The notes beneath the pieces were generated by a model. The model worked only from the letters and a program-made list of their open reading frames with translations. It was not told the DNA's origin and made no database searches. Shown piece by piece: positions 1-64,000 of a DNA stretch of 64,000 nucleotides. The stretch's first letter is position 1. Every line of letters starts with the position of its first letter. The stretch is from Gemmatimonadota bacterium. GTDB taxonomy: Bacteria; Gemmatimonadota; Gemmatimonadetes; Gemmatimonadales; Gemmatimonadaceae. Position numbers and translations under genes: made by a program. The DNA is taken from positions 62,001-126,000 of the forward strand of contig JAQBQB010000012.1 in NCBI GenBank assembly GCA_028287235.1, written 5' to 3'.

Positions 1-250
1 CGAGAGGGCCGGGCGGACCGGTGACGAGCTTGGCCGCGTCGCCGCCCACGAGCCCGGAGGCCGAGCGCAGGTCGCCCACGAGTCCTTTCTCGACCGCGCC
101 CTGCATCACGACGAGCGCGCGCCGCAGCGCGTCGCGGATCTCGCTCACGGGCCGGCCTTGGTCCTCGGACTCCGCCGCCAGCGCGACCTGCGACAGCGAC
201 AGGCCCCGCGCTTCGGCGTCACGAACGGCAGCTCCCAGCGAGCGATACAT
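1..250 (-). CDS. sdaAA: L-serine dehydratase, alpha subunit (partial, N-terminus only)
   Basis: This is the N-terminal 83 residues of the alpha chain of the two-subunit iron-sulfur L-serine dehydratase, which deaminates L-serine to pyruvate and ammonia in the cytoplasm. The gene runs off the left edge, so the cysteine cluster that binds the iron-sulfur centre is not visible. The recognisable part is the alpha-subunit start: a helical segment, then GLVGD and SGLVGGDAAKL, which matches the glycine-rich SGLTGGDA signature of the family. The start is the first ATG after the sdaAB stop, 24 bases downstream and in the same frame. No better start exists between them. The placement directly after the beta-subunit gene supports the call. 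Confidence 0.85.
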   Translation of the reverse strand, partial: MYRSLGAAVRDAEARGLSLSQVALAAESEDQGRPVSEIRDALRRALVVMQGAVEKGLVGDLRSASGLVGGDAAKLVTGPPGPL

Positions 251-274
251 TAGCGTCTCGTAATTATAGAATGC

Positions 275-943
275 TCAAGCGGACACCTTGTCGAGCCGGA
301 ACGCCCAGCGCACCCAGGGAAACGCCCGGATGTGGTCGCGCACCGTCTCGTCGGGAAAGTCGTCGAGCTCGATGACCATGAACGCGTCGCCGCCGCGCCG
401 CTGCCGCGTCAGGCGCAGCGTCGCGATGTTGAGGCCGTCCTCGGCCAGCAGCGTGGCGATCCGCGCGATCGAGCCGCGCATGTCCTCGGCGACGAGCACG
501 ATCGTGTGGTAATTCCCGGAGACCTCGACCGGGAAGCCGTCGATCTGGGTGACCATCACGCGGCCCGCGCCGAGCGACGATCCCACCATCACCGCCGAGC
601 GCTCGCCGCGCTCGAGCGTGATGCGCACCGTGTTCGGATGCGCCTCTTCGTCGAGCGTCGTCTTCTCGAATTTGTAGTCGAGCCCTTCGCGGTCCGCGAT
701 CTCGAGCGCGGTGCGGATGCGGTCGTCGTCGGGTCGAAAGCCCATCAAGCCGGCGACGATCGCCTTGTCGGTGCCGTGCCCTTCCCCGGTGCGTGCGAAG
801 GAGCCGTGCAGCTCGACCTTGGCCCGCTCCGGCGTACCGCCAACGAGGCCGCGCGCCAACAGTCCGATTCGGCACGCGCCCGCCGTATGCGAGCTCGAGG
901 GACCGACCATGACGGGGCCGATGATGTCGAGAAGGGAGACCAT
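275..943 (-). CDS. sdaAB: L-serine dehydratase, beta subunit
   Basis: This is the 222-residue beta chain of the iron-sulfur L-serine dehydratase; with the alpha chain it converts serine to pyruvate. The N-terminus carries the family motif VGPSSSHTAGACRIG (about residues 12-26). The body contains the conserved segment GTDKAIVAGLMGFRPDDDRI. The C-terminal third is an ACT domain (about 148-215: YHTIVLVAEDMRGSIARI onward), the amino-acid-binding module expected in this subunit. The length is normal for the family. It sits 45 bases downstream of uvrA on the same strand and just ahead of sdaAA, so the three may be co-transcribed. The beta-before-alpha order is the usual one. Confidence 0.93.
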   Translation of the reverse strand: MVSLLDIIGPVMVGPSSSHTAGACRIGLLARGLVGGTPERAKVELHGSFARTGEGHGTDKAIVAGLMGFRPDDDRIRTALEIADREGLDYKFEKTTLDEEAHPNTVRITLERGERSAVMVGSSLGAGRVMVTQIDGFPVEVSGNYHTIVLVAEDMRGSIARIATLLAEDGLNIATLRLTRQRRGGDAFMVIELDDFPDETVRDHIRAFPWVRWAFRLDKVSA

Positions 944-988
944 GAGTGGAAGTTAGCGCCTGTCCGGAGGCAGGTGACGACCGGCGCC

Positions 989-3823
989 TTACCCCGCCTT
1001 CCGCCGCTTCTTCTGCGCCAGCAATCCTTTCAGATAATGCCCGGTATGCGACTCCGGCACCGCCGCGACGTCTTCCGGCGTTCCCGCGGCGACGATGTTC
1101 CCGCCGCGGTTTCCACCCTCCGGACCGAGGTCGATGATCCAATCCGCCGTCTTGATCACGTCGAGATTGTGCTCGATCACCAGCACCGTGTTCCCGCGAT
1201 CGACCAGCCGGTGCAGCACGTCGAGCAGCACGCGCACGTCCTCGAAATGCAGGCCGGTGGTGGGCTCGTCGAGGATGTAGAACGTCCGCCCCGTGTCGCG
1301 CTTCGACAGCTCGGTCGCGAGCTTCACGCGCTGCGCCTCGCCGCCCGACAGCGTCGTCGCACTCTGCCCGAGGTGCAAGTAGCCGAGCCCGACGTCGGCC
1401 AGCGTCTGCAGCTTCTGGAAGATGCGCGGCTGGTTCTGGAACACCTCGACCGCGTCGTCCACCGTGAGCTCGAGCACGTCGGCGATCGTGAGACCGCGGA
1501 AGCGAACCTCGAGCGTCTCGCGATTGTACCGCTTGCCCTTGCAGACCTCGCACGGCACGTACACGTCGGGCAGGAAGTGCATCTCGATCTTCACGAGACC
1601 GTCGCCCTGACACGCCTCGCACCGTCCGCCCTTCACGTTGAACGAGAAGCGCCCCGGTCCGTAGCCGCGAATCTTGGCCTCCGGCAATTCGGCGAACAGC
1701 TCGCGCATGGGCGTGAACAAGCCCGTGTACGTCGCCGGATTCGAGCGCGGCGTGCGGCCGATCGGACTCTGGTCGATGTCGATGACCTTGTCGATGTGCT
1801 CGAAGCCGGTGATCCGATCGTGCTCGCCCGGAATGACGCGCGCACGATAGAAGTGCCGGGCCAACGAGCGATGCAAAATGTCTTCGATCAGCGTCGACTT
1901 GCCCGAGCCCGACACGCCGGTGATGGCGACGAACAGCCCGAGCGGAATGTCGACGCTCACGTCGCGCAGGTTGTGCTCGCGCGCGCCCATGATGTGGATC
2001 ATCTTCCGCGGGTCGGGCGGCCGGCGCACCGCCGGCGTGGCGATCGACATCTCGCCGCTCAGGAACTTGCCGGTCACGCTCGCGGGATTCGCGATGATCT
2101 CGTCCACCGTGCCCACGGCGATCACTTCGCCGCCGTGTTTGCCGGCGCCGGGTCCCATGTCGATGACGTGGTTCGCCGCGCGCATCGTCTCCTCGTCGTG
2201 CTCCACGACGATGACGGTGTTGCCGAGGTCGCGCAGCTGCTCGAGCGTGGCGAGCAGCCGCGCGTTGTCGCGCTGGTGCAGGCCGATCGACGGCTCGTCG
2301 AGAATGTAGAGCACGCCGACGAGCCGCGATCCGATCTGCGTCGCCAACCGAATGCGCTGCGCCTCGCCGCCCGACAACGACTCCGCGGAGCGCCCCAACG
2401 TGAGATAGTCCAGACCGACGTCGACGAGGAAGCGCAGGCGCTCGCGCACTTCCTTGAGAATGGGGCCGGCGATCTCGGGATCGAGTCCGGGCTTTCCGTC
2501 ACGGCGCACGGGAATGTTCTCGAAGAACTGGAGCGCCTCCGTCACCGCGAGCTCCACCACGTCGCCGATGCTGCTGTCCTGAATCGTGACGGCGAGCGAC
2601 TCGGGCTTGAGCCGCTGGCCCTCGCACTCGCTGCACGGCACTTCGATCATGAACTCCTGCAGCTCGAGGCGCACCTGGTCGGAGTCCGACTCGTCGTACC
2701 GCCGCTCGACGTTCGTGAGCACGCCTTCCCAGGGCGCGTCGGACTTCTTCGCGCCCTTCGCGGCCTTCTCGCCATGGAGGATCGCGTCGCGCACCGTCTT
2801 GGGGATGTCGCCCCACGGCGTGTTGAGGTCGAACTTCAACTGCCGCGCGAGCGCGGGCAGCACGATCTTTCTCAGGTACCCGCTCGGTTCTCCCCACGGA
2901 AGGATCACCCCTTCGAGGATGGAGATCTGGGGAGCGCCGAGGATGAGCTGCTCGCTCACGCGCCGGCGCGTTCCGAGTCCGCCGCACGTGGCGCATGCAC
3001 CGAACGGCGAGTTGAACGAGAAGTGCCGCGGCTCGAGCTCGGGGAGCGAGATTCCGCACGTCGGGCACCCGTAGCGCTCGGAGAACAGCTCCACGCCGTC
3101 GGTCTCGGCGTTGCTCACCTCGACGACGCCGTCGGCGAGCTTGAGCGCCGTCTCGATGGAATCGGCGAGGCGGCCGCGATCTTCCACGCGCACGGCGAGA
3201 CGGTCCACGACGACCGAGATCGTGTGGTTCTGCCGGCGATTGAGCTTTGGCGGCGATGCCACTTCGATGAGCTCGCCGTCGACGTACGCGCGAATGAAGC
3301 CCTGTTTCCGCACCGTCTCGAACAGCTCGCGGAACTCACCCTTTCGGCCCTGGATCAACGGCGCGCGCACTTCGATGCGCGCGTCGCGAGGCCACGTGAG
3401 AACGATGTCGGCGATCTGAGCCGCACTCTGTCGTTGCACCGCGCGGCCACAGGTCGGACAGTGCGGCGTTCCGGCGCGCGCCCACAGGAGGCGCAGGTAG
3501 TCGTAGATCTCGGTGACGGTGCCGACCGTAGACCGCGGATTGTGACCGGCCGTCTTTTGCTCGATCGAGATCGCCGGCGACAGACCCTCGATCGAGTCGA
3601 CGTCCGGCTTCTCCATCAAGCCCAGGAACTGACGCGCATATGCCGACAGCGACTCGACATAGCGGCGCTGCCCCTCGGCGTAGATCGTGTCGAACGCCAA
3701 CGACGACTTGCCCGATCCGGACAAGCCAGTGATCACCGTCAGCTTATCCCGGGGGATCGTGACGTCGATGTTTCTCAGGTTGTGCTCTCGAGCACCCCGA
3801 ACGATCAGAAAATCTTCTGCCAT
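989..3823 (-). CDS. uvrA: Excinuclease ABC subunit A (UvrA)
   Basis: UvrA is the damage-recognition ATPase of nucleotide excision repair; it dimerises and loads UvrB on lesions. The 944-residue protein has two ABC ATPase modules. The first has Walker [10 protein letters not shown] near residue 33. The second has GVSGSGKST, with signature motifs [12 protein letters not shown] and [12 protein letters not shown] and Walker [13 protein letters not shown] and [12 protein letters not shown]. The expected zinc-binding CxxC pairs are present, including CEACQGDG and CEVCKGKR. I start it at the ATG giving [15 protein letters not shown]; a longer frame to 3889 adds an unconserved leader. The cutA gene is divergent, leaving 57 bases for both promoters. 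I see no clear LexA box there. Confidence 0.97.
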
Positions 3824-3880
3824 AGCCTGGGAAAGCTGCGGACAGGACCGACGCGAGACAACCCCGCTATATTCGGTCCC

Positions 3881-4216
3881 ATGCCTCATACCGACGCAAT
3901 CGTAGTTTTGACCACAGTCGCGTCCGATGAAGAAGCGGTGAACTTCGTCCGCACGCTGTTGGAACGACGGCTGATCGCCTGTGGTACCCTATTCCCGGGC
4001 GCTCGATCGCTGTATCGCTGGCAGGGCAAGGTGGCCGACGAGCGCGAGGTCGTCGTCATGCTGAAGACGAGATCGGCACGACTGGAGTCGCTTCGCGCCG
4101 CGTTCGCCGAGCTGCATCCATACAAGGTGCCGGAATTGCTGGCACTACCGGTGGAAGCAGGGTTGGAGAAGTACCTTGAATGGATCAATGGCGAGACCAC
4201 TCTCGCCTTGACGTAA
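3881..4216 (+). CDS. cutA: CutA1 divalent-ion tolerance family protein
   Basis: This is a 111-residue CutA1 protein, a small ferredoxin-like trimer that is widely conserved. It was linked genetically to copper tolerance in E. coli, but its biochemical role is still unclear. Family marks are the N-terminal [12 protein letters not shown], the central [20 protein letters not shown], and the C-terminal [15 protein letters not shown]. The length is standard. A TATATT box at 3868-3873 ends only 8 bases before the ATG, so the transcript may have little or no leader; I see no good -35 element. It is divergent from uvrA and 25 bases upstream of the TPR gene. Confidence 0.93.
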
Positions 4217-4241
4217 CTCCGAGACGTCGGGATGTAGCATC

Positions 4242-4583
4242 ATGACGGTGAAGGCTGAGAAAGCAGATGAAACGAGCGCCGAGGCGCAGCTGGAATTGGG
4301 GATCTCCCTCTCCCGGCGTGCTCGCTGGCGTGAGGCGATCGAACCGTTGCAGCGGGCGGTAGCCCTCGACCCCTCGTTGGTCGCGGCGCACTACCAGCTG
4401 GGGGAAGCGTTCAACGCCACCGACCAGCTCGCCCTTGCACTCGAGTCGTACGAGGCCGCGGCGCGGCTTCAGCCTGAGCATTGGCGCGCGCTGAAGGGAA
4501 TCGGTGTCGTGCTCGATCGTATGGGCAAGCCGGTCGAGGCGACCGCCGCCTACCAACGGGCTCGCGAGGTTCAGCGACGGTGA
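4242..4583 (+). CDS. Small TPR protein
   Basis: This 113-residue protein is nearly all tetratricopeptide repeats: a unit around residues 14-47 (AQLELGISLSRRARWREAIE onward), one around 48-81 and a third reaching the C-terminus. It has no signal peptide or membrane segment, so it is probably a cytoplasmic adaptor. Its stop codon overlaps the GTG start of the next gene (GTGA at 4580-4583), so the two are likely translationally coupled. It would be the first gene of a four-gene operon with a transglutaminase-like membrane protein and an ABC transporter. The TPR fold is clear; the partner is not known. Confidence 0.85.
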   Translation: MTVKAEKADETSAEAQLELGISLSRRARWREAIEPLQRAVALDPSLVAAHYQLGEAFNATDQLALALESYEAAARLQPEHWRALKGIGVVLDRMGKPVEATAAYQRAREVQRR

Positions 4584-6145
4584 GCAACCGGCGCGCGATG
4601 GTCGGCGGGGCGATCATCGCCGCCTGGCTCATCGGGCTCGCGGTGCTCGTTCGGCGGGAGTATTTCCGCCCGCAGTTGGAGCGTCTCGCCGAAGCGGCGC
4701 TTCGCGTGACGCCCGGCGCCGTGTACTACGGCGTCATGCAGGGCGACCGGCAGGTTGGCTTCGCTTCGTCGACGATCGATACCGCACAGACGTTCATCAC
4801 CGTCCGCGACTATCTCGTCGCGGACCTACCGGTGGGCGGCAAGTCGCGACGGGCGACGGCGCGCACGAACGTCACGCTCTCGCGCGCGCTGCGCATGACG
4901 AAGTTCGATCTGTTGATCGAGACGGAAGGCGCCCCGATCAGAGCGACCGGACAGATCGAAGGCGACTCGGTGCTCGTCCTCGGCATCGCGTCCGGCACGG
5001 CGAAGCCCGACACCCAGCGCGTGGCGCTCTCGGGTCCCATCCTGCTGCCGAATCTCGTGCCGCTCGCCGTGGCGCTCGCGGACAAGCCGAAGATCGGGAA
5101 GCACTCCATCCTTCCGGTGTTCGATCCGGCGAGCATGGCGCCGAAGGACGTCGGGTTCACCGTGCGTGCCGAATCGCTGTTCGTCGTCAACGACAGCTCC
5201 AAGTTCGACTCGACGACGAAACGCTGGTACGGCGTGCAGCCGGATACGCTGCGCGCCTGGCAGGTTTCCGCGGACGGGAACGGCGGCGGCTTTTCCGGGT
5301 GGGTGGACGAGCAGGGGCGCATCGTCGAGACCAGCCAGCTCGGATTCCTCCTGCGACGCCTGCCCTATGAAGTCGCATTCGAGAACTGGCGCACCGATTC
5401 CGCGCACCTCGCGATCAGCGAGGATCGCGACATTCTCGAGACCACGGCGATCGCAGCGAACAAGCGAATGGCGCGCCGCGTCGACGCGCTGCGCGTTCGG
5501 CTGTCGAACGTCGATCTCGCGGGTTTCGATCTCGCCGGGCCGCGACAACAGCTCTCCGGCGACACGCTGGCCATCTCGGTGGAGCAGGACCGGGCGCTCG
5601 TGGCGCCGTACCGGCTACCGCTCGGTTTTCAGCTGGATCCGGAGAACACCAAGGCGGAGCCGCTGATCCAGGTCAACCATCCGGCGATCAGAAAGCTCGC
5701 GGCGCGCATCCGCGGCGCGGACGCGGACCCGGCCCACGCCGCGCGGCGCATCAACGCCTGGGTACACGACTCGATCGCCGATCGCATCACGTTCGGCGTG
5801 CCAAGCGCGTTACAAGTTCTCGAAAGTCGGACCGGAGATTGTAACGAGCACACGCAGTTATTCGTCGCTTTGGCGCGTGCCGTCGGTCTGCCGGCGCGCA
5901 TCGCGGCCGGCCTCGCCTATGTGGATGGAAAGTTCTACTACCATGCGTGGCCGGAAGTCATGCTTGGAGAGTGGGTGCCGGTCGATCCCACTTTCGGACA
6001 GTTTCCCGCCGACGCGGCGCACCTGCGGTTCGTCGTGGGAGGGTCGACCCGGCAGACGGAGCTGATCCGCCTGATGGGCAACCTCAAGATCGACGTCTTG
6101 GCGGTGAACGGCGAACGCTCACGCGGTGCGACTGGCCGAAAATGA
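4580..6145 (+). CDS. Membrane-anchored transglutaminase-like protein
   Basis: This is a 521-residue protein with an N-terminal membrane anchor (about residues 7-25) and a C-terminal transglutaminase-like domain facing the periplasm. The catalytic triad is visible as Cys421 (RTGDCNEHTQLF), His455 (YYHAWPEV) and Asp469 (VPVDPTFGQ). The roughly 380 residues between anchor and domain are beta-rich and unfamiliar. Domains of this kind act as proteases or amide-processing enzymes as often as crosslinkers, so the substrate is open. The GTG start overlaps the TPR stop, and the stop overlaps the ATG of the ABC ATPase (ATGA at 6142-6145). This tight coupling suggests it works with the transporter. Confidence 0.88.
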   Translation: MSNRRAMVGGAIIAAWLIGLAVLVRREYFRPQLERLAEAALRVTPGAVYYGVMQGDRQVGFASSTIDTAQTFITVRDYLVADLPVGGKSRRATARTNVTLSRALRMTKFDLLIETEGAPIRATGQIEGDSVLVLGIASGTAKPDTQRVALSGPILLPNLVPLAVALADKPKIGKHSILPVFDPASMAPKDVGFTVRAESLFVVNDSSKFDSTTKRWYGVQPDTLRAWQVSADGNGGGFSGWVDEQGRIVETSQLGFLLRRLPYEVAFENWRTDSAHLAISEDRDILETTAIAANKRMARRVDALRVRLSNVDLAGFDLAGPRQQLSGDTLAISVEQDRALVAPYRLPLGFQLDPENTKAEPLIQVNHPAIRKLAARIRGADADPAHAARRINAWVHDSIADRITFGVPSALQVLESRTGDCNEHTQLFVALARAVGLPARIAAGLAYVDGKFYYHAWPEVMLGEWVPVDPTFGQFPADAAHLRFVVGGSTRQTELIRLMGNLKIDVLAVNGERSRGATGRK

Positions 6146-6900
6146 TCAAGCTCACGAACCTGACGAAGAAGTACGGCAGCTTCACGGCGGTGAATGCGAT
6201 CAACCTCGACGTGCCGCGCGGGGAGCTATTTGGTTTTCTCGGTCCCAACGGCGCGGGCAAGACGACGACCCTGCGCATGATCGCCGGTATTCTTCGTCCA
6301 ACGGGCGGCACGGTGGAGATCGGCGGGGTCGACATCTCGGCCAATCCGATCGCCGCGAAGTCGAAGCTCGGCTTCATTCCCGACCGGCCATTCATTTATG
6401 AAAAGCTCACGGGCGCCGAGTTTCTACGTTTCGTCGCGGGCCTGTACAACCAGGAGGGCCCGCGGATCGAGCATCGCGCGCGCGAGCTGCTCGCGCTGTT
6501 CGACCTCGAGGAATGGCGCGACGAGCTCGTGGAGAGCTACAGCCACGGCATGCGGCAGAAGCTCATCATCTCGAGCGCGTTCGTGCACCGCCCCGAAGTG
6601 ATCGTCGTCGACGAGCCCATGGTGGGGCTCGATCCCAAGGCGGCGCGCATTCTGAAAGACTTGTTCCGCGAGTACACGAAGCGCGGTCACACGATCATGA
6701 TGTCGACGCACACGCTCGAGGTCGCGCAGACGCTCTGCGACCGCATCGCGATCATTCAGGGCGGCGTCATTCGCGCCCAGGGCACCATGGCCGAGCTCCG
6801 CGCCGACGCCGAAGCCGGCGCCACCGGGCTGGAAGACATCTTCCTGAAACTGACCGGCGAAAACGCCGCGCGCGCCCTGGTGGATGTCCTCGACGCCTGA
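6142..6900 (+). CDS. ABC transporter ATP-binding protein
   Basis: This is a 252-residue ABC ATPase that powers the permease encoded next to it. Walker A is GPNGAGKTT (34-42), the signature is YSHGMRQK (about 134-141), and Walker B is VIVVDEPMVGLDP followed by the switch histidine in MMSTHTLEVA. It resembles ATPases of ABC-2 type exporters, including those that move antibiotics, lipids or polysaccharides. Its start overlaps the transglutaminase stop and its end overlaps the permease start by 17 bases. The substrate cannot be told from the sequence. Confidence 0.95.
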   Translation: MIKLTNLTKKYGSFTAVNAINLDVPRGELFGFLGPNGAGKTTTLRMIAGILRPTGGTVEIGGVDISANPIAAKSKLGFIPDRPFIYEKLTGAEFLRFVAGLYNQEGPRIEHRARELLALFDLEEWRDELVESYSHGMRQKLIISSAFVHRPEVIVVDEPMVGLDPKAARILKDLFREYTKRGHTIMMSTHTLEVAQTLCDRIAIIQGGVIRAQGTMAELRADAEAGATGLEDIFLKLTGENAARALVDVLDA

Positions 6901-8584
6901 GCTCCCCGATCCATCTACGCTCCACCTGCTCACGCCCAAGTGGCTCACCGCCCGCGCGCGCGGGCGGTCCACCGAACGTGGCCACGATCTGCGCATGGCG
7001 TTTCTCGCGCTGTTCGGGCTCGGCTTCTGGGCGTTCATCTTCTTCATGCTGTACCGGCTCCTCGGCTACTTCCGTGGCATCGCCGAGATCGGTCCGTTGC
7101 TCGCGGGGAAGTTGCTGGGACTGATCCTCGTCGGATTCTTTTCCATTCTGCTGCTGTCGAACGTCATCACGGCGCTGTCGAGCTTTTTTCTGGCGCGCGA
7201 CCTCGACCTGCTGGTCTCGGCGCCCGTCGATTGGCTCAAGCTCTACGTCGCGAAGCTGCTCGAGACGCTCGTGCACTCGAGCTGGATGGTGGTGTTGATG
7301 GCCGTGCCAATGTTTGCGGCGTACGGCGTGGTGTATTCGGGCGGTCCGTTCTTTCCGCTCATCGTCATCGTCACCTTCCTGCCCTTTCTGGTCGTGCCGG
7401 CGGTGATCGGCAGCGCGCTCACGCTGCTGCTCGTCAACATTTTCCCGGCGCGCCGCACGCGCGACATCCTGAGCGTGATCGCCGTGCTGGCCGCGGCGGG
7501 CATCGTCGTGCTGTTTCGTCTGGTGCGTCCCGAGCGGCTCGCGCGGCCGGAGGGTTTCCGATCGCTCGTCGACTTCATCACGATCCTCCGCGGCCCCACG
7601 TCGCCGATGATGCCGAGCGAATGGGTGCAGCGCGCGGTGATGTCCTGGCTCACCTACAAGCACGACCTGCTGCCCTACTACCTGCTCTGGTCCACGGCCG
7701 CGGCGGCGCTGGTCGTCGGTGCGGTGCTGCATCGGTCGCTCTACGCCAAGGGCTTCAGCAAGGCGCAGGAGAGCGGCGAGAAGTGGGTGAAGAGTGGTCC
7801 GTTGTCGAAGCTCGCGCGCCGTGCGCTCACGCCCCTCGGAGTCGTGAAGCGCGAGCTGGTGCTCAAGGAAGTGCGCCTCTTCTTCCGCGACACCACACAA
7901 TGGTCCCAGCTCATCCTGCTCGGCGTGCTGGTGATGGTGTACGTCTTCAACATCAAGTTCCTGCCGCTGCGCGGCGAAGGGATGACGTTCTTCCTGGTGA
8001 ACATCGTTCCGTTCTTGAACTTGGTGCTCGCCGGCTTCGTGCTCGCGTCGATCGCCGCGCGGTTCATCTTTCCCGGCGTGAGCCTGGAGGGACGGACGTT
8101 CTGGCTGCTCCGTTCCAGCCCGTTGTCGATGCGCGAGTTGCTCTGGGCGAAGTTCTGGGTCGGTACGCTGCCGCTGCTCATCCTGGCGTTAGCGATCGTG
8201 GGACTGACCGACGTCCTGCTCCAGGTGAGCGACTTCATGATGGCCGTGTCGGTCGGAACGATCACGCTGATGACCCTCGCGATCGCCGGCATGGCCATGG
8301 GCTTCGGCACGCTGTTTCCGCAATTCGAGACGGAAAACGCCGCCCAGATCCCGACGTCGTTCGGTGGGCTCGTGTTCATGATGAGCTCCATCGCGCTGAT
8401 CGGGGTCGTGGTGATCCTCGAGGCCAAACCGGTTTACACGTACCTCAGCGCCGACGCCCTCGGAACGCCGAAGGACCCGGTGGAGATGGTTGTCGGGTTT
8501 GGGCTGGCGGTGCTACTCTGCCTGGCGGCGACGCTCGTGCCCATCGAGGTCGCGCTCCGGCGGCTGGAGACTGTCGAACGATAA
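6884..8584 (+). CDS. ABC-2-like transporter permease (large integral membrane protein)
   Basis: This 566-residue protein has about 12 hydrophobic segments, starting near residue 39 with a run rich in Phe, Leu and Gly. It is the membrane partner of the ATPase just upstream, whose last 17 bases it overlaps. It lacks motifs that would name a substrate. The long cytoplasmic loop around residues 285-320 (AQESGEKWVKSGPLSKLARR region) separates two halves with similar topology, as in large exporter permeases of 500-600 residues. The group reads as TPR adaptor, periplasmic transglutaminase-like enzyme, ATPase and permease, so export of or signalling about an envelope substrate is plausible but not shown. 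Confidence 0.85.
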   Translation: MSSTPELPDPSTLHLLTPKWLTARARGRSTERGHDLRMAFLALFGLGFWAFIFFMLYRLLGYFRGIAEIGPLLAGKLLGLILVGFFSILLLSNVITALSSFFLARDLDLLVSAPVDWLKLYVAKLLETLVHSSWMVVLMAVPMFAAYGVVYSGGPFFPLIVIVTFLPFLVVPAVIGSALTLLLVNIFPARRTRDILSVIAVLAAAGIVVLFRLVRPERLARPEGFRSLVDFITILRGPTSPMMPSEWVQRAVMSWLTYKHDLLPYYLLWSTAAAALVVGAVLHRSLYAKGFSKAQESGEKWVKSGPLSKLARRALTPLGVVKRELVLKEVRLFFRDTTQWSQLILLGVLVMVYVFNIKFLPLRGEGMTFFLVNIVPFLNLVLAGFVLASIAARFIFPGVSLEGRTFWLLRSSPLSMRELLWAKFWVGTLPLLILALAIVGLTDVLLQVSDFMMAVSVGTITLMTLAIAGMAMGFGTLFPQFETENAAQIPTSFGGLVFMMSSIALIGVVVILEAKPVYTYLSADALGTPKDPVEMVVGFGLAVLLCLAATLVPIEVALRRLETVER

Positions 8585-8587
8585 AAC

Positions 8588-8692
8588 AGGGTTTAGGGGG
8601 TGGGGTTTAGGGAAGGTACGTCGCGCCTGTGGCGCGACTTGGTGAATGGACCGCACACCTTCGGAAACCACATACCCTAAACCGTTTTCTGC
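8588..8692. repeat. G-rich inverted element with TTTAGGG motifs (copy 1)
   Basis: This intergenic element starts with AGGGTTTAGGG, a second GGGGTTTAGGG, and a core AAGGTACG. A perfect 8-bp hairpin follows (GTCGCGCC / GGCGCGAC, 8620-8638). It closes with ATACCCTAAACC (8672-8683), the reverse complement of the left arm. The left half matches the start of a second element at 17427-17508 (YTAGGGAARGTACG), and the right end TAAACCGTTTTCTGC recurs with one change at 19733-19747. It follows the ABC permease stop directly, so the hairpin may also terminate that operon, although it lacks a good T-run. Confidence 0.55.
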
Positions 8693-8725
8693 TGGGGTGT
8701 GACGGCCGGCCCGGTGGGGGGGTGT

Positions 8726-8747
8726 ATCTGTCGGAACCCCGACAGAT
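8726..8747 (+). other. Perfect hairpin in the leader of the Lys/Ala-rich gene
   Basis: ATCTGTCGG and CCGACAGAT form a perfect 9-bp stem with a 4-base loop, about 90 bases upstream of the start at 8834. No T-run follows, so it is not a standard terminator. It could stabilise the 5' end of the mRNA or act as a binding site. The rest of the 249-base gap holds the element at 8588-8692 and the GGAGG ribosome site at 8821. Confidence 0.4.
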
Positions 8748-8833
8748 GCTCGGGACCCATTTGCTCGATAGGGCCGCTCGTTCTCGGTCGACCAGGGCGA
8801 GCTGATAGAACCCACCCCTCCGGAGGATGTCTC

Positions 8834-9157
8834 ATGAAGCGTATTTCTCTCGTTGCTGCCGCCGCGTTGCTGTTCGCCGGCGCCCAGCTCCACGCGCAGA
8901 CTGCCAAGCAGGACACCGCGAAGAAGGCTGCTGCCTCTTCCGCCAAGACGGCCGAGAAGGCTGCGACCAAGGCGACGACCGCCGCGAAGACGGCCGACAA
9001 GGCTGCCACCACCGCGAAGACCGAAGCCAAGGTTGCCACGAGCGCCGCGAAGTCCGCTGACGCGTCGGCCGACAAGGCCGCTGCGCCGAAGTCGCACAAG
9101 AAGGGCGGCAAGAAGTCCGCGGCCGCGAAGAAGGATACGACCGCGAAGAAGCCGTAA
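8834..9157 (+). CDS. Secreted lysine/alanine-rich low-complexity protein
   Basis: This 107-residue protein begins with a clear Sec signal peptide (MKRISLVAAAALLFAGAQL, cleavage likely after HAQ near residue 22). The rest is almost only Lys, Ala, Thr, Ser and Asp in loose repeats such as KAATKATTAAKTADKAATT, ending in a Lys-rich tail (KKGGKKSAAAKKD). The composition resembles histone H1-like tails, but the signal peptide places it outside the cytoplasm, where it could bind anionic polymers such as lipopolysaccharide, teichoic-type polymers or DNA. That role is inference. A strong GGAGG site lies 8 bases before the ATG. It is convergent with the ccm operon and has no partner on its strand. Confidence 0.8.
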   Translation: MKRISLVAAAALLFAGAQLHAQTAKQDTAKKAAASSAKTAEKAATKATTAAKTADKAATTAKTEAKVATSAAKSADASADKAAAPKSHKKGGKKSAAAKKDTTAKKP

Positions 9158-9170
9158 TCAGTACGGTCTC

Positions 9171-9209
9171 ACGACGCTACGTCGCGGCAACCCCGTGACG
9201 TAGCGTCGT
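9171..9209. terminator. Convergent inverted repeat between the Lys/Ala-rich gene and the ccm operon
   Basis: ACGACGCTACGTC and GACGTAGCGTCGT form a perfect 13-bp stem (9171-9183 and 9197-9209) with a 13-base loop. The stem overlaps the last codons and stop of the CcmI-like gene. It sits between two convergent genes and probably ends transcription from both sides, although neither flank has a T-run. Confidence 0.55.
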
Positions 9210-9695
9210 ACCGCACTTCAAGCAGTACCGCGCGTCAAGCGCCTCGACGGGTGCGCCACAATCGGCGCACCTTTCGTGTAAGTACCGCCCGCAGGTCGAA
9301 CAAAATTCCGCGTCCGGCTCGGGGCGCGGACCGCAGGTGGGGCACGCCGCGTGCGCCGCGCGGTAGGCGCGAACGGCCGTCTCGATCTCATCGTCTGCAT
9401 TGGACTGATCGACGGTGGCAACGTTCGCCGCACGCGCGTCCTCCCGCCGCATGGCCAACACCGCCTCCTCCGTATACCGCGCCTTGAGCTCAGCGTAGTC
9501 GGTGTCGGAGAGCTTGCCCGTCGCCCGATCGAACTCGATCTCGCGCAGCGCGCCAACCGCCGCCTCGCGCTCGGATTCGCGGGGCACCACCGCCGCGTAC
9601 GTCACCCGCCGCGTGGTCCCGAAGAACACCGGATAGAGCACGAACGCCAGCGCGGCCACGGCGAGCAGTGTTCCGATCACGAGCGCGACGATCAC
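9177..9695 (-). CDS. CcmI-like membrane protein with two zinc ribbons
   Basis: This 172-residue protein starts with one membrane segment (about residues 2-24). A short helical module follows, with LREIEFDRATGKLSDTDYAE (about 50-69), the hallmark of the CcmI N-terminal region found in cytochrome c maturation. The C-terminus carries two zinc ribbons with cysteine pairs C118/C121 with C132/C135 and C143/C146 with C158/C161. Proteobacterial CcmI has TPRs at this end, so the ribbon fusion is unusual. I start it at the GTG at 9695, which overlaps the ccmH stop (GTGA) and has GAGGAG upstream. It is the last gene of ccmE-ccmF-ccmH, so a role as apocytochrome or heme-lyase partner is likely. Confidence 0.75.
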   Translation of the reverse strand: MIVALVIGTLLAVAALAFVLYPVFFGTTRRVTYAAVVPRESEREAAVGALREIEFDRATGKLSDTDYAELKARYTEEAVLAMRREDARAANVATVDQSNADDEIETAVRAYRAAHAACPTCGPRPEPDAEFCSTCGRYLHERCADCGAPVEALDARYCLKCGTTLRHGVAAT

Positions 9696-10318
9696 GAATT
9701 CTCCTCGCCTCGCACTGCGGCCTGAAGGCGCGCCAACTCGTCGGGCGTCGCCGAGGTCGGAAGATCGGGCACCGTGCTGGACTTGGCGCGCGCCGGCTTT
9801 CGCCCAAGGCGGCGGAGCGCGAACGTGAGCACGCCGGCGCCCGCGATCAGCGCCGCGCCAGGGGTGAGCCATGCCAGCAAGTTGAATCCTGATTTGGCCG
9901 GCGCCATCAAGGCGCGCTCACCGTACGTCTTCACGAATGCGTCGATGATCTCCTGCGCACCGTACCCGCCTTCGACCAACGCCATCACGTCACGGTGCAT
10001 CGCGGGCGACACCTGGCAGGAGAAGTCCGTCGTGCGGCAGGTGAAGACGTCGAGCGTGCAGCCGCACTGACAGTGGATGCGCCGCTCGAGTGCGTCGCGC
10101 TCCAGCGGCGTCATCGACGGCGCGGCGCCCGGTTTGGGCGGAAGCGCCACGGGCACCGCCGCCATCTGGTCCATGGCGAACAGGTTCGTCGTGTCGCGCG
10201 CCACGCTCTGATCGTGAATCACGGCACGCTGCTGCTGCGCGCCGGCAAAGCGTGAGCCCACGACCAGCGACGCGGATCCGCCTGCGATCCGCGCAAGAAA
10301 TGCCCGCCGTGAGATCAT
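9692..10318 (-). CDS. ccmH: Cytochrome c maturation protein CcmH
   Basis: This 208-residue CcmH-type protein is the thiol-redox partner of the heme lyase; it keeps apocytochrome CxxCH cysteines reduced. It starts with a twin-arginine-like signal (SRRAFLARIAGG), then a long linker. The redox site sits in a cysteine-dense stretch (C83, C85, C87, C94, C101: CQCGCTLDVFTC). That pattern differs from the proteobacterial LRCxxCQ motif but is typical of CcmH relatives in other phyla. The next conserved region reads VSPAMHRDVMALVEGGYGAQ, and one membrane helix lies near the C-terminus (about 150-170). The start ATG overlaps the ccmF stop and the stop overlaps the CcmI-like start, so the operon is translationally coupled. 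Confidence 0.88.
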   Translation of the reverse strand: MISRRAFLARIAGGSASLVVGSRFAGAQQQRAVIHDQSVARDTTNLFAMDQMAAVPVALPPKPGAAPSMTPLERDALERRIHCQCGCTLDVFTCRTTDFSCQVSPAMHRDVMALVEGGYGAQEIIDAFVKTYGERALMAPAKSGFNLLAWLTPGAALIAGAGVLTFALRRLGRKPARAKSSTVPDLPTSATPDELARLQAAVRGEENS

Positions 10319-12348
10319 ACGCCGACCGTGACTTCGGCTTGCGGACGCGCCGGCGGCATCACCGCGGCGTACCCCGCCTGGCGGCGGCGCTCGGCCTGCG
10401 GCCACATGACGACCAGACCGCCGATCATCATGAGAAAGCCGCCGGTCCACACCCACACCACCAGCGGATTGAACGTGATGCGCAGCTCCGCCGTGTCCGC
10501 GCCGCGAATGCCCGCGAGCACCACGTACGTGTCCTGTCGCGCCGAGTACTTGATGCCCACTTCGGTGATCGGTTGGAAGAGCTGGTGCCGCTGCGAATCG
10601 AGGTACGTGCGCTTCTCACTCGTGATGATGCCGAGGCGCTGCCCGTCGCGGAACGTCTCGAGGCCGACGGACACGGTGTAGCGGTCAGGCCGTTCGGCGT
10701 TCGACACACCCTGGCTCACGAACCGCCATTGGTGGCCGTACGGATCTTTCGTCTCGAAGTACTGCCCTGGCTTGAGCGTGATGTCGTATTCCGACTTGAA
10801 CGCCATGCCGGCGAAGGCCGCGAACAGCATCACGATGCCGGCGTGCACGATGTACCCGCCGTACCGGCGGCGGTTACGACCGACCAGGTGATAGAATCCT
10901 GTAATGATCGATTCCTGATGAATCGACTGCCGGGCGCGAATGCCCTTGTAGAACTCCTGGACGATCGTGCCGGTGACGAATCCGCAGAGGATGTAGGTCA
11001 TGACGGCGTAGGGCTTTCGCATGCCGAGCGCGAACAGCGCGACGCCGACGACCAAGCCGGCGATCGCCGGCCCGGCGAACTGCCGCTTGAGGTTCGACAC
11101 CGACGCCTTGCGCCAGGCGATGAGTGGCCCGATGCCGGTCAACGCGAGCAGCAGCAGCCCGAGGGGCACGTTCACCGTGTTGAAGAACGGCGGACCGACT
11201 GTGATCTTGTTGTTCGTCACCGCTTCCGAGATGAGCGGGAACACCGTGCCCCAGAGCACGGCGAAGGCGATGCCGCACAACACGAGATTGTTGTACAGGA
11301 ACGCCGCCTCGCGGCTCACCATGCTCTCCAGCTCGGCCTTCGCCTCGAGGTCCTTCAGCCGCGTGCCGACGAGATAAATACTTATCCCCGTCGCCAGGAA
11401 GAAGAAGGTCGCGAACCACGGACCCACCGGCGACTGCGCGAACGAATGCACGCTCTCGATCACGCCGCTGCGCGTGATGAACGTTCCGAAGATCGCCAAC
11501 AGGAAGCTGATCACCACGAGCACCACGTTCCACTTCCGGAGCATGCCGCGCTTTTCCTGAATCATGATCGAATGCAGGAACGCGGTCGTCGTGAGCCAAG
11601 GCAGAAACGACGAGTTCTCCACGGGATCCCAGGCCCAGTAGCCGCTCCAGCCGAGCTCCACGTAGGCCCACCACATTCCGAGCACGATGCCGATCGTGAG
11701 GAAGAACCACGACAGGAGCGCCCACCGGCGCACCACGCTCAGCCACTCGGCGTCGAGCCGGCGCGCGAACAGCGCGGCGATCGCGAAGGCGAACGGGATC
11801 GCCGTCGCCACGTAGCCCAGGTAGAGGTTCGGCGGATGAATCGCCATCCCCGGATTCTGAAGCTGCGGATTCATTCCCTTGCCGTCGATCGGAATGAAAT
11901 CCAGGCGATTGAACGGATTCGCCTTGAAGCACATCGTGACGATGAAGAACAGCAGAATGGCCGACAGCGTGCCCGTCGCCCATGGCGTGAGCTCGCGGTT
12001 GCGCGTACGGCTCGACGCGATGGCGATCGTGCCGTACATCGACAGGATCAGCGCCCAGAAGAGCATCGACCCGGCCTGCCCGCTCCAGAACGACGTGAAG
12101 ATGTAGACGTTCGGCATGTTCGAGCTGATGTGGCTCGCCACATACTCGAGCGAGAAGTCGCGCGAGAGCAGCGCGGTCCACAGGCCCGCCGACGCCAGCA
12201 CGATCATGGCGAACGTCGCGTACAATCCACGAACGCCGCTGCTCACGAGATCGTCGCGCCTGAGCGCGCCGCCCGCGTACGACACGGTCGTCGACCAAGC
12301 CGCCATCAACAGCGCGACCCACAGCGACAGCTCGCCAATGAGGATCAC
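10315..12348 (-). CDS. ccmF: Cytochrome c heme lyase subunit CcmF
   Basis: CcmF is the integral membrane protein that takes heme from holo-CcmE and, with CcmH, attaches it to apocytochrome c. The 677-residue protein has about 14 hydrophobic segments. The WWD heme-handling domain is visible as GYWAWDPVENSSFLPWL (about residues 225-241). A periplasmic soluble domain near the C-terminus (about 520-620) precedes the last helix. The GTG start at 12348 overlaps the ccmE stop (GTGA), and the stop overlaps ccmH. The usual ccmA, B, C and G genes are not in this cluster, so they must be elsewhere or replaced. Confidence 0.95.
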   Translation of the reverse strand: MILIGELSLWVALLMAAWSTTVSYAGGALRRDDLVSSGVRGLYATFAMIVLASAGLWTALLSRDFSLEYVASHISSNMPNVYIFTSFWSGQAGSMLFWALILSMYGTIAIASSRTRNRELTPWATGTLSAILLFFIVTMCFKANPFNRLDFIPIDGKGMNPQLQNPGMAIHPPNLYLGYVATAIPFAFAIAALFARRLDAEWLSVVRRWALLSWFFLTIGIVLGMWWAYVELGWSGYWAWDPVENSSFLPWLTTTAFLHSIMIQEKRGMLRKWNVVLVVISFLLAIFGTFITRSGVIESVHSFAQSPVGPWFATFFFLATGISIYLVGTRLKDLEAKAELESMVSREAAFLYNNLVLCGIAFAVLWGTVFPLISEAVTNNKITVGPPFFNTVNVPLGLLLLALTGIGPLIAWRKASVSNLKRQFAGPAIAGLVVGVALFALGMRKPYAVMTYILCGFVTGTIVQEFYKGIRARQSIHQESIITGFYHLVGRNRRRYGGYIVHAGIVMLFAAFAGMAFKSEYDITLKPGQYFETKDPYGHQWRFVSQGVSNAERPDRYTVSVGLETFRDGQRLGIITSEKRTYLDSQRHQLFQPITEVGIKYSARQDTYVVLAGIRGADTAELRITFNPLVVWVWTGGFLMMIGGLVVMWPQAERRRQAGYAAVMPPARPQAEVTVGV

Positions 12349-12803
12349 GCTTTCTGCGCTCCAGCTTTGTACCCGGGCGTCTGCTTGTACTTGTCGGCGG
12401 GGTTCGTCGGCGCGTTCTCGTAGCGCGACGCGCACTTGGCGAGCAGCTCCGTCGCCTGGAAGGTGCCGTCGGTCCCCATGCGGCCGCTCACGACGACGTC
12501 GACGCTGTCGGTGAACGTGTCGGGCGCGATGCCGCGATACACCACCGGGAACGTCTTCGCCCCGTCGGTCACGTTGAACGTGTACTTCTTGCCGCCGGGG
12601 TCGCGCTGGATCGTGCCGGAGACCACACGGGCCCCCACCTTCACACCGGCGTTCACGAAGCTGGGGTCCTTCTGGACCTTGGCGGCCAACTCCGTCGGCG
12701 TCATGTAATACATGCCGGTGTCGCTGATCGAGCTCGCCATCAAATAGCCGGCGACGCCGAGCACCACTGCGCCGCCGATGAGGAATTTCGTGCGTGGCTT
12801 CAT
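12345..12803 (-). CDS. ccmE: Heme chaperone CcmE, CxxxY type
   Basis: CcmE binds heme covalently in the periplasm and hands it to CcmF. This 152-residue form has an N-terminal anchor (about 5-23) and a single OB-like domain. The heme-attachment site in most bacteria is HxxxY; here the aligned segment is LLAKCASRY, with Cys124 and Tyr128, so this is the CxxxY variant known from archaea and some deltaproteobacteria. I start it at MKPRTKFLIGG because the upstream extension is not hydrophobic. A 91-base gap upstream probably holds its promoter. Its stop overlaps the ccmF start. Confidence 0.93.
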   Translation of the reverse strand: MKPRTKFLIGGAVVLGVAGYLMASSISDTGMYYMTPTELAAKVQKDPSFVNAGVKVGARVVSGTIQRDPGGKKYTFNVTDGAKTFPVVYRGIAPDTFTDSVDVVVSGRMGTDGTFQATELLAKCASRYENAPTNPADKYKQTPGYKAGAQKA

Positions 12804-12894
12804 TTCATGAACCTCGAGACGCGGGCATCTGGATGCGCTTACCACGCATCCTGCCGCAGGCCTTCAATATAACGGTCGTACGCCCGGCCGGGAC

Positions 12895-13212
12895 TCAGGG
12901 TTCCGTGCGCGCCAACAGAAGACTGGCCGCCGCGATTCCCGCCCCGTCCCAGGTCAGGTCCTTGAGGCTCGGATCGCCGCCGAATTTCTTGTCATAGAGC
13001 TCCTTCCCGACGCCGACCGACAGGCTCGCGGCGCTCGCTCCGGCCAGCGCCCCGGTCCGCGATGCACCCGCCAGGCGAAGCGCGCTGAACGAGGCGCTTT
13101 GCACGAATGCCGACATGAAAAAGTGCTTCGCCTTGTCCGGCGAGAACCACGGGTCGCGGCCGGCGGGCTCGCCGCCGAAGTGCAGCGTGAACAAGAAGGC
13201 CAGTCCGCGCAT
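12895..13212 (-). CDS. YfiM-like (DUF2279) small membrane-associated protein
   Basis: This 105-residue protein belongs to the DUF2279/YfiM group of predicted periplasmic or lipoprotein-like proteins of unknown function. The N-terminus is hydrophobic. The two family blocks are both present: DKAKHFFMSAFVQSA (about 27-41) and VGKELYDKKFGGDPSLKDLT (about 68-87) followed by WDGAGI. No lipobox cysteine is seen. Its ATG overlaps the stop of the uracil-DNA glycosylase gene (TGATG). Nothing in the sequence ties it functionally to its neighbours. Confidence 0.75.
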   Translation of the reverse strand: MRGLAFLFTLHFGGEPAGRDPWFSPDKAKHFFMSAFVQSASFSALRLAGASRTGALAGASAASLSVGVGKELYDKKFGGDPSLKDLTWDGAGIAAASLLLARTEP

Positions 13213-13850
13213 CACGCCACGCTCCGTTTTCCAGGTCCGCTGCCGATGCCGAGCTCCGCCAATTCCCGCCCGATCAGCTCGAGCGCGCGCTCGAGCAGCG
13301 CGGGATGGTTGCCCTGGTGAATCCAGCTGCTCGCCCCCGACGGATGCGGCAGGGGAATCGCCGTCGCGCGCCCTCCCACGTGCGTCACATCGTGCGCCCG
13401 ACCGATGAGCTGGTCGAGCGGAAGGTTCGGCAGGAAGCGCGTGATGGCCAGTCGTCCCACGGGAATCAACAACCTCGGCCGAATGATCCGCAGCTCCGCA
13501 TCCAACCACACCGAGCAGGCTTCCTGCTCCGCCGGCGACGGCACCCGGTCGCCCCGCCCGCTCGGACTCGGCCCCGGATAGCAGCGCGTGATCGCGGCGA
13601 TGTAGATCCGCCGTCTCGCTGTCTTTTCGTCGACCCCGGCTCGCTCGAGCCAGCGGAACAGCGTCTTCCCCGCGCGGCCGGCGAACGGTTGCCCGCCGGC
13701 CGCCTCGACCCGCCCCGGCGCCTGGCCGACCAACATCGCTTTCGGAGACGCGGCGCCCGACACGATCGGCACCACGGCGTTGTCGTGTCCGCACATCCGG
13801 CAGTCGGCGAGCGCGAGACAGTGCGACGCGAGCGGGGCCTTGGTCGCCAC
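13212..13850 (-). CDS. Uracil-DNA glycosylase superfamily protein (family 4/5-like, Fe-S type)
   Basis: This 212-residue enzyme should remove uracil, and perhaps other deaminated bases, from DNA as the first step of base excision repair. Motif 1 is VGQAPG (41-46), followed by GGQPFAGRAGK, as in the thermostable Fe-S families. Cys17, Cys20, Cys90 and Cys112 fit the four-cysteine iron-sulfur cluster. The second motif is LPHPSGASSW, closer to families 4/5 than to Ung. The length is normal. It starts 4 bases after the glpK stop and overlaps the next gene by one base. The exact subfamily would need a tree. Confidence 0.88.
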   Translation of the reverse strand: MATKAPLASHCLALADCRMCGHDNAVVPIVSGAASPKAMLVGQAPGRVEAAGGQPFAGRAGKTLFRWLERAGVDEKTARRRIYIAAITRCYPGPSPSGRGDRVPSPAEQEACSVWLDAELRIIRPRLLIPVGRLAITRFLPNLPLDQLIGRAHDVTHVGGRATAIPLPHPSGASSWIHQGNHPALLERALELIGRELAELGIGSGPGKRSVA

Positions 13851-13854
13851 TGCG

Positions 13855-15336
13855 CTACACCTCGCGCCTGTCGCGCGCCCACGACACCGCGGCGCGGACG
13901 GCGCGCTGCCAGCCGCTCATGAGCCGCGCCGATTCCGGCCTGCCCATCCGCGGTGCGAACGACGTGAACCGGCGCGTGCCGATGAAGTCGTCGGCGTTCT
14001 TCCATACGCCCGCCGCCAAACCGGCCAGCCCCGCCGCGCCGAGCGCGGTCGTCTCGACCATGTCCGGTCGCTCGACGGGAACGCCGAGGACGTCCGCCTG
14101 GAATTGCATGAGCCAGTCGTTGCTCGTTGGTCCGCCATCGACGCGCAGACGATCGAATGGCGCGCCGCTCGCTTCACGCATCGTGCTCAAGACGTCCGCC
14201 GTGCCGAACGCCATCGCCTCGAGCGCGGCGCGCGCGAGCTGCGCCCGGCCGGTGCCGCGCGTGAGACCGACGATCGTGCCGCGCGCATCCGCCTCCCAGT
14301 GCGGCGCGCCGAGCCCGGTGAGTGCGGGAACGAAGTACACGCCGTCCGTTGATTGGATGGAGCGTGCCAACGTCTCGGTGTCCGCGGCGTTCTCGATGAT
14401 GCCCAGGCCGTCGCGCAGCCATTGCACCGCCGCGCCGGCGATGAAAATCGCGGCCTCGAGCGCGTACGCCGGTGCGCCCGTCGCGTCGCAGGCCACCGTC
14501 GTGAGCAGACCGCCGCGCGCCTTGGGCCGCTCCGCGCCGGCGTTGAGCAGAAGGAAGGCGCCGGTGCCGTAGGTGTTCTTACCCGTTCCGCGCGTCCAGC
14601 AACCTTGCCCGAACAGCGCCGCTTGCTGATCGCCGGCGATTCCAAGAATCGGAAGCTCCATTCCGAGGTGTTCGCTGCGCGCCACGCCGAAGTCGCCGCT
14701 CGACGGGCGCACCTCGGGGAGCATCTCCATCGGCACGCCGAACAGCTCGCACAGCTCGGCGCTCCACGCCAGCGTATTGATGTCGAACAGCAGCGTGCGC
14801 GACGCGTTCGTCGTATCGGTGGCGTGCACGGCGCCATTCGTCAGCTTCCACACCAGCCAGCTGTCGATCGTTCCCACGGCGAGATCGGCCGGCGCGTAGC
14901 GCTCGAACAGCCGCTGCTCGCGAATGAGCCACTCGATCTTGGTCGCCGAGAAGTACGGATCGGGAAGCAGCCCGGTCCGCTGCGCGATCCACTCCGTGCG
15001 AGGCGCCAACTCCTGAGATCGCGGCGACGTCCGGCGGTCCTGCCAGACGATGGCGTTATACACCGGTCGTCCGCTGGCGCGCTCCCAGATGACGACCGTC
15101 TCGCGTTGATTCGTGATGCCGATCGCGACAGGTGTGGCGCCCGCCGCGCGAATGGCGTCGCGCGCCGATTCCCGAACGCATTCCAGAATCCTCATCGGAT
15201 CGTGCTCGACCCAACCCGGATTCGGAAAGTGTTGCGGAAGCTCGCGATAGCCTCGGCCGGCGACGCGCCCGTCCTCGCCGATCATCAGGCAGGTCACGCC
15301 GGTCGTGCCCTCGTCGATCGCCAGGACGTGTCTCAT
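13855..15336 (-). CDS. glpK: Glycerol kinase
   Basis: GlpK phosphorylates glycerol to sn-glycerol 3-phosphate with ATP. The 493-residue protein shows the FGGY-kinase pattern throughout: N-terminal AIDEGTTGVTCLMI, the glycerol-contact region ITNQRETVVIWERASG with WQDRR, GIAGDQQAALFGQGC in the middle, GLGAPHWEADARG, and the C-terminal VDGGPTSNDWLMQFQAD and TTALGAAGLAGLAAGVW. The length is standard. The ATG overlaps the mtnA stop. No glpF or glpD gene is in the window, so the kinase is separated from the usual glycerol genes. Family members for other polyols exist, but the motifs favour glycerol. Confidence 0.93.
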   Translation of the reverse strand: MRHVLAIDEGTTGVTCLMIGEDGRVAGRGYRELPQHFPNPGWVEHDPMRILECVRESARDAIRAAGATPVAIGITNQRETVVIWERASGRPVYNAIVWQDRRTSPRSQELAPRTEWIAQRTGLLPDPYFSATKIEWLIREQRLFERYAPADLAVGTIDSWLVWKLTNGAVHATDTTNASRTLLFDINTLAWSAELCELFGVPMEMLPEVRPSSGDFGVARSEHLGMELPILGIAGDQQAALFGQGCWTRGTGKNTYGTGAFLLLNAGAERPKARGGLLTTVACDATGAPAYALEAAIFIAGAAVQWLRDGLGIIENAADTETLARSIQSTDGVYFVPALTGLGAPHWEADARGTIVGLTRGTGRAQLARAALEAMAFGTADVLSTMREASGAPFDRLRVDGGPTSNDWLMQFQADVLGVPVERPDMVETTALGAAGLAGLAAGVWKNADDFIGTRRFTSFAPRMGRPESARLMSGWQRAVRAAVSWARDRREV

Positions 15337-16337
15337 CGCGCGAGCGGGCCGAAATCGTACGGTGCGCGATGGACGCCCCGGTCGCTCACGATCGCCGTGA
15401 TCAGCGTCGCGGGCGTCACGTCGAACGCCGGATTGTACACGTCGGCGTCGATCGGCGCGGTGAGCGTTCCAAAGCCGCAGCGCACTTCGTCGGCACCGCG
15501 GTGCTCGATGAGAATTTCTTCACCGCTGGCCGTGCCGGCGTCGAAGGTGCTCGTCGGCGCGGCGACGTAGAACGGAATGCCGTGGTGCGCCGCGGCGATC
15601 GCGAGCGGATACGTGCCGATCTTGTTCGCCGTGTCGCCGTTGCGCGCGATCCGGTCGGCGCCGACGATGCAGAGATCGATCTCGCCCGCCTTCATCAACG
15701 ACGCCGCGGCGCTGTCGACGAGCACCGTCGTCGGAATGCCCGCGCGCGTCAGCTCCCACGCGGTGAGCCGGCTGCCCTGCAGCAGCGGGCGCGTTTCGTC
15801 GGCGTACACGTGAACCTTCCGGCCCTCGCTGGCCGCAACGTACACCGCGGCGAGCGCGGTGCCCATGCCGCCCGTGGCGAGCGCGCCGGCGTTGCAATGT
15901 GTCAGCACGCGCGCGCCATCGGGAATGAGCGCGGCTCCATGCTCGCCGATGCGGCGGCACATCTCGCGATCCTCCTCGAGAATCCGCGTCGCCTCCGCGC
16001 GCAACGCGGATCGAAGCTCGGCTGGGCTCCCCCGAACTTTCTCCGCCGCACGCTCCATCCGGTCGAGCGCCCAGCGAAGGTTCACCGCCGTGGGCCGCGC
16101 CGAGGCCAGGCGCGCCGCCGCGCTCGCGACCTGATCGTCCGGCGCAAGCGTCAGAGCCATCGCCGCCGCAATCCCGATCGCCGGCGCTCCGCGCACGGCG
16201 AGCGTCGCGATCGCCGCGAACACGTCCTCGACGGTGCGCAGATCGCGATAGACCTCGCGCGCCGGCAGCTCGCGCTGATCCAGGATCCGCACGCCCGCTC
16301 CGTCATCCGACCACCGCACCGGCTCGATCACGTCCAT
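15333..16337 (-). CDS. mtnA: S-methyl-5-thioribose-1-phosphate isomerase (MtnA)
   Basis: MtnA isomerises 5-methylthioribose 1-phosphate to the ribulose form in methionine salvage. The catalytic pair is visible: Cys148 in LTHCNAGALATGGMGTAL and Asp228 in VGADRIARNGDTANKIGT, equivalent to the cysteine and aspartate of characterised MtnA. The N-terminal VRGAPAIGIAAAMAL is also conserved. I start it at the ATG of MDVIEPVRW (334 residues, normal length); an in-frame GTG at 16367 would add 10 residues. Its stop overlaps the glpK ATG. Other mtn genes are not in the window, so the full pathway cannot be judged. Confidence 0.92.
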   Translation of the reverse strand: MDVIEPVRWSDDGAGVRILDQRELPAREVYRDLRTVEDVFAAIATLAVRGAPAIGIAAAMALTLAPDDQVASAAARLASARPTAVNLRWALDRMERAAEKVRGSPAELRSALRAEATRILEEDREMCRRIGEHGAALIPDGARVLTHCNAGALATGGMGTALAAVYVAASEGRKVHVYADETRPLLQGSRLTAWELTRAGIPTTVLVDSAAASLMKAGEIDLCIVGADRIARNGDTANKIGTYPLAIAAAHHGIPFYVAAPTSTFDAGTASGEEILIEHRGADEVRCGFGTLTAPIDADVYNPAFDVTPATLITAIVSDRGVHRAPYDFGPLAR

Positions 16338-16395
16338 GGCGAAACGTAGGATTCGGCCGCGCGCCACGTAAGCCGCGCGCCAACGTGACCGCGCG

Positions 16396-17421
16396 TCAGT
16401 CGTCCGTCCGCCGTGCGCTCCGCCGCTCCGGGAAGTGCCGATCGAGGAAGGTGATCAGCGCCTTCTCCTCCGGCGAATAGGCCTGGCCGCGATTCGCCGC
16501 GGTGCGCCGTGCGCGCGGCAGCGCGATCGTCTCGCCTTCGTCGAGATAGCGCGCCACGACGATCGGATGGACGTACGACTTCCGGCAGATCGTGGGCGTG
16601 TTGCCGAGCTCCGTCGACACGAGCCGCATGGCGAGCGCCACGTTTCGCTTCGCCTCAGTCGCGGTTTTCGCCGGTCCGAGCTCGGCGAGCACCGTCGCGG
16701 CGCGCAGCGTGCCGCCCCACGTGCGGAAATCCTTGGCGCTGTAGCGGCCCACCCGCTCCTGCAAATACTCGTTCACGTCGCGCGCCGTGATGACGTGCCA
16801 CGCACCATTCCGCCGGTAGCGAAACAGCTTTCCGCCCGGCGTGCGCAACTGCCGCTCGAGGAGTCTCACCAACTCGGGATCGGTGACGACCTGGCGCTGG
16901 TCGATGCTTCCCTTTCCCCGATACTCGAGTCGCGCCGTTCCGTTGGAGACGTCGACGTGAGACTTCTTGAGCGTCGTGATGCCGAAGGTCCCGTTCTCCT
17001 TTGCGTATCGTTCGCCGCCTACGCGGCAGAACGTCTCGCTGATCAACCGCAGCACCGTCGCCGAGACGGTATCCGCGTCGAGCGTGTCGACGCGCGCTCG
17101 CGGCCGCGCGTCGGCGTTCAGCGCTCGCCGAATTCGCGGCAAGTCCTTGGCGAGCTGCCGCACGCGATGATACTTCCGCAATTCGCGCCGCTCGACCGCG
17201 CGATCGTTGTAGCGATACTGTTTGCGCCCGCGCGCGTCGAATCCCCACGCCTGAATCGCCGAGCGCGGAGTGGTCGCGATGTGCACGTCGCGCCACGCCG
17301 GCGGCACGCGCAGCGCGTCGATCCGCGCCAGCACGCGCGCGTCACGAACGACGCGGTCGGCCGCGTCGACATAGCGAAAGCCAGAACGTTTCGTGCCGAG
17401 ACGCCGAAGCCAAGTCGACAT
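16396..17421 (-). CDS. DNA topoisomerase IB (poxvirus type)
   Basis: This 341-residue enzyme relaxes supercoils through a 3'-phosphotyrosyl intermediate, like vaccinia topoisomerase. The N-terminal DNA-clamp domain includes IQAWGFDARGRKQYRYND. The catalytic domain shows RVGGERYAKENGTFGITTL (133-151), KDFRTWGGTLRAATVL (230-245), and the nucleophile Tyr283 in NTPTICRKSYVHP. The length fits bacterial TopIB. A 99-base divergent gap to the crotonase gene contains a G-rich inverted element that must overlap the promoter of this gene. Confidence 0.95.
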   Translation of the reverse strand: MSTWLRRLGTKRSGFRYVDAADRVVRDARVLARIDALRVPPAWRDVHIATTPRSAIQAWGFDARGRKQYRYNDRAVERRELRKYHRVRQLAKDLPRIRRALNADARPRARVDTLDADTVSATVLRLISETFCRVGGERYAKENGTFGITTLKKSHVDVSNGTARLEYRGKGSIDQRQVVTDPELVRLLERQLRTPGGKLFRYRRNGAWHVITARDVNEYLQERVGRYSAKDFRTWGGTLRAATVLAELGPAKTATEAKRNVALAMRLVSTELGNTPTICRKSYVHPIVVARYLDEGETIALPRARRTAANRGQAYSPEEKALITFLDRHFPERRSARRTDD

Positions 17422-17426
17422 GAAGC

Positions 17427-17508
17427 AGGGTTCAGGGTATAGGATTGGGGTCTAGGGAAAGTACGCGGCACACGTCTCCTATACCCTATACCCCAGACCC
17501 TAAACCCT
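17427..17508. repeat. G-rich inverted element with TAGGG motifs (copy 2)
   Basis: AGGGTTCAGGGTATAGG and GGGGTCTAGGG make up the left arm. The right arm CCTATACCCT, CCCCAGACCC, TAAACCC is its approximate reverse complement: AGGGTATAGG at 17434-17443 pairs exactly with CCTATACCCT at 17478-17487. The core AAAGTACGCGGCACACG resembles the core of copy 1 (8588-8692). The element fills most of the gap between the divergent topoisomerase and crotonase genes, so it could carry or block their promoters. Confidence 0.6.
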
Positions 17509-17520
17509 TAGTTTTACTCC

Positions 17521-18300
17521 ATGCCCTTCGAGACCATCTCTCTAGCGGTCTCCGACCGCGTCGCGACGATCACGGTCAGCCGCCCCGATAAGCTCAACGC
17601 CCTCAACGACCGCGTGATCGCCGAGCTGGGTGAGGCGATCAACGATGCGCGCGCGAATCCCGACGTCGGCGGCGTGATTCTCACCGGCGCCGGCCGCGCC
17701 TTCGTCGCCGGTGCCGACATCGCCGAGCTGGAAGCGCACGACGGCATCTCGGCGAAGCAGCTCGCGCAGCGCGGACAGGAAGTGTTTCGCCGCTTCGAGA
17801 CGTCGCCGAAACCGACTATTGCCGCGGTGAACGGATTCGCTCTCGGCGGCGGCTGCGAGCTGGCGATGTGCTGCCACCTGCGGCTCGCATCGGAATTCGC
17901 GAAGTTCGGACAACCCGAAGTGAAGCTCGGCCTCGTTCCGGGCTATGGCGGCACCCAACGGCTACCGCGTCTCGTCGGCAAAGGCCGCGCGCTGCAGCTC
18001 CTGTTGACCGGTGAGATGATCGACGCGCAGGAAGCGTATCGCATCGGCCTCGTGAATCGCGTGTTTCCGGCGGCCGAGCTCATTCCCGCCGCCACCGCCA
18101 TGCTGCAGACGATGATGGCGAACGGGCCGCTCGCGTTGGCCCACTGCGTCGAAGCGGTGAACAGCGGGTACGACCTTCCACTCGCCGACGCGCTCACGCT
18201 AGAGGCGACCGCGTTCGGGCTGCTCGCCGCAACGGAGGACAAGCGCGAAGGCACGCGCGCGTTCCTCGAGAAGCGCGCCGCGACGTTCACCGGCAGGTGA
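17521..18300 (+). CDS. Enoyl-CoA hydratase/isomerase (crotonase family)
   Basis: This 259-residue crotonase should hydrate trans-2-enoyl-CoA in fatty-acid or related acyl-CoA degradation. The oxyanion-hole segments are GRAFVAGADIAEL (58-70) and GFALGGGCELAM (105-116). The two acid-base glutamates of true hydratases are present as Glu113 and Glu133 (GQPEVKLGLVPGYGGTQRL), which argues against a bare isomerase. The C-terminus (GTRAFLEKRAATFTGR) is also typical. Its stop overlaps the GTG start of recF, an unexpected link between acyl-CoA metabolism and a replication-repair gene that may simply reflect gene packing. Confidence 0.93.
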   Translation: MPFETISLAVSDRVATITVSRPDKLNALNDRVIAELGEAINDARANPDVGGVILTGAGRAFVAGADIAELEAHDGISAKQLAQRGQEVFRRFETSPKPTIAAVNGFALGGGCELAMCCHLRLASEFAKFGQPEVKLGLVPGYGGTQRLPRLVGKGRALQLLLTGEMIDAQEAYRIGLVNRVFPAAELIPAATAMLQTMMANGPLALAHCVEAVNSGYDLPLADALTLEATAFGLLAATEDKREGTRAFLEKRAATFTGR

Positions 18301-19424
18301 GCGGATCGGCGGCTCGGCTGCTCCACCTCGCGGTCCGCGATTTTCGAAATCTCGCGCACGTCGAGCTCGCGCCGCCGCCCGATGGACTCGTGCTGATCGG
18401 TGAGAATGGCCAGGGCAAGACCAATCTGCTCGAGTCGATCTACTACCTGCAGATTCTGCGATCGGCGCGCGGTGCGCGCGACCAGGATCTCGTGCGCTTC
18501 GGCGCCGAAGGATTTCACATCGGCGCGAGCGTCGAGACGAACACGCCGCACGAGATCGGCGTGGGCTTCGAGCGCGCCGGAAAGCGAAAGCGTGTCCGTC
18601 TCGACGGCGTGATCCCGGAGCGGTTGAGCGACGCGCTGGGCGCGCTGCCCTCGGTGATGTTCTCTCCCGCCGACGTCGAGCTGATCGCCGGATCGCCGAA
18701 CATGCGCCGGCGCTTTATCGACATCATGCTCGCGCTCACGGCGCCCGGCTACCTCGCGGCGTTGCAGCGCTATCGCGCGGCGTTGGCGCGGCGCAACGCC
18801 GCGTTGCGCGATGCGGCGCGCGGCGGCCGCGAATCCGCCGCCAGCGTGGCTGTCTGGGAACCGCCGCTCGCCGAACATGGTGCAGTGCTCTGGACCGCGC
18901 GGCGCACGTGGGTGAGCGCCGTGGACGCGCGGTTCGAGGAGCTCTGTCACGAGATCGGCGAGACGTCCACCGTGCGGATCCGGTACGCAAGCTCGCTCGC
19001 GCCGAGCGACGATCCCGCTGCGTCGCTCGCCGCCGCACTCGGGGAGAAACGCGCGCACGATCTTCGTCGCGGGCTCACACATGTCGGTCCGCACCGCGAC
19101 GACCTCGTGATCACGCTCGACGGCCGCGACCTGCGCGTGTTCGGCTCCGCGGGCCAGCAGCGAACGGCGGCGATCGCGCTGCGCATGCTGGAAGCCGCTA
19201 CCTTCAGTGAGCGAACCGGGCGCGCGCCGGTCTTCCTGCTCGACGATCCCTTCGCCGAGCTCGACGCGCGCCGCTCGGCGCGCATCCTCGGTCTTCTCGC
19301 GCGAGACGGACTCGGTCAAACCATGCTCGCGGTTCCGCGGGAAAGCGACATCCCTCCTCAGCTCACGCGGCTCGACCGGATGTATGTGTCGGGCGGCGTG
19401 ATCACCCGCGACGCGACCCAATGA
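18297..19424 (+). CDS. recF: DNA replication and repair protein RecF
   Basis: RecF is an SMC-like ATPase that helps load RecA at single-strand gaps with RecO and RecR. The 375-residue protein has Walker A IGENGQGKTNLLE (34-46), the conserved segments LPSVMFSPADVELI and LTHVGPHRDDLV, signature SAGQQRTAAIALRM, and Walker B VFLLDDPFAELDARR. The GTG start overlaps the crotonase stop, and the stop overlaps the ATG of the DUF721 gene. recF followed by a DUF721 gene and gyrB is a common bacterial order, although dnaA and dnaN, its usual upstream partners, are not here. Confidence 0.95.
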   Translation: MSGSAARLLHLAVRDFRNLAHVELAPPPDGLVLIGENGQGKTNLLESIYYLQILRSARGARDQDLVRFGAEGFHIGASVETNTPHEIGVGFERAGKRKRVRLDGVIPERLSDALGALPSVMFSPADVELIAGSPNMRRRFIDIMLALTAPGYLAALQRYRAALARRNAALRDAARGGRESAASVAVWEPPLAEHGAVLWTARRTWVSAVDARFEELCHEIGETSTVRIRYASSLAPSDDPAASLAAALGEKRAHDLRRGLTHVGPHRDDLVITLDGRDLRVFGSAGQQRTAAIALRMLEAATFSERTGRAPVFLLDDPFAELDARRSARILGLLARDGLGQTMLAVPRESDIPPQLTRLDRMYVSGGVITRDATQ

Positions 19425-19735
19425 GCGATCGCAAGAAGAAGCCTGAGGCGATCGGCAACATCGTCGCGAGCTGGCTGGGCGATAGCGGCCTGGCGCAGCG
19501 AATCGAGCAGGCCGGAATCATTCCAGAATGGCCGCAGCTTGTGGGTCCCCAGATCGCGACAGTGACGCAACCGCAATCGATCACCGCGAACGGCACGCTG
19601 TTCGTGCACGTAACGACGAATGCGTGGATGAACGAGCTTTCGCTGCTCGAGCCGGAGCTGTTGCGGTCGCTGAATGCGAAGGCCGGCCGGGTGCCCATTC
19701 GGCGGATTCGGTGGCTCCTGGGGCGCCATAGCTAA
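19421..19735 (+). CDS. dciA: DciA/DUF721 family replicative helicase loader candidate
   Basis: This is a 104-residue DUF721 protein. The family includes DciA, which replaces DnaC/DnaI in loading the replicative helicase in most bacteria. The conserved core lies at about 24-75: IEQAGIIPEWPQLVGPQIA, then a polar strand and the LFVHVTTNAWMNELSLLEPE block. No phage-type AAA loader is nearby. The ATG overlaps the recF stop, and its own stop codon lies within a TAAACCGTTGTCTGC motif that also occurs at 8678. Placement between recF and gyrB supports the replication role; direct function is inferred from the family. Confidence 0.85.
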   Translation: MSDRKKKPEAIGNIVASWLGDSGLAQRIEQAGIIPEWPQLVGPQIATVTQPQSITANGTLFVHVTTNAWMNELSLLEPELLRSLNAKAGRVPIRRIRWLLGRHS

Positions 19736-19773
19736 ACCGTTGTCTGCCAAACGCTTGCCCGGTACGCGAAGTG

Positions 19774-19802
19774 TTGCATATCGCTGCGAATTGATGTAAA
19801 TT
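19774..19802 (+). promoter_or_regulatory. Candidate gyrB promoter
   Basis: TTGCAT (19774-19779) and TAAATT (19797-19802) are spaced by 17 bases in an unusually AT-rich 126-base gap. Transcription would start near 19809, leaving a leader of about 50 bases before gyrB. An alternative is TTGATG (19791) with TTCATA (19813-19818). Confidence 0.5.
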
Positions 19803-19858
19803 CAGTAGGATATTCATACCCCCAGTTTCGGGATATATTCGGGCTGCTTTCCGGGTGA

Positions 19859-21802
<1,944 letters not shown>

Positions 21803-21824
21803 CGGTTCGGGGACGGAACACAAA

Positions 21825-21855
21825 AAGGCGGAGCGACACGGTGTCGCTTCGCCTT
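21825..21855. terminator. Bidirectional terminator after gyrB
   Basis: AAGGCGGAGCGACAC and GTGTCGCTTCGCCTT pair over 15 positions with one G-T wobble. GTTTCTT follows on the plus strand, and the minus strand runs into TTTTGTG. It separates gyrB from the convergent dioxygenase-like gene and suits both directions. Confidence 0.85.
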
Positions 21856-21887
21856 GTTTCTTCGCCTGCGTCGCGCCCGCGCAGCGG

Positions 21888-22772
21888 CTACCGCGACGCC
21901 AACACCCGCACCTGCGTTCCCCACGGATCGCGCACCACGGCCGCCGAGCCGTCGGCCTCGACGTCGAATCCGCCCGCCTGCAGACTGCGCACTGCGCCGG
22001 CGATGCTCTCCACGTCGGGCACCAGGATTTCCCACTCGAGAAGCCGCGCGTCGTCGTCGGTCGACAGGGGCGCACCGGCCGCCCAGGTATTCGTGCCGAG
22101 ATGATGGTGATATCCGCCCGCCGACATGAACAGCGCGCCCGGATAGCTCCACACCACTTTGTCGAGGCCGAGTGCCTCGTGGTAGAACGCGGCCGCTTCG
22201 TCGATGTCGCGCACGTGCAGATGCACGTGGCCGATCGTCGTTCCCGCCGGCGCGCCGGTCCACGGCGCGTCACCGCCCGCGGCAACGAGGTCCGGCACGT
22301 TCAGTGGAATGGTCGTCATCGCGAGCTGCCGGTCCTCGACGCGCCATTCGCTGCGCGGGCGATCGGCGTACACCTCGATGCCGAGTCCGTCGGGATCCTG
22401 CAGGTACACGGCCTCGCTCACGAAGTGATCCGACATGCCCGCGTACGCGCCGATCTCGCCCAGGTGCCGCACGAACCGTCCGAGCGCGGCACGATCGGGG
22501 AGCAAGATGGCGAAGTGATAGAGGCCGATGTGGCCGCGGCGCGACACGGGACGCACGCCCGCCTTCTCGTGCAGCTCCACGACCGGCGCATCGCTGCCGT
22601 GCGCGCCGAGCGTGGCCACGCTGCCTGAACGCTCGAGCACGCGCAGCCCGATGACGGTTTCATAATAGACGATCGAGCGCTCGAGGTCGGCCACCTGAAG
22701 CCGAACGCGCCCGAGGCGCGTGGCGTCGGGCAGGCGATAGCCCGACGGGGCAATACCATAGCTGGAAGACAT
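21888..22772 (-). CDS. Two-domain VOC protein, CatE-like extradiol ring-cleavage dioxygenase
   Basis: This 294-residue protein has two vicinal-oxygen-chelate modules. The C-terminal one keeps the metal ligands: a histidine in IGHVHLHVRDIDEAAAFY and another in GYHHHLGTNTWAAGAP, with acidic residues in the ARLLEWEILVPD region. The pattern resembles CatE-type catechol 2,3-dioxygenases, which cleave catechols and hydroquinone-like electrophile products. The N-terminal module (RVRLQVADLERSIVYYETV) lacks the first histidine. A DoxX gene lies 71 bases upstream and a MarR gene beyond that. The catDE and mhq regulons of Bacillus pair the same families, so quinone or catechol detoxification is the likely role. 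GTG at 22781 is an alternative start. Confidence 0.82.
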   Translation of the reverse strand: MSSSYGIAPSGYRLPDATRLGRVRLQVADLERSIVYYETVIGLRVLERSGSVATLGAHGSDAPVVELHEKAGVRPVSRRGHIGLYHFAILLPDRAALGRFVRHLGEIGAYAGMSDHFVSEAVYLQDPDGLGIEVYADRPRSEWRVEDRQLAMTTIPLNVPDLVAAGGDAPWTGAPAGTTIGHVHLHVRDIDEAAAFYHEALGLDKVVWSYPGALFMSAGGYHHHLGTNTWAAGAPLSTDDDARLLEWEILVPDVESIAGAVRSLQAGGFDVEADGSAAVVRDPWGTQVRVLASR

Positions 22773-22843
22773 GGAGCTCACACATTCAAAAGGACGTGTC
22801 GCGCCGAGCGCGCGCTGTCATGACGATGCTCGCGATGACAAGA

Positions 22844-23278
22844 TCAGGTTGCAGGCCGGCGGCGCCCGGCGATCATGGCGTCGACCGAAAAATCTCCGGG
22901 GCCGCCCAGCATCACCGCGATCGACGCGCCGAGGAGCATCAGGACGAACTCGAAGCCGGTCGGCATGAAGAAGCCGTTCTTGAAGTGCACCAGCGCGAAC
23001 GCGCCGAGCATGTCGATCACGAAGCCGAGCGCGGCGAGCCGGGTCAGCAGACCGATGATGAGCGCGATGCCGCCGAAGAACTCGAGCAGGGTGACGAGCG
23101 GACCGGTGATGCCCGGCATCGGAACGCCCATTTGCGCGAACCCCTGCGTGATGCCGCCGAAGCCGTAGATGAACAGCTTCTGGTAGCCATGCGCGAGCAT
23201 GATGATGCCGAGCGTCACGCGAAGGACGAGCAGCGCTGCGCCAGCGTTGGCAGAAATCGTGGTGCGTGGTGCGGTCAT
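22844..23278 (-). CDS. DoxX family membrane protein (CatD/MhqP-like)
   Basis: This 144-residue DoxX protein has four predicted membrane helices. The family core is visible: LLVLRVTLGIIMLAHGYQKL, GVPMPGITGPLVTLLEFFGG, then GLLTRLAALGFVIDMLGAF. DoxX relatives such as CatD and MhqP are co-regulated with ring-cleavage dioxygenases and protect cells from quinones and other thiol-reactive compounds; their chemistry is not settled. A ribosome site (CGGAGC) lies close to the ATG. The 75 bases upstream hold a MarR-type palindrome, so it is probably repressed by the neighbouring regulator. Confidence 0.88.
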   Translation of the reverse strand: MTAPRTTISANAGAALLVLRVTLGIIMLAHGYQKLFIYGFGGITQGFAQMGVPMPGITGPLVTLLEFFGGIALIIGLLTRLAALGFVIDMLGAFALVHFKNGFFMPTGFEFVLMLLGASIAVMLGGPGDFSVDAMIAGRRRPAT

Positions 23279-23319
23279 GGAAGGGCTCCGGTGGGTGGTA
23301 AACTACTGTTTAGACTACA

Positions 23320-23334
23320 AGTGTGATCACACCT
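23320..23334. promoter_or_regulatory. Putative MarR operator upstream of doxX
   Basis: GTGTGATCACAC (23321-23332) is a perfect 12-bp palindrome, extended imperfectly to AGTGTGATCACACCT. It resembles the palindrome in front of the marR gene (TAGGTGTTATAACACCTA) in its half-site GGTGT. It lies about 45 bases upstream of the doxX start, next to a second dyad with TAGTCTAAACAGTA. Confidence 0.6.
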
Positions 23335-23353
23335 ATTACTGCCATCATGGCCA

Positions 23354-23821
23354 TCAAACCGCCTCGCGCGCCAGAGTCAGCAGCTCCGTGAGCGTTTTCA
23401 GCTGCCGGGAGCTCATGTGCCCGAGGTGACGCTTGTGCATCGCCGACACCGGGGCGTCGAGCGACTTGAGCAGGACCAGTCCCTGGGGCGTGATCCGTGT
23501 CGACACGAGCCGGCGGTCGGTGGTGCTCCGCTCGCGCTCGATGAGCCCCGAATCCTCGAGCCGGTCGAGCAGACGCGTGACGTCGGGCACCTGCGCGACG
23601 AGCCGGTCGCGGATCTCGTTGCGACAGAGTCCGTCCTTTCCCGCGCCCCGCAAGATGCGGAGCACGTTGTACTGCGTCGGCGTGATGCCGTGCGGCTTGA
23701 GCGACTCGGCGAATGCGTGGACGAGCACCGCGGCCGTGCGATCGATGTTCAACAACGCTTCCTGCTCGAGGCTGGTGAACGGCTTTCGCTGTTTGAGCTC
23801 GGTCCGCAGGTTCGACGACAT
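23354..23821 (-). CDS. MarR family transcriptional regulator
   Basis: This is a 155-residue winged-helix regulator of the MarR family. The helix-turn-helix covers GITPTQYNVLRILRGAG and CRNEIRDRLVAQVPDVTRLL, and the wing DRLEDSGLIERERSTTDRRL is closely conserved. It contains one cysteine (in DGLCRNEI), which could sense electrophiles as in MhqR/YodB-type regulators, although that is inference. Its promoter contains a perfect palindrome between -35 and -10, so it almost certainly represses itself. A related palindrome before doxX suggests that gene is a target. Confidence 0.93.
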   Translation of the reverse strand: MSSNLRTELKQRKPFTSLEQEALLNIDRTAAVLVHAFAESLKPHGITPTQYNVLRILRGAGKDGLCRNEIRDRLVAQVPDVTRLLDRLEDSGLIERERSTTDRRLVSTRITPQGLVLLKSLDAPVSAMHKRHLGHMSSRQLKTLTELLTLAREAV

Positions 23822-23827
23822 GGAGGA

Positions 23828-23856
23828 ATAATAGGTGTTATAACACCTAGCGTCAA
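23828..23856 (-). promoter_or_regulatory. marR promoter with operator in the spacer
   Basis: Read on the minus strand, TTGACG (23856-23851) and TATTAT (23833-23828) are spaced by 17 bases. The spacer is almost wholly the perfect 18-bp palindrome TAGGTGTTATAACACCTA (23832-23849). A dimer bound there would block RNA polymerase, which is the standard design for autorepression. Confidence 0.85.
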
Positions 23857-23882
23857 GACATGTAATTCCCCGCTCTATCCCG

Positions 23883-24845
23883 TCAGCGTGGCAGCCGAGC
23901 CAGGAATTGCAGGATCAGCGAGTCGGCCAACGCCGCGCGCTCGAGGATCGGCAGGTGGCCGGCGTCGTCGATCGCGTGGAATTCCGCCCCAGGAATCGCC
24001 TGGCGGACGCGGGAGCTCCGCTCGAAGGGAACGGTCTTGTCTTCTTTTCCCCAGAGGAGCAGAGCCGGCAGGTTCGCCCGGCCTAGGCGGCCGTAGAGCG
24101 TGTCGGTGTTCATTCCCGCCGTGGCGCGGCGCGTCTCGAGGAGCGAGCGTCCGAAACCGCGGAATCGTGTTTGCGGACGGTAGCGGTCGGCCCAATCGGG
24201 AAAGCGTTCGGGATGCACGAAATCGCTGGCCTGGCCGCCGGCCATCTTGGGCACGGCGACCGTCTGCCAGAGATACGGGCCGATACCGGGCCAATAAAAC
24301 ATTCCTGATGCCGCCCCAGACGTGCCCGCGACCGGGTCGACGAGAATCAGCGAGCGAACGCGATCGGGATGTCGTCCGGCGAACGTGGCCGTGACCCATC
24401 CACCCATCGACACTCCGCCGAGATCGACCTTGTCACGCACGTGCAGCGAGTCGAGCAGCTCGCCGAGCTGTCGATCGTACAGGTCGGCGGTGTACGCGAC
24501 GTTCGGCCGGTCGGACCAACCGCGGCCGTACTCGTCGTATCGCACCACGCGATAGCCGGCGGTCGAGAGCGCGGCCGCGGTCGAATCCCAGATGTACGCC
24601 GGAACCGAGAAGCCGTGCACGAGCACCACGGTGCGCGCGGAATCAGGCCCCGCCACGTCGTAGTGCGTCATGCCGTCGGACAGGCGTACGAACTTGCCCG
24701 GAGCTTGCGCGCGCGCCGCGTCGTCGAGCGTGGCGCGCTCGGGATTGCGCGAGACGTACAGCCCGCCGGTCGCGACGACCAGCAGCGCGACGATGGCGAC
24801 GACGATCGCCGCGTGTCGCTTCAATCCTGCGCGCTCATTGTCCAC
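23883..24845 (-). CDS. Membrane-anchored alpha/beta hydrolase
   Basis: This 320-residue hydrolase has an N-terminal membrane segment (about 11-30) and an alpha/beta fold. The oxyanion motif is VLVHGFSVPAYIW, the nucleophile elbow GGVSMGGW, the acid lies in LLWGKEDKTVPF, and the histidine in DDAGHLPILERA. It resembles meta-cleavage-product hydrolases and haloperoxidase-like esterases. The GTG start overlaps the M3 peptidase gene by 11 bases, so it is likely expressed with that gene. It also lies just upstream of the marR promoter region. Whether it acts in the ring-cleavage pathway or on peptidase products cannot be told. Confidence 0.85.
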   Translation of the reverse strand: MDNERAGLKRHAAIVVAIVALLVVATGGLYVSRNPERATLDDAARAQAPGKFVRLSDGMTHYDVAGPDSARTVVLVHGFSVPAYIWDSTAAALSTAGYRVVRYDEYGRGWSDRPNVAYTADLYDRQLGELLDSLHVRDKVDLGGVSMGGWVTATFAGRHPDRVRSLILVDPVAGTSGAASGMFYWPGIGPYLWQTVAVPKMAGGQASDFVHPERFPDWADRYRPQTRFRGFGRSLLETRRATAGMNTDTLYGRLGRANLPALLLWGKEDKTVPFERSSRVRQAIPGAEFHAIDDAGHLPILERAALADSLILQFLARLPR

Positions 24846-26937
24846 CGGGCTCCGGTTTGAGGCCTCGCTTCACGAGCAGCGAATCGACGCTCGGGTCGCG
24901 TCCGCGGAATGCACGATATAATGTGGCCGCGTCGGCCGTCCCGCCACATGAGAGGATCATGTCGCGGAGGCGCTGGCCATTCTCGCGCGTGAGGCCGCCA
25001 TGCTCGGCAAACCAGGCAACGGCGTCGTGATCGAGGACTTCGGCCCAGAGATACGCGTAGTAGCCGGCCTGGTACCCGCCGTTCCAGATGTGCGCGAAGT
25101 ACGTGGAGAGATACCGCGGCGGTACCTGGCGAACATCCATGTGATAGCGCGCCAACGCATCCTGCTCGAAGGCACCGACGTCCTGCTTCGGTGCATCCGC
25201 CGGCAGCGTGTGCCAGGCCATGTCGAGCAGCGCCGCCGCGATGTACTCGGTGAGCGCGAATCCCTGATTGAACGTCTGCGACTTCTTGATCCGGTCTACG
25301 AGTGGCTGCGGCATCGACGCACCCGTCTCGTGATGCTTCGCATAGTGCGCGAACACGACCGGGTCGAGTGCCCAATGCTCGTTGAACTGCGACGGGAACT
25401 CGACGAAGTCGCGCGGCACGTTGGTGCCGGTCAACATCGGGTACGTGACGCGCGAGAACAGGGCGTGCAGCGCATGGCCGAACTCGTGGAACATCGTCGT
25501 CACGTCGTCGAAGCTGAGCAGCGCGGGCGTTCCGGCAGCCGGCTTCGTGAAGTTCGCGACGTTGTACACCACCGGTTTGGTGCCGAGGAGCTCCGCCTGA
25601 TCGACGAAGCTGTCCATCCATGCGCCGCCGCTCTTGTTGTCGCGTTTGAAGTAGTCCGTGTAGAAAAGCGCGAGCGGGCTGCCGTCGGCGTCGAACACCT
25701 CGAACGCGCGCACGTCGGACTGCCAGACGGGAATGTCCGTCCGCTCCGCGAACGTGATGCCATAAAGCCGGGTCGCGGCGTAGAACACGCCGTCGTGCAG
25801 GACGCGGTCGAGCTCGAAATACGGTTTGATCTGCGACTCGTCGAGATCGTACTCCGCTTTGCGCACTCCTTCGGCGTAATACTGCCAGTCCCACGGCTCG
25901 AGGGCGAAGCCGCCCCGCTCTTCGTCGACGAGCGCCTGCATGCGCGCGACTTCACTGCGCGCCTTCTCGGTGGCCGAAGTGCCGATGTCCGTCAGCAGCT
26001 TGATCGCCGCAGCGGGCGTCTTGGCCATCTGGTCGTCGAGCACGAACGCAGCCGACGTGGGGTAGCCCAGCAGCCTGGCGTGTTCGGCGCGCAGCTGCGC
26101 GAGGCGCTGCACGATGGCACGCATGTCGACCGTGTCGACCGTGTCGACCGGGTCGTCCCGATCGGCGCGGTGTACCGACGCGTCGTACAATCGCTGCCGC
26201 GTCGCGCGGCGCCGCAGCGCGGCTAGTTGCGGCTGCTGCGTCGTGTTCTGGAGCGGCAGCACCCATTTGCCCGGGAGCTTTCGTTCCGTCGCGGCTTCCG
26301 CGGCGGCCGCCACTTCCGCGTCGCTCAAGCCGTCGAGCTGCGAACGGTCGTCGACGACGAGCGCGCCGGCCTTCGTTGCGGCGAGCAGCCGATTCTGAAA
26401 ATCGGTCGAGAGCATCGACTCTTCCTGATTGAGCGCGCGGAGTCGAACCTTTTCCGGCTCGCCAAGCTGCGCTCCCGCGCGAACGAAATCGAGGTAGTAG
26501 CGCTCGACGAGAAATCTCTGTTCGGGCGTGAGCGAAAGTGTCGCCCGTTGGTCGTGGATCGCCTTCACGCGCCGGAAGAGCGTGTCGTTCAGGAAGATCG
26601 CGTCACTGTGGGCAGCAAGCTTCGGGGCTGCCTCGCTCTGCACGGCCTGGAGCGTGTCGTTCGTGTTCGCCGAGGTCAGACCCCCGAACACCTTGAGCAC
26701 GCGCGTGAGCAGGTCGCCCGAGCGCTCGAGTGCCACGATCGTGTTCTCGAACGACGGCGGAGCGCTCTGCTCGGCGATCGCCGCGACTTCGGCGAGATGC
26801 CGGCGCATCCCTTCTTCGATCGCCGGCTGAATGTCGGCGTCGTGAATTCGGTCGAACGGCGGCGCGCCGAAGGGCAGCGCGCTCGGCGCGAAGAACGGGT
26901 TGTCGCGAGTGAACGCGGACGAAGTCGTCGTGGGCAC
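24835..26937 (-). CDS. M3 family metallopeptidase (peptidyl-dipeptidase Dcp / oligopeptidase A type)
   Basis: This 700-residue zinc peptidase should trim oligopeptides, probably releasing dipeptides or cutting short peptides in the cytoplasm. The zinc site is HEFGH at 484-488 (TTMFHEFGHALHALFS), and the downstream conserved region SQFNEHWALDPVVFAHYAKH provides further ligand and substrate contacts. The N-terminus (NPFFAPSALPFGAPPFDRI) is typical of Dcp-like members. The start is a GTG without a good Shine-Dalgarno site. A 9-bp tandem repeat inside the gene gives the VDTVDTVDM stretch. Downstream the alpha/beta hydrolase overlaps it. Confidence 0.93.
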   Translation of the reverse strand: MPTTTSSAFTRDNPFFAPSALPFGAPPFDRIHDADIQPAIEEGMRRHLAEVAAIAEQSAPPSFENTIVALERSGDLLTRVLKVFGGLTSANTNDTLQAVQSEAAPKLAAHSDAIFLNDTLFRRVKAIHDQRATLSLTPEQRFLVERYYLDFVRAGAQLGEPEKVRLRALNQEESMLSTDFQNRLLAATKAGALVVDDRSQLDGLSDAEVAAAAEAATERKLPGKWVLPLQNTTQQPQLAALRRRATRQRLYDASVHRADRDDPVDTVDTVDMRAIVQRLAQLRAEHARLLGYPTSAAFVLDDQMAKTPAAAIKLLTDIGTSATEKARSEVARMQALVDEERGGFALEPWDWQYYAEGVRKAEYDLDESQIKPYFELDRVLHDGVFYAATRLYGITFAERTDIPVWQSDVRAFEVFDADGSPLALFYTDYFKRDNKSGGAWMDSFVDQAELLGTKPVVYNVANFTKPAAGTPALLSFDDVTTMFHEFGHALHALFSRVTYPMLTGTNVPRDFVEFPSQFNEHWALDPVVFAHYAKHHETGASMPQPLVDRIKKSQTFNQGFALTEYIAAALLDMAWHTLPADAPKQDVGAFEQDALARYHMDVRQVPPRYLSTYFAHIWNGGYQAGYYAYLWAEVLDHDAVAWFAEHGGLTRENGQRLRDMILSCGGTADAATLYRAFRGRDPSVDSLLVKRGLKPEPGGQ
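26125..26160. repeat. 9-bp tandem repeat within the M3 peptidase gene
   Basis: GTCGACCGT occurs twice, followed by GTCGACCGG and a degenerate GTCGTCCCG. In the peptidase it encodes repeated Val-Asp-Thr triplets. Unit length is a multiple of three, so copy-number changes would not shift the frame. Confidence 0.8.
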
Positions 26938-26955
26938 GGAGGAGGCTGGGCACCG

Positions 26956-27339
26956 TCATTCGTCGCCCGGCTCGGTGGGACGAAAGCTCAAGTCCCAGGC
27001 AAGCCAGAGGGTGCGCGAAAAAGGATAGAACACGAACGGGAGCGCAACGCACAGCACGATCGCGACAATCTCGATCAGCGTCCATGGCTGGTGCGGTGCG
27101 GACACAATCATCCAGACGATCGGCACGCCGAGAGCGACGACTTCGCCAATCACCAGATTGAAGACGTAAGCCCCGATCCAGAAGTCTGACGATTCCCCGC
27201 GCTCGAGCGCCAGACCGCAGGTGGGACAATAGTCCTGCATCTTGAGCCACGATCGCAGGATGCCGCTCCCGCCGCACCGCGGGCAGCGGAGCAGCAGCGC
27301 GCGTTTGAACTTCGTCGCCGCAGAGGACGGCGGGATCAC
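26956..27339 (-). CDS. DUF983 membrane protein
   Basis: This 127-residue protein belongs to DUF983, a family of unknown function often found near cytochrome oxidase genes. It starts with a zinc-ribbon pair, LLRCPRCGGSGIL and YCPTCGLALERGE (about 18-50), followed by two membrane helices (about 53-83 and 87-112). The family block ESSDFWIGAYVFNLVIGE is present. The GTG start overlaps the stop of the small membrane protein upstream, and the M3 peptidase gene follows 18 bases later. No oxidase genes are nearby, so context adds little. Confidence 0.85.
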   Translation of the reverse strand: MIPPSSAATKFKRALLLRCPRCGGSGILRSWLKMQDYCPTCGLALERGESSDFWIGAYVFNLVIGEVVALGVPIVWMIVSAPHQPWTLIEIVAIVLCVALPFVFYPFSRTLWLAWDLSFRPTEPGDE

Positions 27340-27578
27340 ACCGGTCTAGGGCGGCCGTCGGCGAGCGCCAGCAGCTGTTTTCCGACGAGAATGTGAACGC
27401 CAATCAGCGCGGCGACGACCAGCGCCAACGAGATCCACGTGACGACGGAGAGGCCGAGCATGATACCCCCGGTGGGCGTGGGCCGGCTGATGAACGCGAC
27501 GAGCGCGTACAGGGCAATGAAGGCGCCGCAGGCGCCGTACGCGCCGAGCGCCGCAAGGCGGGCAATTTTCGGGGGCAT
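27336..27578 (-). CDS. Small two-helix membrane protein
   Basis: This 80-residue protein starts MPPKIARLAALGAYGACG and has two hydrophobic segments (about 7-30 and 37-63), ending in a short polar tail. I do not recognise the family. I chose the internal ATG at 27578, which has GAGG upstream; the longer frame to 27629 adds a polar stretch unlikely to precede a membrane helix. The overlap with the DUF983 start (GTGA) makes joint expression likely. Confidence 0.6.
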   Translation of the reverse strand: MPPKIARLAALGAYGACGAFIALYALVAFISRPTPTGGIMLGLSVVTWISLALVVAALIGVHILVGKQLLALADGRPRPV

Positions 27579-27634
27579 CGCATCCTCGGGACAGCGTGGT
27601 GAACCCGAAAGCTCTCCACGCATCCCCATGCACG

Positions 27635-27662
27635 CAACTACTTCAACTACTTCAACTACTTC
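27635..27662. repeat. 9-bp tandem repeat at the 3' end of the M56 gene
   Basis: CAACTACTT is repeated three times in a row. On the coding strand this is AAGTAGTTG, so the stop codon of the M56 peptidase (TAG) lies in the first unit and further in-frame stops follow in each unit. Confidence 0.8.
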
Positions 27663-29521
27663 AGCACTCCCGCCAGCGCGCGCCGGTAGTCCGAGGGCGA
27701 GGTGATCGACTCGCTCGCCTTGAAGTAGGCCTTTCGCACCGCGGGGTCGGAGAGCGGAAAGCGCGACGCAACATCCACCAGGGCATTGGCAATCGCGTAG
27801 CTGCTCGTCATTCCGCCGGCAGAATTGATGAGACCGATCACGTCGCCGGTGGAAAGACCGCCGCGCTTGGCGATCGCCTGGAGCGCACGCCCGCGATCGT
27901 AGTCCGAGCTCATCGACGTGGTGGCCGAGATGAGTGCGGTACGCATCGCCGGCGTCAGATCGGGGTTGTCGGTGGCGACGGTGACGATCAGGGCGGCCCG
28001 CTCGTTGTCCGAGGTCATCTTCGCGGCGATCTTCACGACCTGGGCAACGGCGTTCAACGGCAGCGAGTCCTTGAGAAGCAGCGGCGTGAGCGTGCGCGAG
28101 CGCTCGTAGTCGGATGTCATCGACGACACGGCGTCGAGATAGATCGTCCGCAGCTCGTCGTCGCGCACGTAATACTTGGCGATGACGATCAACAGCTCGG
28201 CTTTCTCATAGTCGGACGTCATCTTGCTCGCGGCGCGCGCCACGGAGATGAGCGTCTCGCGGTCGGGAGGTGTCTGCTGCTGCAAGCGCGCCAGCGGGGC
28301 CGGCACGATCACGTCGTCCCGAGGCACGACAGCGACGACGAAACCGGTGTCCGTCTCGAGGGAGGAGAGATTCTTCTCTGCGCTCGGAATGACAGGGGTT
28401 GCCGGCAGTGCGTCCGGCGGTCTGACCGCCTGGCGCGCGCGCACGGGACTTTCGATGGGAGACGCCTGCAGCGGTTCGGCCGGCGCAAGTGCCGCGAGCG
28501 GGAGCGCCAACACGACGACGGCAAGCGTCGCCACGGCGAGCCGCGCGCGCGAGACGTTACGGCGATTCGCGTGCGGATCGAGGATGGCGAGCAGCCGGCC
28601 CTCGAACTCGCCGCGGCGGGCCATGGCGAGTGCCGCGGCGGCGGGGGCGCTCGAGCTGCCCAGCGACCGTGCGATCTGCAGCAGGTCCTGCGCGTAGTCC
28701 GACGCGCGCGCGCCGCCCTCGAGCACGAAGTCGTCGCAGGCGTGCTCGCGCTCCCGGCGCATCTGCCGCGCGGCGAGCCAGACGAGCGGGTTGAACCAGA
28801 ACAGCCCAGTCGCCACATGCGCGACGAGCTGCGTGAACGCGTCGAGGCGCTTCACGTGCGCCAGCTCGTGCAGAAGCACGATCGTGCGGCGCTCGTCAGT
28901 CCATTCGTCGGCGTCGATCGGCAGCAGCACGGTGGGGTACACCACGCCCCACGTCATCGGGACGCAGGCGCGCTCGCTGCGCAGCAGGATCACTGGACGG
29001 CCGATGTGCAGGCGGCCGGCGAGCCGCTGAACGAGCGACAGCCAGCCGCCGTCGTCCACCGGGCGTGCACGGCGCGACCATGAGAAAACTCTAATCGTGC
29101 CCACTGCGAGCCGCAGGAAGAGCAGCGCGGCGCCGAGCGCCCAGAGCACGGGGAAGAAACGAGCGAGGTCGATCGGGCGGCGCGTCGAATCGGGCGCGGA
29201 CGATTGGAGTGTCGGATCCGCGACAGAACGCGCGGTCGTCGGCTGCTGGCCGTTCCGAGGCGCGGACGTCTGCTCGGCGAGCGGCGCCGTCGACACAGCT
29301 GTAGCCGGCGGCGCGGCGGAGATCGACAGCCGCGGCAGCGCGGGCATGTGCACCGCCGGGACGATGCCGCTGAGCAACGGCGTCAACAGCATGCCGCCCA
29401 GCGCCGACGCCCAGATCAGATGGCGCGCCGCCGCCGATCCGCGGCGCAGCGCGCGCGTCGACATCCACGCCACGAGGAGCAGCGCGGATCCCTTGAGCGA
29501 CGCCATGAAGATGACGCTCAT
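27656..29521 (-). CDS. BlaR1-like M56 metallopeptidase with C-terminal MTSDYE repeats
   Basis: This is a 621-residue M56 membrane peptidase, the sensor-protease partner of BlaI-type repressors. The N-terminal part has membrane helices (about 5-22, 35-55, 121-145). The zinc motif HELAH is at 218-222 (VLLHELAHVKRLDAF), with the downstream glutamate in REREHACDDFVL. After the last helix (about 327-346) comes a linker that contains an in-frame dispersed repeat (377-387), then five full and one partial 34-35-residue repeats each starting M(T/S)SDYE or a variant (from 434 on). This region replaces the penicillin-binding sensor of BlaR1. The ATG overlaps the BlaI-like stop, so the two genes form one operon. 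Confidence 0.9.
   Translation of the reverse strand: MSVIFMASLKGSALLLVAWMSTRALRRGSAAARHLIWASALGGMLLTPLLSGIVPAVHMPALPRLSISAAPPATAVSTAPLAEQTSAPRNGQQPTTARSVADPTLQSSAPDSTRRPIDLARFFPVLWALGAALLFLRLAVGTIRVFSWSRRARPVDDGGWLSLVQRLAGRLHIGRPVILLRSERACVPMTWGVVYPTVLLPIDADEWTDERRTIVLLHELAHVKRLDAFTQLVAHVATGLFWFNPLVWLAARQMRREREHACDDFVLEGGARASDYAQDLLQIARSLGSSSAPAAAALAMARRGEFEGRLLAILDPHANRRNVSRARLAVATLAVVVLALPLAALAPAEPLQASPIESPVRARQAVRPPDALPATPVIPSAEKNLSSLETDTGFVVAVVPRDDVIVPAPLARLQQQTPPDRETLISVARAASKMTSDYEKAELLIVIAKYYVRDDELRTIYLDAVSSMTSDYERSRTLTPLLLKDSLPLNAVAQVVKIAAKMTSDNERAALIVTVATDNPDLTPAMRTALISATTSMSSDYDRGRALQAIAKRGGLSTGDVIGLINSAGGMTSSYAIANALVDVASRFPLSDPAVRKAYFKASESITSPSDYRRALAGVLK
28367..28395. repeat. Dispersed GTCATTCCGAGCG-type repeat inside a coding sequence
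   Basis: The plus strand reads GAGATTCTTCTCTGCG followed by CTCGGAATGACAG. This closely resembles the widespread intergenic bacterial repeat with GTCATTCCGAGC at one end and GAATCTC at the other. Here it lies in frame in the M56 gene and encodes PVIPSAEKNLSS. Confidence 0.65.
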
Positions 29522-29901
29522 CGTCCCTCCCGTCGTGCCTCGTCGATCATCGCCGACAAGCGATCCAGCTCCGAGGAATCGAGCTTCCCTTCTCCGTCGA
29601 GCAGCGCGGCTACGGCGTCGGTGGCCGATCCGTCGAAGAACGTGCGCACGACGTGCTTCAGCGCCGACTTCCGGGCGCGCTCGCGGTTGACGATGGGCAG
29701 GAAGACGTAGCGCGGGCCGTCCTGCTCGTGGCGCACGTGGCCCTTTTCCTCGAGCAGCCGAAGGAGCGCGCGCACGGACGAATATCCCGGCGGGTCGGGG
29801 AGATCCTCGAGGACCTCAGCCGCCGTGGCGCGGCCCCGGCGGTAGATGACGTCCATGATCTGGCGTTCGCGGCGACTGAGCTGAACAACGGCTTCCGGCA
29901 T
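29518..29901 (-). CDS. BlaI/MecI-type transcriptional repressor
   Basis: This 127-residue winged-helix repressor belongs to the BlaI/MecI/CopY family. It shows LSRRERQIMDVIYRRGRATA, EVLEDLPDPPGYSSVRALL and LLEEKGHVRHEQDGPRYVF, which are the recognition helix and wing, followed by a C-terminal dimerisation part (TFFDGSATDAVAALLD). The family is switched off when the partner M56 protease triggers cleavage of the repressor. The gene overlaps the M56 gene by four bases. A strong promoter with a dyad lies just upstream, indicating autorepression. Confidence 0.94.
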   Translation of the reverse strand: MPEAVVQLSRRERQIMDVIYRRGRATAAEVLEDLPDPPGYSSVRALLRLLEEKGHVRHEQDGPRYVFLPIVNRERARKSALKHVVRTFFDGSATDAVAALLDGEGKLDSSELDRLSAMIDEARREGR

Positions 29902-29917
29902 CGGGACCCTCGGGATA

Positions 29918-29970
29918 TGCTAAGAAAATAGCAGCTCCCTCAGTATTGCCGCCGCTCGCGGGCCTGTCAA
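29918..29970 (-). promoter_or_regulatory. blaI-M56 promoter and operator
   Basis: On the minus strand TTGACA (29970-29965) and AATACT (29947-29942) have a 17-base spacer. Transcription would start near 29935. The dyad TGCTATTTTCTTAGCA (29933-29918) follows at once, with arms TGCTA and TAGCA around 6 bases. It is shorter than classical BlaI boxes (TACAnnTGTA type) but sits where a repressor would block initiation. Confidence 0.8.
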
Positions 29971-29976
29971 TGGCGG

Positions 29977-31308
29977 CTAGGCCGAGTAGAGCTCGACCCC
30001 GCGCGACGTGATGCGATGGGAGATGAGGGGCAGCGGCGGCTCGGCTTCGTCGGCGATGACGATGGCCGCGCGAAGCGCGTGGCGGCCGCTGCCGATTCCC
30101 GTACGGTCGCGGGCGAAGATCGTCGCCAAGGGCTCGCCCGCTTCGACCCAATCGCCGGGGCGGGCGGTGATCACGAGCCCGACCGACGGGTCGGCGGCGT
30201 CCTCGACGCGCGTTCGCCCGCCGCCCATCTCGATGATGCCGCGCCCGATGGTCTTGGGCTCGACGCGCGCCACGAAGCCGCGGCGCGCCGCGGTGAAGAT
30301 CTCCACTTCGGCCGCCTGCGGCAGCGCCGCCGGATCGTCGACCACACCTGGGTTTCCGCCTTGCGCCTCGATGATTCTCTGAAAACGCTCCGCGGCGCGT
30401 CCGGTGGCGATCGCGTTCTCGAGCTCCACGCGCGCCGACGCGCTGTCGTCGCAGACGTCGGCAAGCACGAGCATCTCCGCGCCGAGCGCGTAGGTGACGT
30501 CCATCAGGTCGTCCGGGCCTTCGCCTTTGAGCGCGGCGATCGCTTCCTCGACCTCGAGCGCGTTGCCGCAGGCGCGGCCGAGTGGACGATCCATCGCCGT
30601 CACGAGCGCGACGACCGGGCAGCCGTGATCGGTGCCGAGATTGATCATCACGTCGGCAAGCTCGAGAACGCGGTCGAGGTCTTGAATCAGCGCGCCGCTC
30701 CCTCGCTTCATGTCGAGCACGAGACCGGTCAGTCCCTCCGCGAGCTTCTTGCTCATGATGCTCGACGCGATCAGTGGAATCGATTCGACCGTCGCCGTCG
30801 CGTCGCGCAGCGCGTACATCTTCTTGTCGGCGGGGGCGATCTCGGGCGTCTGGCCCATCATCGCGCAGCCGAGGGTCTCGAGCTGCGCTTTCGCTTCGGC
30901 GAGCGTGAGGTTCGTGCGAAAGCCGGGAATCGACTCGAGCTTGTCGAGCGTGCCACCGGTGTGGCCGAGCGAGCGGCCCGACATCATGGGTACGGCGACA
31001 CCGAGCGAGGCAACGAGCGGCGCGAGAACGAGCGACACCTTATCGCCGACGCCGCCGGTGGAATGCTTGTCGATGCGCGGGCGGCCGAGGTATTCGAGAT
31101 CGAGGCGATCGCCGCTCAAGAGCATCGCTTCGGTGAGCGCCGCCGTCTCCGACCGCTCCAATCCACGGAGAAAGCAGGCCATGAGGAGCGCCGCCATCTG
31201 GTAGTCGGGAACGTGCCCTTTCGCATAGGCGAGGGCGAGGGCGCGCCACTCGCCGGGCTCGATCCGGCCGCCGTCGCGCTTTCGCTCGATCAACCGATGT
31301 GCGAGCAT
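29977..31308 (-). CDS. Pyrimidine-nucleoside (thymidine) phosphorylase
   Basis: This 443-residue enzyme cleaves thymidine or uridine with phosphate to give the free base and (deoxy)ribose 1-phosphate in nucleoside salvage. The phosphate-binding motif is KHSTGGVGDKVSLVLAP (about 80-96). Substrate-binding regions include SGRSLGHTGGTLDKLESIPG and SIMSKKLAEGLTGLVLDMK. The C-terminal domain (about 345-443) has the AARRGFVARVEPKTIG fold of the family. The length matches the Pdp/DeoA class; choosing between broad pyrimidine and strict thymidine specificity is not safe by eye. It stands alone on its strand, with a 53-base divergent gap to the next gene. Confidence 0.94.
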   Translation of the reverse strand: MLAHRLIERKRDGGRIEPGEWRALALAYAKGHVPDYQMAALLMACFLRGLERSETAALTEAMLLSGDRLDLEYLGRPRIDKHSTGGVGDKVSLVLAPLVASLGVAVPMMSGRSLGHTGGTLDKLESIPGFRTNLTLAEAKAQLETLGCAMMGQTPEIAPADKKMYALRDATATVESIPLIASSIMSKKLAEGLTGLVLDMKRGSGALIQDLDRVLELADVMINLGTDHGCPVVALVTAMDRPLGRACGNALEVEEAIAALKGEGPDDLMDVTYALGAEMLVLADVCDDSASARVELENAIATGRAAERFQRIIEAQGGNPGVVDDPAALPQAAEVEIFTAARRGFVARVEPKTIGRGIIEMGGGRTRVEDAADPSVGLVITARPGDWVEAGEPLATIFARDRTGIGSGRHALRAAIVIADEAEPPLPLISHRITSRGVELYSA

Positions 31309-31361
31309 TTACCGCTCTGGGGGGTATGATTGGGCATGATCCGCTTTTTCAGGAGTATCTA

Positions 31362-32123
31362 ATGCGACTACGCATCGCTTTCGCTGTTGCACTGTTGTCG
31401 GTGGGCCGCGTTGCCCTGAGCCAGGCTGCCGATCAGCACATCGCGCTGGGCGACCGCGAGCACGCCGCTCACAATCTCACGAGCGCCTTGCAGCACTACG
31501 AGGCGGCGATCAAGGCGGATCCGTCGAGCTACACCGCGCTCGTCAAAGCCGCGCACGACGCGGTGGACCTCGGCGAATTCGACGACAACCACGCCGAGCG
31601 CGACTCGCTGTACCGCAGCGCAGAACAGTATGCGCGCCGCGCGGTCGCGGCAAATCCCACCGACGCGGAAGGCCACTTCGAGCTCGCGCGGGCGATCGGA
31701 CGCAACGCGCTGACGATGGGCACGCGCGACAAGATCAAGTACGCGCGCGAAGTTCGAGACCAGGCGCTCGAGGCGCTGAAGATCAATCCGAATCACGCCG
31801 GCGCCAAACACGTCATGGGGGTGTGGAACGCCGAGGTGATGCGGTTGAACGGCCTCTCACGCATGTTCGCCAAGAATTTTCTCGGCGGCAAAGTCTTTGG
31901 CGAAGCGAACTGGGACAACGCGCAGCGGTACCTCGAGGAGTCGGTGGCACTCGAACCAAACCGGATCACGCACCACCTCGACCTCGGCGCGGTGTATGCC
32001 GATCGCGATCAGAAGGCAAAGGCGATCGAGCAGTACGAATGGATCGCCAAGGCACCGGCGACGGATTACGACGATGGGAAGTACAAAGAGGTGGCGGCGA
32101 AGCGGTTGAAAGATTTGCGCTGA
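31362..32123 (+). CDS. Secreted TPR protein
   Basis: This 253-residue protein has a signal peptide (MRLRIAFAVALLSVGRVALS, cleavage near residue 21). TPR-like helices follow: HIALGDREHAAHNLTSALQH (about 26-45), AEQYARRAVAANPTDAEGHF, then DQALEALKINPNHAGAKHVM and a C-terminal LDLGAVYADRDQKAKAIEQY. The arrangement resembles RMD-like/TPR proteins of unknown function in the periplasm. AGGAG lies 6 bases before the ATG. A TATGAT box is at 31325-31330 but no clear -35 accompanies it. The next gene is convergent and 16 bases away. Confidence 0.82.
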   Translation: MRLRIAFAVALLSVGRVALSQAADQHIALGDREHAAHNLTSALQHYEAAIKADPSSYTALVKAAHDAVDLGEFDDNHAERDSLYRSAEQYARRAVAANPTDAEGHFELARAIGRNALTMGTRDKIKYAREVRDQALEALKINPNHAGAKHVMGVWNAEVMRLNGLSRMFAKNFLGGKVFGEANWDNAQRYLEESVALEPNRITHHLDLGAVYADRDQKAKAIEQYEWIAKAPATDYDDGKYKEVAAKRLKDLR

Positions 32124-32139
32124 GTCGCGGGACGACCGG

Positions 32140-32502
32140 CTAATCGACGACCATGACCCTCTCGGACTGCTCGCGGTCTCGTTGCCGGGCGCGCCGGCGC
32201 TGGCGGAGGGCGCGACGGAATTCGTTCCGGAGGTCGTCCCAGGCATCGTACCCTCGCTGGCCAACGCGGCGAGTCTGGCGTCCGAGTGCCCGGCGTGTGT
32301 CGGCTCCGGCCTGGGGAGCCAGAAGGAGGGCGACGCCGGCACCGACGGCCAACCCCACGACGATGCCCGCGGCGAAGACCAGCGTGGGCCGGTGATCGTC
32401 GGTCTGACTGGGGGCTCGCCGGGCCGGCGGCCGCGATTTCGTCGTGGCTCCCGAGGGGCCTGGGGCGCGTTTGGCGCGCGATACTGGTCCGGCGTAGGAC
32501 AT
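32140..32502 (-). CDS. YtxH domain protein
   Basis: This 120-residue protein carries the YtxH motif: a glycine-zipper membrane segment followed by a basic turn (VFAAGIVVGLAVGAGVALLL then APQAGADTRRAL, about 42-74). The N-terminus is basic and disordered; the C-terminus is an Arg-rich helix (RRALRQRRRARQRDREQSE). YtxH proteins are small stress-associated membrane proteins with no assigned activity. The gene lies between a convergent TPR gene and, upstream, 204 bases of intergenic sequence that separate it from the divergent response-regulator gene; I see no further gene in that gap. Confidence 0.82.
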   Translation of the reverse strand: MSYAGPVSRAKRAPGPSGATTKSRPPARRAPSQTDDHRPTLVFAAGIVVGLAVGAGVALLLAPQAGADTRRALGRQTRRVGQRGYDAWDDLRNEFRRALRQRRRARQRDREQSERVMVVD

Positions 32503-32706
32503 CGATCTGGGTCTCCGTAATCCGTGGTAAGAAAATTGCGGCGTACAGGGTCGAAATAGGATGTTTCTGCGGCGATTCGGGTCGAAACGGGCTGGTTGGC
32601 CCAGTCTTCCCGGTCACAGTCTACTACCCTGCAGTCCATCATCACCTGGCTCAACGCCCAGGCGTAGGCGAATGCTTCGTCTACGGCCCACGGTGTGAGG
32701 ACACGC

Positions 32707-33102
32707 ATGACCACGAACGGAAAAACGGTACTTCTCGTCGAAGACAACGAAGACAACCGCATCGTCTATTCCACGATTCTCCGGCACTTCGGCTATTCCG
32801 TCACGGAAGCCTTGAACGGTGAAGAAGGGATCGCGAAGGCGCGAAGCGAGAAGCCCGACTTGATTCTGATGGATATCTCGATCCCAGTCATCGACGGCTG
32901 GGAAGCGACGCAAGTGCTCAAGCACGATCCCCAGACGCGCGAGATTCCGATCATCGCGCTCACCGCGCATGCCCTGGCCTCCGACCGCGAGAAAGCGATG
33001 GAGGTGGGCTGCGACGGCTACCTGGCCAAACCGTGCGAGCCGAGAGCGGTCGTTGCGGAGGTTCAACGATTCCTCGGAAAGGGTGATGGAAGCACCTCGT
33101 GA
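32707..33102 (+). CDS. Single-domain response regulator
   Basis: This 131-residue protein is a stand-alone receiver domain (CheY/DivK-like). The acidic pocket is VEDNEDN (11-17), the phospho-acceptor Asp56 lies in LILMDISIPVIDGWEAT, the Thr in ALTAHALASD, and the Lys in GYLAKPCEP. It has no output domain. The ATG at 32707 is favoured over a GTG at 32695 because GAGG lies 7 bases upstream of it. The gene overlaps the diguanylate cyclase gene by 17 bases, as in divK-pleD style pairs. Confidence 0.92.
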   Translation: MTTNGKTVLLVEDNEDNRIVYSTILRHFGYSVTEALNGEEGIAKARSEKPDLILMDISIPVIDGWEATQVLKHDPQTREIPIIALTAHALASDREKAMEVGCDGYLAKPCEPRAVVAEVQRFLGKGDGSTS

Positions 33103-34070
33103 GGCGGAGTCGGCGCGCATCCTGATCGTCGACGATCACGAGGATAACGTCGAGCTGTTGCGGGCACGGTTGGAGTCGTGGGGATTTACGGCGGAAACGG
33201 CGGGCGACGGCGCGGAAGCACTCGCCAAAGTCGAGGCATCGCCGCCGGATCTCATCCTGCTCGACGTCATGATGCCCGTGATGGACGGCATCGAAGTCGC
33301 GCGCCGCGTGAAGGGCAATCCCAACCTGCCCTTCATTCCGATCATCATGCAGACCGCGCTCGACGCGACCGAGAACAAGGTCGAAGGGCTCGAGGCAGGG
33401 GCAGATGATTACATCACGAAACCCATCGACTTCGCCGAGCTCAAAGCCCGGCTCAACTCCATGCTGCGCATCAAGCGCCTCCAGGAGGAGCTCGAGGAGC
33501 GCGAGCGACAGTTGCTCGAGGCGAACGAACGTCTGCGACACATGTCACAGACCGACGTGCTCACGGGGCTCGATAATAGACGGCATCTCGAGGAGCGCAT
33601 CGACGAGATGTTCGAGCACGCCAAACGCCTGAGCGAGCCGTTCTCCTGTGTGATGGTGGATCTCGACCGCTTCAAGAGCGTGAACGACACGTACGGCCAC
33701 CAGGCCGGCGACGCGGTGCTCAAGCAGCTGGCGCGGATCCTTCGCGCCGAGATTCGCGAGATCGACCGCGCCGGCCGGTATGGCGGCGAGGAGTTCATGC
33801 TGCTGTTGCCGGGCACGGTCCTGGACGCGGGTGTGACGTTCGCCGAAAGGGTGCGAAAACAGATCGAGACGCATACATTCACGTTCGACGGCGGCACCAT
33901 TCAACGCACCGCGAGCTTCGGCGTGTCCGCCTGGCCACATCCGCGCATTCTCCACTGCGATGGGCTGGTGCGCGCCGCCGACGAAGCTCTGTACGTCGCC
34001 AAAGAGACGGGACGGAACCGGGTCGTGCGCTTCGACAGCGACGAATTCAACGAGCACCTCGCGGAAGACG

Positions 34071-36912
<2,842 letters not shown>

Positions 36913-36926
36913 CCCAGGAGATCTCG

Positions 36927-37481
36927 ATGTCACCGTCGGTCGACTTGCCGGAAAGTGCGCTCGTTGCGATGCCGCGCGATTCGCTGCTCGCTCTGCGGGC
37001 GGCGCTGTTCCGTGAGCTCGGGCCCAACGCGGCGGCGCTGCTGCAGGAAGCGGGATACGCCGGCGGCGCGGCGCTGTTCGACGCGTTCGGCCGATGGCTC
37101 GAGGCGCGAGGCGCGTCGTCGCCGGAGTCGCTCGCCGCCGCGGAGTTCGGCGTGCGCGCGGCGGAGTTCTTTCGCGACACCGGGTGGGGCTCGATCGAGC
37201 TCGGCGCGCTCGAGACGGTAGCGACGATCGATTCCACGGATTGGGCGGAGAGCGATCCGTCGTTTCCGTTGGATTTTCCCGGATGCTACTACACGGCCGG
37301 AGTGCTGACCGATTTTTTCGGGCGGTTGGCGGGAGAGCCGCTGGCCGTCATGGAAGTGGAATGCCGCTCGATGGGCGGCGATCGCTGCAGGTTTCTCGTG
37401 GGCAGCGCGGAGACGATGCAGCGGGTGTACGACTCCATGGGACAAGGCGAGGCGTACGAGCACGCGGTTGCTGCCGGGTAG
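36927..37481 (+). CDS. V4R domain protein
   Basis: This 184-residue protein carries a 4-vinyl-reductase (V4R) domain over its C-terminal half, with the typical core CYYTAGVLTDFFGRLAG, MEVECRSMGGDRCRFLVGS. The three cysteines match those seen in V4R proteins. V4R domains occur in bacteriochlorophyll BchJ-like proteins, in NO/aromatic sensors and beside activators; here no photosynthesis gene is present, so a small-molecule-binding or scaffold role is more likely. CAGGAG lies 7 bases before the ATG. It follows ligA by 14 bases and may be the last gene of that operon. Confidence 0.82.
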   Translation: MSPSVDLPESALVAMPRDSLLALRAALFRELGPNAAALLQEAGYAGGAALFDAFGRWLEARGASSPESLAAAEFGVRAAEFFRDTGWGSIELGALETVATIDSTDWAESDPSFPLDFPGCYYTAGVLTDFFGRLAGEPLAVMEVECRSMGGDRCRFLVGSAETMQRVYDSMGQGEAYEHAVAAG

Positions 37482-37560
37482 GTCATCCCGAGCGACTGAA
37501 GCGTGTCGAGGGATGACAAGCTTCAGCGATCGGCCTTCAGCGGTCAGCCTTCAGCGCGTC
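37482..37560. repeat. GTCATCCC palindrome and CTTCAGCG tandem units between convergent genes
   Basis: GTCATCCC (37482-37489) and GGGATGAC (37510-37517) form the arms of a dispersed-repeat-type palindrome. It is followed by three loose tandem units of CTTCAGCG(A/G)TC. The last units overlap the 3' end of the phosphoribosyltransferase gene, whose stop codon lies within them. The palindrome could end transcription from both sides. Confidence 0.65.
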
Positions 37561-38070
37561 GGCGTAGAGTGGATTCGGTAGCAATTCACCGTCGACCAGC
37601 ACCTCGCGATCCCACGGTAGAACGATGGTGCTCTCCGTCGCCAAGGCGTGGAAGTCCGGGATGTACGAGCCGGTCTGGAATGCGACCGCGGTACGGACTT
37701 CCGCGGCGCCGGCGTTGACCATCGCCGCGACCGCGAGGCGCATCGTGTCGCCGGTGTCGCACGTTTCGTCGACGATCAGCACGCGTTTGCCGCGAACCGA
37801 TGGCGGCGCGGCGCTCAAGACCGCGGGTGACTCGCGGACGGTCTCGGCGCCGAAGCGGCGGCTCACGACCATCGAATGGAATTCGCGTCCGAGGATCGCC
37901 GCGATCACCGCGCCGGGTACGACGCCGGCGGTCGCGATGCCGATCACCATCTCGGGGTCGAAGTCGCGGGCCACCTTGAGCGCCAAGCCGCGGGAGAGCT
38001 CGCCGAACAGCGGCCATTCGACCTCGAATACGCCCTTCGAATGCTCGACAGTCGTGCGGCGCGGTGACAT
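37537..38070 (-). CDS. Purine/xanthine-type phosphoribosyltransferase
   Basis: This 177-residue protein is a type I phosphoribosyltransferase. The PRPP-binding loop reads VLIVDETCDTGDTM (97-110), and the phosphate loop region is VIGIATAGVVPGAVIA (42-57). The overall pattern is that of Gpt-like or orotate-like enzymes that salvage a base with PRPP; the hood region (FHSMVVSRRFGAETV) does not let me pick the base. An upstream in-frame extension exists but is unlikely. The C-terminal residues (LYADALKADR) are encoded by the repeat at 37482-37560, so the end of the protein seems to have been set by that repeat. Confidence 0.85.
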   Translation of the reverse strand: MSPRRTTVEHSKGVFEVEWPLFGELSRGLALKVARDFDPEMVIGIATAGVVPGAVIAAILGREFHSMVVSRRFGAETVRESPAVLSAAPPSVRGKRVLIVDETCDTGDTMRLAVAAMVNAGAAEVRTAVAFQTGSYIPDFHALATESTIVLPWDREVLVDGELLPNPLYADALKADR

Positions 38071-38208
38071 GCCGTAAGCTATCCGTCGCCGGAGAGGCGT
38101 GGAAGCATGTTTCGTTGGGAAAACCGGGTCGTTTTCAGAGGGAGACGTGGTTGCTCCCATTAGTTTGATCGCATAGCTTTGCCGGCAAGCCAAGTCGTTC
38201 CTCCGGCT

Positions 38209-38222
38209 AGCCTTCGAAGGCT
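38209..38222. other. Perfect 14-bp palindrome upstream of the TPR/ParA operon
   Basis: AGCCTTCGAAGGCT is a perfect palindrome about 32 bases before the start at 38254, inside the 183-base divergent gap between the phosphoribosyltransferase and the TPR gene. It may be an operator for either gene. A second imperfect dyad, GCTTTGCCGGCAAGC, lies just upstream. Confidence 0.4.
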
Positions 38223-38253
38223 GATTCGTCGTCCTCAACACCTCTCGAGTCGC

Positions 38254-38706
38254 ATGTCCTGGTGGAGTCGCCTGACCGGCGGGAAGTCTGATGGCGGCCC
38301 CAAGCCCCAGCGCCTGGATTATTTGAGCGAGGCCATGGCATTGGAGCGTCAGGGGGACTACGACGCTGCGCTGACGTCGTATCGCCTCGCGTTGCGCGAT
38401 CGCCCGAACGACACGAAGATTCTGCAAAACATGGCGATCGCGTTCACGAAGACGAGCCGTCCGGAAGAGGCGATTCGCGCCTACAAGAGCGCGCTCGACG
38501 CGGATCCGGATCTTTCGGGCGCGCACTACGGCCTGGCATTCCTCCTGATGAAGCGCGGCGACCGGCCGGGCGCCGAGGAGCATCTCGAAGCGTTCCTCGC
38601 CAAGCCGCCGGCAGGAGCGGAATCGGAACGATGGGTGCGGCACGCCGAAGATACGCTCGACAAGCTGCGTAGCGGCGGCGCGATCTCCGACGGGACCGAG
38701 CAATAG
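38254..38706 (+). CDS. TPR protein next to ParA
   Basis: This 150-residue soluble protein has three TPR units between about residues 23 and 125 (SEAMALERQGDYDAALTSYR, then NMAIAFTKTSRPEEAIRAYK, then YGLAFLLMKRGDRPGAEEHL). The C-terminus is charged. I start it at ATG 38254 (MSWWSRLTGG); the upstream in-frame TTG adds an unlikely basic leader. It ends one base before the GTG of the ParA-like gene, so the two should be co-translated and might interact, for example as an adaptor between the ATPase and its cargo. Confidence 0.82.
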   Translation: MSWWSRLTGGKSDGGPKPQRLDYLSEAMALERQGDYDAALTSYRLALRDRPNDTKILQNMAIAFTKTSRPEEAIRAYKSALDADPDLSGAHYGLAFLLMKRGDRPGAEEHLEAFLAKPPAGAESERWVRHAEDTLDKLRSGGAISDGTEQ

Positions 38707-38707
38707 C

Positions 38708-39475
38708 GTGGGACAGGTCCTCGCGATCGTTAGCCAAAAGGGCGGCGTCGGGAAGACCACGACTGCGATCAACCTCGCGGCCGCGCTCGCTCGGCGGGGC
38801 AATAAGATCCTGCTCATCGATACCGACCCCCAAGGCTCGGTTCGCTTCGGGCTTGGACTGAGCGGGGCGGCCACGCGCGTTGGACTGTCCGATTACCTGG
38901 CCGGCACGCACCAGATGAACGAGGTGGTGCGCACGACGAGCCTGCCGTGGCTGCGCGTCGTGTCGGCGGGGAGCGTGAGCGAGAGCGTGACGCACGATCG
39001 GTACATGCGCGACCTGTCCGAATCGTCGCGAACCGCCGAGCTGTTCGAGCGCGCCCGCCATCGCGGCTACACCGTGGTCGTCGACACGCCGCCCGGCTTG
39101 GGACCGGTGGTGCACCGCGTGCTCGCCTGCAGCCAGCACGTGCTCGTGCCGCTCCAGTGCGAGCCGCTGGCGCTCCAAACGACGACGCAGATCCTTCGAG
39201 GCATTCGCGCCGCGCTCACGACGAATCCGGGGCTCGTGCTCGAGGGAATTTTGCTCACGATGGTGGAGCCTGGAAATCCCGCGTCCGAGCGCGTGGCCAA
39301 GTATGTGCGGGAACAGCTGCCGCACGGACTGGTACTGGATATGTCGGTGCCGCGCACCGCCGCCTCGATCGACGCGTTCGCCGCGGGGCAGCCCGTCGTG
39401 CTTCGGGCGCCCGACGATCCGGCGGCGCAGGCCTATCGCGCGTTGGCTGAACATCTCGCCGGACGGCTCGGGTGA
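38708..39475 (+). CDS. ParA/Soj-like ATPase without a ParB partner
   Basis: This is a 255-residue deviant Walker ATPase of the ParA/MinD class. The deviant P-loop is QKGGVGKTTTAINLAAAL (10-27), Walker A-prime is VVVDTPPGLG, and the switch region carries LLIDTDPQGSVRFGLG. Members position plasmids, chromosomes, chemoreceptors or other cargo on the nucleoid. There is no parB gene beside it, no plasmid genes, and no parS-like cluster that I can see. Its neighbours are a TPR protein and a lipoprotein, both coupled to it, so it looks like an orphan ParA with a non-DNA cargo. The GTG start has no strong ribosome site, in keeping with translational coupling. Confidence 0.92.
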   Translation: MGQVLAIVSQKGGVGKTTTAINLAAALARRGNKILLIDTDPQGSVRFGLGLSGAATRVGLSDYLAGTHQMNEVVRTTSLPWLRVVSAGSVSESVTHDRYMRDLSESSRTAELFERARHRGYTVVVDTPPGLGPVVHRVLACSQHVLVPLQCEPLALQTTTQILRGIRAALTTNPGLVLEGILLTMVEPGNPASERVAKYVREQLPHGLVLDMSVPRTAASIDAFAAGQPVVLRAPDDPAAQAYRALAEHLAGRLG

Positions 39476-40269
39476 ACTCTCGCATTACCAGTTGGCTGAT
39501 CGGAATCGCGGCCGCGGCCGCGGTCGCGTGCATCGACATGTCGGCGCCGAACGGACCAGCGTCCATCTCGGTCCTGCTTCTTCCGTCGCCTGGCGTGGTG
39601 CTGGGCGACGTCATGCGCGACAGCAACGGCGTGCCCGCTCCGGTGGGGCTCGCGGCGTACAACGCAACCGGCGGAATACTGAGCGGGCTGAAGGCAGACT
39701 TCTTCATCACCGACTCGCTGCGGTTCGCGCACCTCGATCCGAACTTGATCCTCGTCGGCGACAGTCTCGGCACGGCGCACGTCATTGGGCAGATCGGCTC
39801 GCTGCAAACGCCGGTGGCTAACGTGCCGGTCACGCTGGCGCCGGCGAAGTTTACGGCGACGGGAACCATCGACACGCTCCGTGCACCGCTCAGCGCCGAC
39901 TCGGCGACGGCCATCGGCGGCATGCCGCTCGGCGCGTTGCTGCAGAGCGCGACAAACACCGGAGTGGCGGGCTTCGTCGTCAAGTACGCGATTACGTACG
40001 CGCCGGCGACGAAGGCCGGGTCGACGGGGGTGGCAGTCTATCTCGCGGGAGACGACGGTAAGATCGCGCTCCGCGACACGACGGACGCAAGCGGCGCGGT
40101 GACTCGCAGGCTTACCGTCAACTCGTCGTTCCTGGCCGACGCGGATCTGCTTGCGGGGCGCAAGACCGACAGCGCCGTGGTGCTAGCGACCACGTCGTAC
40201 AAGGGCGTTCCAATTCCCAATAGCCCGCTGAGATTCGTAGTTCCGATCAAAGTGACACTTCTCCCATGA
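39472..40269 (+). CDS. Lipoprotein with Ig-like repeats
   Basis: This 265-residue protein starts with a lipoprotein signal (hydrophobic run then AVAC, lipidated Cys20). The mature part is rich in Thr, Val, Ser and Gly and looks like two or three immunoglobulin-like beta domains of the bacterial Ig/invasin style, for example GVPAPVGLAAYNATGG, TPVANVPVTLAPAKFTATG and YLAGDDGKIALRDTTDASG. I do not recognise a named family. The GTG start overlaps the ParA stop. Cell-surface or periplasmic exposure is expected. A link to the ParA protein across the membrane would need a further partner. Confidence 0.75.
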   Translation: MNSRITSWLIGIAAAAAVACIDMSAPNGPASISVLLLPSPGVVLGDVMRDSNGVPAPVGLAAYNATGGILSGLKADFFITDSLRFAHLDPNLILVGDSLGTAHVIGQIGSLQTPVANVPVTLAPAKFTATGTIDTLRAPLSADSATAIGGMPLGALLQSATNTGVAGFVVKYAITYAPATKAGSTGVAVYLAGDDGKIALRDTTDASGAVTRRLTVNSSFLADADLLAGRKTDSAVVLATTSYKGVPIPNSPLRFVVPIKVTLLP

Positions 40270-40303
40270 TGTAAGCCGGTCGAGCTCTTCAACGAGGACG
40301 CCG

Positions 40304-42154
40304 ATGATTGTCACGGGAGGACCGCGAAACGCGGCACCGGGAACGCTGAACCAGCTGTTCTTCGACGCAGTCTCGACGTACAACAAGCCCGACGCGCTCC
40401 AGGTCAAGCGGAACGGGCGGTACGAGCCGCTCTCCCACGCCACCGTGGAAGCGCGCGTACGTCGCACGGCGCTCGGACTCGAGGAGCTCGGCGTTCGCTC
40501 CGGCGACCGCGTGGCGATTCTCTCCGAGAACCGGCCCGAGTGGGCGATCGCCGATTTCGCCTGCTTACAGCTCGGCGTGACCGACGTGCCGATCTATCCG
40601 AACCTGCCGAGCGACCAGATCGCGTACGTTCTGCGCGATTCGGGCGCGGTGGCGATCTTCGTGTCGAACGCCGAGCAGGCGGCCAAGGTCGCGTCGATCC
40701 GCGGTGAGTGTCCCACGTTGCGCCACGTGATCACCTTCGCCGACTCGGCGGCGGGCGCCGATCTCACCTTCTCGTCGCTCGAGACGTCGGGTGCGGCGGT
40801 GGACACCGACGCGCGCCGCGGCGTGCTGCGCGACCGCGCCGTGGGCGTGCGGCCCGACGATATCGCCACGCTGATTTACACGTCCGGCACCACGGGCGAG
40901 CCCAAGGGCGTGATGCTCACCCACGACAACATCTACTCGAACGTGGCGGCGTCGCGCACGGCGGTGCCGTTCGAGGGCAACGATACTTGCCTGAGCTTCT
41001 TGCCGCTGTCGCACATCTTCGAGCGGATGGCCGGCCACTATCTGATGTTCGCGACGGGCACGAGCATCGCCTACGCCGAGTCGGTCGACGCGGTGCCGCT
41101 CAACCTCACCGAGGTGCGGCCGACACTGGTGTTGTCGGTGCCGCGGTTGTACGAGAAGATGTACGCGCGGGTACTGGAATCGGCGCTGTCGGGCGGCGGC
41201 GTGAAGAAGCAAATCTTTTTCTGGGCTCGCCGCGTGGCCGATCGCTGGGCCGACGTGAAGCTCGCGGGCGGAACGCCAACGGGGCTGCTCGCGCTGCAAT
41301 ACAGAATCGCCCAGAAATTAGTGTTCTCGAAACTCCAGGCGCGCACCGGCGGCCGGCTGCGCTATTTCGTGTCGGGCGGCGCGCCGCTGGCGCCGGAGAT
41401 CAACAAGTTCTTTTACGCCGCCGGACTGGTCATTCTCGAGGGATACGGCCTCACGGAAACGTCGCCCGTCATCGCGGTGAACACGCCGGCGAACTTCCGT
41501 CTCGGCACGGTGGGCAAGCCGATCGCGGGCGTCGAGGTCACGATCGCCGCGGACGGCGAGATCCTGACGCGCGGACCGCACGTGATGAAAGGCTACTACA
41601 ACAAACCCACCGCCACGGCTGAAGCGATCGACAGCGAAGGCTGGTTCCACACCGGCGACATCGGCGAGCTGCGCGACGGCTTTCTGGCGATCACCGATCG
41701 CAAGAAGGACATCATCGTGACGGCCGGCGGCAAGAACATCGCCCCGCAGCCGATCGAGAACAAAATCAAGACGAACAAGTTCGTCAGTCAGGCCGTGATG
41801 ATCGGCGACAAGCGCAAGTTCCCCGTCGTGCTGGTCGTGCCGAACTGGGACTCGCTCGAGAAGTGGGCGAAGGCGCAAAACATTCTCTCGACCGAGCGCG
41901 CGCAACTGCTCGCCATGCCCGCGATCCGCACGAAGATGGAGCAGGAAGTGCAGAGCGAGGTCGCCGACCTGGCGCGCTACGAGATGCCGAAGAAAGTCGC
42001 GCTGCTCGAGCACGACTTCTCGATCGAGCGGGGCGAGCTCACGCCCACGCTCAAGGTGAAGCGGCGTGTCGTCGACAAGACGTACAAGAAGGAGATCGAC
42101 GACCTGTACGCGAGCGGCGAAGAGACGGACCTGGTGCCGGGACGCGGCCGCTAG
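40304..42154 (+). CDS. Long-chain fatty-acyl-CoA synthetase (AMP-forming)
   Basis: This 616-residue enzyme activates fatty acids to acyl-CoA through acyl-AMP. The AMP-binding motif is IYTSGTTGEPKGVMLTHDN (about 191-209). Other blocks are LPLSHIFERMAGHY, RYFVSGGAPLAPEINKFF, GYGLTETSPVIAVNTP and the hinge GFLAITDRKKDIIVTAGGKN. The length and the SGGAPL-GYGLTE pattern match the FadD15/FACL group. The next gene is convergent and overlaps by four bases, so no terminator separates them. No beta-oxidation genes adjoin; the crotonase at 17521 is far away. Confidence 0.93.
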   Translation: MIVTGGPRNAAPGTLNQLFFDAVSTYNKPDALQVKRNGRYEPLSHATVEARVRRTALGLEELGVRSGDRVAILSENRPEWAIADFACLQLGVTDVPIYPNLPSDQIAYVLRDSGAVAIFVSNAEQAAKVASIRGECPTLRHVITFADSAAGADLTFSSLETSGAAVDTDARRGVLRDRAVGVRPDDIATLIYTSGTTGEPKGVMLTHDNIYSNVAASRTAVPFEGNDTCLSFLPLSHIFERMAGHYLMFATGTSIAYAESVDAVPLNLTEVRPTLVLSVPRLYEKMYARVLESALSGGGVKKQIFFWARRVADRWADVKLAGGTPTGLLALQYRIAQKLVFSKLQARTGGRLRYFVSGGAPLAPEINKFFYAAGLVILEGYGLTETSPVIAVNTPANFRLGTVGKPIAGVEVTIAADGEILTRGPHVMKGYYNKPTATAEAIDSEGWFHTGDIGELRDGFLAITDRKKDIIVTAGGKNIAPQPIENKIKTNKFVSQAVMIGDKRKFPVVLVVPNWDSLEKWAKAQNILSTERAQLLAMPAIRTKMEQEVQSEVADLARYEMPKKVALLEHDFSIERGELTPTLKVKRRVVDKTYKKEIDDLYASGEETDLVPGRGR

Positions 42155-42780
42155 CCATCCCGGCGCTTCAGTGCGATCGGGGCGCTGACGGTCACCTTGA
42201 CGTCGAGGCGCGCCACCCACACCTCGTCATCGCGCGCGAGCTCGACCAGCCCATCGGGAATGGGCATCGAGACCGGACCGAGCATGCGGCCTTTCCCGCG
42301 CAGGCTTCTGAGCAGCGACTCGATCGTGGCCGCGTCGGCGGTCGCATCGACAGCCACGGCATCGACCGAGCCCTGCGCGAGCGGCGCGATGTCGGCGACG
42401 AGGAGCGAGACGCCGTCGCCGCTCACCATGCCGGCCGGCGCATTCAGCAACAGCAATTCGGCCGGAGACATACCGCGCACGAGCTGCGCGTGCGCGGCCC
42501 ACGCGCCGTGCAGCACGGCGGTCATTCGGGCATCCGTGAGGTCGAGTGTCGCCGCGAGGCGCACGGCCTCCGCCTCGCTTGGCTGGACGGCAGCGGCCGC
42601 CGGTTGTCGCTCGACGAAGTAGACGACGCCGTCGCGAATGGGATATTCGGCGAGACAAGTCGGGCAGCCAAGCATGCCTGCGAGAATGTCGCGATCTTCG
42701 GCGCGCTCGATCGAGGCCACGAGCCACGTCTCTTCGTGCGGATTCACGCAGCGCAGAATGTCGACGAGTGGAACGAACAT
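42151..42780 (-). CDS. Trm112-like zinc-binding protein with an unassigned C-terminal domain
   Basis: This 209-residue protein begins with a Trm112-like module: Cys11 (LVDILRCVNPHE) and the pair Cys39/Cys42 (GCPTCLAEYPIRDGVVYF). The remaining 150 residues alternate short strands and helices (VSLLVADIAPLAQGSVDAVA and LRGKGRMLGPVSMPIPDGLV), which looks like a Rossmann fold resembling a methyltransferase but without the glycine-rich SAM loop. Trm112 proteins act as partners that stabilise methyltransferases, so a fused degenerate enzyme is possible. The start is the ATG at 42780. The gene follows the short-chain dehydrogenase with an 8-base gap and overlaps the convergent acyl-CoA synthetase stop. 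Confidence 0.65.
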   Translation of the reverse strand: MFVPLVDILRCVNPHEETWLVASIERAEDRDILAGMLGCPTCLAEYPIRDGVVYFVERQPAAAAVQPSEAEAVRLAATLDLTDARMTAVLHGAWAAHAQLVRGMSPAELLLLNAPAGMVSGDGVSLLVADIAPLAQGSVDAVAVDATADAATIESLLRSLRGKGRMLGPVSMPIPDGLVELARDDEVWVARLDVKVTVSAPIALKRRDG

Positions 42781-42788
42781 GCGTCGTT

Positions 42789-43505
42789 CTACGCGCGCGA
42801 CAGGCGCAGCTCGTCGACGTTCACGTCGGCGGGCTGGGTGACGGCGTAGCGGACCGCGGCCGCGACGGCCGCGGGCGAGAGCATCTGTACGCGCGGCGTG
42901 AAGCCCGGGCGCATATCGGGATCGACCGCGTCCCAAAGCGCCGTATCCACCGGACCGGGAGACACGAGCGTGGTGCGAATGCCGCTGCCGCGCAGCTCGC
43001 CGCGCAACACTTCGTGCAGCGCGCGCAGGCCGAACTTGCTCGCGGCATAGGCGCCGTTCTCGGGAAAGGTCGCGCGATCGGCGATCGAGCCGATCATCAC
43101 GATGTGGCCGCTGCGCCGCGCGCGCATGGCGCCGAGGAATGCGTGCACGAGCAGAAAGGGCGCGACGAGGTTCACGTCGAGCGCGGCGCGGAAGTCGCGC
43201 GGGTCGGTGGTGTCGACCGTCGCGAGCTTGAACATGCCGGCGTTGTTGACGATGACATCCGGCGCGCCGTCGAACTCGTCGGTGAGGCGCTCGGCGAGCG
43301 CGGCGATCGCCGCCGGGTCGGCGACGTCGCAGGGATAGGGGAGCGCGCGTGCTCCGAGATCGGCCGCACGCGCGCGGAGCTCGTCGCTCGATCGCGCGAG
43401 CATCGCCACGCGCATGCCGTCGGCCACGAGTGCACGCGCCACCTCGAGCCCAATGCCGCGCGACGCCCCGCTCACCAGCGCCGTCCGCCCCGCGAGCGCG
43501 CTCAT
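42789..43505 (-). CDS. Short-chain dehydrogenase/reductase coupled to PTPS
   Basis: This 238-residue classical SDR shows VSGASRGIG (11-19) for cofactor binding, NNAGM, and the catalytic region IGSIADRATFPENGAYAASK with the YxxxK pair. The length fits. It starts in the stop codon of the PTPS gene (ATGA), which is the best functional clue. In biopterin synthesis, PTPS is followed by sepiapterin reductase, an SDR that completes tetrahydrobiopterin, so this could be such a reductase. Sequence motifs alone do not distinguish it from other ketoreductases. Confidence 0.85.
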   Translation of the reverse strand: MSALAGRTALVSGASRGIGLEVARALVADGMRVAMLARSSDELRARAADLGARALPYPCDVADPAAIAALAERLTDEFDGAPDVIVNNAGMFKLATVDTTDPRDFRAALDVNLVAPFLLVHAFLGAMRARRSGHIVMIGSIADRATFPENGAYAASKFGLRALHEVLRGELRGSGIRTTLVSPGPVDTALWDAVDPDMRPGFTPRVQMLSPAAVAAAVRYAVTQPADVNVDELRLSRA

Positions 43506-43915
43506 TTTCCGTCGTATTCCACGTAGTTGTTCGCCGTTTCCCAGAGCACCAGGCGCGTCAAGCGCGCGGGGGCGATGTGCGGCTCGAGCACGCGCCACAT
43601 CGCGACGACGATGTTCTCGGTGGTCGGGATGGTGTCGCGCATGAAGTCGACCTCGAGATTGAAGTTGCGATGGTCGGCTTTGCTGACGACTTCGCGCTCC
43701 ACGATCTCCTTCAGCTTGCTGAGGTCGATCACGTAGCCCGTGCGCGGATCGATGGAGCCGGTCACGGACACGTCGAGCGTGTAGTTATGGCCGTGCCAGT
43801 TGGGATTGTTGCACTTGCCGAAAATGGCCTGGTTTTCTTCGTCGGAGAGCGCCGGGTTGTGCACGCGGTGCGCGGCATTGAACATCATCCGACGCGTGAT
43901 CGTGACCTGTGGCAT
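43502..43915 (-). CDS. 6-pyruvoyl-tetrahydropterin synthase family protein (PTPS-like)
   Basis: This 137-residue enzyme acts on dihydroneopterin triphosphate. Zinc ligands are His16 (FNAAHRVHN) and His41/His43 in HGHNYTLDV. The catalytic Cys35 sits in GKCNNPNWHGHNY, almost the same as the eukaryotic-type PTPS motif GKCNNPNGHGHNY. This makes true PTPS activity (6-pyruvoyl-tetrahydropterin) as likely as the QueD reaction of queuosine synthesis. The rest (DHRNFNLEVDF, TTENIVVAMW) also follows PTPS. The coupled SDR supports biopterin. A structured RNA with a terminator lies just upstream, so expression may be controlled by attenuation. Confidence 0.9.
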   Translation of the reverse strand: MPQVTITRRMMFNAAHRVHNPALSDEENQAIFGKCNNPNWHGHNYTLDVSVTGSIDPRTGYVIDLSKLKEIVEREVVSKADHRNFNLEVDFMRDTIPTTENIVVAMWRVLEPHIAPARLTRLVLWETANNYVEYDGK

Positions 43916-43939
43916 GTCGCTCCCTCCGTTGGATCGAAC

Positions 43940-44155
43940 AAAAGAACGAGCCCCGTGGTGTGACCCACGGGGCTCGAAGACTCGGTTCGGAGAGGTTTAC
44001 TGAAGCCCGGTCGAATGTGTGAGGTCCTCACCATCAACCTGCCGCCTTCCCCCGCACTGGGGGCATGACGTCGGTGATAGATTGTCGAACCAACCCGAAG
44101 GACTTATCGGCTCAAAAACGAATTCTCCGTCCCGACTGTTGCTTCTGGCTCGTGG
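43940..44155 (-). ncRNA. Structured leader or small RNA upstream of the PTPS operon
   Basis: This is about 215 bases without a gene. From a strong promoter (44162-44190) the minus-strand RNA would start near 44155. It can form a closing stem GGTTCG / CGAACC, a hairpin GCCCCCAGTGCGGGGG, and a long hairpin GGTTGA..GTGAGG / CCTCAC..TCGACC. It ends in an intrinsic terminator about 30 bases before the PTPS start. The two readings are a regulated leader (riboswitch or attenuator) or a separate small RNA of about 6S RNA size. I do not recognise a known family. Confidence 0.55.
43947..43976 (-). terminator. Intrinsic terminator in front of PTPS
   Basis: CGAGCCCCGTGG and CCACGGGGCTCG form a perfect 12-bp stem with a 6-base loop. 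On the minus strand it is followed by TTCTTTTGTTC, a fair U-tract, so it works leftward, toward and just before the PTPS start at 43915. Confidence 0.85.
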
Positions 44156-44161
44156 AAAAGC

Positions 44162-44190
44162 AAGTTAGATACCAACGTACGACAGGTCAA
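44162..44190 (-). promoter_or_regulatory. Promoter of the PTPS leader RNA
   Basis: On the minus strand TTGACC (44190-44185) and TAACTT (44167-44162) are spaced by exactly 17 bases. It is one of the best sigma-70-like promoters in the window. The -35 lies only 3 bases from the start of the divergent small membrane protein gene. Confidence 0.75.
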
Positions 44191-44193
44191 TAA

Positions 44194-44361
44194 ATGGATC
44201 TCGGCATTCTGATTGGTCTCGCGCTCATCGTCATCTGGGGCATCGGCGCACTCGCGTTCGACGGACCCGGATGGATTCATCTCCTGCTCACCGTGGGCGT
44301 GTTCGTCGTGATCTGGCGCATCGTCGTCACCGGCGACCGGCGGCATCCGGAAGCGAAATAA
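44194..44361 (+). CDS. Lmo0937-like small membrane protein (DUF5670-like)
   Basis: This 55-residue frame starts ATG GAT CTC and encodes two membrane helices: ILIGLALIVIWGIGALAF (about 5-22) and WIHLLLTVGVFVVIWRIVV (about 27-45), with a short basic tail. The WIHLLL pattern matches the very small lmo0937-type membrane proteins found across bacteria, of unknown function. The ribosome site is poor, and the promoter must overlap the PTPS leader RNA promoter on the other strand. The size, composition and motif make it a likely real gene. Confidence 0.65.
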   Translation: MDLGILIGLALIVIWGIGALAFDGPGWIHLLLTVGVFVVIWRIVVTGDRRHPEAK

Positions 44362-44364
44362 TCG

Positions 44365-44463
44365 CGCCGTCCCGAGCATTCGCGTCATCCCGAGTATTCG
44401 CGTCATCCTGAGCATTCGTGTCATCCTGAGCATTCGTGTCATCCTGAGCGAAGCGAAGGATCG
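44365..44463. repeat. 18-bp tandem array of a dispersed repeat (GTCATCCTGAGC type)
   Basis: Three full 18-bp copies of CGYGTCATCCYGAGYATT (44381-44434) follow a 16-base partial copy and end in GTCATCCTGAGCGAAGCGAA with GGATCG. The last unit is the classical dispersed bacterial repeat. The array fills the 141-base gap between the small membrane protein and the convergent transporter gene. Nothing else is seen there. Confidence 0.85.
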
Positions 44464-44502
44464 CCTTCCGTAACACCAAGATCCTCCACTCGCCTCGCGC
44501 TC

Positions 44503-45735
44503 TCAGAACGACAACCAGACCATTGCCGCGATGCCCCACGCGAGCGTGAGCAACGTGACGGGAACGCCGGCCTTGAGATAGTCGACGAAGCGCAGCTGCT
44601 CTCCGCGCGATTCCGCGCGCTCGGCCACGATGAGGTTCGCCATGGAGCCGAGCAGCGTCAGATTGCCGGCGAAGGTCGAGCTCATCGCCATGATCAGCCA
44701 GATGAACTCCGGCTTGGCGACCTTCGGCACCACGGGCAGCCAGAGGATCACCGCCGGCACGTTGGAGATGAGATTCGAGAGCGCCACCATGGCGGCCGAC
44801 GTCACGACAGCATCGTGCAACGGCGCGCCGTGCAGCTGCGCACCGGCGGCCGACGTCAACGACGTGACGAGCGGGAGGTCGCGCGCGCCGCGCATGACGA
44901 CGAACAGCGCCGCGAAGAACACGAGCAGCGGCCATTCCACTTTCTCGAACGCAGCCGCCGGATCGCGCTGCGCGACGACCGCCAGCACCGCCGCGGCGGT
45001 GATCGCGACGAGTGGCAGCGACAGCCCGGCGAGCCAGGCAACGAGTGCGCCGGCGAACACGATCAGCGAACGAATCACGAGCATCCGATCGAACGGCGCA
45101 TCGAGAATCTGCGCTTGCTCCGGCAGCTCGGTCGCGAGCTCACGCCGATAGAGCATGGACAGCACGCCGAAGACGATCGCGAGGCCGCCGAGCGAGGGCA
45201 GTGCGAGCGAAGCGACGAACCGGGCGAAGTGAATGCCGCTCGCCACCCCGATGAGCATGTTCTGCGGGTTGCCGGTCGGCGTCATGGCGCTGCCGACGTT
45301 GGACGCCAGCGCGATCGCCACGAGGAACGGCAACGCCCTGAGGCGCAGCGGCCGCAGCACCGCGATCAGCAGCGGCGTGAGGACGAGGCAGACGGTATCG
45401 TTGACGAAGAAGGCCGAGAGCAGCCCGCTCGCGAGCACCACGGCGCCGAGCAGGGCTCGCGGGGACCGCGCCCGGGCGACGATGCGCCGCGCCGCCCACT
45501 CGAAGAACCCACCGACTTCGAGGAAGCCGGTAATTAGTAGCACTCCGAACAAAAATACCAGCACGTCGAGATCGATCGCCGCGTACGCGTCGCGCAACGG
45601 CAGCTGTCCAATCGTGACCATCGCCACCGCGCCGACCAATGCGGCGGCGGGACGGTTGAGTCGAACGAACGGAACGCGCGGAACGGCGATGAGCAGGTAC
45701 GTGACGACCAGGATCGCCAGGCGCGCCGCGATCAC
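44503..45735 (-). CDS. Ion transporter superfamily permease (ArsB/NhaD/SLC13-like)
   Basis: This 410-residue membrane protein has about 11 helices. Family features are the two similar half-site motifs FFVNDTVCLVLTPLLI and LSNLISNVPAVILWLP, plus AMTPTGNPQNMLIG near residue 160. These are shared by ArsB, NhaD and anion transporters (IT superfamily). The substrate is unclear: arsenite, sodium, citrate-like anions and sulfate are all handled by relatives. No arsR or arsC gene is nearby. The start is a GTG. Upstream is a lipoprotein gene with a 16-base gap. Confidence 0.87.
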   Translation of the reverse strand: MIAARLAILVVTYLLIAVPRVPFVRLNRPAAALVGAVAMVTIGQLPLRDAYAAIDLDVLVFLFGVLLITGFLEVGGFFEWAARRIVARARSPRALLGAVVLASGLLSAFFVNDTVCLVLTPLLIAVLRPLRLRALPFLVAIALASNVGSAMTPTGNPQNMLIGVASGIHFARFVASLALPSLGGLAIVFGVLSMLYRRELATELPEQAQILDAPFDRMLVIRSLIVFAGALVAWLAGLSLPLVAITAAAVLAVVAQRDPAAAFEKVEWPLLVFFAALFVVMRGARDLPLVTSLTSAAGAQLHGAPLHDAVVTSAAMVALSNLISNVPAVILWLPVVPKVAKPEFIWLIMAMSSTFAGNLTLLGSMANLIVAERAESRGEQLRFVDYLKAGVPVTLLTLAWGIAAMVWLSF

Positions 45736-45751
45736 TCGCCGCCGTTACGGC

Positions 45752-46171
45752 TCATGGGTCATGGACCGTAGCGACGCTCTGCCGGAGGAGCGACGCGACC
45801 CGGAAGTCGATCATCTGCCCGGGGGCGACGTTCAGCGCCGGCGACCGCGCCTGGCCCGAGCCGCCAATCGGCGTGGCGGTCACGATGATGCCGCCGCCGT
45901 TGCCGATCGACCAGTTGACGGTGAAGTCGCCGGTGCTGTTGCCGGACACCTGCCCGAGCCGCCGCGTGGTGCCCCCGGCAACGACGGCGATGTTCATGTC
46001 GAGAAAATTCTCATTCTTGACGTGAATCGGAATTGGACCCGGGCGCGGATCGAAGTCGTCGTTTGGCTGGTTACCGTGCGAGCACGCCGCGAGCGCTCCG
46101 CATATGGCCGCGAAGGCCACTCCGCGCATTCGCCGCCGCATGCGGGCGCCGAATTGAGTGTGGTGCATCAT
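45752..46171 (-). CDS. Small lipoprotein
   Basis: This 139-residue protein has a basic N-terminus and a hydrophobic run ending in a lipobox (CGALAAC, Cys30). The mature part is a small beta-rich domain: IPIHVKNENFLDMNIAVVAG, then RRLGQVSGNSTGDFTV and APGQMIDFRVASLL, which looks like an outer-membrane-facing beta sandwich. I do not recognise the family. A shorter start at 46141 (MRRRMRGVAF) is possible. It is followed by the transporter gene, but the 16-base gap alone does not prove a link. Confidence 0.72.
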   Translation of the reverse strand: MMHHTQFGARMRRRMRGVAFAAICGALAACSHGNQPNDDFDPRPGPIPIHVKNENFLDMNIAVVAGGTTRRLGQVSGNSTGDFTVNWSIGNGGGIIVTATPIGGSGQARSPALNVAPGQMIDFRVASLLRQSVATVHDP

Positions 46172-46268
46172 GGCAGAAGTTTCCGGTCGCAACTTGGGGT
46201 GGCTGAAGGCAGCGGTCGGAACCGCCTCCAGAGGGAATTGCGAAGATAGTGCCGGGGTTCCCGCGGCG

Positions 46269-47240
46269 TCAGATTTCCCAATTGGACAGCACGACCCCGG
46301 CCTCCGGCCGCCGCTCCCCATAGCCATTGAGGGCCATCCGGAGGTCGGTCCACCGCACATGCCCGCCCAGCGCCATCACGCGCTGGTAGGTGCTGAGGTA
46401 CTCGCCCTGCAGGCGCATCGCCACCCGGCGGGTGCCGTTCCGCCGCGCGAAATCGGAGACCGCGCGCACGACGTCGACGAAGCGCAGCTCGTCCTCTACC
46501 ACCAGCTTGAGCACGCGGAGCTCCTCGCGCGCGCGCCCTTCGACGAGCGGCGCCGTGTGCGCCAGCGCGAAACCGACGATGCGATCGTGATCGTGCAGCA
46601 AGATCGTATCGCCCACCGCCAGCTCCTGCGTCAGGTTGATCTCGCGCGAGTAGTCGTAGCCCGGCGCCAATCGTTCCGTGAGCGCATGGCATTCCGCGAC
46701 GGCATCCGCGCGGGCCTGCGGCGACAGCCGGCCGATCGCCTGCGCGGGCGCGTCGCCGTACGCCGCGTCGAGCGTCGCGGTGATCGTGAGCCGGCCGGGG
46801 AGAAAGCCGAGCCGGGAGTAGAAGCCGATGTTGTCCATCGTGCGCGGCATCGTCTCGAGGCCGATGACCGTCGACCCCTGCGACTTGAGCCACTCCACGC
46901 CACGCGTGACGACGTCCTTCCCGGTACCGCTCCCCTGAAACTCCGTGCGCACAGCGAGCGGTCCCATCCATCCTTCGGTGCCCGAGCGATGGACCATGTT
47001 GAAGGCGACGATGTGCCCGCGCTCATCGCGCCAGAGCATGGCTCCTTCATCGGCGTCCTCGATGGCGTAGCGCCAGATGGCCGGGTTGAGAAAGGGCACG
47101 CGGACGCCGACCATTCCGTCGCGGCGGTACCGCTCCGTGAACGCGTCGCTGAACACCTGATTCAGCTCGCCGATGTCGTCGAGCCGCGCCCGATGCGGGC
47201 CGTCGATAGGGTGCGAGCGCCAGGAGCGGGACGTGGCCAT
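46269..47240 (-). CDS. Two-domain GNAT acetyltransferase
   Basis: This 323-residue protein has two GNAT folds. The first contains the acetyl-CoA-binding block MGPLAVRTEFQGSGTGKDVV (about 92-111), with the Q/R-x-x-G-x-G pattern slightly altered to FQGSGTGK. The second (from about 200) lacks a clear signature (LRVLKLVVEDELRFVDVVRA). The substrate is unknown; relatives acetylate small molecules, peptides or protein N-termini. The ATG overlaps the stop of the Rad50-like gene (TGATG), making it the last gene of the DNA-end-processing operon, and its role there is open. Confidence 0.82.
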   Translation of the reverse strand: MATSRSWRSHPIDGPHRARLDDIGELNQVFSDAFTERYRRDGMVGVRVPFLNPAIWRYAIEDADEGAMLWRDERGHIVAFNMVHRSGTEGWMGPLAVRTEFQGSGTGKDVVTRGVEWLKSQGSTVIGLETMPRTMDNIGFYSRLGFLPGRLTITATLDAAYGDAPAQAIGRLSPQARADAVAECHALTERLAPGYDYSREINLTQELAVGDTILLHDHDRIVGFALAHTAPLVEGRAREELRVLKLVVEDELRFVDVVRAVSDFARRNGTRRVAMRLQGEYLSTYQRVMALGGHVRWTDLRMALNGYGERRPEAGVVLSNWEI

Positions 47241-49684
47241 CAGTCCGCGGCCCCGGCTTGCATGCCGAGCTCGCCGCTCGCGGGCGGCGATTCCGTCTCG
47301 ATGCGCGACGTGCCCGATTCCTCGTCATAGCGAACCGTGACGACGCGGTCGAGCCCTTCGCGAACGGAATCGATGTGCGTGATGAGAATCACCTGCTCGA
47401 ACCGATCCTGTAGCCGGCGCAACAGATCCACGACGTTGTGACGCCGCGTGTCGTCGAGCGAGCCGAAGACCTCGTCGAGAATCAACAGGGAGAAAGCCTG
47501 GCCGGCGCGTTCAGCGATCATCTCTGAGATTGCTAGGCGGAGGACCAAGTTCGCTAGGTCCTCTTCGCCGCCCGAGATGACTGGCTTGGGAATCGCGTCC
47601 TCGAGCACGATGATGTTGTACTGGTCATCCAGCTCGATCTCGGAGTACCGCCCGTCGGTGAGCTCACGAATGTAGCGGCTCGCCAGCTCGGAGATCTCGG
47701 GGCGAAGCGCCTGGTTCAGATCCGTTCGCAAATCCGAAAATGCGCGATCCAGCTCGTCGTGCAGGCGGCGCTCCCGAACGAGCTCACCCAAGTGCGCCTC
47801 GTTCTTCGCGAGGTCGGCGCGCGCCTGGTCGGCCGCGTCGAGCGCGGCGCGCGCGGCGGCGCGCTCGGAGTTGGCGGCGACGGCCGACAGCTCCGCCGCG
47901 CGGAGCTCGGCGGCCGAGAGCTCGTACCGCTCGCGCATGTCGCCGAACGTCTCCTCGGAGAACTGGAGGCTCTCCCACTTCACCGTGAGCTCGGCGAGGC
48001 GCATGTCGACGTCGCCCATGCCGGCGACCGCACGCGCGCGCTCCGCAGACAGCTGCGGCTCGCGCTCGAGCTGCGTCGTGAGCCGGGCCGCGCGCACCGA
48101 CGCTGGAGTCAAGCGCTCGACGAGGCGGCGCACCTCGCCGTGCCGCACGGCGTCGTAGCTCACGGAAATCGTCGCGAGCTCGCGCGCCACTGCGGCGTGC
48201 CGCTCGTCTTTCGATGCGACGTCGCGCGTGAGCGTGGCGAGCTCCTGCACCGCCGCCTGCACCTTCGCCAAACGACGCTCGAGTTTTCCGACGTTGTCGA
48301 ACAACGATCTCCGCCGCTCGTCGAGGGCCGTGACCTCCGGCGGCGTTTCGGCGAGCTGCTCGATGCGCGCGCGAAAGTACCGGCCGTCCACGGTGATCGA
48401 CTCGATCTGGGCGTCGAGCACCTCGAGCACGTTTCGAAAGTGCGACTCGAGCGGGCGGGCGCAGATCGGACAAATTCCGCCCTCGCCGAGCTCCACGATC
48501 TGTTCGCGCTGGGCCTCCACGTCGCGCAGCTGGTCGAGCAGCGCCTGGCGCTTCGTCTCGGCCTCCTGCCTGTCGCGGACCCAGTCGGTCTGCGCCGACT
48601 CGAACATGCGCTGCACCTGCTCCATCTCGGTGCGCGATTGCGACAGCGCCTCGGCCGCCTCGGCCTCGAGCGCGGGAGCGCTCTCGATCTTCGCGCGTCG
48701 CTCGCGGAGGCGCGCCAGCTCCTCGTCGAGCGATTTGAGTGTCTCGCTCAACGTGCGGCGCCGGCCCTCTTCGTTGCAGGCGCGGTCCAGGCGAAACAGC
48801 TCCGCCTGCACGTCGGAAAAGGGCACGAGGTCGACGAGGAGCCGCTCGAGCTCCTCGCGCGCGGCCGCGATGTCCGCCAGGTCGCGATCGATGCGCGCCG
48901 CGTCGCGCTCCAACGACGCGCGCTCCCCCTCGCCGACGCGGATCTCCGCGACCAGCGCCTGCAACGCATCGCGCTCGCGCTGCATGGCCTCCCACCTCGG
49001 CGTGACGCCGTCCATGGCGCCGCGCGCGGTCGCCCGGCGCGCCTCGGCCGCGTCGGCACGCGTCGTCGCCACGCTCACCCGAAGCTCGGCTTCAGCGAGC
49101 GCTCGATTGACCGTTTCCGGATCGGGCATGCCGGAGCGCAATCCGCTCGCTTCGGCCACGATCGCGTTGCGCCGGTCGCGGATCAGCTTCTGCGCCGTAC
49201 GCAAACGCTCATAGCCCAACACGCGGGAGAGAAACTGCGCGCGCTCCGCCGGTCCCATGGCGGCCATGACGCTCAGCTCCTTCTGGCCCGTGAAGTACGT
49301 GTTGAAGAACTCGTCGTGGCTCATGCCGAGCCGGCGCCGGAGCATGTCCGTGACACCGGTGATCGACGTCGCGATCGGTGCTGTCGCGCCGTCGAGATAC
49401 AGCTCCGCGTTGGTCAAGCCGCGCGACACGAGGTAGCGATGGCCGCCGAGCTCGAAGTCGAGCTCGACTTTAACCGACGCCCGCGCCGGCGCGCGGAAGG
49501 AGCGAATCGAGTCGCGCGTTCCGCGCGCCGCCGGGTTGCCGTACAGCGCCCACGCGATCGCCTCGAGGATCGTGGACTTGCCGGAGCCGTTCGGGCCGAT
49601 GATGCCCGTGATGCCCGGCTCGAAGTCGATCCGGGTATCGATGTGCTGCCGGAAGTTGCAGAGATGCAGGCTGTTGAGCCGCAT
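47240..49684 (-). CDS. sbcC: Rad50/SbcC-like ATPase
   Basis: This 814-residue SMC-like ATPase pairs with the Mre11/SbcD nuclease to process DNA ends and hairpins. Walker A is GPNGSGKST (30-38) with the Q-loop in FFNTYFTGQKELSVM. Long coiled coils surround the zinc hook CPIC (Cys405 and Cys408, GICPICARPLESH). The C-terminal half has the signature VISGGEEDLANLVLRLAIS and Walker B LLILDEVFGSLDDTRRH. It is shorter than E. coli SbcC (about 1050) and close to archaeal Rad50 length. The ATG overlaps the sbcD stop. Confidence 0.93.
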   Translation of the reverse strand: MRLNSLHLCNFRQHIDTRIDFEPGITGIIGPNGSGKSTILEAIAWALYGNPAARGTRDSIRSFRAPARASVKVELDFELGGHRYLVSRGLTNAELYLDGATAPIATSITGVTDMLRRRLGMSHDEFFNTYFTGQKELSVMAAMGPAERAQFLSRVLGYERLRTAQKLIRDRRNAIVAEASGLRSGMPDPETVNRALAEAELRVSVATTRADAAEARRATARGAMDGVTPRWEAMQRERDALQALVAEIRVGEGERASLERDAARIDRDLADIAAAREELERLLVDLVPFSDVQAELFRLDRACNEEGRRRTLSETLKSLDEELARLRERRAKIESAPALEAEAAEALSQSRTEMEQVQRMFESAQTDWVRDRQEAETKRQALLDQLRDVEAQREQIVELGEGGICPICARPLESHFRNVLEVLDAQIESITVDGRYFRARIEQLAETPPEVTALDERRRSLFDNVGKLERRLAKVQAAVQELATLTRDVASKDERHAAVARELATISVSYDAVRHGEVRRLVERLTPASVRAARLTTQLEREPQLSAERARAVAGMGDVDMRLAELTVKWESLQFSEETFGDMRERYELSAAELRAAELSAVAANSERAAARAALDAADQARADLAKNEAHLGELVRERRLHDELDRAFSDLRTDLNQALRPEISELASRYIRELTDGRYSEIELDDQYNIIVLEDAIPKPVISGGEEDLANLVLRLAISEMIAERAGQAFSLLILDEVFGSLDDTRRHNVVDLLRRLQDRFEQVILITHIDSVREGLDRVVTVRYDEESGTSRIETESPPASGELGMQAGAAD

Positions 49685-50871
49685 CAGACCTCGAGCACGG
49701 CCGAGGGCGCGACGTTCAGTGTCTGCGCCTCATCTAGGTACGCCATGGCGCGCGCGACGAGCGCGGCGCGGTCGACGTCGGCGTCGAGCGGACGCGTGAG
49801 GAGCTTCTCGCGCACGACTTCGTTGAGCGACGGGCGCCGGCCCGGTGCGCCGGTGGCGTGCAGCCGGAGCGCCTCCGGCGCGCGGAAGTCGAGCTGGAAG
49901 TTGAGCGCCCGCCGCTTGTACTCCCGAATCGCCTTGTGATCGAGCTCGCGCGGAAGGTGGCGCGGCACGTCGCGGACGAGCAGCCGGATGATCTTGTCGT
50001 CGATGCCGCCGGCACAGGCCTCCACCGCAGATCGGATCCGCTCGTCGATCTCGGCCACCGTGAGCCCGCGCGCGACGACCGGAGGCAGGTCGATCAGCGC
50101 GCGCGACGCGGGCAGCGGATGGAAGGTGTGCGCGCCCGTGGCGAGGTCGCGCTCGATGAGCCCCTTGCCGGCGAGCGTCGCGACGCGCTCCTCATGCAGC
50201 TCGCCCCACGTGTTCGCGCTCGTGTAGTCGATCGAACCCGAGTAGAACGCGTTCGGCGCGACTTCCCGGTAGACGTGATAATGGCCGAGCGCAACGTAAT
50301 CCCACCGCGACGCGCCGAGCTCTTCATGAGAAATCTCTAATGCCGCGCGCTCCGACGCGGCGATGTTGGCCGGGAGGACGCCTTCCACCTCGCCGTGGAT
50401 CACCATGACGTTCAGCCGCGCATTCGGATCGGGCTGGAGCTTCGGCCGGCCGCCGTGAACGTCGGGTACGGCAAGCACGGACAGGTCCCATTTCGGGAAA
50501 TTGATCAGTCGCGCCTCTCGATCGACGACGTGCAACCCGAGCTGCGCGAAGAGCTGCAGGATGCCGCCCGTCTCCGTGGAGCGCGGCGTGTCGTGGTTGC
50601 CGGCGACGAGCACGATCTCGGTGTTCGGCAACGCGCGCACCAGCCGCGCGAACTGCATGAACGCATGCAGGATCGCCTGGTTCGTCGGCCGTACGCTGTG
50701 GAACACGTCGCCGGCGATGACGACCAATTCCGGCGCGAGCGCGATCACACGGTCGATGGACGTGCGAAAGGTCGTGGCGACGTCCGCTTCCCGTTGATTG
50801 ACACCCCCGGGAGTGAGCCGCTGGTACTGCCGGTAGCCGAGGTGAAGATCGGAAAGGTGGACCAGGCGCAT
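49684..50871 (-). CDS. sbcD: Mre11/SbcD-like nuclease
   Basis: This 395-residue metallophosphoesterase is the nuclease of the Mre11-Rad50 complex. The metal-binding motifs are all present: SDLHLGYR (about 7-14), GDVFHS (about 54), VAGNHDTPRS (about 89), VIHGEVEG (about 154), and LGHYHVYREVAP (about 198). A capping domain follows and the C-terminus (RRPSLNEVVREKLLTRPLDA) contacts the partner ATPase. The gene overlaps the Rad50-like gene, which supports a two-subunit complex. Together with HerA and NurA upstream it completes the archaeal-style resection set. Confidence 0.93.
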   Translation of the reverse strand: MRLVHLSDLHLGYRQYQRLTPGGVNQREADVATTFRTSIDRVIALAPELVVIAGDVFHSVRPTNQAILHAFMQFARLVRALPNTEIVLVAGNHDTPRSTETGGILQLFAQLGLHVVDREARLINFPKWDLSVLAVPDVHGGRPKLQPDPNARLNVMVIHGEVEGVLPANIAASERAALEISHEELGASRWDYVALGHYHVYREVAPNAFYSGSIDYTSANTWGELHEERVATLAGKGLIERDLATGAHTFHPLPASRALIDLPPVVARGLTVAEIDERIRSAVEACAGGIDDKIIRLLVRDVPRHLPRELDHKAIREYKRRALNFQLDFRAPEALRLHATGAPGRRPSLNEVVREKLLTRPLDADVDRAALVARAMAYLDEAQTLNVAPSAVLEV

Positions 50872-50914
50872 GCGGCGAAGTGAGCGTCGTTGTAATCTAA
50901 CGCCGCGACCGCCC

Positions 50915-51754
50915 CTAACGGCGGTCGGCGGTCCGCATGTGCTGTGTGATCCGCATCTGCATGTGCATCGACAGGAACCCCGTGGCCGCCGGCGGCGTGG
51001 TCATCGAGCTCACGACGATGCTGAACCACGATTCGGTGAGCCACCCGCGCTTCTGATCGACGAGCATGGTGCCGGTGACGAGCCCTTTCTCGAGCACCGT
51101 ACCAGACGCCGCGCCGGGGCCGGTGGCCGGCTGCATCTCGCCGCGCATCGAGACGAATGCCCAGTCGCCGCCGTGGGTGAGCGAATCGAAGCGAAACGTC
51201 ACATGCAGCTTGCCCGACAGCTGCGCTCCGAACTGCGCCCCGGTGGGAAGCGGCATCTCGCGAATCCAGCTCTCACCAACGGTGATCGGACCCTTGGGAA
51301 AGGCCGCCGGCATGAGGGAAACGACCTGAGCGATTTCGCGCGGCGCGCCGTCGCCCGACTGGTTCATGCCCACGGAGCCGTCGGGAGAGACGCGAAAGCG
51401 AACGCGCTGTCCGCGCATCTGCGCCTCGGCGGCGTGCGCCGCGGCGCGCGCGTGCTCGTCTGACGTGGCGAGGATGACCGAATCGGTCACGGCGAGCAGC
51501 GTCGTTCCCCCGCCCTTGTCGGCGCTCGCTTCCACGATCGCGCGCGAGAACATCTTCATGCTGCTCATGACCATGGCGCTTGCTTCGCCATTGGTCGTGC
51601 GCCGCAGCCCCGTCATCTCGCTCTGCTGGTCGAGCCGCGTGCGCAGTGTGTCGCCGACGTGCGGCTTGATCTGCAGCGTGACCGCCTGTCCCCAAAGCCG
51701 CCCCGCGACGAGGATCGACATGCCCAGCGCTCCGCGGAGCCGGCGCGAGCCCAT
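50915..51754 (-). CDS. Secreted protein of unknown function inside the repair cluster
   Basis: This 279-residue protein has an N-terminal signal (MGSRRLRGALGMSILVAG, cleavage likely near residue 23). The mature part is beta-rich: LQIKPHVGDTLRTRLDQQSE, TDSVILATSDEHARAAAHA, SVGMNQSGDGAPREIAQ and HGGDWAFVSMRGEMQPATG. The pattern resembles secreted lipid-carrier-like or DUF6263-type proteins, but I am not certain. Because it is exported, it should not work with the DNA-repair genes on either side, and its presence between HerA and Mre11 looks like an inserted passenger. Confidence 0.7.
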   Translation of the reverse strand: MGSRRLRGALGMSILVAGRLWGQAVTLQIKPHVGDTLRTRLDQQSEMTGLRRTTNGEASAMVMSSMKMFSRAIVEASADKGGGTTLLAVTDSVILATSDEHARAAAHAAEAQMRGQRVRFRVSPDGSVGMNQSGDGAPREIAQVVSLMPAAFPKGPITVGESWIREMPLPTGAQFGAQLSGKLHVTFRFDSLTHGGDWAFVSMRGEMQPATGPGAASGTVLEKGLVTGTMLVDQKRGWLTESWFSIVVSSMTTPPAATGFLSMHMQMRITQHMRTADRR

Positions 51755-51759
51755 ACGAC

Positions 51760-53742
51760 TCAGAATCCGTACGGATCGTCGCCCGGCGCCGAGCGGACGG
51801 GAGTCGGAGGCGCGACGCGAGCCGCCGCTTGGGCGGCGACAACGGCGCGGAACTGCGCGAGGAAAAATTTCTTGACGTCCGCCGGCCGCTCGCGGAGCGT
51901 GGCGTTGCGCGCACGAATGATTTCGTCCTCGTCGCGAAGACCGACGACGTCCTGCACCCAGCCGAGCGTGATGGAGGGATCGAGCGTCCGCAGGCTTCGC
52001 AGGACAGCCGCTTCCAAGTCGATATCGACCGCTTGCGGATAGCGTTCGGCGCCGTCACGCCCGCGCATGATCGCGGGTCGCGGAAAGCGCACGAAGATCG
52101 GCTGTGTGAAGTGCGGATGCCGTACCATCAACTGTCCTTTCTCCAACGTCGCCAGTTTCGTCTTCACCGCGGGACTGAGCACGGCGTATCCCGGCGTCGC
52201 CAGCTCGTCCGCGTCCATGCGTCCATACAGCGCGGTGCCGGAATTTCCGACGACCCGGCGGTGGACCTGCGAGCGAAACTGCTGCGCGCTGAACAGCACC
52301 AGTCCCAGGTACCGCCCACGCTCGGCGAGGTCGAGAAGCATTTTTCGTACGTACGTGTCCTGCCCGTCGCTCGGCGCATATTTGTTCAGCTCGTCGACGA
52401 ACACGACGACGTGGTTGACTCCGAGATCTCGCTTCTCCAGATGCTCGCGCAGCTTGGTGACGACGCGCGCGAAGATCAGATCCTGCGCGTCCTCCTCGAG
52501 CGAGGCGACGTCGATTACGTACACCGTGCGGTCCTGAAAGCTCCCGAACGGGAGGTCGCTCACGGCTCCGTCGTCGGTCACGAGACCGGCGCACCGCGTC
52601 GAGATGTTCGAGAGCCGGTTCCGTACCTTGCGGATGGTGGCCACGTGATGCGTCCGCCACCCGTCGTTGTTCTTTCCCTCCATGGCGGAGAGCACGTCGC
52701 GGAACCACGTCTCGAGGTCGGCGAACGACCGGACGAGATAGTGTTTGTTCCCGAGCAGCTGCGGATCGTTGAAGTCGCGGTCGACGACACGCTCGCGGAT
52801 GAAGTCGATCAGCGCGTCCGCCTTGGCGTCGACGTCGTCCTTGTTGAGCAGCACCTCGGCGTACTGCAATACTTCGCGCAGCCCCCACGTGAGCGACGAG
52901 ACGTTGTGCAGCAGCGCGGGATTCGAGCGGAGTGTGTTCAGCGAGAAGCCGTCGGACTTGTACGGCGCGAAGTATTCCACTTTCTCGAATGGCCCGATGG
53001 GCACACCACACTTTTCATACAGTGCCTTGTCGGCGGCCTCGATCTCGCCCGGCTGATCGAGGAAGCAGAGGTCCGGCCCTTTCACGTTGAAGCAAACGGC
53101 GGCCACCGAACCTTTCTGCGCGGGAAAGTGCGTGAAGATCGACGACAGGATCCACTCGATTGCGCTCGTCTTCGTCGCGAGCCCCGAGACGCCGCTGATG
53201 TTGAGATGCGCCGCCTCGGGGCCGATGAGAAAATCCGCATCCAGATAGATCGCCGCGTCGGTGCCGCCGGCGCGGTACACGCCGATGGGAATTCCGGTGT
53301 TCGCGCCGTCGCGCAGATACCCGTCCATGCGCAACGCCACCGCGACGTCGGAATCCTCGGCGAGGAACACCTGGCCCATGGGTACGGGCTGGAGCGGCTC
53401 CTCGGGGATGTGGCGCAGCACGGCAGCGGTGTACAGCCGAATCTCCGCGCGCTCGGTCGCGGCGAACGACGCGCCGCCCGGCGTGCCGTCGTGTCCGAGC
53501 ACGTCGTGCATCGGCGTCTGGAGGTCGGTGTAGCTGAACCCCTCGACGACGATGCCATACACCTCCGGAATCGCGCCGTTGACCGGATGCGCACCCTCGA
53601 CGCGGACGATCGTGCCGATGCCCACCGGCGAGTCGAGCGAGGTCCAAAAATGGAACTCGTGCGGCGTATTCGGCTTGCGCTCGGTGGCGACGACACGACC
53701 GAGTGGAACGAGCGGAGATGCGGTTGGCAAAGAGTCAATCAT
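51760..53742 (-). CDS. herA: HerA-like hexameric ATPase (DUF87 family)
   Basis: This 660-residue ATPase of the HerA/FtsK superfamily should translocate DNA for end resection with NurA. The N-terminal HAS-barrel-like domain covers about 10-130 (LGRVVATERKPNTPHEFHF). The P-loop is the variant GVSGLATKTS (184-193), lacking the usual GxGKT spacing but shared, as I recall, by a bacterial branch of HerA-like proteins. Walker B is VVVFVDELNKYAP (445-457), followed by GLVLFSAQQFRSQVH. I start it at MIDSLPTASPLVPL; the longer frame to 53832 seems unlikely. It lies downstream of nurA with a 160-base gap and upstream of the secreted-protein gene by 5 bases. Confidence 0.85.
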   Translation of the reverse strand: MIDSLPTASPLVPLGRVVATERKPNTPHEFHFWTSLDSPVGIGTIVRVEGAHPVNGAIPEVYGIVVEGFSYTDLQTPMHDVLGHDGTPGGASFAATERAEIRLYTAAVLRHIPEEPLQPVPMGQVFLAEDSDVAVALRMDGYLRDGANTGIPIGVYRAGGTDAAIYLDADFLIGPEAAHLNISGVSGLATKTSAIEWILSSIFTHFPAQKGSVAAVCFNVKGPDLCFLDQPGEIEAADKALYEKCGVPIGPFEKVEYFAPYKSDGFSLNTLRSNPALLHNVSSLTWGLREVLQYAEVLLNKDDVDAKADALIDFIRERVVDRDFNDPQLLGNKHYLVRSFADLETWFRDVLSAMEGKNNDGWRTHHVATIRKVRNRLSNISTRCAGLVTDDGAVSDLPFGSFQDRTVYVIDVASLEEDAQDLIFARVVTKLREHLEKRDLGVNHVVVFVDELNKYAPSDGQDTYVRKMLLDLAERGRYLGLVLFSAQQFRSQVHRRVVGNSGTALYGRMDADELATPGYAVLSPAVKTKLATLEKGQLMVRHPHFTQPIFVRFPRPAIMRGRDGAERYPQAVDIDLEAAVLRSLRTLDPSITLGWVQDVVGLRDEDEIIRARNATLRERPADVKKFFLAQFRAVVAAQAAARVAPPTPVRSAPGDDPYGF

Positions 53743-53902
53743 CGGAGTGGCGAGTCGGGAGGTGGTAATATGCGCTAGGAGCGCCGTGCCGCCCGGACGG
53801 TTGGAAATGGTCTCGCCCAACCGGCGAAACAATTGCCTTTATTCGCAGTTCATTGCAGCTCATTTGCGCTTCAATGTGTTCCAACCTCAGCACGGCGCGA
53901 CA

Positions 53903-54883
53903 CTACATCACCGCCCGAAGGAACTCCTCACAGTCACGCACACCGTAGACCATCTTGTCCCAGCGTCCGTCGGGCAGCGACACGGGAGTCGCCTCGGCGA
54001 GGATCCAGCGCGAGACTTCGTCGGCGCGCTGCGTGATGTCGCCATCCGCCCCCTGTGGTGCCGCGACTTCCACACGCACGAGCCCCCACATCGGCTCGCG
54101 ACCGCGCTGATCGCGAATCCGGAGGTACCAGCTGGCCACGCTCGTTCGCTTCGGCGAGGTCACGAGGAAGACGCTCGAGCGTTCGGCGACCTCCAGGGCG
54201 AGGATCGTGGCCAACGCGTCGCCGCTCGCGTAGAGCGTCCGATGGCTCTTGATCACTCCAACGACAGCCGAGGCGCGCGCGACGCCGTCCGAACTGCTGA
54301 TTCCTCCGTCGATGAGCAAGGCACGTCCGTCGCGCGCGAGCCAATCGCGCGCCAACGCTTGTTCGGCGTTCTCGCGGTCCTGTTGCACGCGATGAACGGC
54401 CGTCTCGCGCAGCGCGAGCGGATGTTCCGTCCCACCCATCCCCCCTGTCGCATCGCTTTCGCTGGTGTCCGACAGCGGTAGGTCGACGCCGGCGAGCCGT
54501 TGCCACGTCGTCTCGGAGATACTGGGGCGCGACGCATACAGCCGATGTTCGACCGCGTGACTCCACGTGAACATCCGCTTGTCCCGTCGCTCGCGAATCA
54601 CCGCGCCCACGGTACCGTGCACCACCGGAATTCCCCCGCGCAGATAGCGCGCGACTCGGCTCTTCTGCGTTCCATCGAGGAACGCCGCGAATCCGATTTC
54701 CGGAACACCCGTCACCGCACGCGCGCGCAACTCGGCGCCTTCGATGACCGTGGCGCTGATGAGCCGTGCCGGCTGCGTCCCCGGCGTCGACAGCTCGAGC
54801 GACGCTTCGCCCTCCACCGCGCGCGACTCCGGTAGCGCGAGAGCCAAGCGCCTCGCCACCGCCTCGAACGAGCTCTGGGTCAT
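53903..54883 (-). CDS. nurA: NurA-domain nuclease
   Basis: This 326-residue protein appears to be the NurA 5'-3' nuclease that works with HerA. The first metal aspartate is Asp70 in GFAAFLDGTQKSRVARY and the second is Asp192 in RALLIDGGISSSDG, as in the DGS and DG motifs of NurA. The C-terminal part (FLVTSPKRTSVASWYLRIRD and MWGLVRVEV) also follows the family. The RNase H-like fold is inferred from these blocks. Its ATG overlaps the stop of the upstream methyltransferase. A gap of 160 bases to herA is AT-richer at the far end and may hold a second promoter. Confidence 0.75.
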   Translation of the reverse strand: MTQSSFEAVARRLALALPESRAVEGEASLELSTPGTQPARLISATVIEGAELRARAVTGVPEIGFAAFLDGTQKSRVARYLRGGIPVVHGTVGAVIRERRDKRMFTWSHAVEHRLYASRPSISETTWQRLAGVDLPLSDTSESDATGGMGGTEHPLALRETAVHRVQQDRENAEQALARDWLARDGRALLIDGGISSSDGVARASAVVGVIKSHRTLYASGDALATILALEVAERSSVFLVTSPKRTSVASWYLRIRDQRGREPMWGLVRVEVAAPQGADGDITQRADEVSRWILAEATPVSLPDGRWDKMVYGVRDCEEFLRAVM

Positions 54884-55641
54884 CACGACACTCGGCCGGC
54901 GAGCATGATCAGCGGCCACTCGATCCGTCTCGCTTCCTCCGCCTCGGGCCACACCGCGGCAAGCTCGCGCTCGAATTCCGCAACCGGATCGCTGCCGTGC
55001 TTCGCCACGTACCTCGTCGTCGCGGACCAGGTGCGCGTGTAACCGGCCAATTGCGCGCGAGTCCACCGGTCGGCGAGCGCGAACGACGGCGTGTCGAGCC
55101 GCACGAAGGGAAAGGGGATCGTTCGGTACTCTTCGTCGACGTATCGCCGCTCCGGCGGCCAGTAGGACTGCAGCGTGCCGTACATGAAGCTCGCCAGCAA
55201 CGAGCCGACGTCGCCCTCCATGATCGGCGCCGCGTAGCTCCACGCGGCGATCGCCGCGCCGGGTGCGGCGACGCGGCGCACCTCGTCGTTGAAGCGCGCG
55301 TGGTCGAACCAGTGCAGCGCCTGCGCCACGGTGACGAGATCGACCGACGCCGGCTCCAGCGGAGTCGATTCGGCTGGCGTCACCAGCCAACGAATCTTCG
55401 GATGCGCGGGCGCCTGCTCGATCTGCTGGGCGCTGACGTCCGTTCCCACTACCTCGTCGAAGAACTCCGCGAGCTCGACCGTCGCCTGCCCGGTGCCCGC
55501 GCCGCAATCCCACGCCCTGCCGTGGCGCGGCGCGATCGAGGCGACGAATTCGAACAGTGCATGGGGATAGCGAGGCCGAAACGCCGCGTAGCTCGCGGAG
55601 ACCGTCGAGAAATGGTCCCCCGATGCGTGTGTGCCGCTCAC
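54883..55641 (-). CDS. SAM-dependent methyltransferase (class I)
   Basis: This 252-residue methyltransferase has the SAM-binding loop AWDCGAGTGQATVELAEFF (about 39-57), the acidic motif VVGTDVSAQQIEQA, and VDLVTVAQALHWFD. The best match in pattern is to the YafE/UbiE-type small-molecule methyltransferases of the form FRPRYP then DCGAGTGQ. The GTG start at 55641 overlaps the stop of the O-methyltransferase gene, which makes the pair a coupled unit, and the stop overlaps the nurA start. The substrate is unknown, and no link to DNA ends is evident. Confidence 0.88.
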   Translation of the reverse strand: MSGTHASGDHFSTVSASYAAFRPRYPHALFEFVASIAPRHGRAWDCGAGTGQATVELAEFFDEVVGTDVSAQQIEQAPAHPKIRWLVTPAESTPLEPASVDLVTVAQALHWFDHARFNDEVRRVAAPGAAIAAWSYAAPIMEGDVGSLLASFMYGTLQSYWPPERRYVDEEYRTIPFPFVRLDTPSFALADRWTRAQLAGYTRTWSATTRYVAKHGSDPVAEFERELAAVWPEAEEARRIEWPLIMLAGRVS

Positions 55642-56267
55642 CGCACCACGGCGACGGCTACGCCGTCGTGCGTGGGAACGATGATGCCGAGCACGCGCGG
55701 GTCCGTCGCCATGCGCCGGTTGAACTCGCGAACGGCGCGCGTCTTCTCGTCCGATTCCTCGCTCTCGTAGACCTTGCCGCCCCAGAGCGCGTTGTCGCCG
55801 ATGATCAAGCCGCCGGGCCGCACGAGGCGAAGCGCCCACTCGAAATACGTGGGCAGCGGCTCCTTGTCGGCGTCGAGAAACATCGCGTCGAAGCGCTCGC
55901 CGTCGAGCGACGGCAGCACGTCGAGCGCTCGGCCGACGCGGACTTCGACGCGCTCGCCGAGTCCGGCGCGGTCGATGTACTTTCGCGCGAACGCCGCGTG
56001 CTTGTCGTCGATCTCGATCGAGAGCAGGCGTCCGCCCGGCGGCAGCGCGCGCGCCATGCAGATCGCCGAGTAGCCGCCGAGGGTGCCGACTTCGAGCACG
56101 CGGCGCGCGTTGATCGCCGTGAGCAGCACCTGGAGCAGACGCCCTTCGTCCGTCGAGATGGCGATCGGCGGCAGCCCGGTGCGATCGGCTTCTTCACGTA
56201 GCGACGCGAGCAGCTCGTCCTCGGCGCCGAACAGTCCTGCGATGTAGTCTCCCGCGCGATCCGGCAT
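55638..56267 (-). CDS. O-methyltransferase (family 3, catechol/caffeoyl-CoA type)
   Basis: This 209-residue enzyme belongs to the O-methyltransferase family that includes caffeoyl-CoA and catechol O-methyltransferases. Family blocks are RRVLEVGTLGGYSAICMARA (about 55-74), GGRLLSIEIDDKHAAFARKY, FDAMFLDADKEPLPTYFEWA and GGLIIGDNALWGGKV. The metal-binding aspartates of MxLDADK and GDNA are present. The substrate could be a catechol-containing compound. It is the first of the overlapping trio with the second methyltransferase and nurA. Confidence 0.92.
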   Translation of the reverse strand: MPDRAGDYIAGLFGAEDELLASLREEADRTGLPPIAISTDEGRLLQVLLTAINARRVLEVGTLGGYSAICMARALPPGGRLLSIEIDDKHAAFARKYIDRAGLGERVEVRVGRALDVLPSLDGERFDAMFLDADKEPLPTYFEWALRLVRPGGLIIGDNALWGGKVYESEESDEKTRAVREFNRRMATDPRVLGIIVPTHDGVAVAVVR

Positions 56268-56279
56268 GGGTGAACTCGG

Positions 56280-56558
56280 TTACTCGACGCCGATGTCCCA
56301 CGCCTGCTGCAAGTCTTTCTTGGAGTAGGCGCGGAAGGCCGTGAGGGTTTGCGTGCGTTGAATGCCCGGCACCGTCGGAAAGATCTCCGTGATGACGTGC
56401 GCGATCTGGTCGTATTGCGGCACGCGGACGATCGCGACGAGATCCCAATCGCCCGACACCGAGTACACCTCGGTGACGCCTTCGACGCCGGCGAGCATGT
56501 TGGCGGCGGACTGAATGAGCGTCGGATCGACGCGAATGAGGACGATGGTGGTGATCAC
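56280..56558 (-). CDS. Stand-alone Lrp/AsnC ligand-binding (RAM) domain protein
   Basis: This 92-residue protein is only the effector-binding domain of the Lrp/AsnC family, without the helix-turn-helix. It shows TTIVLIRVDPTLIQSAANML, GVEGVTEVYSVSGDWDLVAI and PGIQRTQTLTAFRAYSKKD. Such stand-alone domains bind amino acids or similar ligands as dimers or higher oligomers and may modulate full Lrp proteins. The GTG start at 56558 overlaps the stop of the gene upstream (GTGA). It lies just upstream of the O-methyltransferase gene with a 12-base gap. Confidence 0.86.
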   Translation of the reverse strand: MITTIVLIRVDPTLIQSAANMLAGVEGVTEVYSVSGDWDLVAIVRVPQYDQIAHVITEIFPTVPGIQRTQTLTAFRAYSKKDLQQAWDIGVE

Positions 56559-57070
56559 GACTCGGTGGGACAGGGTGGAACGTTCAACAGCCACAGACCT
56601 GTAATGTGGCTCTTGTCGTCGACGTCGAGAAGCAGGTCGCGCGCGATGCGGATGGTGCGCCCCAGCCGCGGCTTGCCGAGGCGAAAGTGAAAGTTGCGCT
56701 GCGCCGGGTCCGCTTCGGCGGTGAGGCGCGTGTCCATCTCGAGCGAGGCGATGTCGGGCTGCGAGCGTCGCGCCGGCACCACGACGAGCGCGTCCTCGAT
56801 TTGCGCCGGTGGCGTGAGGCCGGCCAGCCGGCGAACGTCGGGCCACACGGCGATCTCCACGCCGTTGATCCGGCCCGCCGCCACGTCGAGGATGAGCCAG
56901 GATCCGTCGCTCCCCTCGAGGCCCACGGAGCCGGACATGCCTCGCTCCGCCGCGCGCGGCGTCACCTCCGCCGACAGTTGCGCCGACAGAATGTCGGTGT
57001 CGGGATCCCACGTATACTCGACTTCGGCCGGAGCGCCGGAGGCAGCCTCGAGTTGCACGGCAATCTTCAC
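56555..57070 (-). CDS. Beta-rich protein of unknown function (DUF2283-like elements)
   Basis: This 171-residue protein is probably cytoplasmic and beta-rich. Three stretches look alike: YTWDPDTDILSAQLS (about 20-34), SWLILDVAAGRINGVEIAVW (about 55-74) and DLLLDVDDKSHITGLWLLNV (about 145-164). They resemble DUF2283 elements, in which strands end in an acidic turn and then I-x-G-hydrophobic. I do not recognise the full protein. I start it at GTG 57070 because AGGAG precedes it by 8 bases; an alternative start at 57136 adds 22 residues. It is coupled to the RAM-domain gene downstream. Confidence 0.6.
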   Translation of the reverse strand: MKIAVQLEAASGAPAEVEYTWDPDTDILSAQLSAEVTPRAAERGMSGSVGLEGSDGSWLILDVAAGRINGVEIAVWPDVRRLAGLTPPAQIEDALVVVPARRSQPDIASLEMDTRLTAEADPAQRNFHFRLGKPRLGRTIRIARDLLLDVDDKSHITGLWLLNVPPCPTES

Positions 57071-57178
57071 AGGACACTCCTGGAATCGAACGCCGAATCT
57101 CGTCACGGACGCCGTGCCGCGCAGGGCCGAAACCACTCACCAATGATCCTGGCGTTGCGGCCAGCCTCGGCCGCGGAG

Positions 57179-58360
57179 CTAAGATATACGCGCGGCAATG
57201 ATCCGCCGCACCCCCTCCATCACCTGGTCCGCCGGTGCTGCATAGGACATGCGCATCCATTCCGGCGATCCGAACGCGATCCCGGGTACGACGGCCACCT
57301 CTCGCTCCTCGAGCAGCCGGCGGGCGAAGGTCGTTCCCGGCTCCGGATCTTCCGCGGTGGCGTCGCCGGCCCGGATGTAGAGGTAAAACGCGCCGTGCGG
57401 CTCGATCACGTCGATGGCCGCGGCGCGCAGCGCGCCGAGCGCGGCATCGCGGCGCACCCGGAATTCGGCGACCATGCCGTCCACCGTCTGCCGAGCCTGT
57501 TCGGCGTTCGACAGGGCGGCCAGCGCCGCGTGCTGCGAGAGCGTCGCCGCGTTGGACGTCGTATGCGACTGCAGCGCGGTCATGGCGCGCGCGACGGCCG
57601 GCGGCGCGATCGACCATCCGATCCGCCAGCCGGTCATCGCGAACGATTTCGCGACGCCGTCCACGACGACGAGCCGGTCGAGGTCGGCGACGACCGACAG
57701 CAGCGACGCCGCCTCTCCATCATACGAGATGGCGCGATAGATCTCGTCGCTGATGATCCACCACCCGTGCCGCTCCGCGCAGGCGACTATCTCGGTGAGC
57801 TCGCGCCGCGAATACACCGCGCCCGTGGGGTTGCAGGGCGAATTGAGGATCAGGCCGCGCGTCCGAGGCGACGCCGCACGTTCCAGATCCTGTACTGTCA
57901 CCTTGAGGTCGTGCTCGCGCGTGCCCCGGATCGCGACGGGCACCGCGCGCGCCAACGCGAGCATCTGGTAGTAGCTCGTCCATCCCGGCGTCGGCACCAG
58001 CACCTCGTCGCCCGCGGCGAAGAGCGAGAAGCAGGCGTTGAACAGCGCCTGCTTCGTGCCGGCGGTCACGACGACGTTTTCGGCGCCGATCGCATTGCCG
58101 TGCACCGCCGACGCCCGCTCGGCGATCGCCTGGCGGAGGGGCAGAATGCCCTCGACCTGTGTGTAGCGCGTGGCGCCGGCGTCCAGGGCGGCGTGGGCCG
58201 CCTCGAGCACGAATGCGGGCGTCGGAAAGTCCGGCTCGCCGGCGCCGAGGTCGATCACGGGGCGGCCGGCCGCGCGCAATGCCTTGGCGCGTGCCGAAAC
58301 GGCGATGGTCGCCGACTCTCGGAGGTCGGCGATGTTTGCGGATGGAGCGAAGGACGTCAT
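57179..58360 (-). CDS. PLP-dependent aminotransferase (aspartate aminotransferase family, class I)
   Basis: This 393-residue aminotransferase has the cofactor lysine in VVVDGVAKSFAMTGWRIGWS (about 231-250). Other fold-type I blocks are DLGAGEPDFPTPAFVLEAA, YTQVEGILPLRQAIAERAS, TPGWTSYYQML, LILNSPCNPTGAVYSRREL and IISDEIYRAISYDG. The length and motifs fit the aspartate aminotransferase I-gamma/Ib group, which is broad in substrate. It is divergent from the pseudo-helicase gene, and the 75-base gap between them holds at least the plus-strand promoter. Confidence 0.93.
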   Translation of the reverse strand: MTSFAPSANIADLRESATIAVSARAKALRAAGRPVIDLGAGEPDFPTPAFVLEAAHAALDAGATRYTQVEGILPLRQAIAERASAVHGNAIGAENVVVTAGTKQALFNACFSLFAAGDEVLVPTPGWTSYYQMLALARAVPVAIRGTREHDLKVTVQDLERAASPRTRGLILNSPCNPTGAVYSRRELTEIVACAERHGWWIISDEIYRAISYDGEAASLLSVVADLDRLVVVDGVAKSFAMTGWRIGWSIAPPAVARAMTALQSHTTSNAATLSQHAALAALSNAEQARQTVDGMVAEFRVRRDAALGALRAAAIDVIEPHGAFYLYIRAGDATAEDPEPGTTFARRLLEEREVAVVPGIAFGSPEWMRMSYAAPADQVMEGVRRIIAARIS

Positions 58361-58367
58361 GTCGCGA

Positions 58368-58397
58368 TTGGAGACAGGAACTGCCGTTGGCTATACT
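58368..58397 (+). promoter_or_regulatory. Promoter of the DEAD-box-like gene
   Basis: TTGGAG (58368-58373) and TATACT (58392-58397) are spaced by 18 bases. Transcription would begin near 58404, giving a leader of about 32 bases before the GTG at 58436. Confidence 0.6.
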
Positions 58398-58435
58398 TCA
58401 CGTCTGTCATTGAAATCTTACGGGAAGGGGGAGCG

Positions 58436-59968
58436 GTGGAACAGGACGCACGTGAAGTCGGAACGATATCGCGCGGTCAGAACGTGGTGTATGTCATGCC
58501 GCACGATTGGGCGTCAATTTCGCAGTTCCTCGCCCCGGCCGTGGAGCGCGTGGACGACGGCGCGCGCGAGCTCCAGGTCCTGATCATCTCCTCTGACGCG
58601 GAAGTCGCGGCGGTCATGGCCGCCGCCGCCGTGAAGCTCGCCGGTGGCCGTGACGTCGGCATCGTTGCCGCCACGTCGGCGCGGCGCGCCGCGACGCTGA
58701 TTCGCGCCCGGCCCGCGCAGATCCTGAGTGGAACGCCCGAAACGCTCGTCGAGCTGCTGAAGGGCGCGGCGGTGAAGCTGGATGCGGTGCGGGCCGTGTG
58801 CATCGCCTGGGCAGACGAGCTGGTGACGCGCGGCGGCGCCGAGGCGCTCGAAACGCTGATGGCCGAGCTGCCGAAGGAGGGAGCGCGCATCGTCGTCACC
58901 TCCGAGCTGAACCCGGCCGTGGAAGAGCTCCTCGAGCGCTACGCCCGCCGCGCGCGCCGCGTCGCCTCGCCGCTGAACGAATCCGACCTGCCGACCAACG
59001 TGGAGTACGTCACCGTGTCGGCGCACTCGCGGCTGTCGGCGCTCCGCCGCGTGCTCGACGAGCTGGATCCAAAATCGGCGGTCGTGTTCGTACGCGACAT
59101 CGACGGCAACCTCGAGGCCCGCGACCTCCTGCGCGCACTCGGCTACCAGGGTCCGGACGCCACGGTGAAGATCGGCCTCGTTGCGCCGCCGGGCACCGCG
59201 CTCGCGGTGTTGTTCGATCTGCCGACGACGCGCGAGGAGCTGCGTGAAGCGGCCGCCGGAGCGGCACGTACCGTCGCCCTCGTTCAGCCGCGCCAGTTGG
59301 CGAGTCTGCGCACCCTCGCCGCCGGCGGCACCGTCAAGCCGCTCACCCTGCCCGACTCGGGCGATCGCGCGCGCGATCGCGACGAACGCATGCGCGCCGA
59401 GGTGCGCGAGGTGCTGCGCGACGGCCAATTCGGACGCGAGCTGCTCGCGCTCGAGCCGTTGCTCGACGAGTACGACGGCATCGAGATCGCCGCGGCCACG
59501 ATGCAGTTGCTCGACCGTGAGCGCGTGGCGCGCGCCGCGGCGCTTTCCGCGGCGGCTCCTCGCGATCGCGCGTCGACGAGCATGACGCGGCTCTTCGTGA
59601 GCGTGGGCTCGCGCGACAACGTGCGCCCGGGCGATCTCGTCGGCGCGATCGCGAACGAAGCGGGCGTCAGCAGCTCGGACATCGGCAAGGTTGACGTGCG
59701 CGAGTCCCATTCGATCGTCGAGGTGTCGGCCGACATCGTGGGCGCCGTGATCGAGAAGGTCACGGGGACGGATATCCGCGGCCGGCGTGCAGTGGTGCGG
59801 CGCGACGAGGAGCGGCCGGCGCGCGGCGAGCGTCCGGGCCGCGATCGATCGACGGGCGGCAGCGGCGGCGGCGCGCGCGGATCGCGTGACCGCGGAGAGC
59901 GCGGCGATCGCCCCAGCTCCGGTTCTGACCGCCCACCGCGCGGCGCAGGCCGCGGACCGCGGCCGTGA
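58436..59968 (+). CDS. Degenerate DEAD-box-like protein with DbpA-type RNA-binding domain
   Basis: This 510-residue protein has the outline of a DEAD-box RNA helicase but lacks its catalytic parts. The first RecA-like domain (about 1-170) contains no GxxGKT P-loop and no Q motif. DEAD is replaced by WADE (125-128) in [14 protein letters not shown], and a TPxxL element survives in [11 protein letters not shown]. The second domain (about 196-300) keeps [21 protein letters not shown] DbpA/CsdA RNA-binding domain follows (383-458, [20 protein letters not shown]), then an RG-rich tail (459-510). It should bind structured RNA without unwinding it. GTG start; AAGGGGGAGC precedes it. Its stop overlaps the tdk start. 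Confidence 0.8.
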
Positions 59969-60585
59969 TCTCGGACGGCTATTTCGCGAACGGAAACGCC
60001 GGCTGGATCGAAGTCATTTGCGGCGTGATGTTCAGCGGCAAGAGCGAGGAGCTGATCCGGCGGGTGCGGCGGGCGATCATCGCCAAGCGCACCGTGCAGG
60101 TGTTCAAGTCGCACCTCGACGAGCGGTACGAGGGCATCTATCGCATCTCGAGCCACGATGGGCGCAGCGTCGACGCGGTGCCGGTGGATACGCCGGACCA
60201 GATCAACCGCCTGGTGCTGCCCGATACGCAGGTCGTGGCGATCGACGAGGCGCAGTTTCTCGACGCGTCGATCGTGGATCTCGTGACGTCGCTTGCGAAC
60301 CGCGGCGTGCGCGTCATCTGCGCCGGGACCGACAACGATTTCCGCGGCGAGCCCTTTGGGCCGATGCCGCAATTGTTGTCGGTCGCCGAAATCGTGGACA
60401 AGCTCCACGCCATCTGCGTGATCTGTGGCAACCCGGCGAGCCGCAACCAGCGGCTCATTGCCGGCAAGCCCGCGCGGTACGACTCCCCCACGATCATGGT
60501 CGGCAGCACCGACTCGTACGAGGCCCGGTGCCGCGCGTGCCATTCCGTCCCGCGGCGGGACGAAGACCAGGTGCGTCTGCTCTAG
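59965..60585 (+). CDS. tdk: Thymidine kinase (type II)
   Basis: This 206-residue enzyme phosphorylates thymidine for salvage. It shows the P-loop [11 protein letters not shown] (20-30), the catalytic acid in [11 protein letters not shown], and the lasso region with [15 protein letters not shown]. The zinc cysteines lie in CVICGNPAS and CRACH. The size is standard for the TK1-like bacterial group. The GTG start overlaps the stop of the DEAD-box-like gene. A pyrimidine nucleoside phosphorylase is encoded at 29977, so thymidine can be both used and degraded. Confidence 0.95.
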
Positions 60586-60588
60586 GAC

Positions 60589-62601
60589 TTACCCGGGCGT
60601 GATGCTGTTGAACAGCGACTGGATGTTGAAGCGGACAGGATCCAGCTCGTAGTAGCGATTGTCCTGGAACCGGCCCGTCGTGGGGAAATACGGCGGCGGA
60701 TTCACCACCGCGCAGCGGTCGTAGCTATAGCGCTTGATGTAGCCTTCTCCGCTCACCAGTCCCACGGCGCCGCGGTTGTTCTGAATCAGGCCGCCGGTCA
60801 GGAACAGGCATCCGCGTCCGTCGGGGGTGCCCTGGCACCCGATCGCCGTCTGCGAGCCCTGGCTGTAGTTCTCGACCGAGAAGGACGTCGATACCGCCAT
60901 CATGACCGCGTGAATGTACATGTCCGGCGTATCGTCCATGCTGCGATACAACGTGCCGCCGGATGTCTTCACCACCTGCGGCGAGTTGAGGCTGTTGTCC
61001 GCGACGACGGTGTTTTCCCCGGAGATGGTGCCGAGGATGTCGACGCACACGCCGCGCGCCGGATCGTTCGCGTATCGGACGTCGTCGAGCAGCACGATCG
61101 TGTGCGGCGTGTACAGCGTAATGTTGCCGCGCACTACACCGCTGATGCCCACGGTGCCGGACACGTAGATCACGCCCTTGGTGCTCGTATTGAATCCGCG
61201 GTAGAGCGGATACAAATAGCTCGCATCGTACGGACGCTTGGCCGCGACCGTTCCGTTCGGCGTCGCGCTGTATTGCGACCACCGTCCGTACTGGTCGATC
61301 GCGGTGAATGTGGTGTCGTCGCCGCCCTTGTGAACCTTGTCGTCGGTGTCGTGGCCGGCGCCCGCGGCCGTGGTGCGAGCCACCGCCACGAGGTGCGGAT
61401 CTCCGCCGAGGTAGCAGCGCACGTTTGCGTGCTGCAGCAGTCCGCTGAACGTCGTGCTGCTCGTCTTCGCCGAATCGGCTTCGAGGCGCGCGGTTGCCAC
61501 GTTCGCGGCGTTGACTCCGCCCGGCATTCCGCCCGCGGTGACCGTGTCGAACCAGGTATTCGCGGCCGTGGGGTGCCAGTGTGTCGCAAATGGGAAGAAC
61601 TTCAGGTCGGCCATTCCGGCCACCTTGTGCCAGTCGCCGCAGTTGAGCACGGACGACGCGGCCGGCAACGTCGAGGCCGTTCCCGGCCAATCCGCGCGAA
61701 GCCAATTATCCAATCCCGCGCCCGCCGTGTAGACGCGGAAGAAGCCTTCGTTCGCGCCCGTCGAATCGCCGCTCGCATCGAGGTCCGTGGCGAGAAACTC
61801 GATTCGCTTCAGTACGTTCGCCGGCCCGCCTGTATACGCTTCGGTGAAGCTGAATCCGCCTGCCGCCGCCAGGGCGCTGAGTCCGCCCAACGACGAGAGC
61901 GATGGCAGCAAGATCTTTTTCTGTTTGACTTGGTAGCCCTTGGCGAACGTGCCGTACTGCGCGCCACTGATGATCGGTGCCGCCGTACCGACGTCGTCGT
62001 GAAACGCCGCGTGGGACGCCGCGATGGTAATCGTATCGTTCGACCACACCGGGCCCCAGAGGGCGTCGTTGTTGGCAAATACGATCGTGCCACCTCCGGC
62101 GGCATTCTCGCTGTTCGTCCAGTACGCGTACTTGGCGAAGCTTTCCTGCGTGAGCTCGAGACGGCGAACGAAGCCGGTGCCGTTCGCGTCGCGCGCTTCG
62201 GCAACGACGCTGGCGAACCGGCCGAACTGGCCGCTCGTCGAGCCCGAGGGGCCGACGTAGAGATTGACCTTGATCCCGCTGACCGGCTGGTTGTCGGCCG
62301 ACGTGAGCGTCTTGTTCGACATCAGCGCGACGTAGCTCGAGTTCGGCAGCGCCGCCGGGTTGAAGTTGAGCTCCGCCTTGCCGATCGCGAGCGCGGCTTC
62401 GGACACGTACTTCAAGTCGTCTTCCTTCTCGTACGTCTTGCCGAGGAGCGTCGCGTTGGCCGTCAGGTAGATGGCCGACAGCGCGAGCGCGCCGACTCCG
62501 GCAACGAAGAACATCGAGACGAAGAGCGCAATGCCGCGGCGCGCGCGAAGCGCGAGACGAGTGCGCGAGCGGCCGGCACGAACGGAGAGGGAGCGCATCA
62601 T
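60589..62601 (-). CDS. PilX-like pilus assembly protein
   Basis: This 670-residue protein has the PilX-type N-terminus: a basic stretch followed by RRGIALFVSMFFVAGVGALA (about 21-40), one hydrophobic helix, and a long, beta-rich exported region. The interior has Thr/Asn/Gly-rich runs such as GGTIVFANNDALWGPVWSND and VIYVSGTVGISGVVRGNITL, the latter resembling right-handed repeats. It is far longer than proteobacterial PilX (about 200 residues), so it might expose an adhesin-like domain at the pilus tip. The start ATG pair is at 62601/62598, with GAGGA upstream. It is the last gene of the minor-pilin operon. Confidence 0.72.
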   Translation of the reverse strand: MMRSLSVRAGRSRTRLALRARRGIALFVSMFFVAGVGALALSAIYLTANATLLGKTYEKEDDLKYVSEAALAIGKAELNFNPAALPNSSYVALMSNKTLTSADNQPVSGIKVNLYVGPSGSTSGQFGRFASVVAEARDANGTGFVRRLELTQESFAKYAYWTNSENAAGGGTIVFANNDALWGPVWSNDTITIAASHAAFHDDVGTAAPIISGAQYGTFAKGYQVKQKKILLPSLSSLGGLSALAAAGGFSFTEAYTGGPANVLKRIEFLATDLDASGDSTGANEGFFRVYTAGAGLDNWLRADWPGTASTLPAASSVLNCGDWHKVAGMADLKFFPFATHWHPTAANTWFDTVTAGGMPGGVNAANVATARLEADSAKTSSTTFSGLLQHANVRCYLGGDPHLVAVARTTAAGAGHDTDDKVHKGGDDTTFTAIDQYGRWSQYSATPNGTVAAKRPYDASYLYPLYRGFNTSTKGVIYVSGTVGISGVVRGNITLYTPHTIVLLDDVRYANDPARGVCVDILGTISGENTVVADNSLNSPQVVKTSGGTLYRSMDDTPDMYIHAVMMAVSTSFSVENYSQGSQTAIGCQGTPDGRGCLFLTGGLIQNNRGAVGLVSGEGYIKRYSYDRCAVVNPPPYFPTTGRFQDNRYYELDPVRFNIQSLFNSITPG

Positions 62602-62612
62602 GATGAAAGTCC

Positions 62613-63785
62613 TCACGGAATTACAACGGGAGCCGTACTTCCGACCGCCGAGCTGGAGGGCGTACAGTCTTGGGCCGAGACGCCATACACCCACGTCTGA
62701 CCGGTGAGCACGTCGGTGTCCTGGAACGAATAGGATGCGCGCGCCGCAGGCACGCTCGCGAACGGCTGATCGAACGACGCGACGGATGACAGCCGCCGGT
62801 ACAGCGCGTACCGCTCCACGTCTTTCTCGCCCGCACCATCGTCGATGGACGGCGACCAGGTGATGGTGACGTACGTTTGCGGAACGGTGGTGCCGTTCGC
62901 CGGCGTGACCACGGCCGTTGGCGCAACCGAGATGGGCGCGTTGCCGCACGTGGTGTGATGAATCAGACCCGCGTTCATGAGATGGATCGTCAACCGCAGC
63001 TGGCGATACGTGTCCTTGTTGGTGCGCGAGTCGTGAAAGACGCTCGTGAACTGCGCCTTCACCTGACGAATGCTGTCGACCAGCGCCGATCGGCCGGTGT
63101 CGGCCTGCGAGCCGTGGATCGCCGCAACGTGCGTGAGCGGAAGGCTGGCCGGAGAGATCGCCGTGAGGTTGCCCAGCGTATCGCTCTTGAAGTACTGGAA
63201 GATCGTGTCGGTCGAGCCGCCGTAGAGGATGCCGCGCGCCACCACCTTGACCGGCCGCGCGTTCACACGACGGAAAAGGATGTAGAGGTTGGTGTTCGCG
63301 CTCGTCGAATCGCGCGACAACCAGTACGAGATCGTCTCCGCGTTGCTCGGCACGCCGGCCGCCTGCATGTACGTGCTGTCGGGATACAAGATCGACGTGC
63401 CGGGCAGCGTGATCTTCTGGCTCGATCGCAACACGTCGACGCTGCCCGAGTCGGCGTCGGGATTGATGTAGACGGCGCCCACGTCGCCCGTGTCGAGCGA
63501 GGACAGATTGGCGTTGAACGTGACGGCGAGAGCGCCGGCCTGCACCAGCAGCGGCTGTGCGTCGACCACGCCGACGCCCGCCACCCGCAGCTCGCGATCG
63601 AGCAGCGACAGCGCGTACCGCGAGTTGGATTGCGCGTCGAGCCGCCCGTTCTGCGTCGACACCGATTCCGACTGTTTGCGGAACAGCTGCGTGCTGAGCC
63701 CGATGAGGATCAGCATCAGCGTCATCGACAGCAGCGTTTCCGGAAGCGTGAAGCCGCGCCGCGCGCGAAGAGTCGCAGTATGCAC
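62613..63785 (-). CDS. PilW-like minor pilin with prepilin cleavage site and C-terminal Fn3-like domain
   Basis: This 390-residue protein has a type IV prepilin leader: RARRGFTLPETLLSMTLML, with cleavage after the Gly before Phe. A mature helix follows (QLFRKQSESVSTQNGRLDAQ). The central part resembles PilW (YALSLLDRELRVAGVGV). The C-terminal 90 residues (APTAVVTPANGTTVPQTYVT, ITWSPSIDDGAGEKDVERYA) look like a fibronectin type III module. The start is the GTG at 63785 with GGAG before it. The PilV-like gene lies 10 bases upstream and the PilX-like gene 11 bases downstream. Confidence 0.82.
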   Translation of the reverse strand: MHTATLRARRGFTLPETLLSMTLMLILIGLSTQLFRKQSESVSTQNGRLDAQSNSRYALSLLDRELRVAGVGVVDAQPLLVQAGALAVTFNANLSSLDTGDVGAVYINPDADSGSVDVLRSSQKITLPGTSILYPDSTYMQAAGVPSNAETISYWLSRDSTSANTNLYILFRRVNARPVKVVARGILYGGSTDTIFQYFKSDTLGNLTAISPASLPLTHVAAIHGSQADTGRSALVDSIRQVKAQFTSVFHDSRTNKDTYRQLRLTIHLMNAGLIHHTTCGNAPISVAPTAVVTPANGTTVPQTYVTITWSPSIDDGAGEKDVERYALYRRLSSVASFDQPFASVPAARASYSFQDTDVLTGQTWVYGVSAQDCTPSSSAVGSTAPVVIP

Positions 63786-63795
63786 GATGGCTCCG

Positions 63796-64000
63796 TTAGT
63801 AGGGTGCAATCACGGTGGTCTTGCGCACGTTCCCACTCAGCTGGGGATTCGTGACCTGCACCGTGATGATCTTGTAGTCGATGGTATCGGTGGCCGTGCC
63901 GCCGACGCGCGTGACCCACGTCTGCCGGGCGAAGCCGATATTGTTGGTGATCGACGCCTCAGTGGCGACGTAGAGGCTCTCGATGGCCGTGTAGCGCGGC
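63796..64000 (-). CDS. PilV-like minor pilin (partial, C-terminus only)
   Basis: This frame enters from the right edge and ends at TAA 63796-63798. The visible 67 residues read YTAIESLYVATEASITNNIG in part, then WVTRVGGTATDTIDYKIITV and a C-terminal TTVIAPY. The pattern matches the C-terminal end of a minor pilin such as PilV, where a beta-sheet domain ends with a repeated comparison of values. Its N-terminal prepilin signal is outside the window, so the name rests on position and fold. It is the first visible gene of the pilV-pilW-pilX operon. Confidence 0.6.
   Translation of the reverse strand, partial: PRYTAIESLYVATEASITNNIGFARQTWVTRVGGTATDTIDYKIITVQVTNPQLSGNVRKTTVIAPY

Follow-up and report, generated by a model that had tools for sequence, protein, structure and literature searches.

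A probable divergent 6S RNA gene upstream of PTPS in Gemmatimonadota

6S RNA is an RNA decoy that binds RNA polymerase and acts as a global transcription regulator in most bacteria. It is recognized as an unbranched rod of about 200 nt with a closing stem, a large central bubble and an apical stem, with a signature at the edge of the bubble (5′ side, uGAgCCgA; 3′ side, GGuUCaA), encoded by a near-universal, independent gene that usually occurs in one or two copies. Its main survey across bacteria is reportedly that of Wehner et al. 2014 (RNA Biol 11:1467); no mention of a 6S RNA from Gemmatimonas or Gemmatimonadetes was found in the literature searched, which did not extend to that survey. Genomes with two 6S RNAs have already been described for B. 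subtilis and Legionella (PMC11077062, PMC4211561), and pRNA synthesis is published to start at U44 of the E. coli RNA and at C40 of B. subtilis 6S-1 (PMC8876501). The E. coli gene for 6S RNA, ssrS, is located immediately 5′ of the folate gene fau.

Here we analyze a structured RNA encoded upstream of a PTPS-family gene in a 64-kb stretch of DNA (the window; G000:C2:62001-126000, with G000 denoting the window genome). A first-pass annotation had preferred to read this RNA as a pterin- or folate-responsive riboswitch or attenuator, and had named an independent small RNA, for instance 6S RNA, as the alternative. Homology to 6S RNA favors the latter, and sequence comparison leads us to propose, with a probability of roughly 0.93, that the RNA is the ssrS product, the 6S RNA of this Gemmatimonadaceae bacterium, divergent enough to be missed by Rfam.

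The RNA gene and its surroundings

The predicted primary transcript occupies positions 43940..44155 on the minus strand, running for about 215 nt from promoter to terminator, the latter included, with both ends predicted. This confirms the first-pass description of a structured minus-strand RNA of that size (about 44155 to 43940) located 5′ of PTPS and ending in a 12-bp terminator. The promoter had been called near-consensus. Its −35 element TTGACC (44185..44190, minus strand) and −10 element TAACTT (44162..44167, minus strand; family pattern TANNTT) are indeed present with a 17-nt spacer, placing the predicted transcription start near 44155, but the wording was generous, since the −10 element agrees with TATAAT at three of six positions; this promoter was not picked up by a sigma-70 scan set at 9 of 12. 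Among relatives with enough upstream DNA, 35 of 68 carry a TTGAC-type −35 and a TANNNT-type −10 element with suitable spacing 5′ of the RNA.

At the opposite end, the intrinsic terminator (43937..43976, minus strand) comprises the 12-bp stem (43976-43947) and the U-rich tail (TTCTTTTGTT) that had been claimed for it. Its position is kept in relatives: in 71 of 74, a stem of 9 bp or more with a T-rich tail behind it lies directly 3′ of the RNA, as compared to 43 of 222 controls obtained by shuffling. Over the 223-nt stretch, folding is better than in shuffled sequences (z −3.84), whereas the folding energy of the core minus terminator and leader is unremarkable (z −1.25); what decides the matter is conservation together with covariation, rather than folding energy.

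The downstream neighbor, outside the RNA, encodes a PTPS-family protein (PF01242, E 6.8e-33; 43502..43915, minus strand) and starts at 43915, which is 31 bases after the terminator stem and in agreement with the original estimate of about 30. PTPS is adjoined by a short-chain dehydrogenase gene (42789..43505, minus strand), and the label of pterin operon given to this cluster is fair because GTP cyclohydrolase I is the next gene after PTPS in several relatives. Downstream of the dehydrogenase, an open frame on the minus strand (42154-42840) has no Pfam match. On the plus strand, a gene for a small divergent membrane protein of 54 aa (44197..44361), DUF5670-like at a score below the Pfam cut-off, starts beside the 6S promoter, and similar starts are found at the same place in close relatives. 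Just past this gene lies a tandem array (44362-44449) with 4.9 copies of the 18-bp unit TCGCGTCATCCTGAGCAT, running into CATCCTGAGCGAAGCGAAGGATC (44440-44462). Among named relatives, those nearest at the PTPS locus belong to the Gemmatimonadaceae and Gemmatimonadota; in one of the loci, that of Roseisolibacter (L137), PTPS is retained and the RNA 5′ of it has seemingly been lost.

Homology, distribution and alternative readings

The Rfam search suggested in the first-pass annotation yielded no 6S match for the window copy. Applied to the whole window with gathering scores and to the RNA region with E values up to 10, it returned chance-level matches only (sX12, suhB, microRNAs), and the window copy did not match the 6S RNA model RF00013 even at E 10; no tRNA or tmRNA was found in the 64-kb window. 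Searching the whole genome with RF00013 produced a single match (C30:51028-51188, 40.5 bits, E 1.9e-6), below the cut-off. The matched sequence is paralogous to the window RNA and shares its signature elements, and both copies are detected by R1, a covariance model built from the closest relatives only, and by R2, a phylum-wide covariance model built from Gemmatimonadota sequences alone. When applied to 59 relatives, RF00013 generated eleven matches at E ≤ 1, corresponding to eight PTPS-linked RNAs, two RNAs of the paralogue type (in G019 and G020) and the C30 paralogue itself. The matches falling at the exact position of the PTPS-linked orthologue, below the cut-off, are those in G010, G012, G015, G018, G023, G026, G028 and G029. 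In the deep-branching family f9, RF00013 (E 3.8e-7, below the cut-off) and R1 converge on one site (L108).

In the reverse direction, R1 was inconclusive against E. coli ssrS, with an unconvincing 6 bits, and the phylum-wide R2 was therefore built. In 6 kb of E. coli sequence, R2 ranks ssrS first (17.9 bits, E 0.0014), and it does so again when 50 kb are searched with no filter applied (17.9 bits, E 0.011; runner-up, 11.0 bits). The resulting alignment covers the full model length on the right strand, with CCCCU-GAGCCGAU and GGGUUCAAGGG in register. Recognition is hence reciprocal, the model of the phylum RNA finding a proven 6S RNA, with forward and reverse tests that are not wholly independent because L108, first found with RF00013, is part of R2. 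Taken together, the two lines of homology point to 6S RNA as the clear reading. A match to a housekeeping RNA unrelated to PTPS, the outcome put forward in advance as evidence against a riboswitch, was in effect obtained, by way of the relatives and without a match to the window sequence.

A different interpretation of the same data is that the RNA belongs to another class of polymerase-binding RNA, such as Ms1 of Actinobacteria, and merely resembles 6S RNA. Ms1 is structurally related to 6S RNA, yet binds core polymerase (PMC9130861), and the window copy does fall below the Rfam 6S cut-off. We nonetheless consider this interpretation very improbable: RF00013 matches orthologues and the paralogue directly, the reciprocal match to E. 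coli ssrS aligns the GAGCCGAU / GGGUUC signature, and the predicted pRNA template is conserved.

The distribution of the RNA across the phylum can be assessed with R2, which finds it in 147 of 150 genomes and in 144 of the 147 good ones, almost always in one copy, and therefore fits a near-universal, independent housekeeping RNA gene. The RF00013 cut-off is passed in none of the 150 Gemmatimonadota genomes, so that the 6S RNA of the phylum goes unannotated. In blastn searches with the window RNA, matches were obtained in 35 of 59 relatives, again nearly always one per genome. Two copies are rare in the phylum, having been found in G000, G049 and G070 in the 150-genome R2 search and in G032 in the search of relatives. 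The second copy of the window genome (L031/L105; G000:C30:51029-51185) has a textbook 6S rod fold and lies between genes for a GFO/IDH/MocA oxidoreductase and a luciferase-like monooxygenase. Since G019 (L101) and G020 (L100) carry the C30-type copy only, the two 6S types appear to replace one another, and in a quick tree the C30-type sequences (L100, L101, L102, L105) group together, outside the PTPS-linked sequences of family f1.

These data bear on the interpretation initially preferred, in which a pterin- or folate-sensing riboswitch or attenuator would control PTPS through transcription termination. Such a role is in keeping with the terminator lying between the RNA and PTPS, and with the conservation of the arrangement: of 80 named PTPS loci, 74 have the RNA 5′ of PTPS and in the same orientation (the other six include L117, cut off at a contig end, and L137 of Roseisolibacter). 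The intervening gap, however, varies from 61 to 709 nt, the C30 paralogue sits away from pterin genes, and several family members (L088, L093, L096, L104 and L106) have no PTPS within the fetched flank, so that the RNA is not always in cis upstream of a regulated gene class. The terminator, moreover, is a hairpin of its own, lies outside the conserved fold and shows no clear competition from other pairings. The longest helix between the core and the terminator arm, in a simple test, has a mean of 7.0 versus 6.4 in shuffles, and there is therefore no clear antiterminator. Together with the homology to 6S RNA, these observations argue against the riboswitch or attenuator, which we regard as extremely improbable. 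The association of the RNA with PTPS can be explained without ligand sensing; PTPS is probably a conserved neighbor reached by read-through or from its own promoter, rather than through ligand control.

A further possibility adds to the identification as 6S RNA rather than competing with it. The RNA might also act in cis, with its promoter and a leaky terminator setting the expression of the PTPS operon and linking the supply of pterins to growth phase. The two genes have been neighbors for long, PTPS lying 64-269 nt downstream of the RNA in eight members from several families (L091, L092, L094, L095, L097, L098, L099 and L107), and the location of E. coli ssrS just 5′ of fau offers a parallel. 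Against it, the linkage is lost in some members, its distance is variable and the strong terminator is nearly universal (71 of 74 relatives), and we deem a cis-acting role unlikely. It is quite unlikely that the old linkage to PTPS is functional in the specific sense of coupling pterin/folate cofactor synthesis to growth phase, by terminator read-through or by polymerase release from the 6S RNA at its own locus, as a convergent counterpart of ssrS-fau.

Conserved fold and predicted pRNA

The conserved 6S core identified by R1 and R2 (43984..44134, minus strand; 105984-106134 of G000:C2) is a rod with a central bubble, supported by covariation. It is delimited by a closing stem in which the 5′ arm (44124..44133, minus strand) pairs with the 3′ arm (43984..43993, minus strand), with compensatory changes at all ten pairs in alignment A4. 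The family alignment of 27 orthologues conforms to a rod without branches, made up of a closing stem of 10 bp, a second helix (P2), a central bubble and an apical stem. The second helix is formed by a U-run and GAGCC pairing with GGCUU and an A-run, and the tip of the apical stem reads CCCC-AGUGC-GGGG; in the window copy, the apical hairpin is CCCCC-AGUGC-GGGGG (44049..44063, minus strand), as defined by the covariation alignments. Standard pairs occupy 95.5% of cells in the 27-orthologue alignment, with changes on both sides at nine pairs and none of 500 shuffles as good, and pairing falls to 43-63% when the partner is shifted by 1-3 columns.

Relatives had also been proposed for alignment upstream of PTPS in search of covariation, and the covariation found is strong. 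In the phylum-wide set (n = 37), compensatory changes occur at 31 of 38 pairs, with double changes in 170 cells and a covariation score of 0.454 versus 0.178 in shuffled data, in an alignment biased towards the structure to which it had been fitted; RNAalifold alone recovers most of the same pairs. The rod shape characteristic of 6S RNA is thus found in the consensus structure, in the covariation and in the single-sequence fold of the paralogue L031.

The bubble-edge signature is likewise present, in the RF00013 alignments of L031 and L108 and in the R2 alignment to E. coli ssrS. In the window copy, the 5′ strand of P2 (UUUUUGAGCC; 44109..44118, minus strand) carries this signature and the predicted pRNA template, and is aligned by R2 to CCCCU-GAGCCGAU of E. 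coli ssrS and, via the paralogue L031, to the RF00013 consensus CuGAgCCgA. The 3′ strand of P2, GGGCUU (44003..44008, minus strand), corresponds to the 6S signature GGuUC on the basis of covariation and of the alignments to RF00013 and E. coli ssrS. The 3′ central-bubble region (44009..44024, minus strand) contains ACACAUUC, 8 nt that are identical at the corresponding place of E. coli ssrS.

By homology to 6S RNA, the window RNA would mimic an open promoter and sequester the primary sigma-RNA polymerase holoenzyme, which would reduce transcription at many promoters. When nucleotides are plentiful, the polymerase would copy the UUUUUGAGCCGAU strand into a short pRNA, 5′-AUCGGCUCAAAAA..., and this synthesis would open P2, make GGGCUU available for pairing with AAGUCC of the bubble, and lead to release of the polymerase. 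Alignment to E. coli places the predicted pRNA start at a U equivalent to E. coli U44 (44106, minus strand), with a putative pRNA 5′-AUCGGCUCAAAAACG. This position is U or C in all 37 aligned members, and the predicted pRNA would begin as 5′-AUCGGCUCAAAAA from U in the window and C30 copies and as 5′-GUUGGCUCAAAAA from C in many relatives.

The alternative helix between bubble and P2 averages 6.5 bp in these related sequences, versus 4.8 bp in shuffled ones, with no shuffled set having a mean above 5.3 bp. The candidate partner of GGGCUUCAAAA is AAGUCC in the 5′ central bubble of the window copy (6 bp; 44100..44105, minus strand) and UUUUGAAGCC in the C30 copy (10 perfect bp). The case for a bubble-collapse helix is strong for the C30 type and no more than suggestive for the window copy, which by itself is not significant.

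Comparison with known systems

The value of these results lies mainly in that the standard library misses 6S RNA throughout a phylum. R2 fills the gap left by Rfam in 147 of 150 genomes; the divergent 6S RNAs that it yields form a sizeable set that covaries and has a predicted pRNA open to testing, and a tempting but probably wrong pterin-riboswitch candidate is removed. Placed beside ssrS-fau of E. coli, the long-lasting neighborhood of PTPS and 6S RNA also raises a question on cofactor genes adjoining 6S RNA.

The window RNA resembles 6S RNA as represented by RF00013 and E. coli ssrS in forming a rod in which a closing stem, a central bubble and an apical stem follow one another. Also in common are the UGAGCCGAU element at the 5′ bubble edge, its 3′ counterpart GG(G)UUC/GGCUUC, the presence of ACACAUUC in the 3′ bubble region and a gene of its own just 5′ of a folate- or pterin-related gene (fau in E. 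coli, PTPS in the window). It differs in its shorter core (about 151 nt), in a P2 made up of UUUUU/AAAAA and GAGCC/GGCUU instead of being GC-rich, in its conserved GCCCC-AGUGC-GGGG apical hairpin and in a score below the Rfam cut-off. Like B. subtilis, with its 6S-1/6S-2 pair, the window genome holds two 6S copies (on C2 and C30), and the 10 perfect bp of the C30 copy liken it to B. subtilis 6S-1 and to the Aquifex-type 6S RNA of A. aeolicus (PMC8876501); two copies are, in contrast, rare in Gemmatimonadota, and the likeness to the B. subtilis pair is one of description, not of sequence. With Ms1 of Actinobacteria, a rod-like RNA structurally related to 6S RNA (PMC9130861), the window RNA has its general shape in common. 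Unlike Ms1, which binds core polymerase without sigma, the window RNA carries the 6S signature and has orthologues matched by the 6S model, a distinction from Ms1 that is likewise drawn by description.
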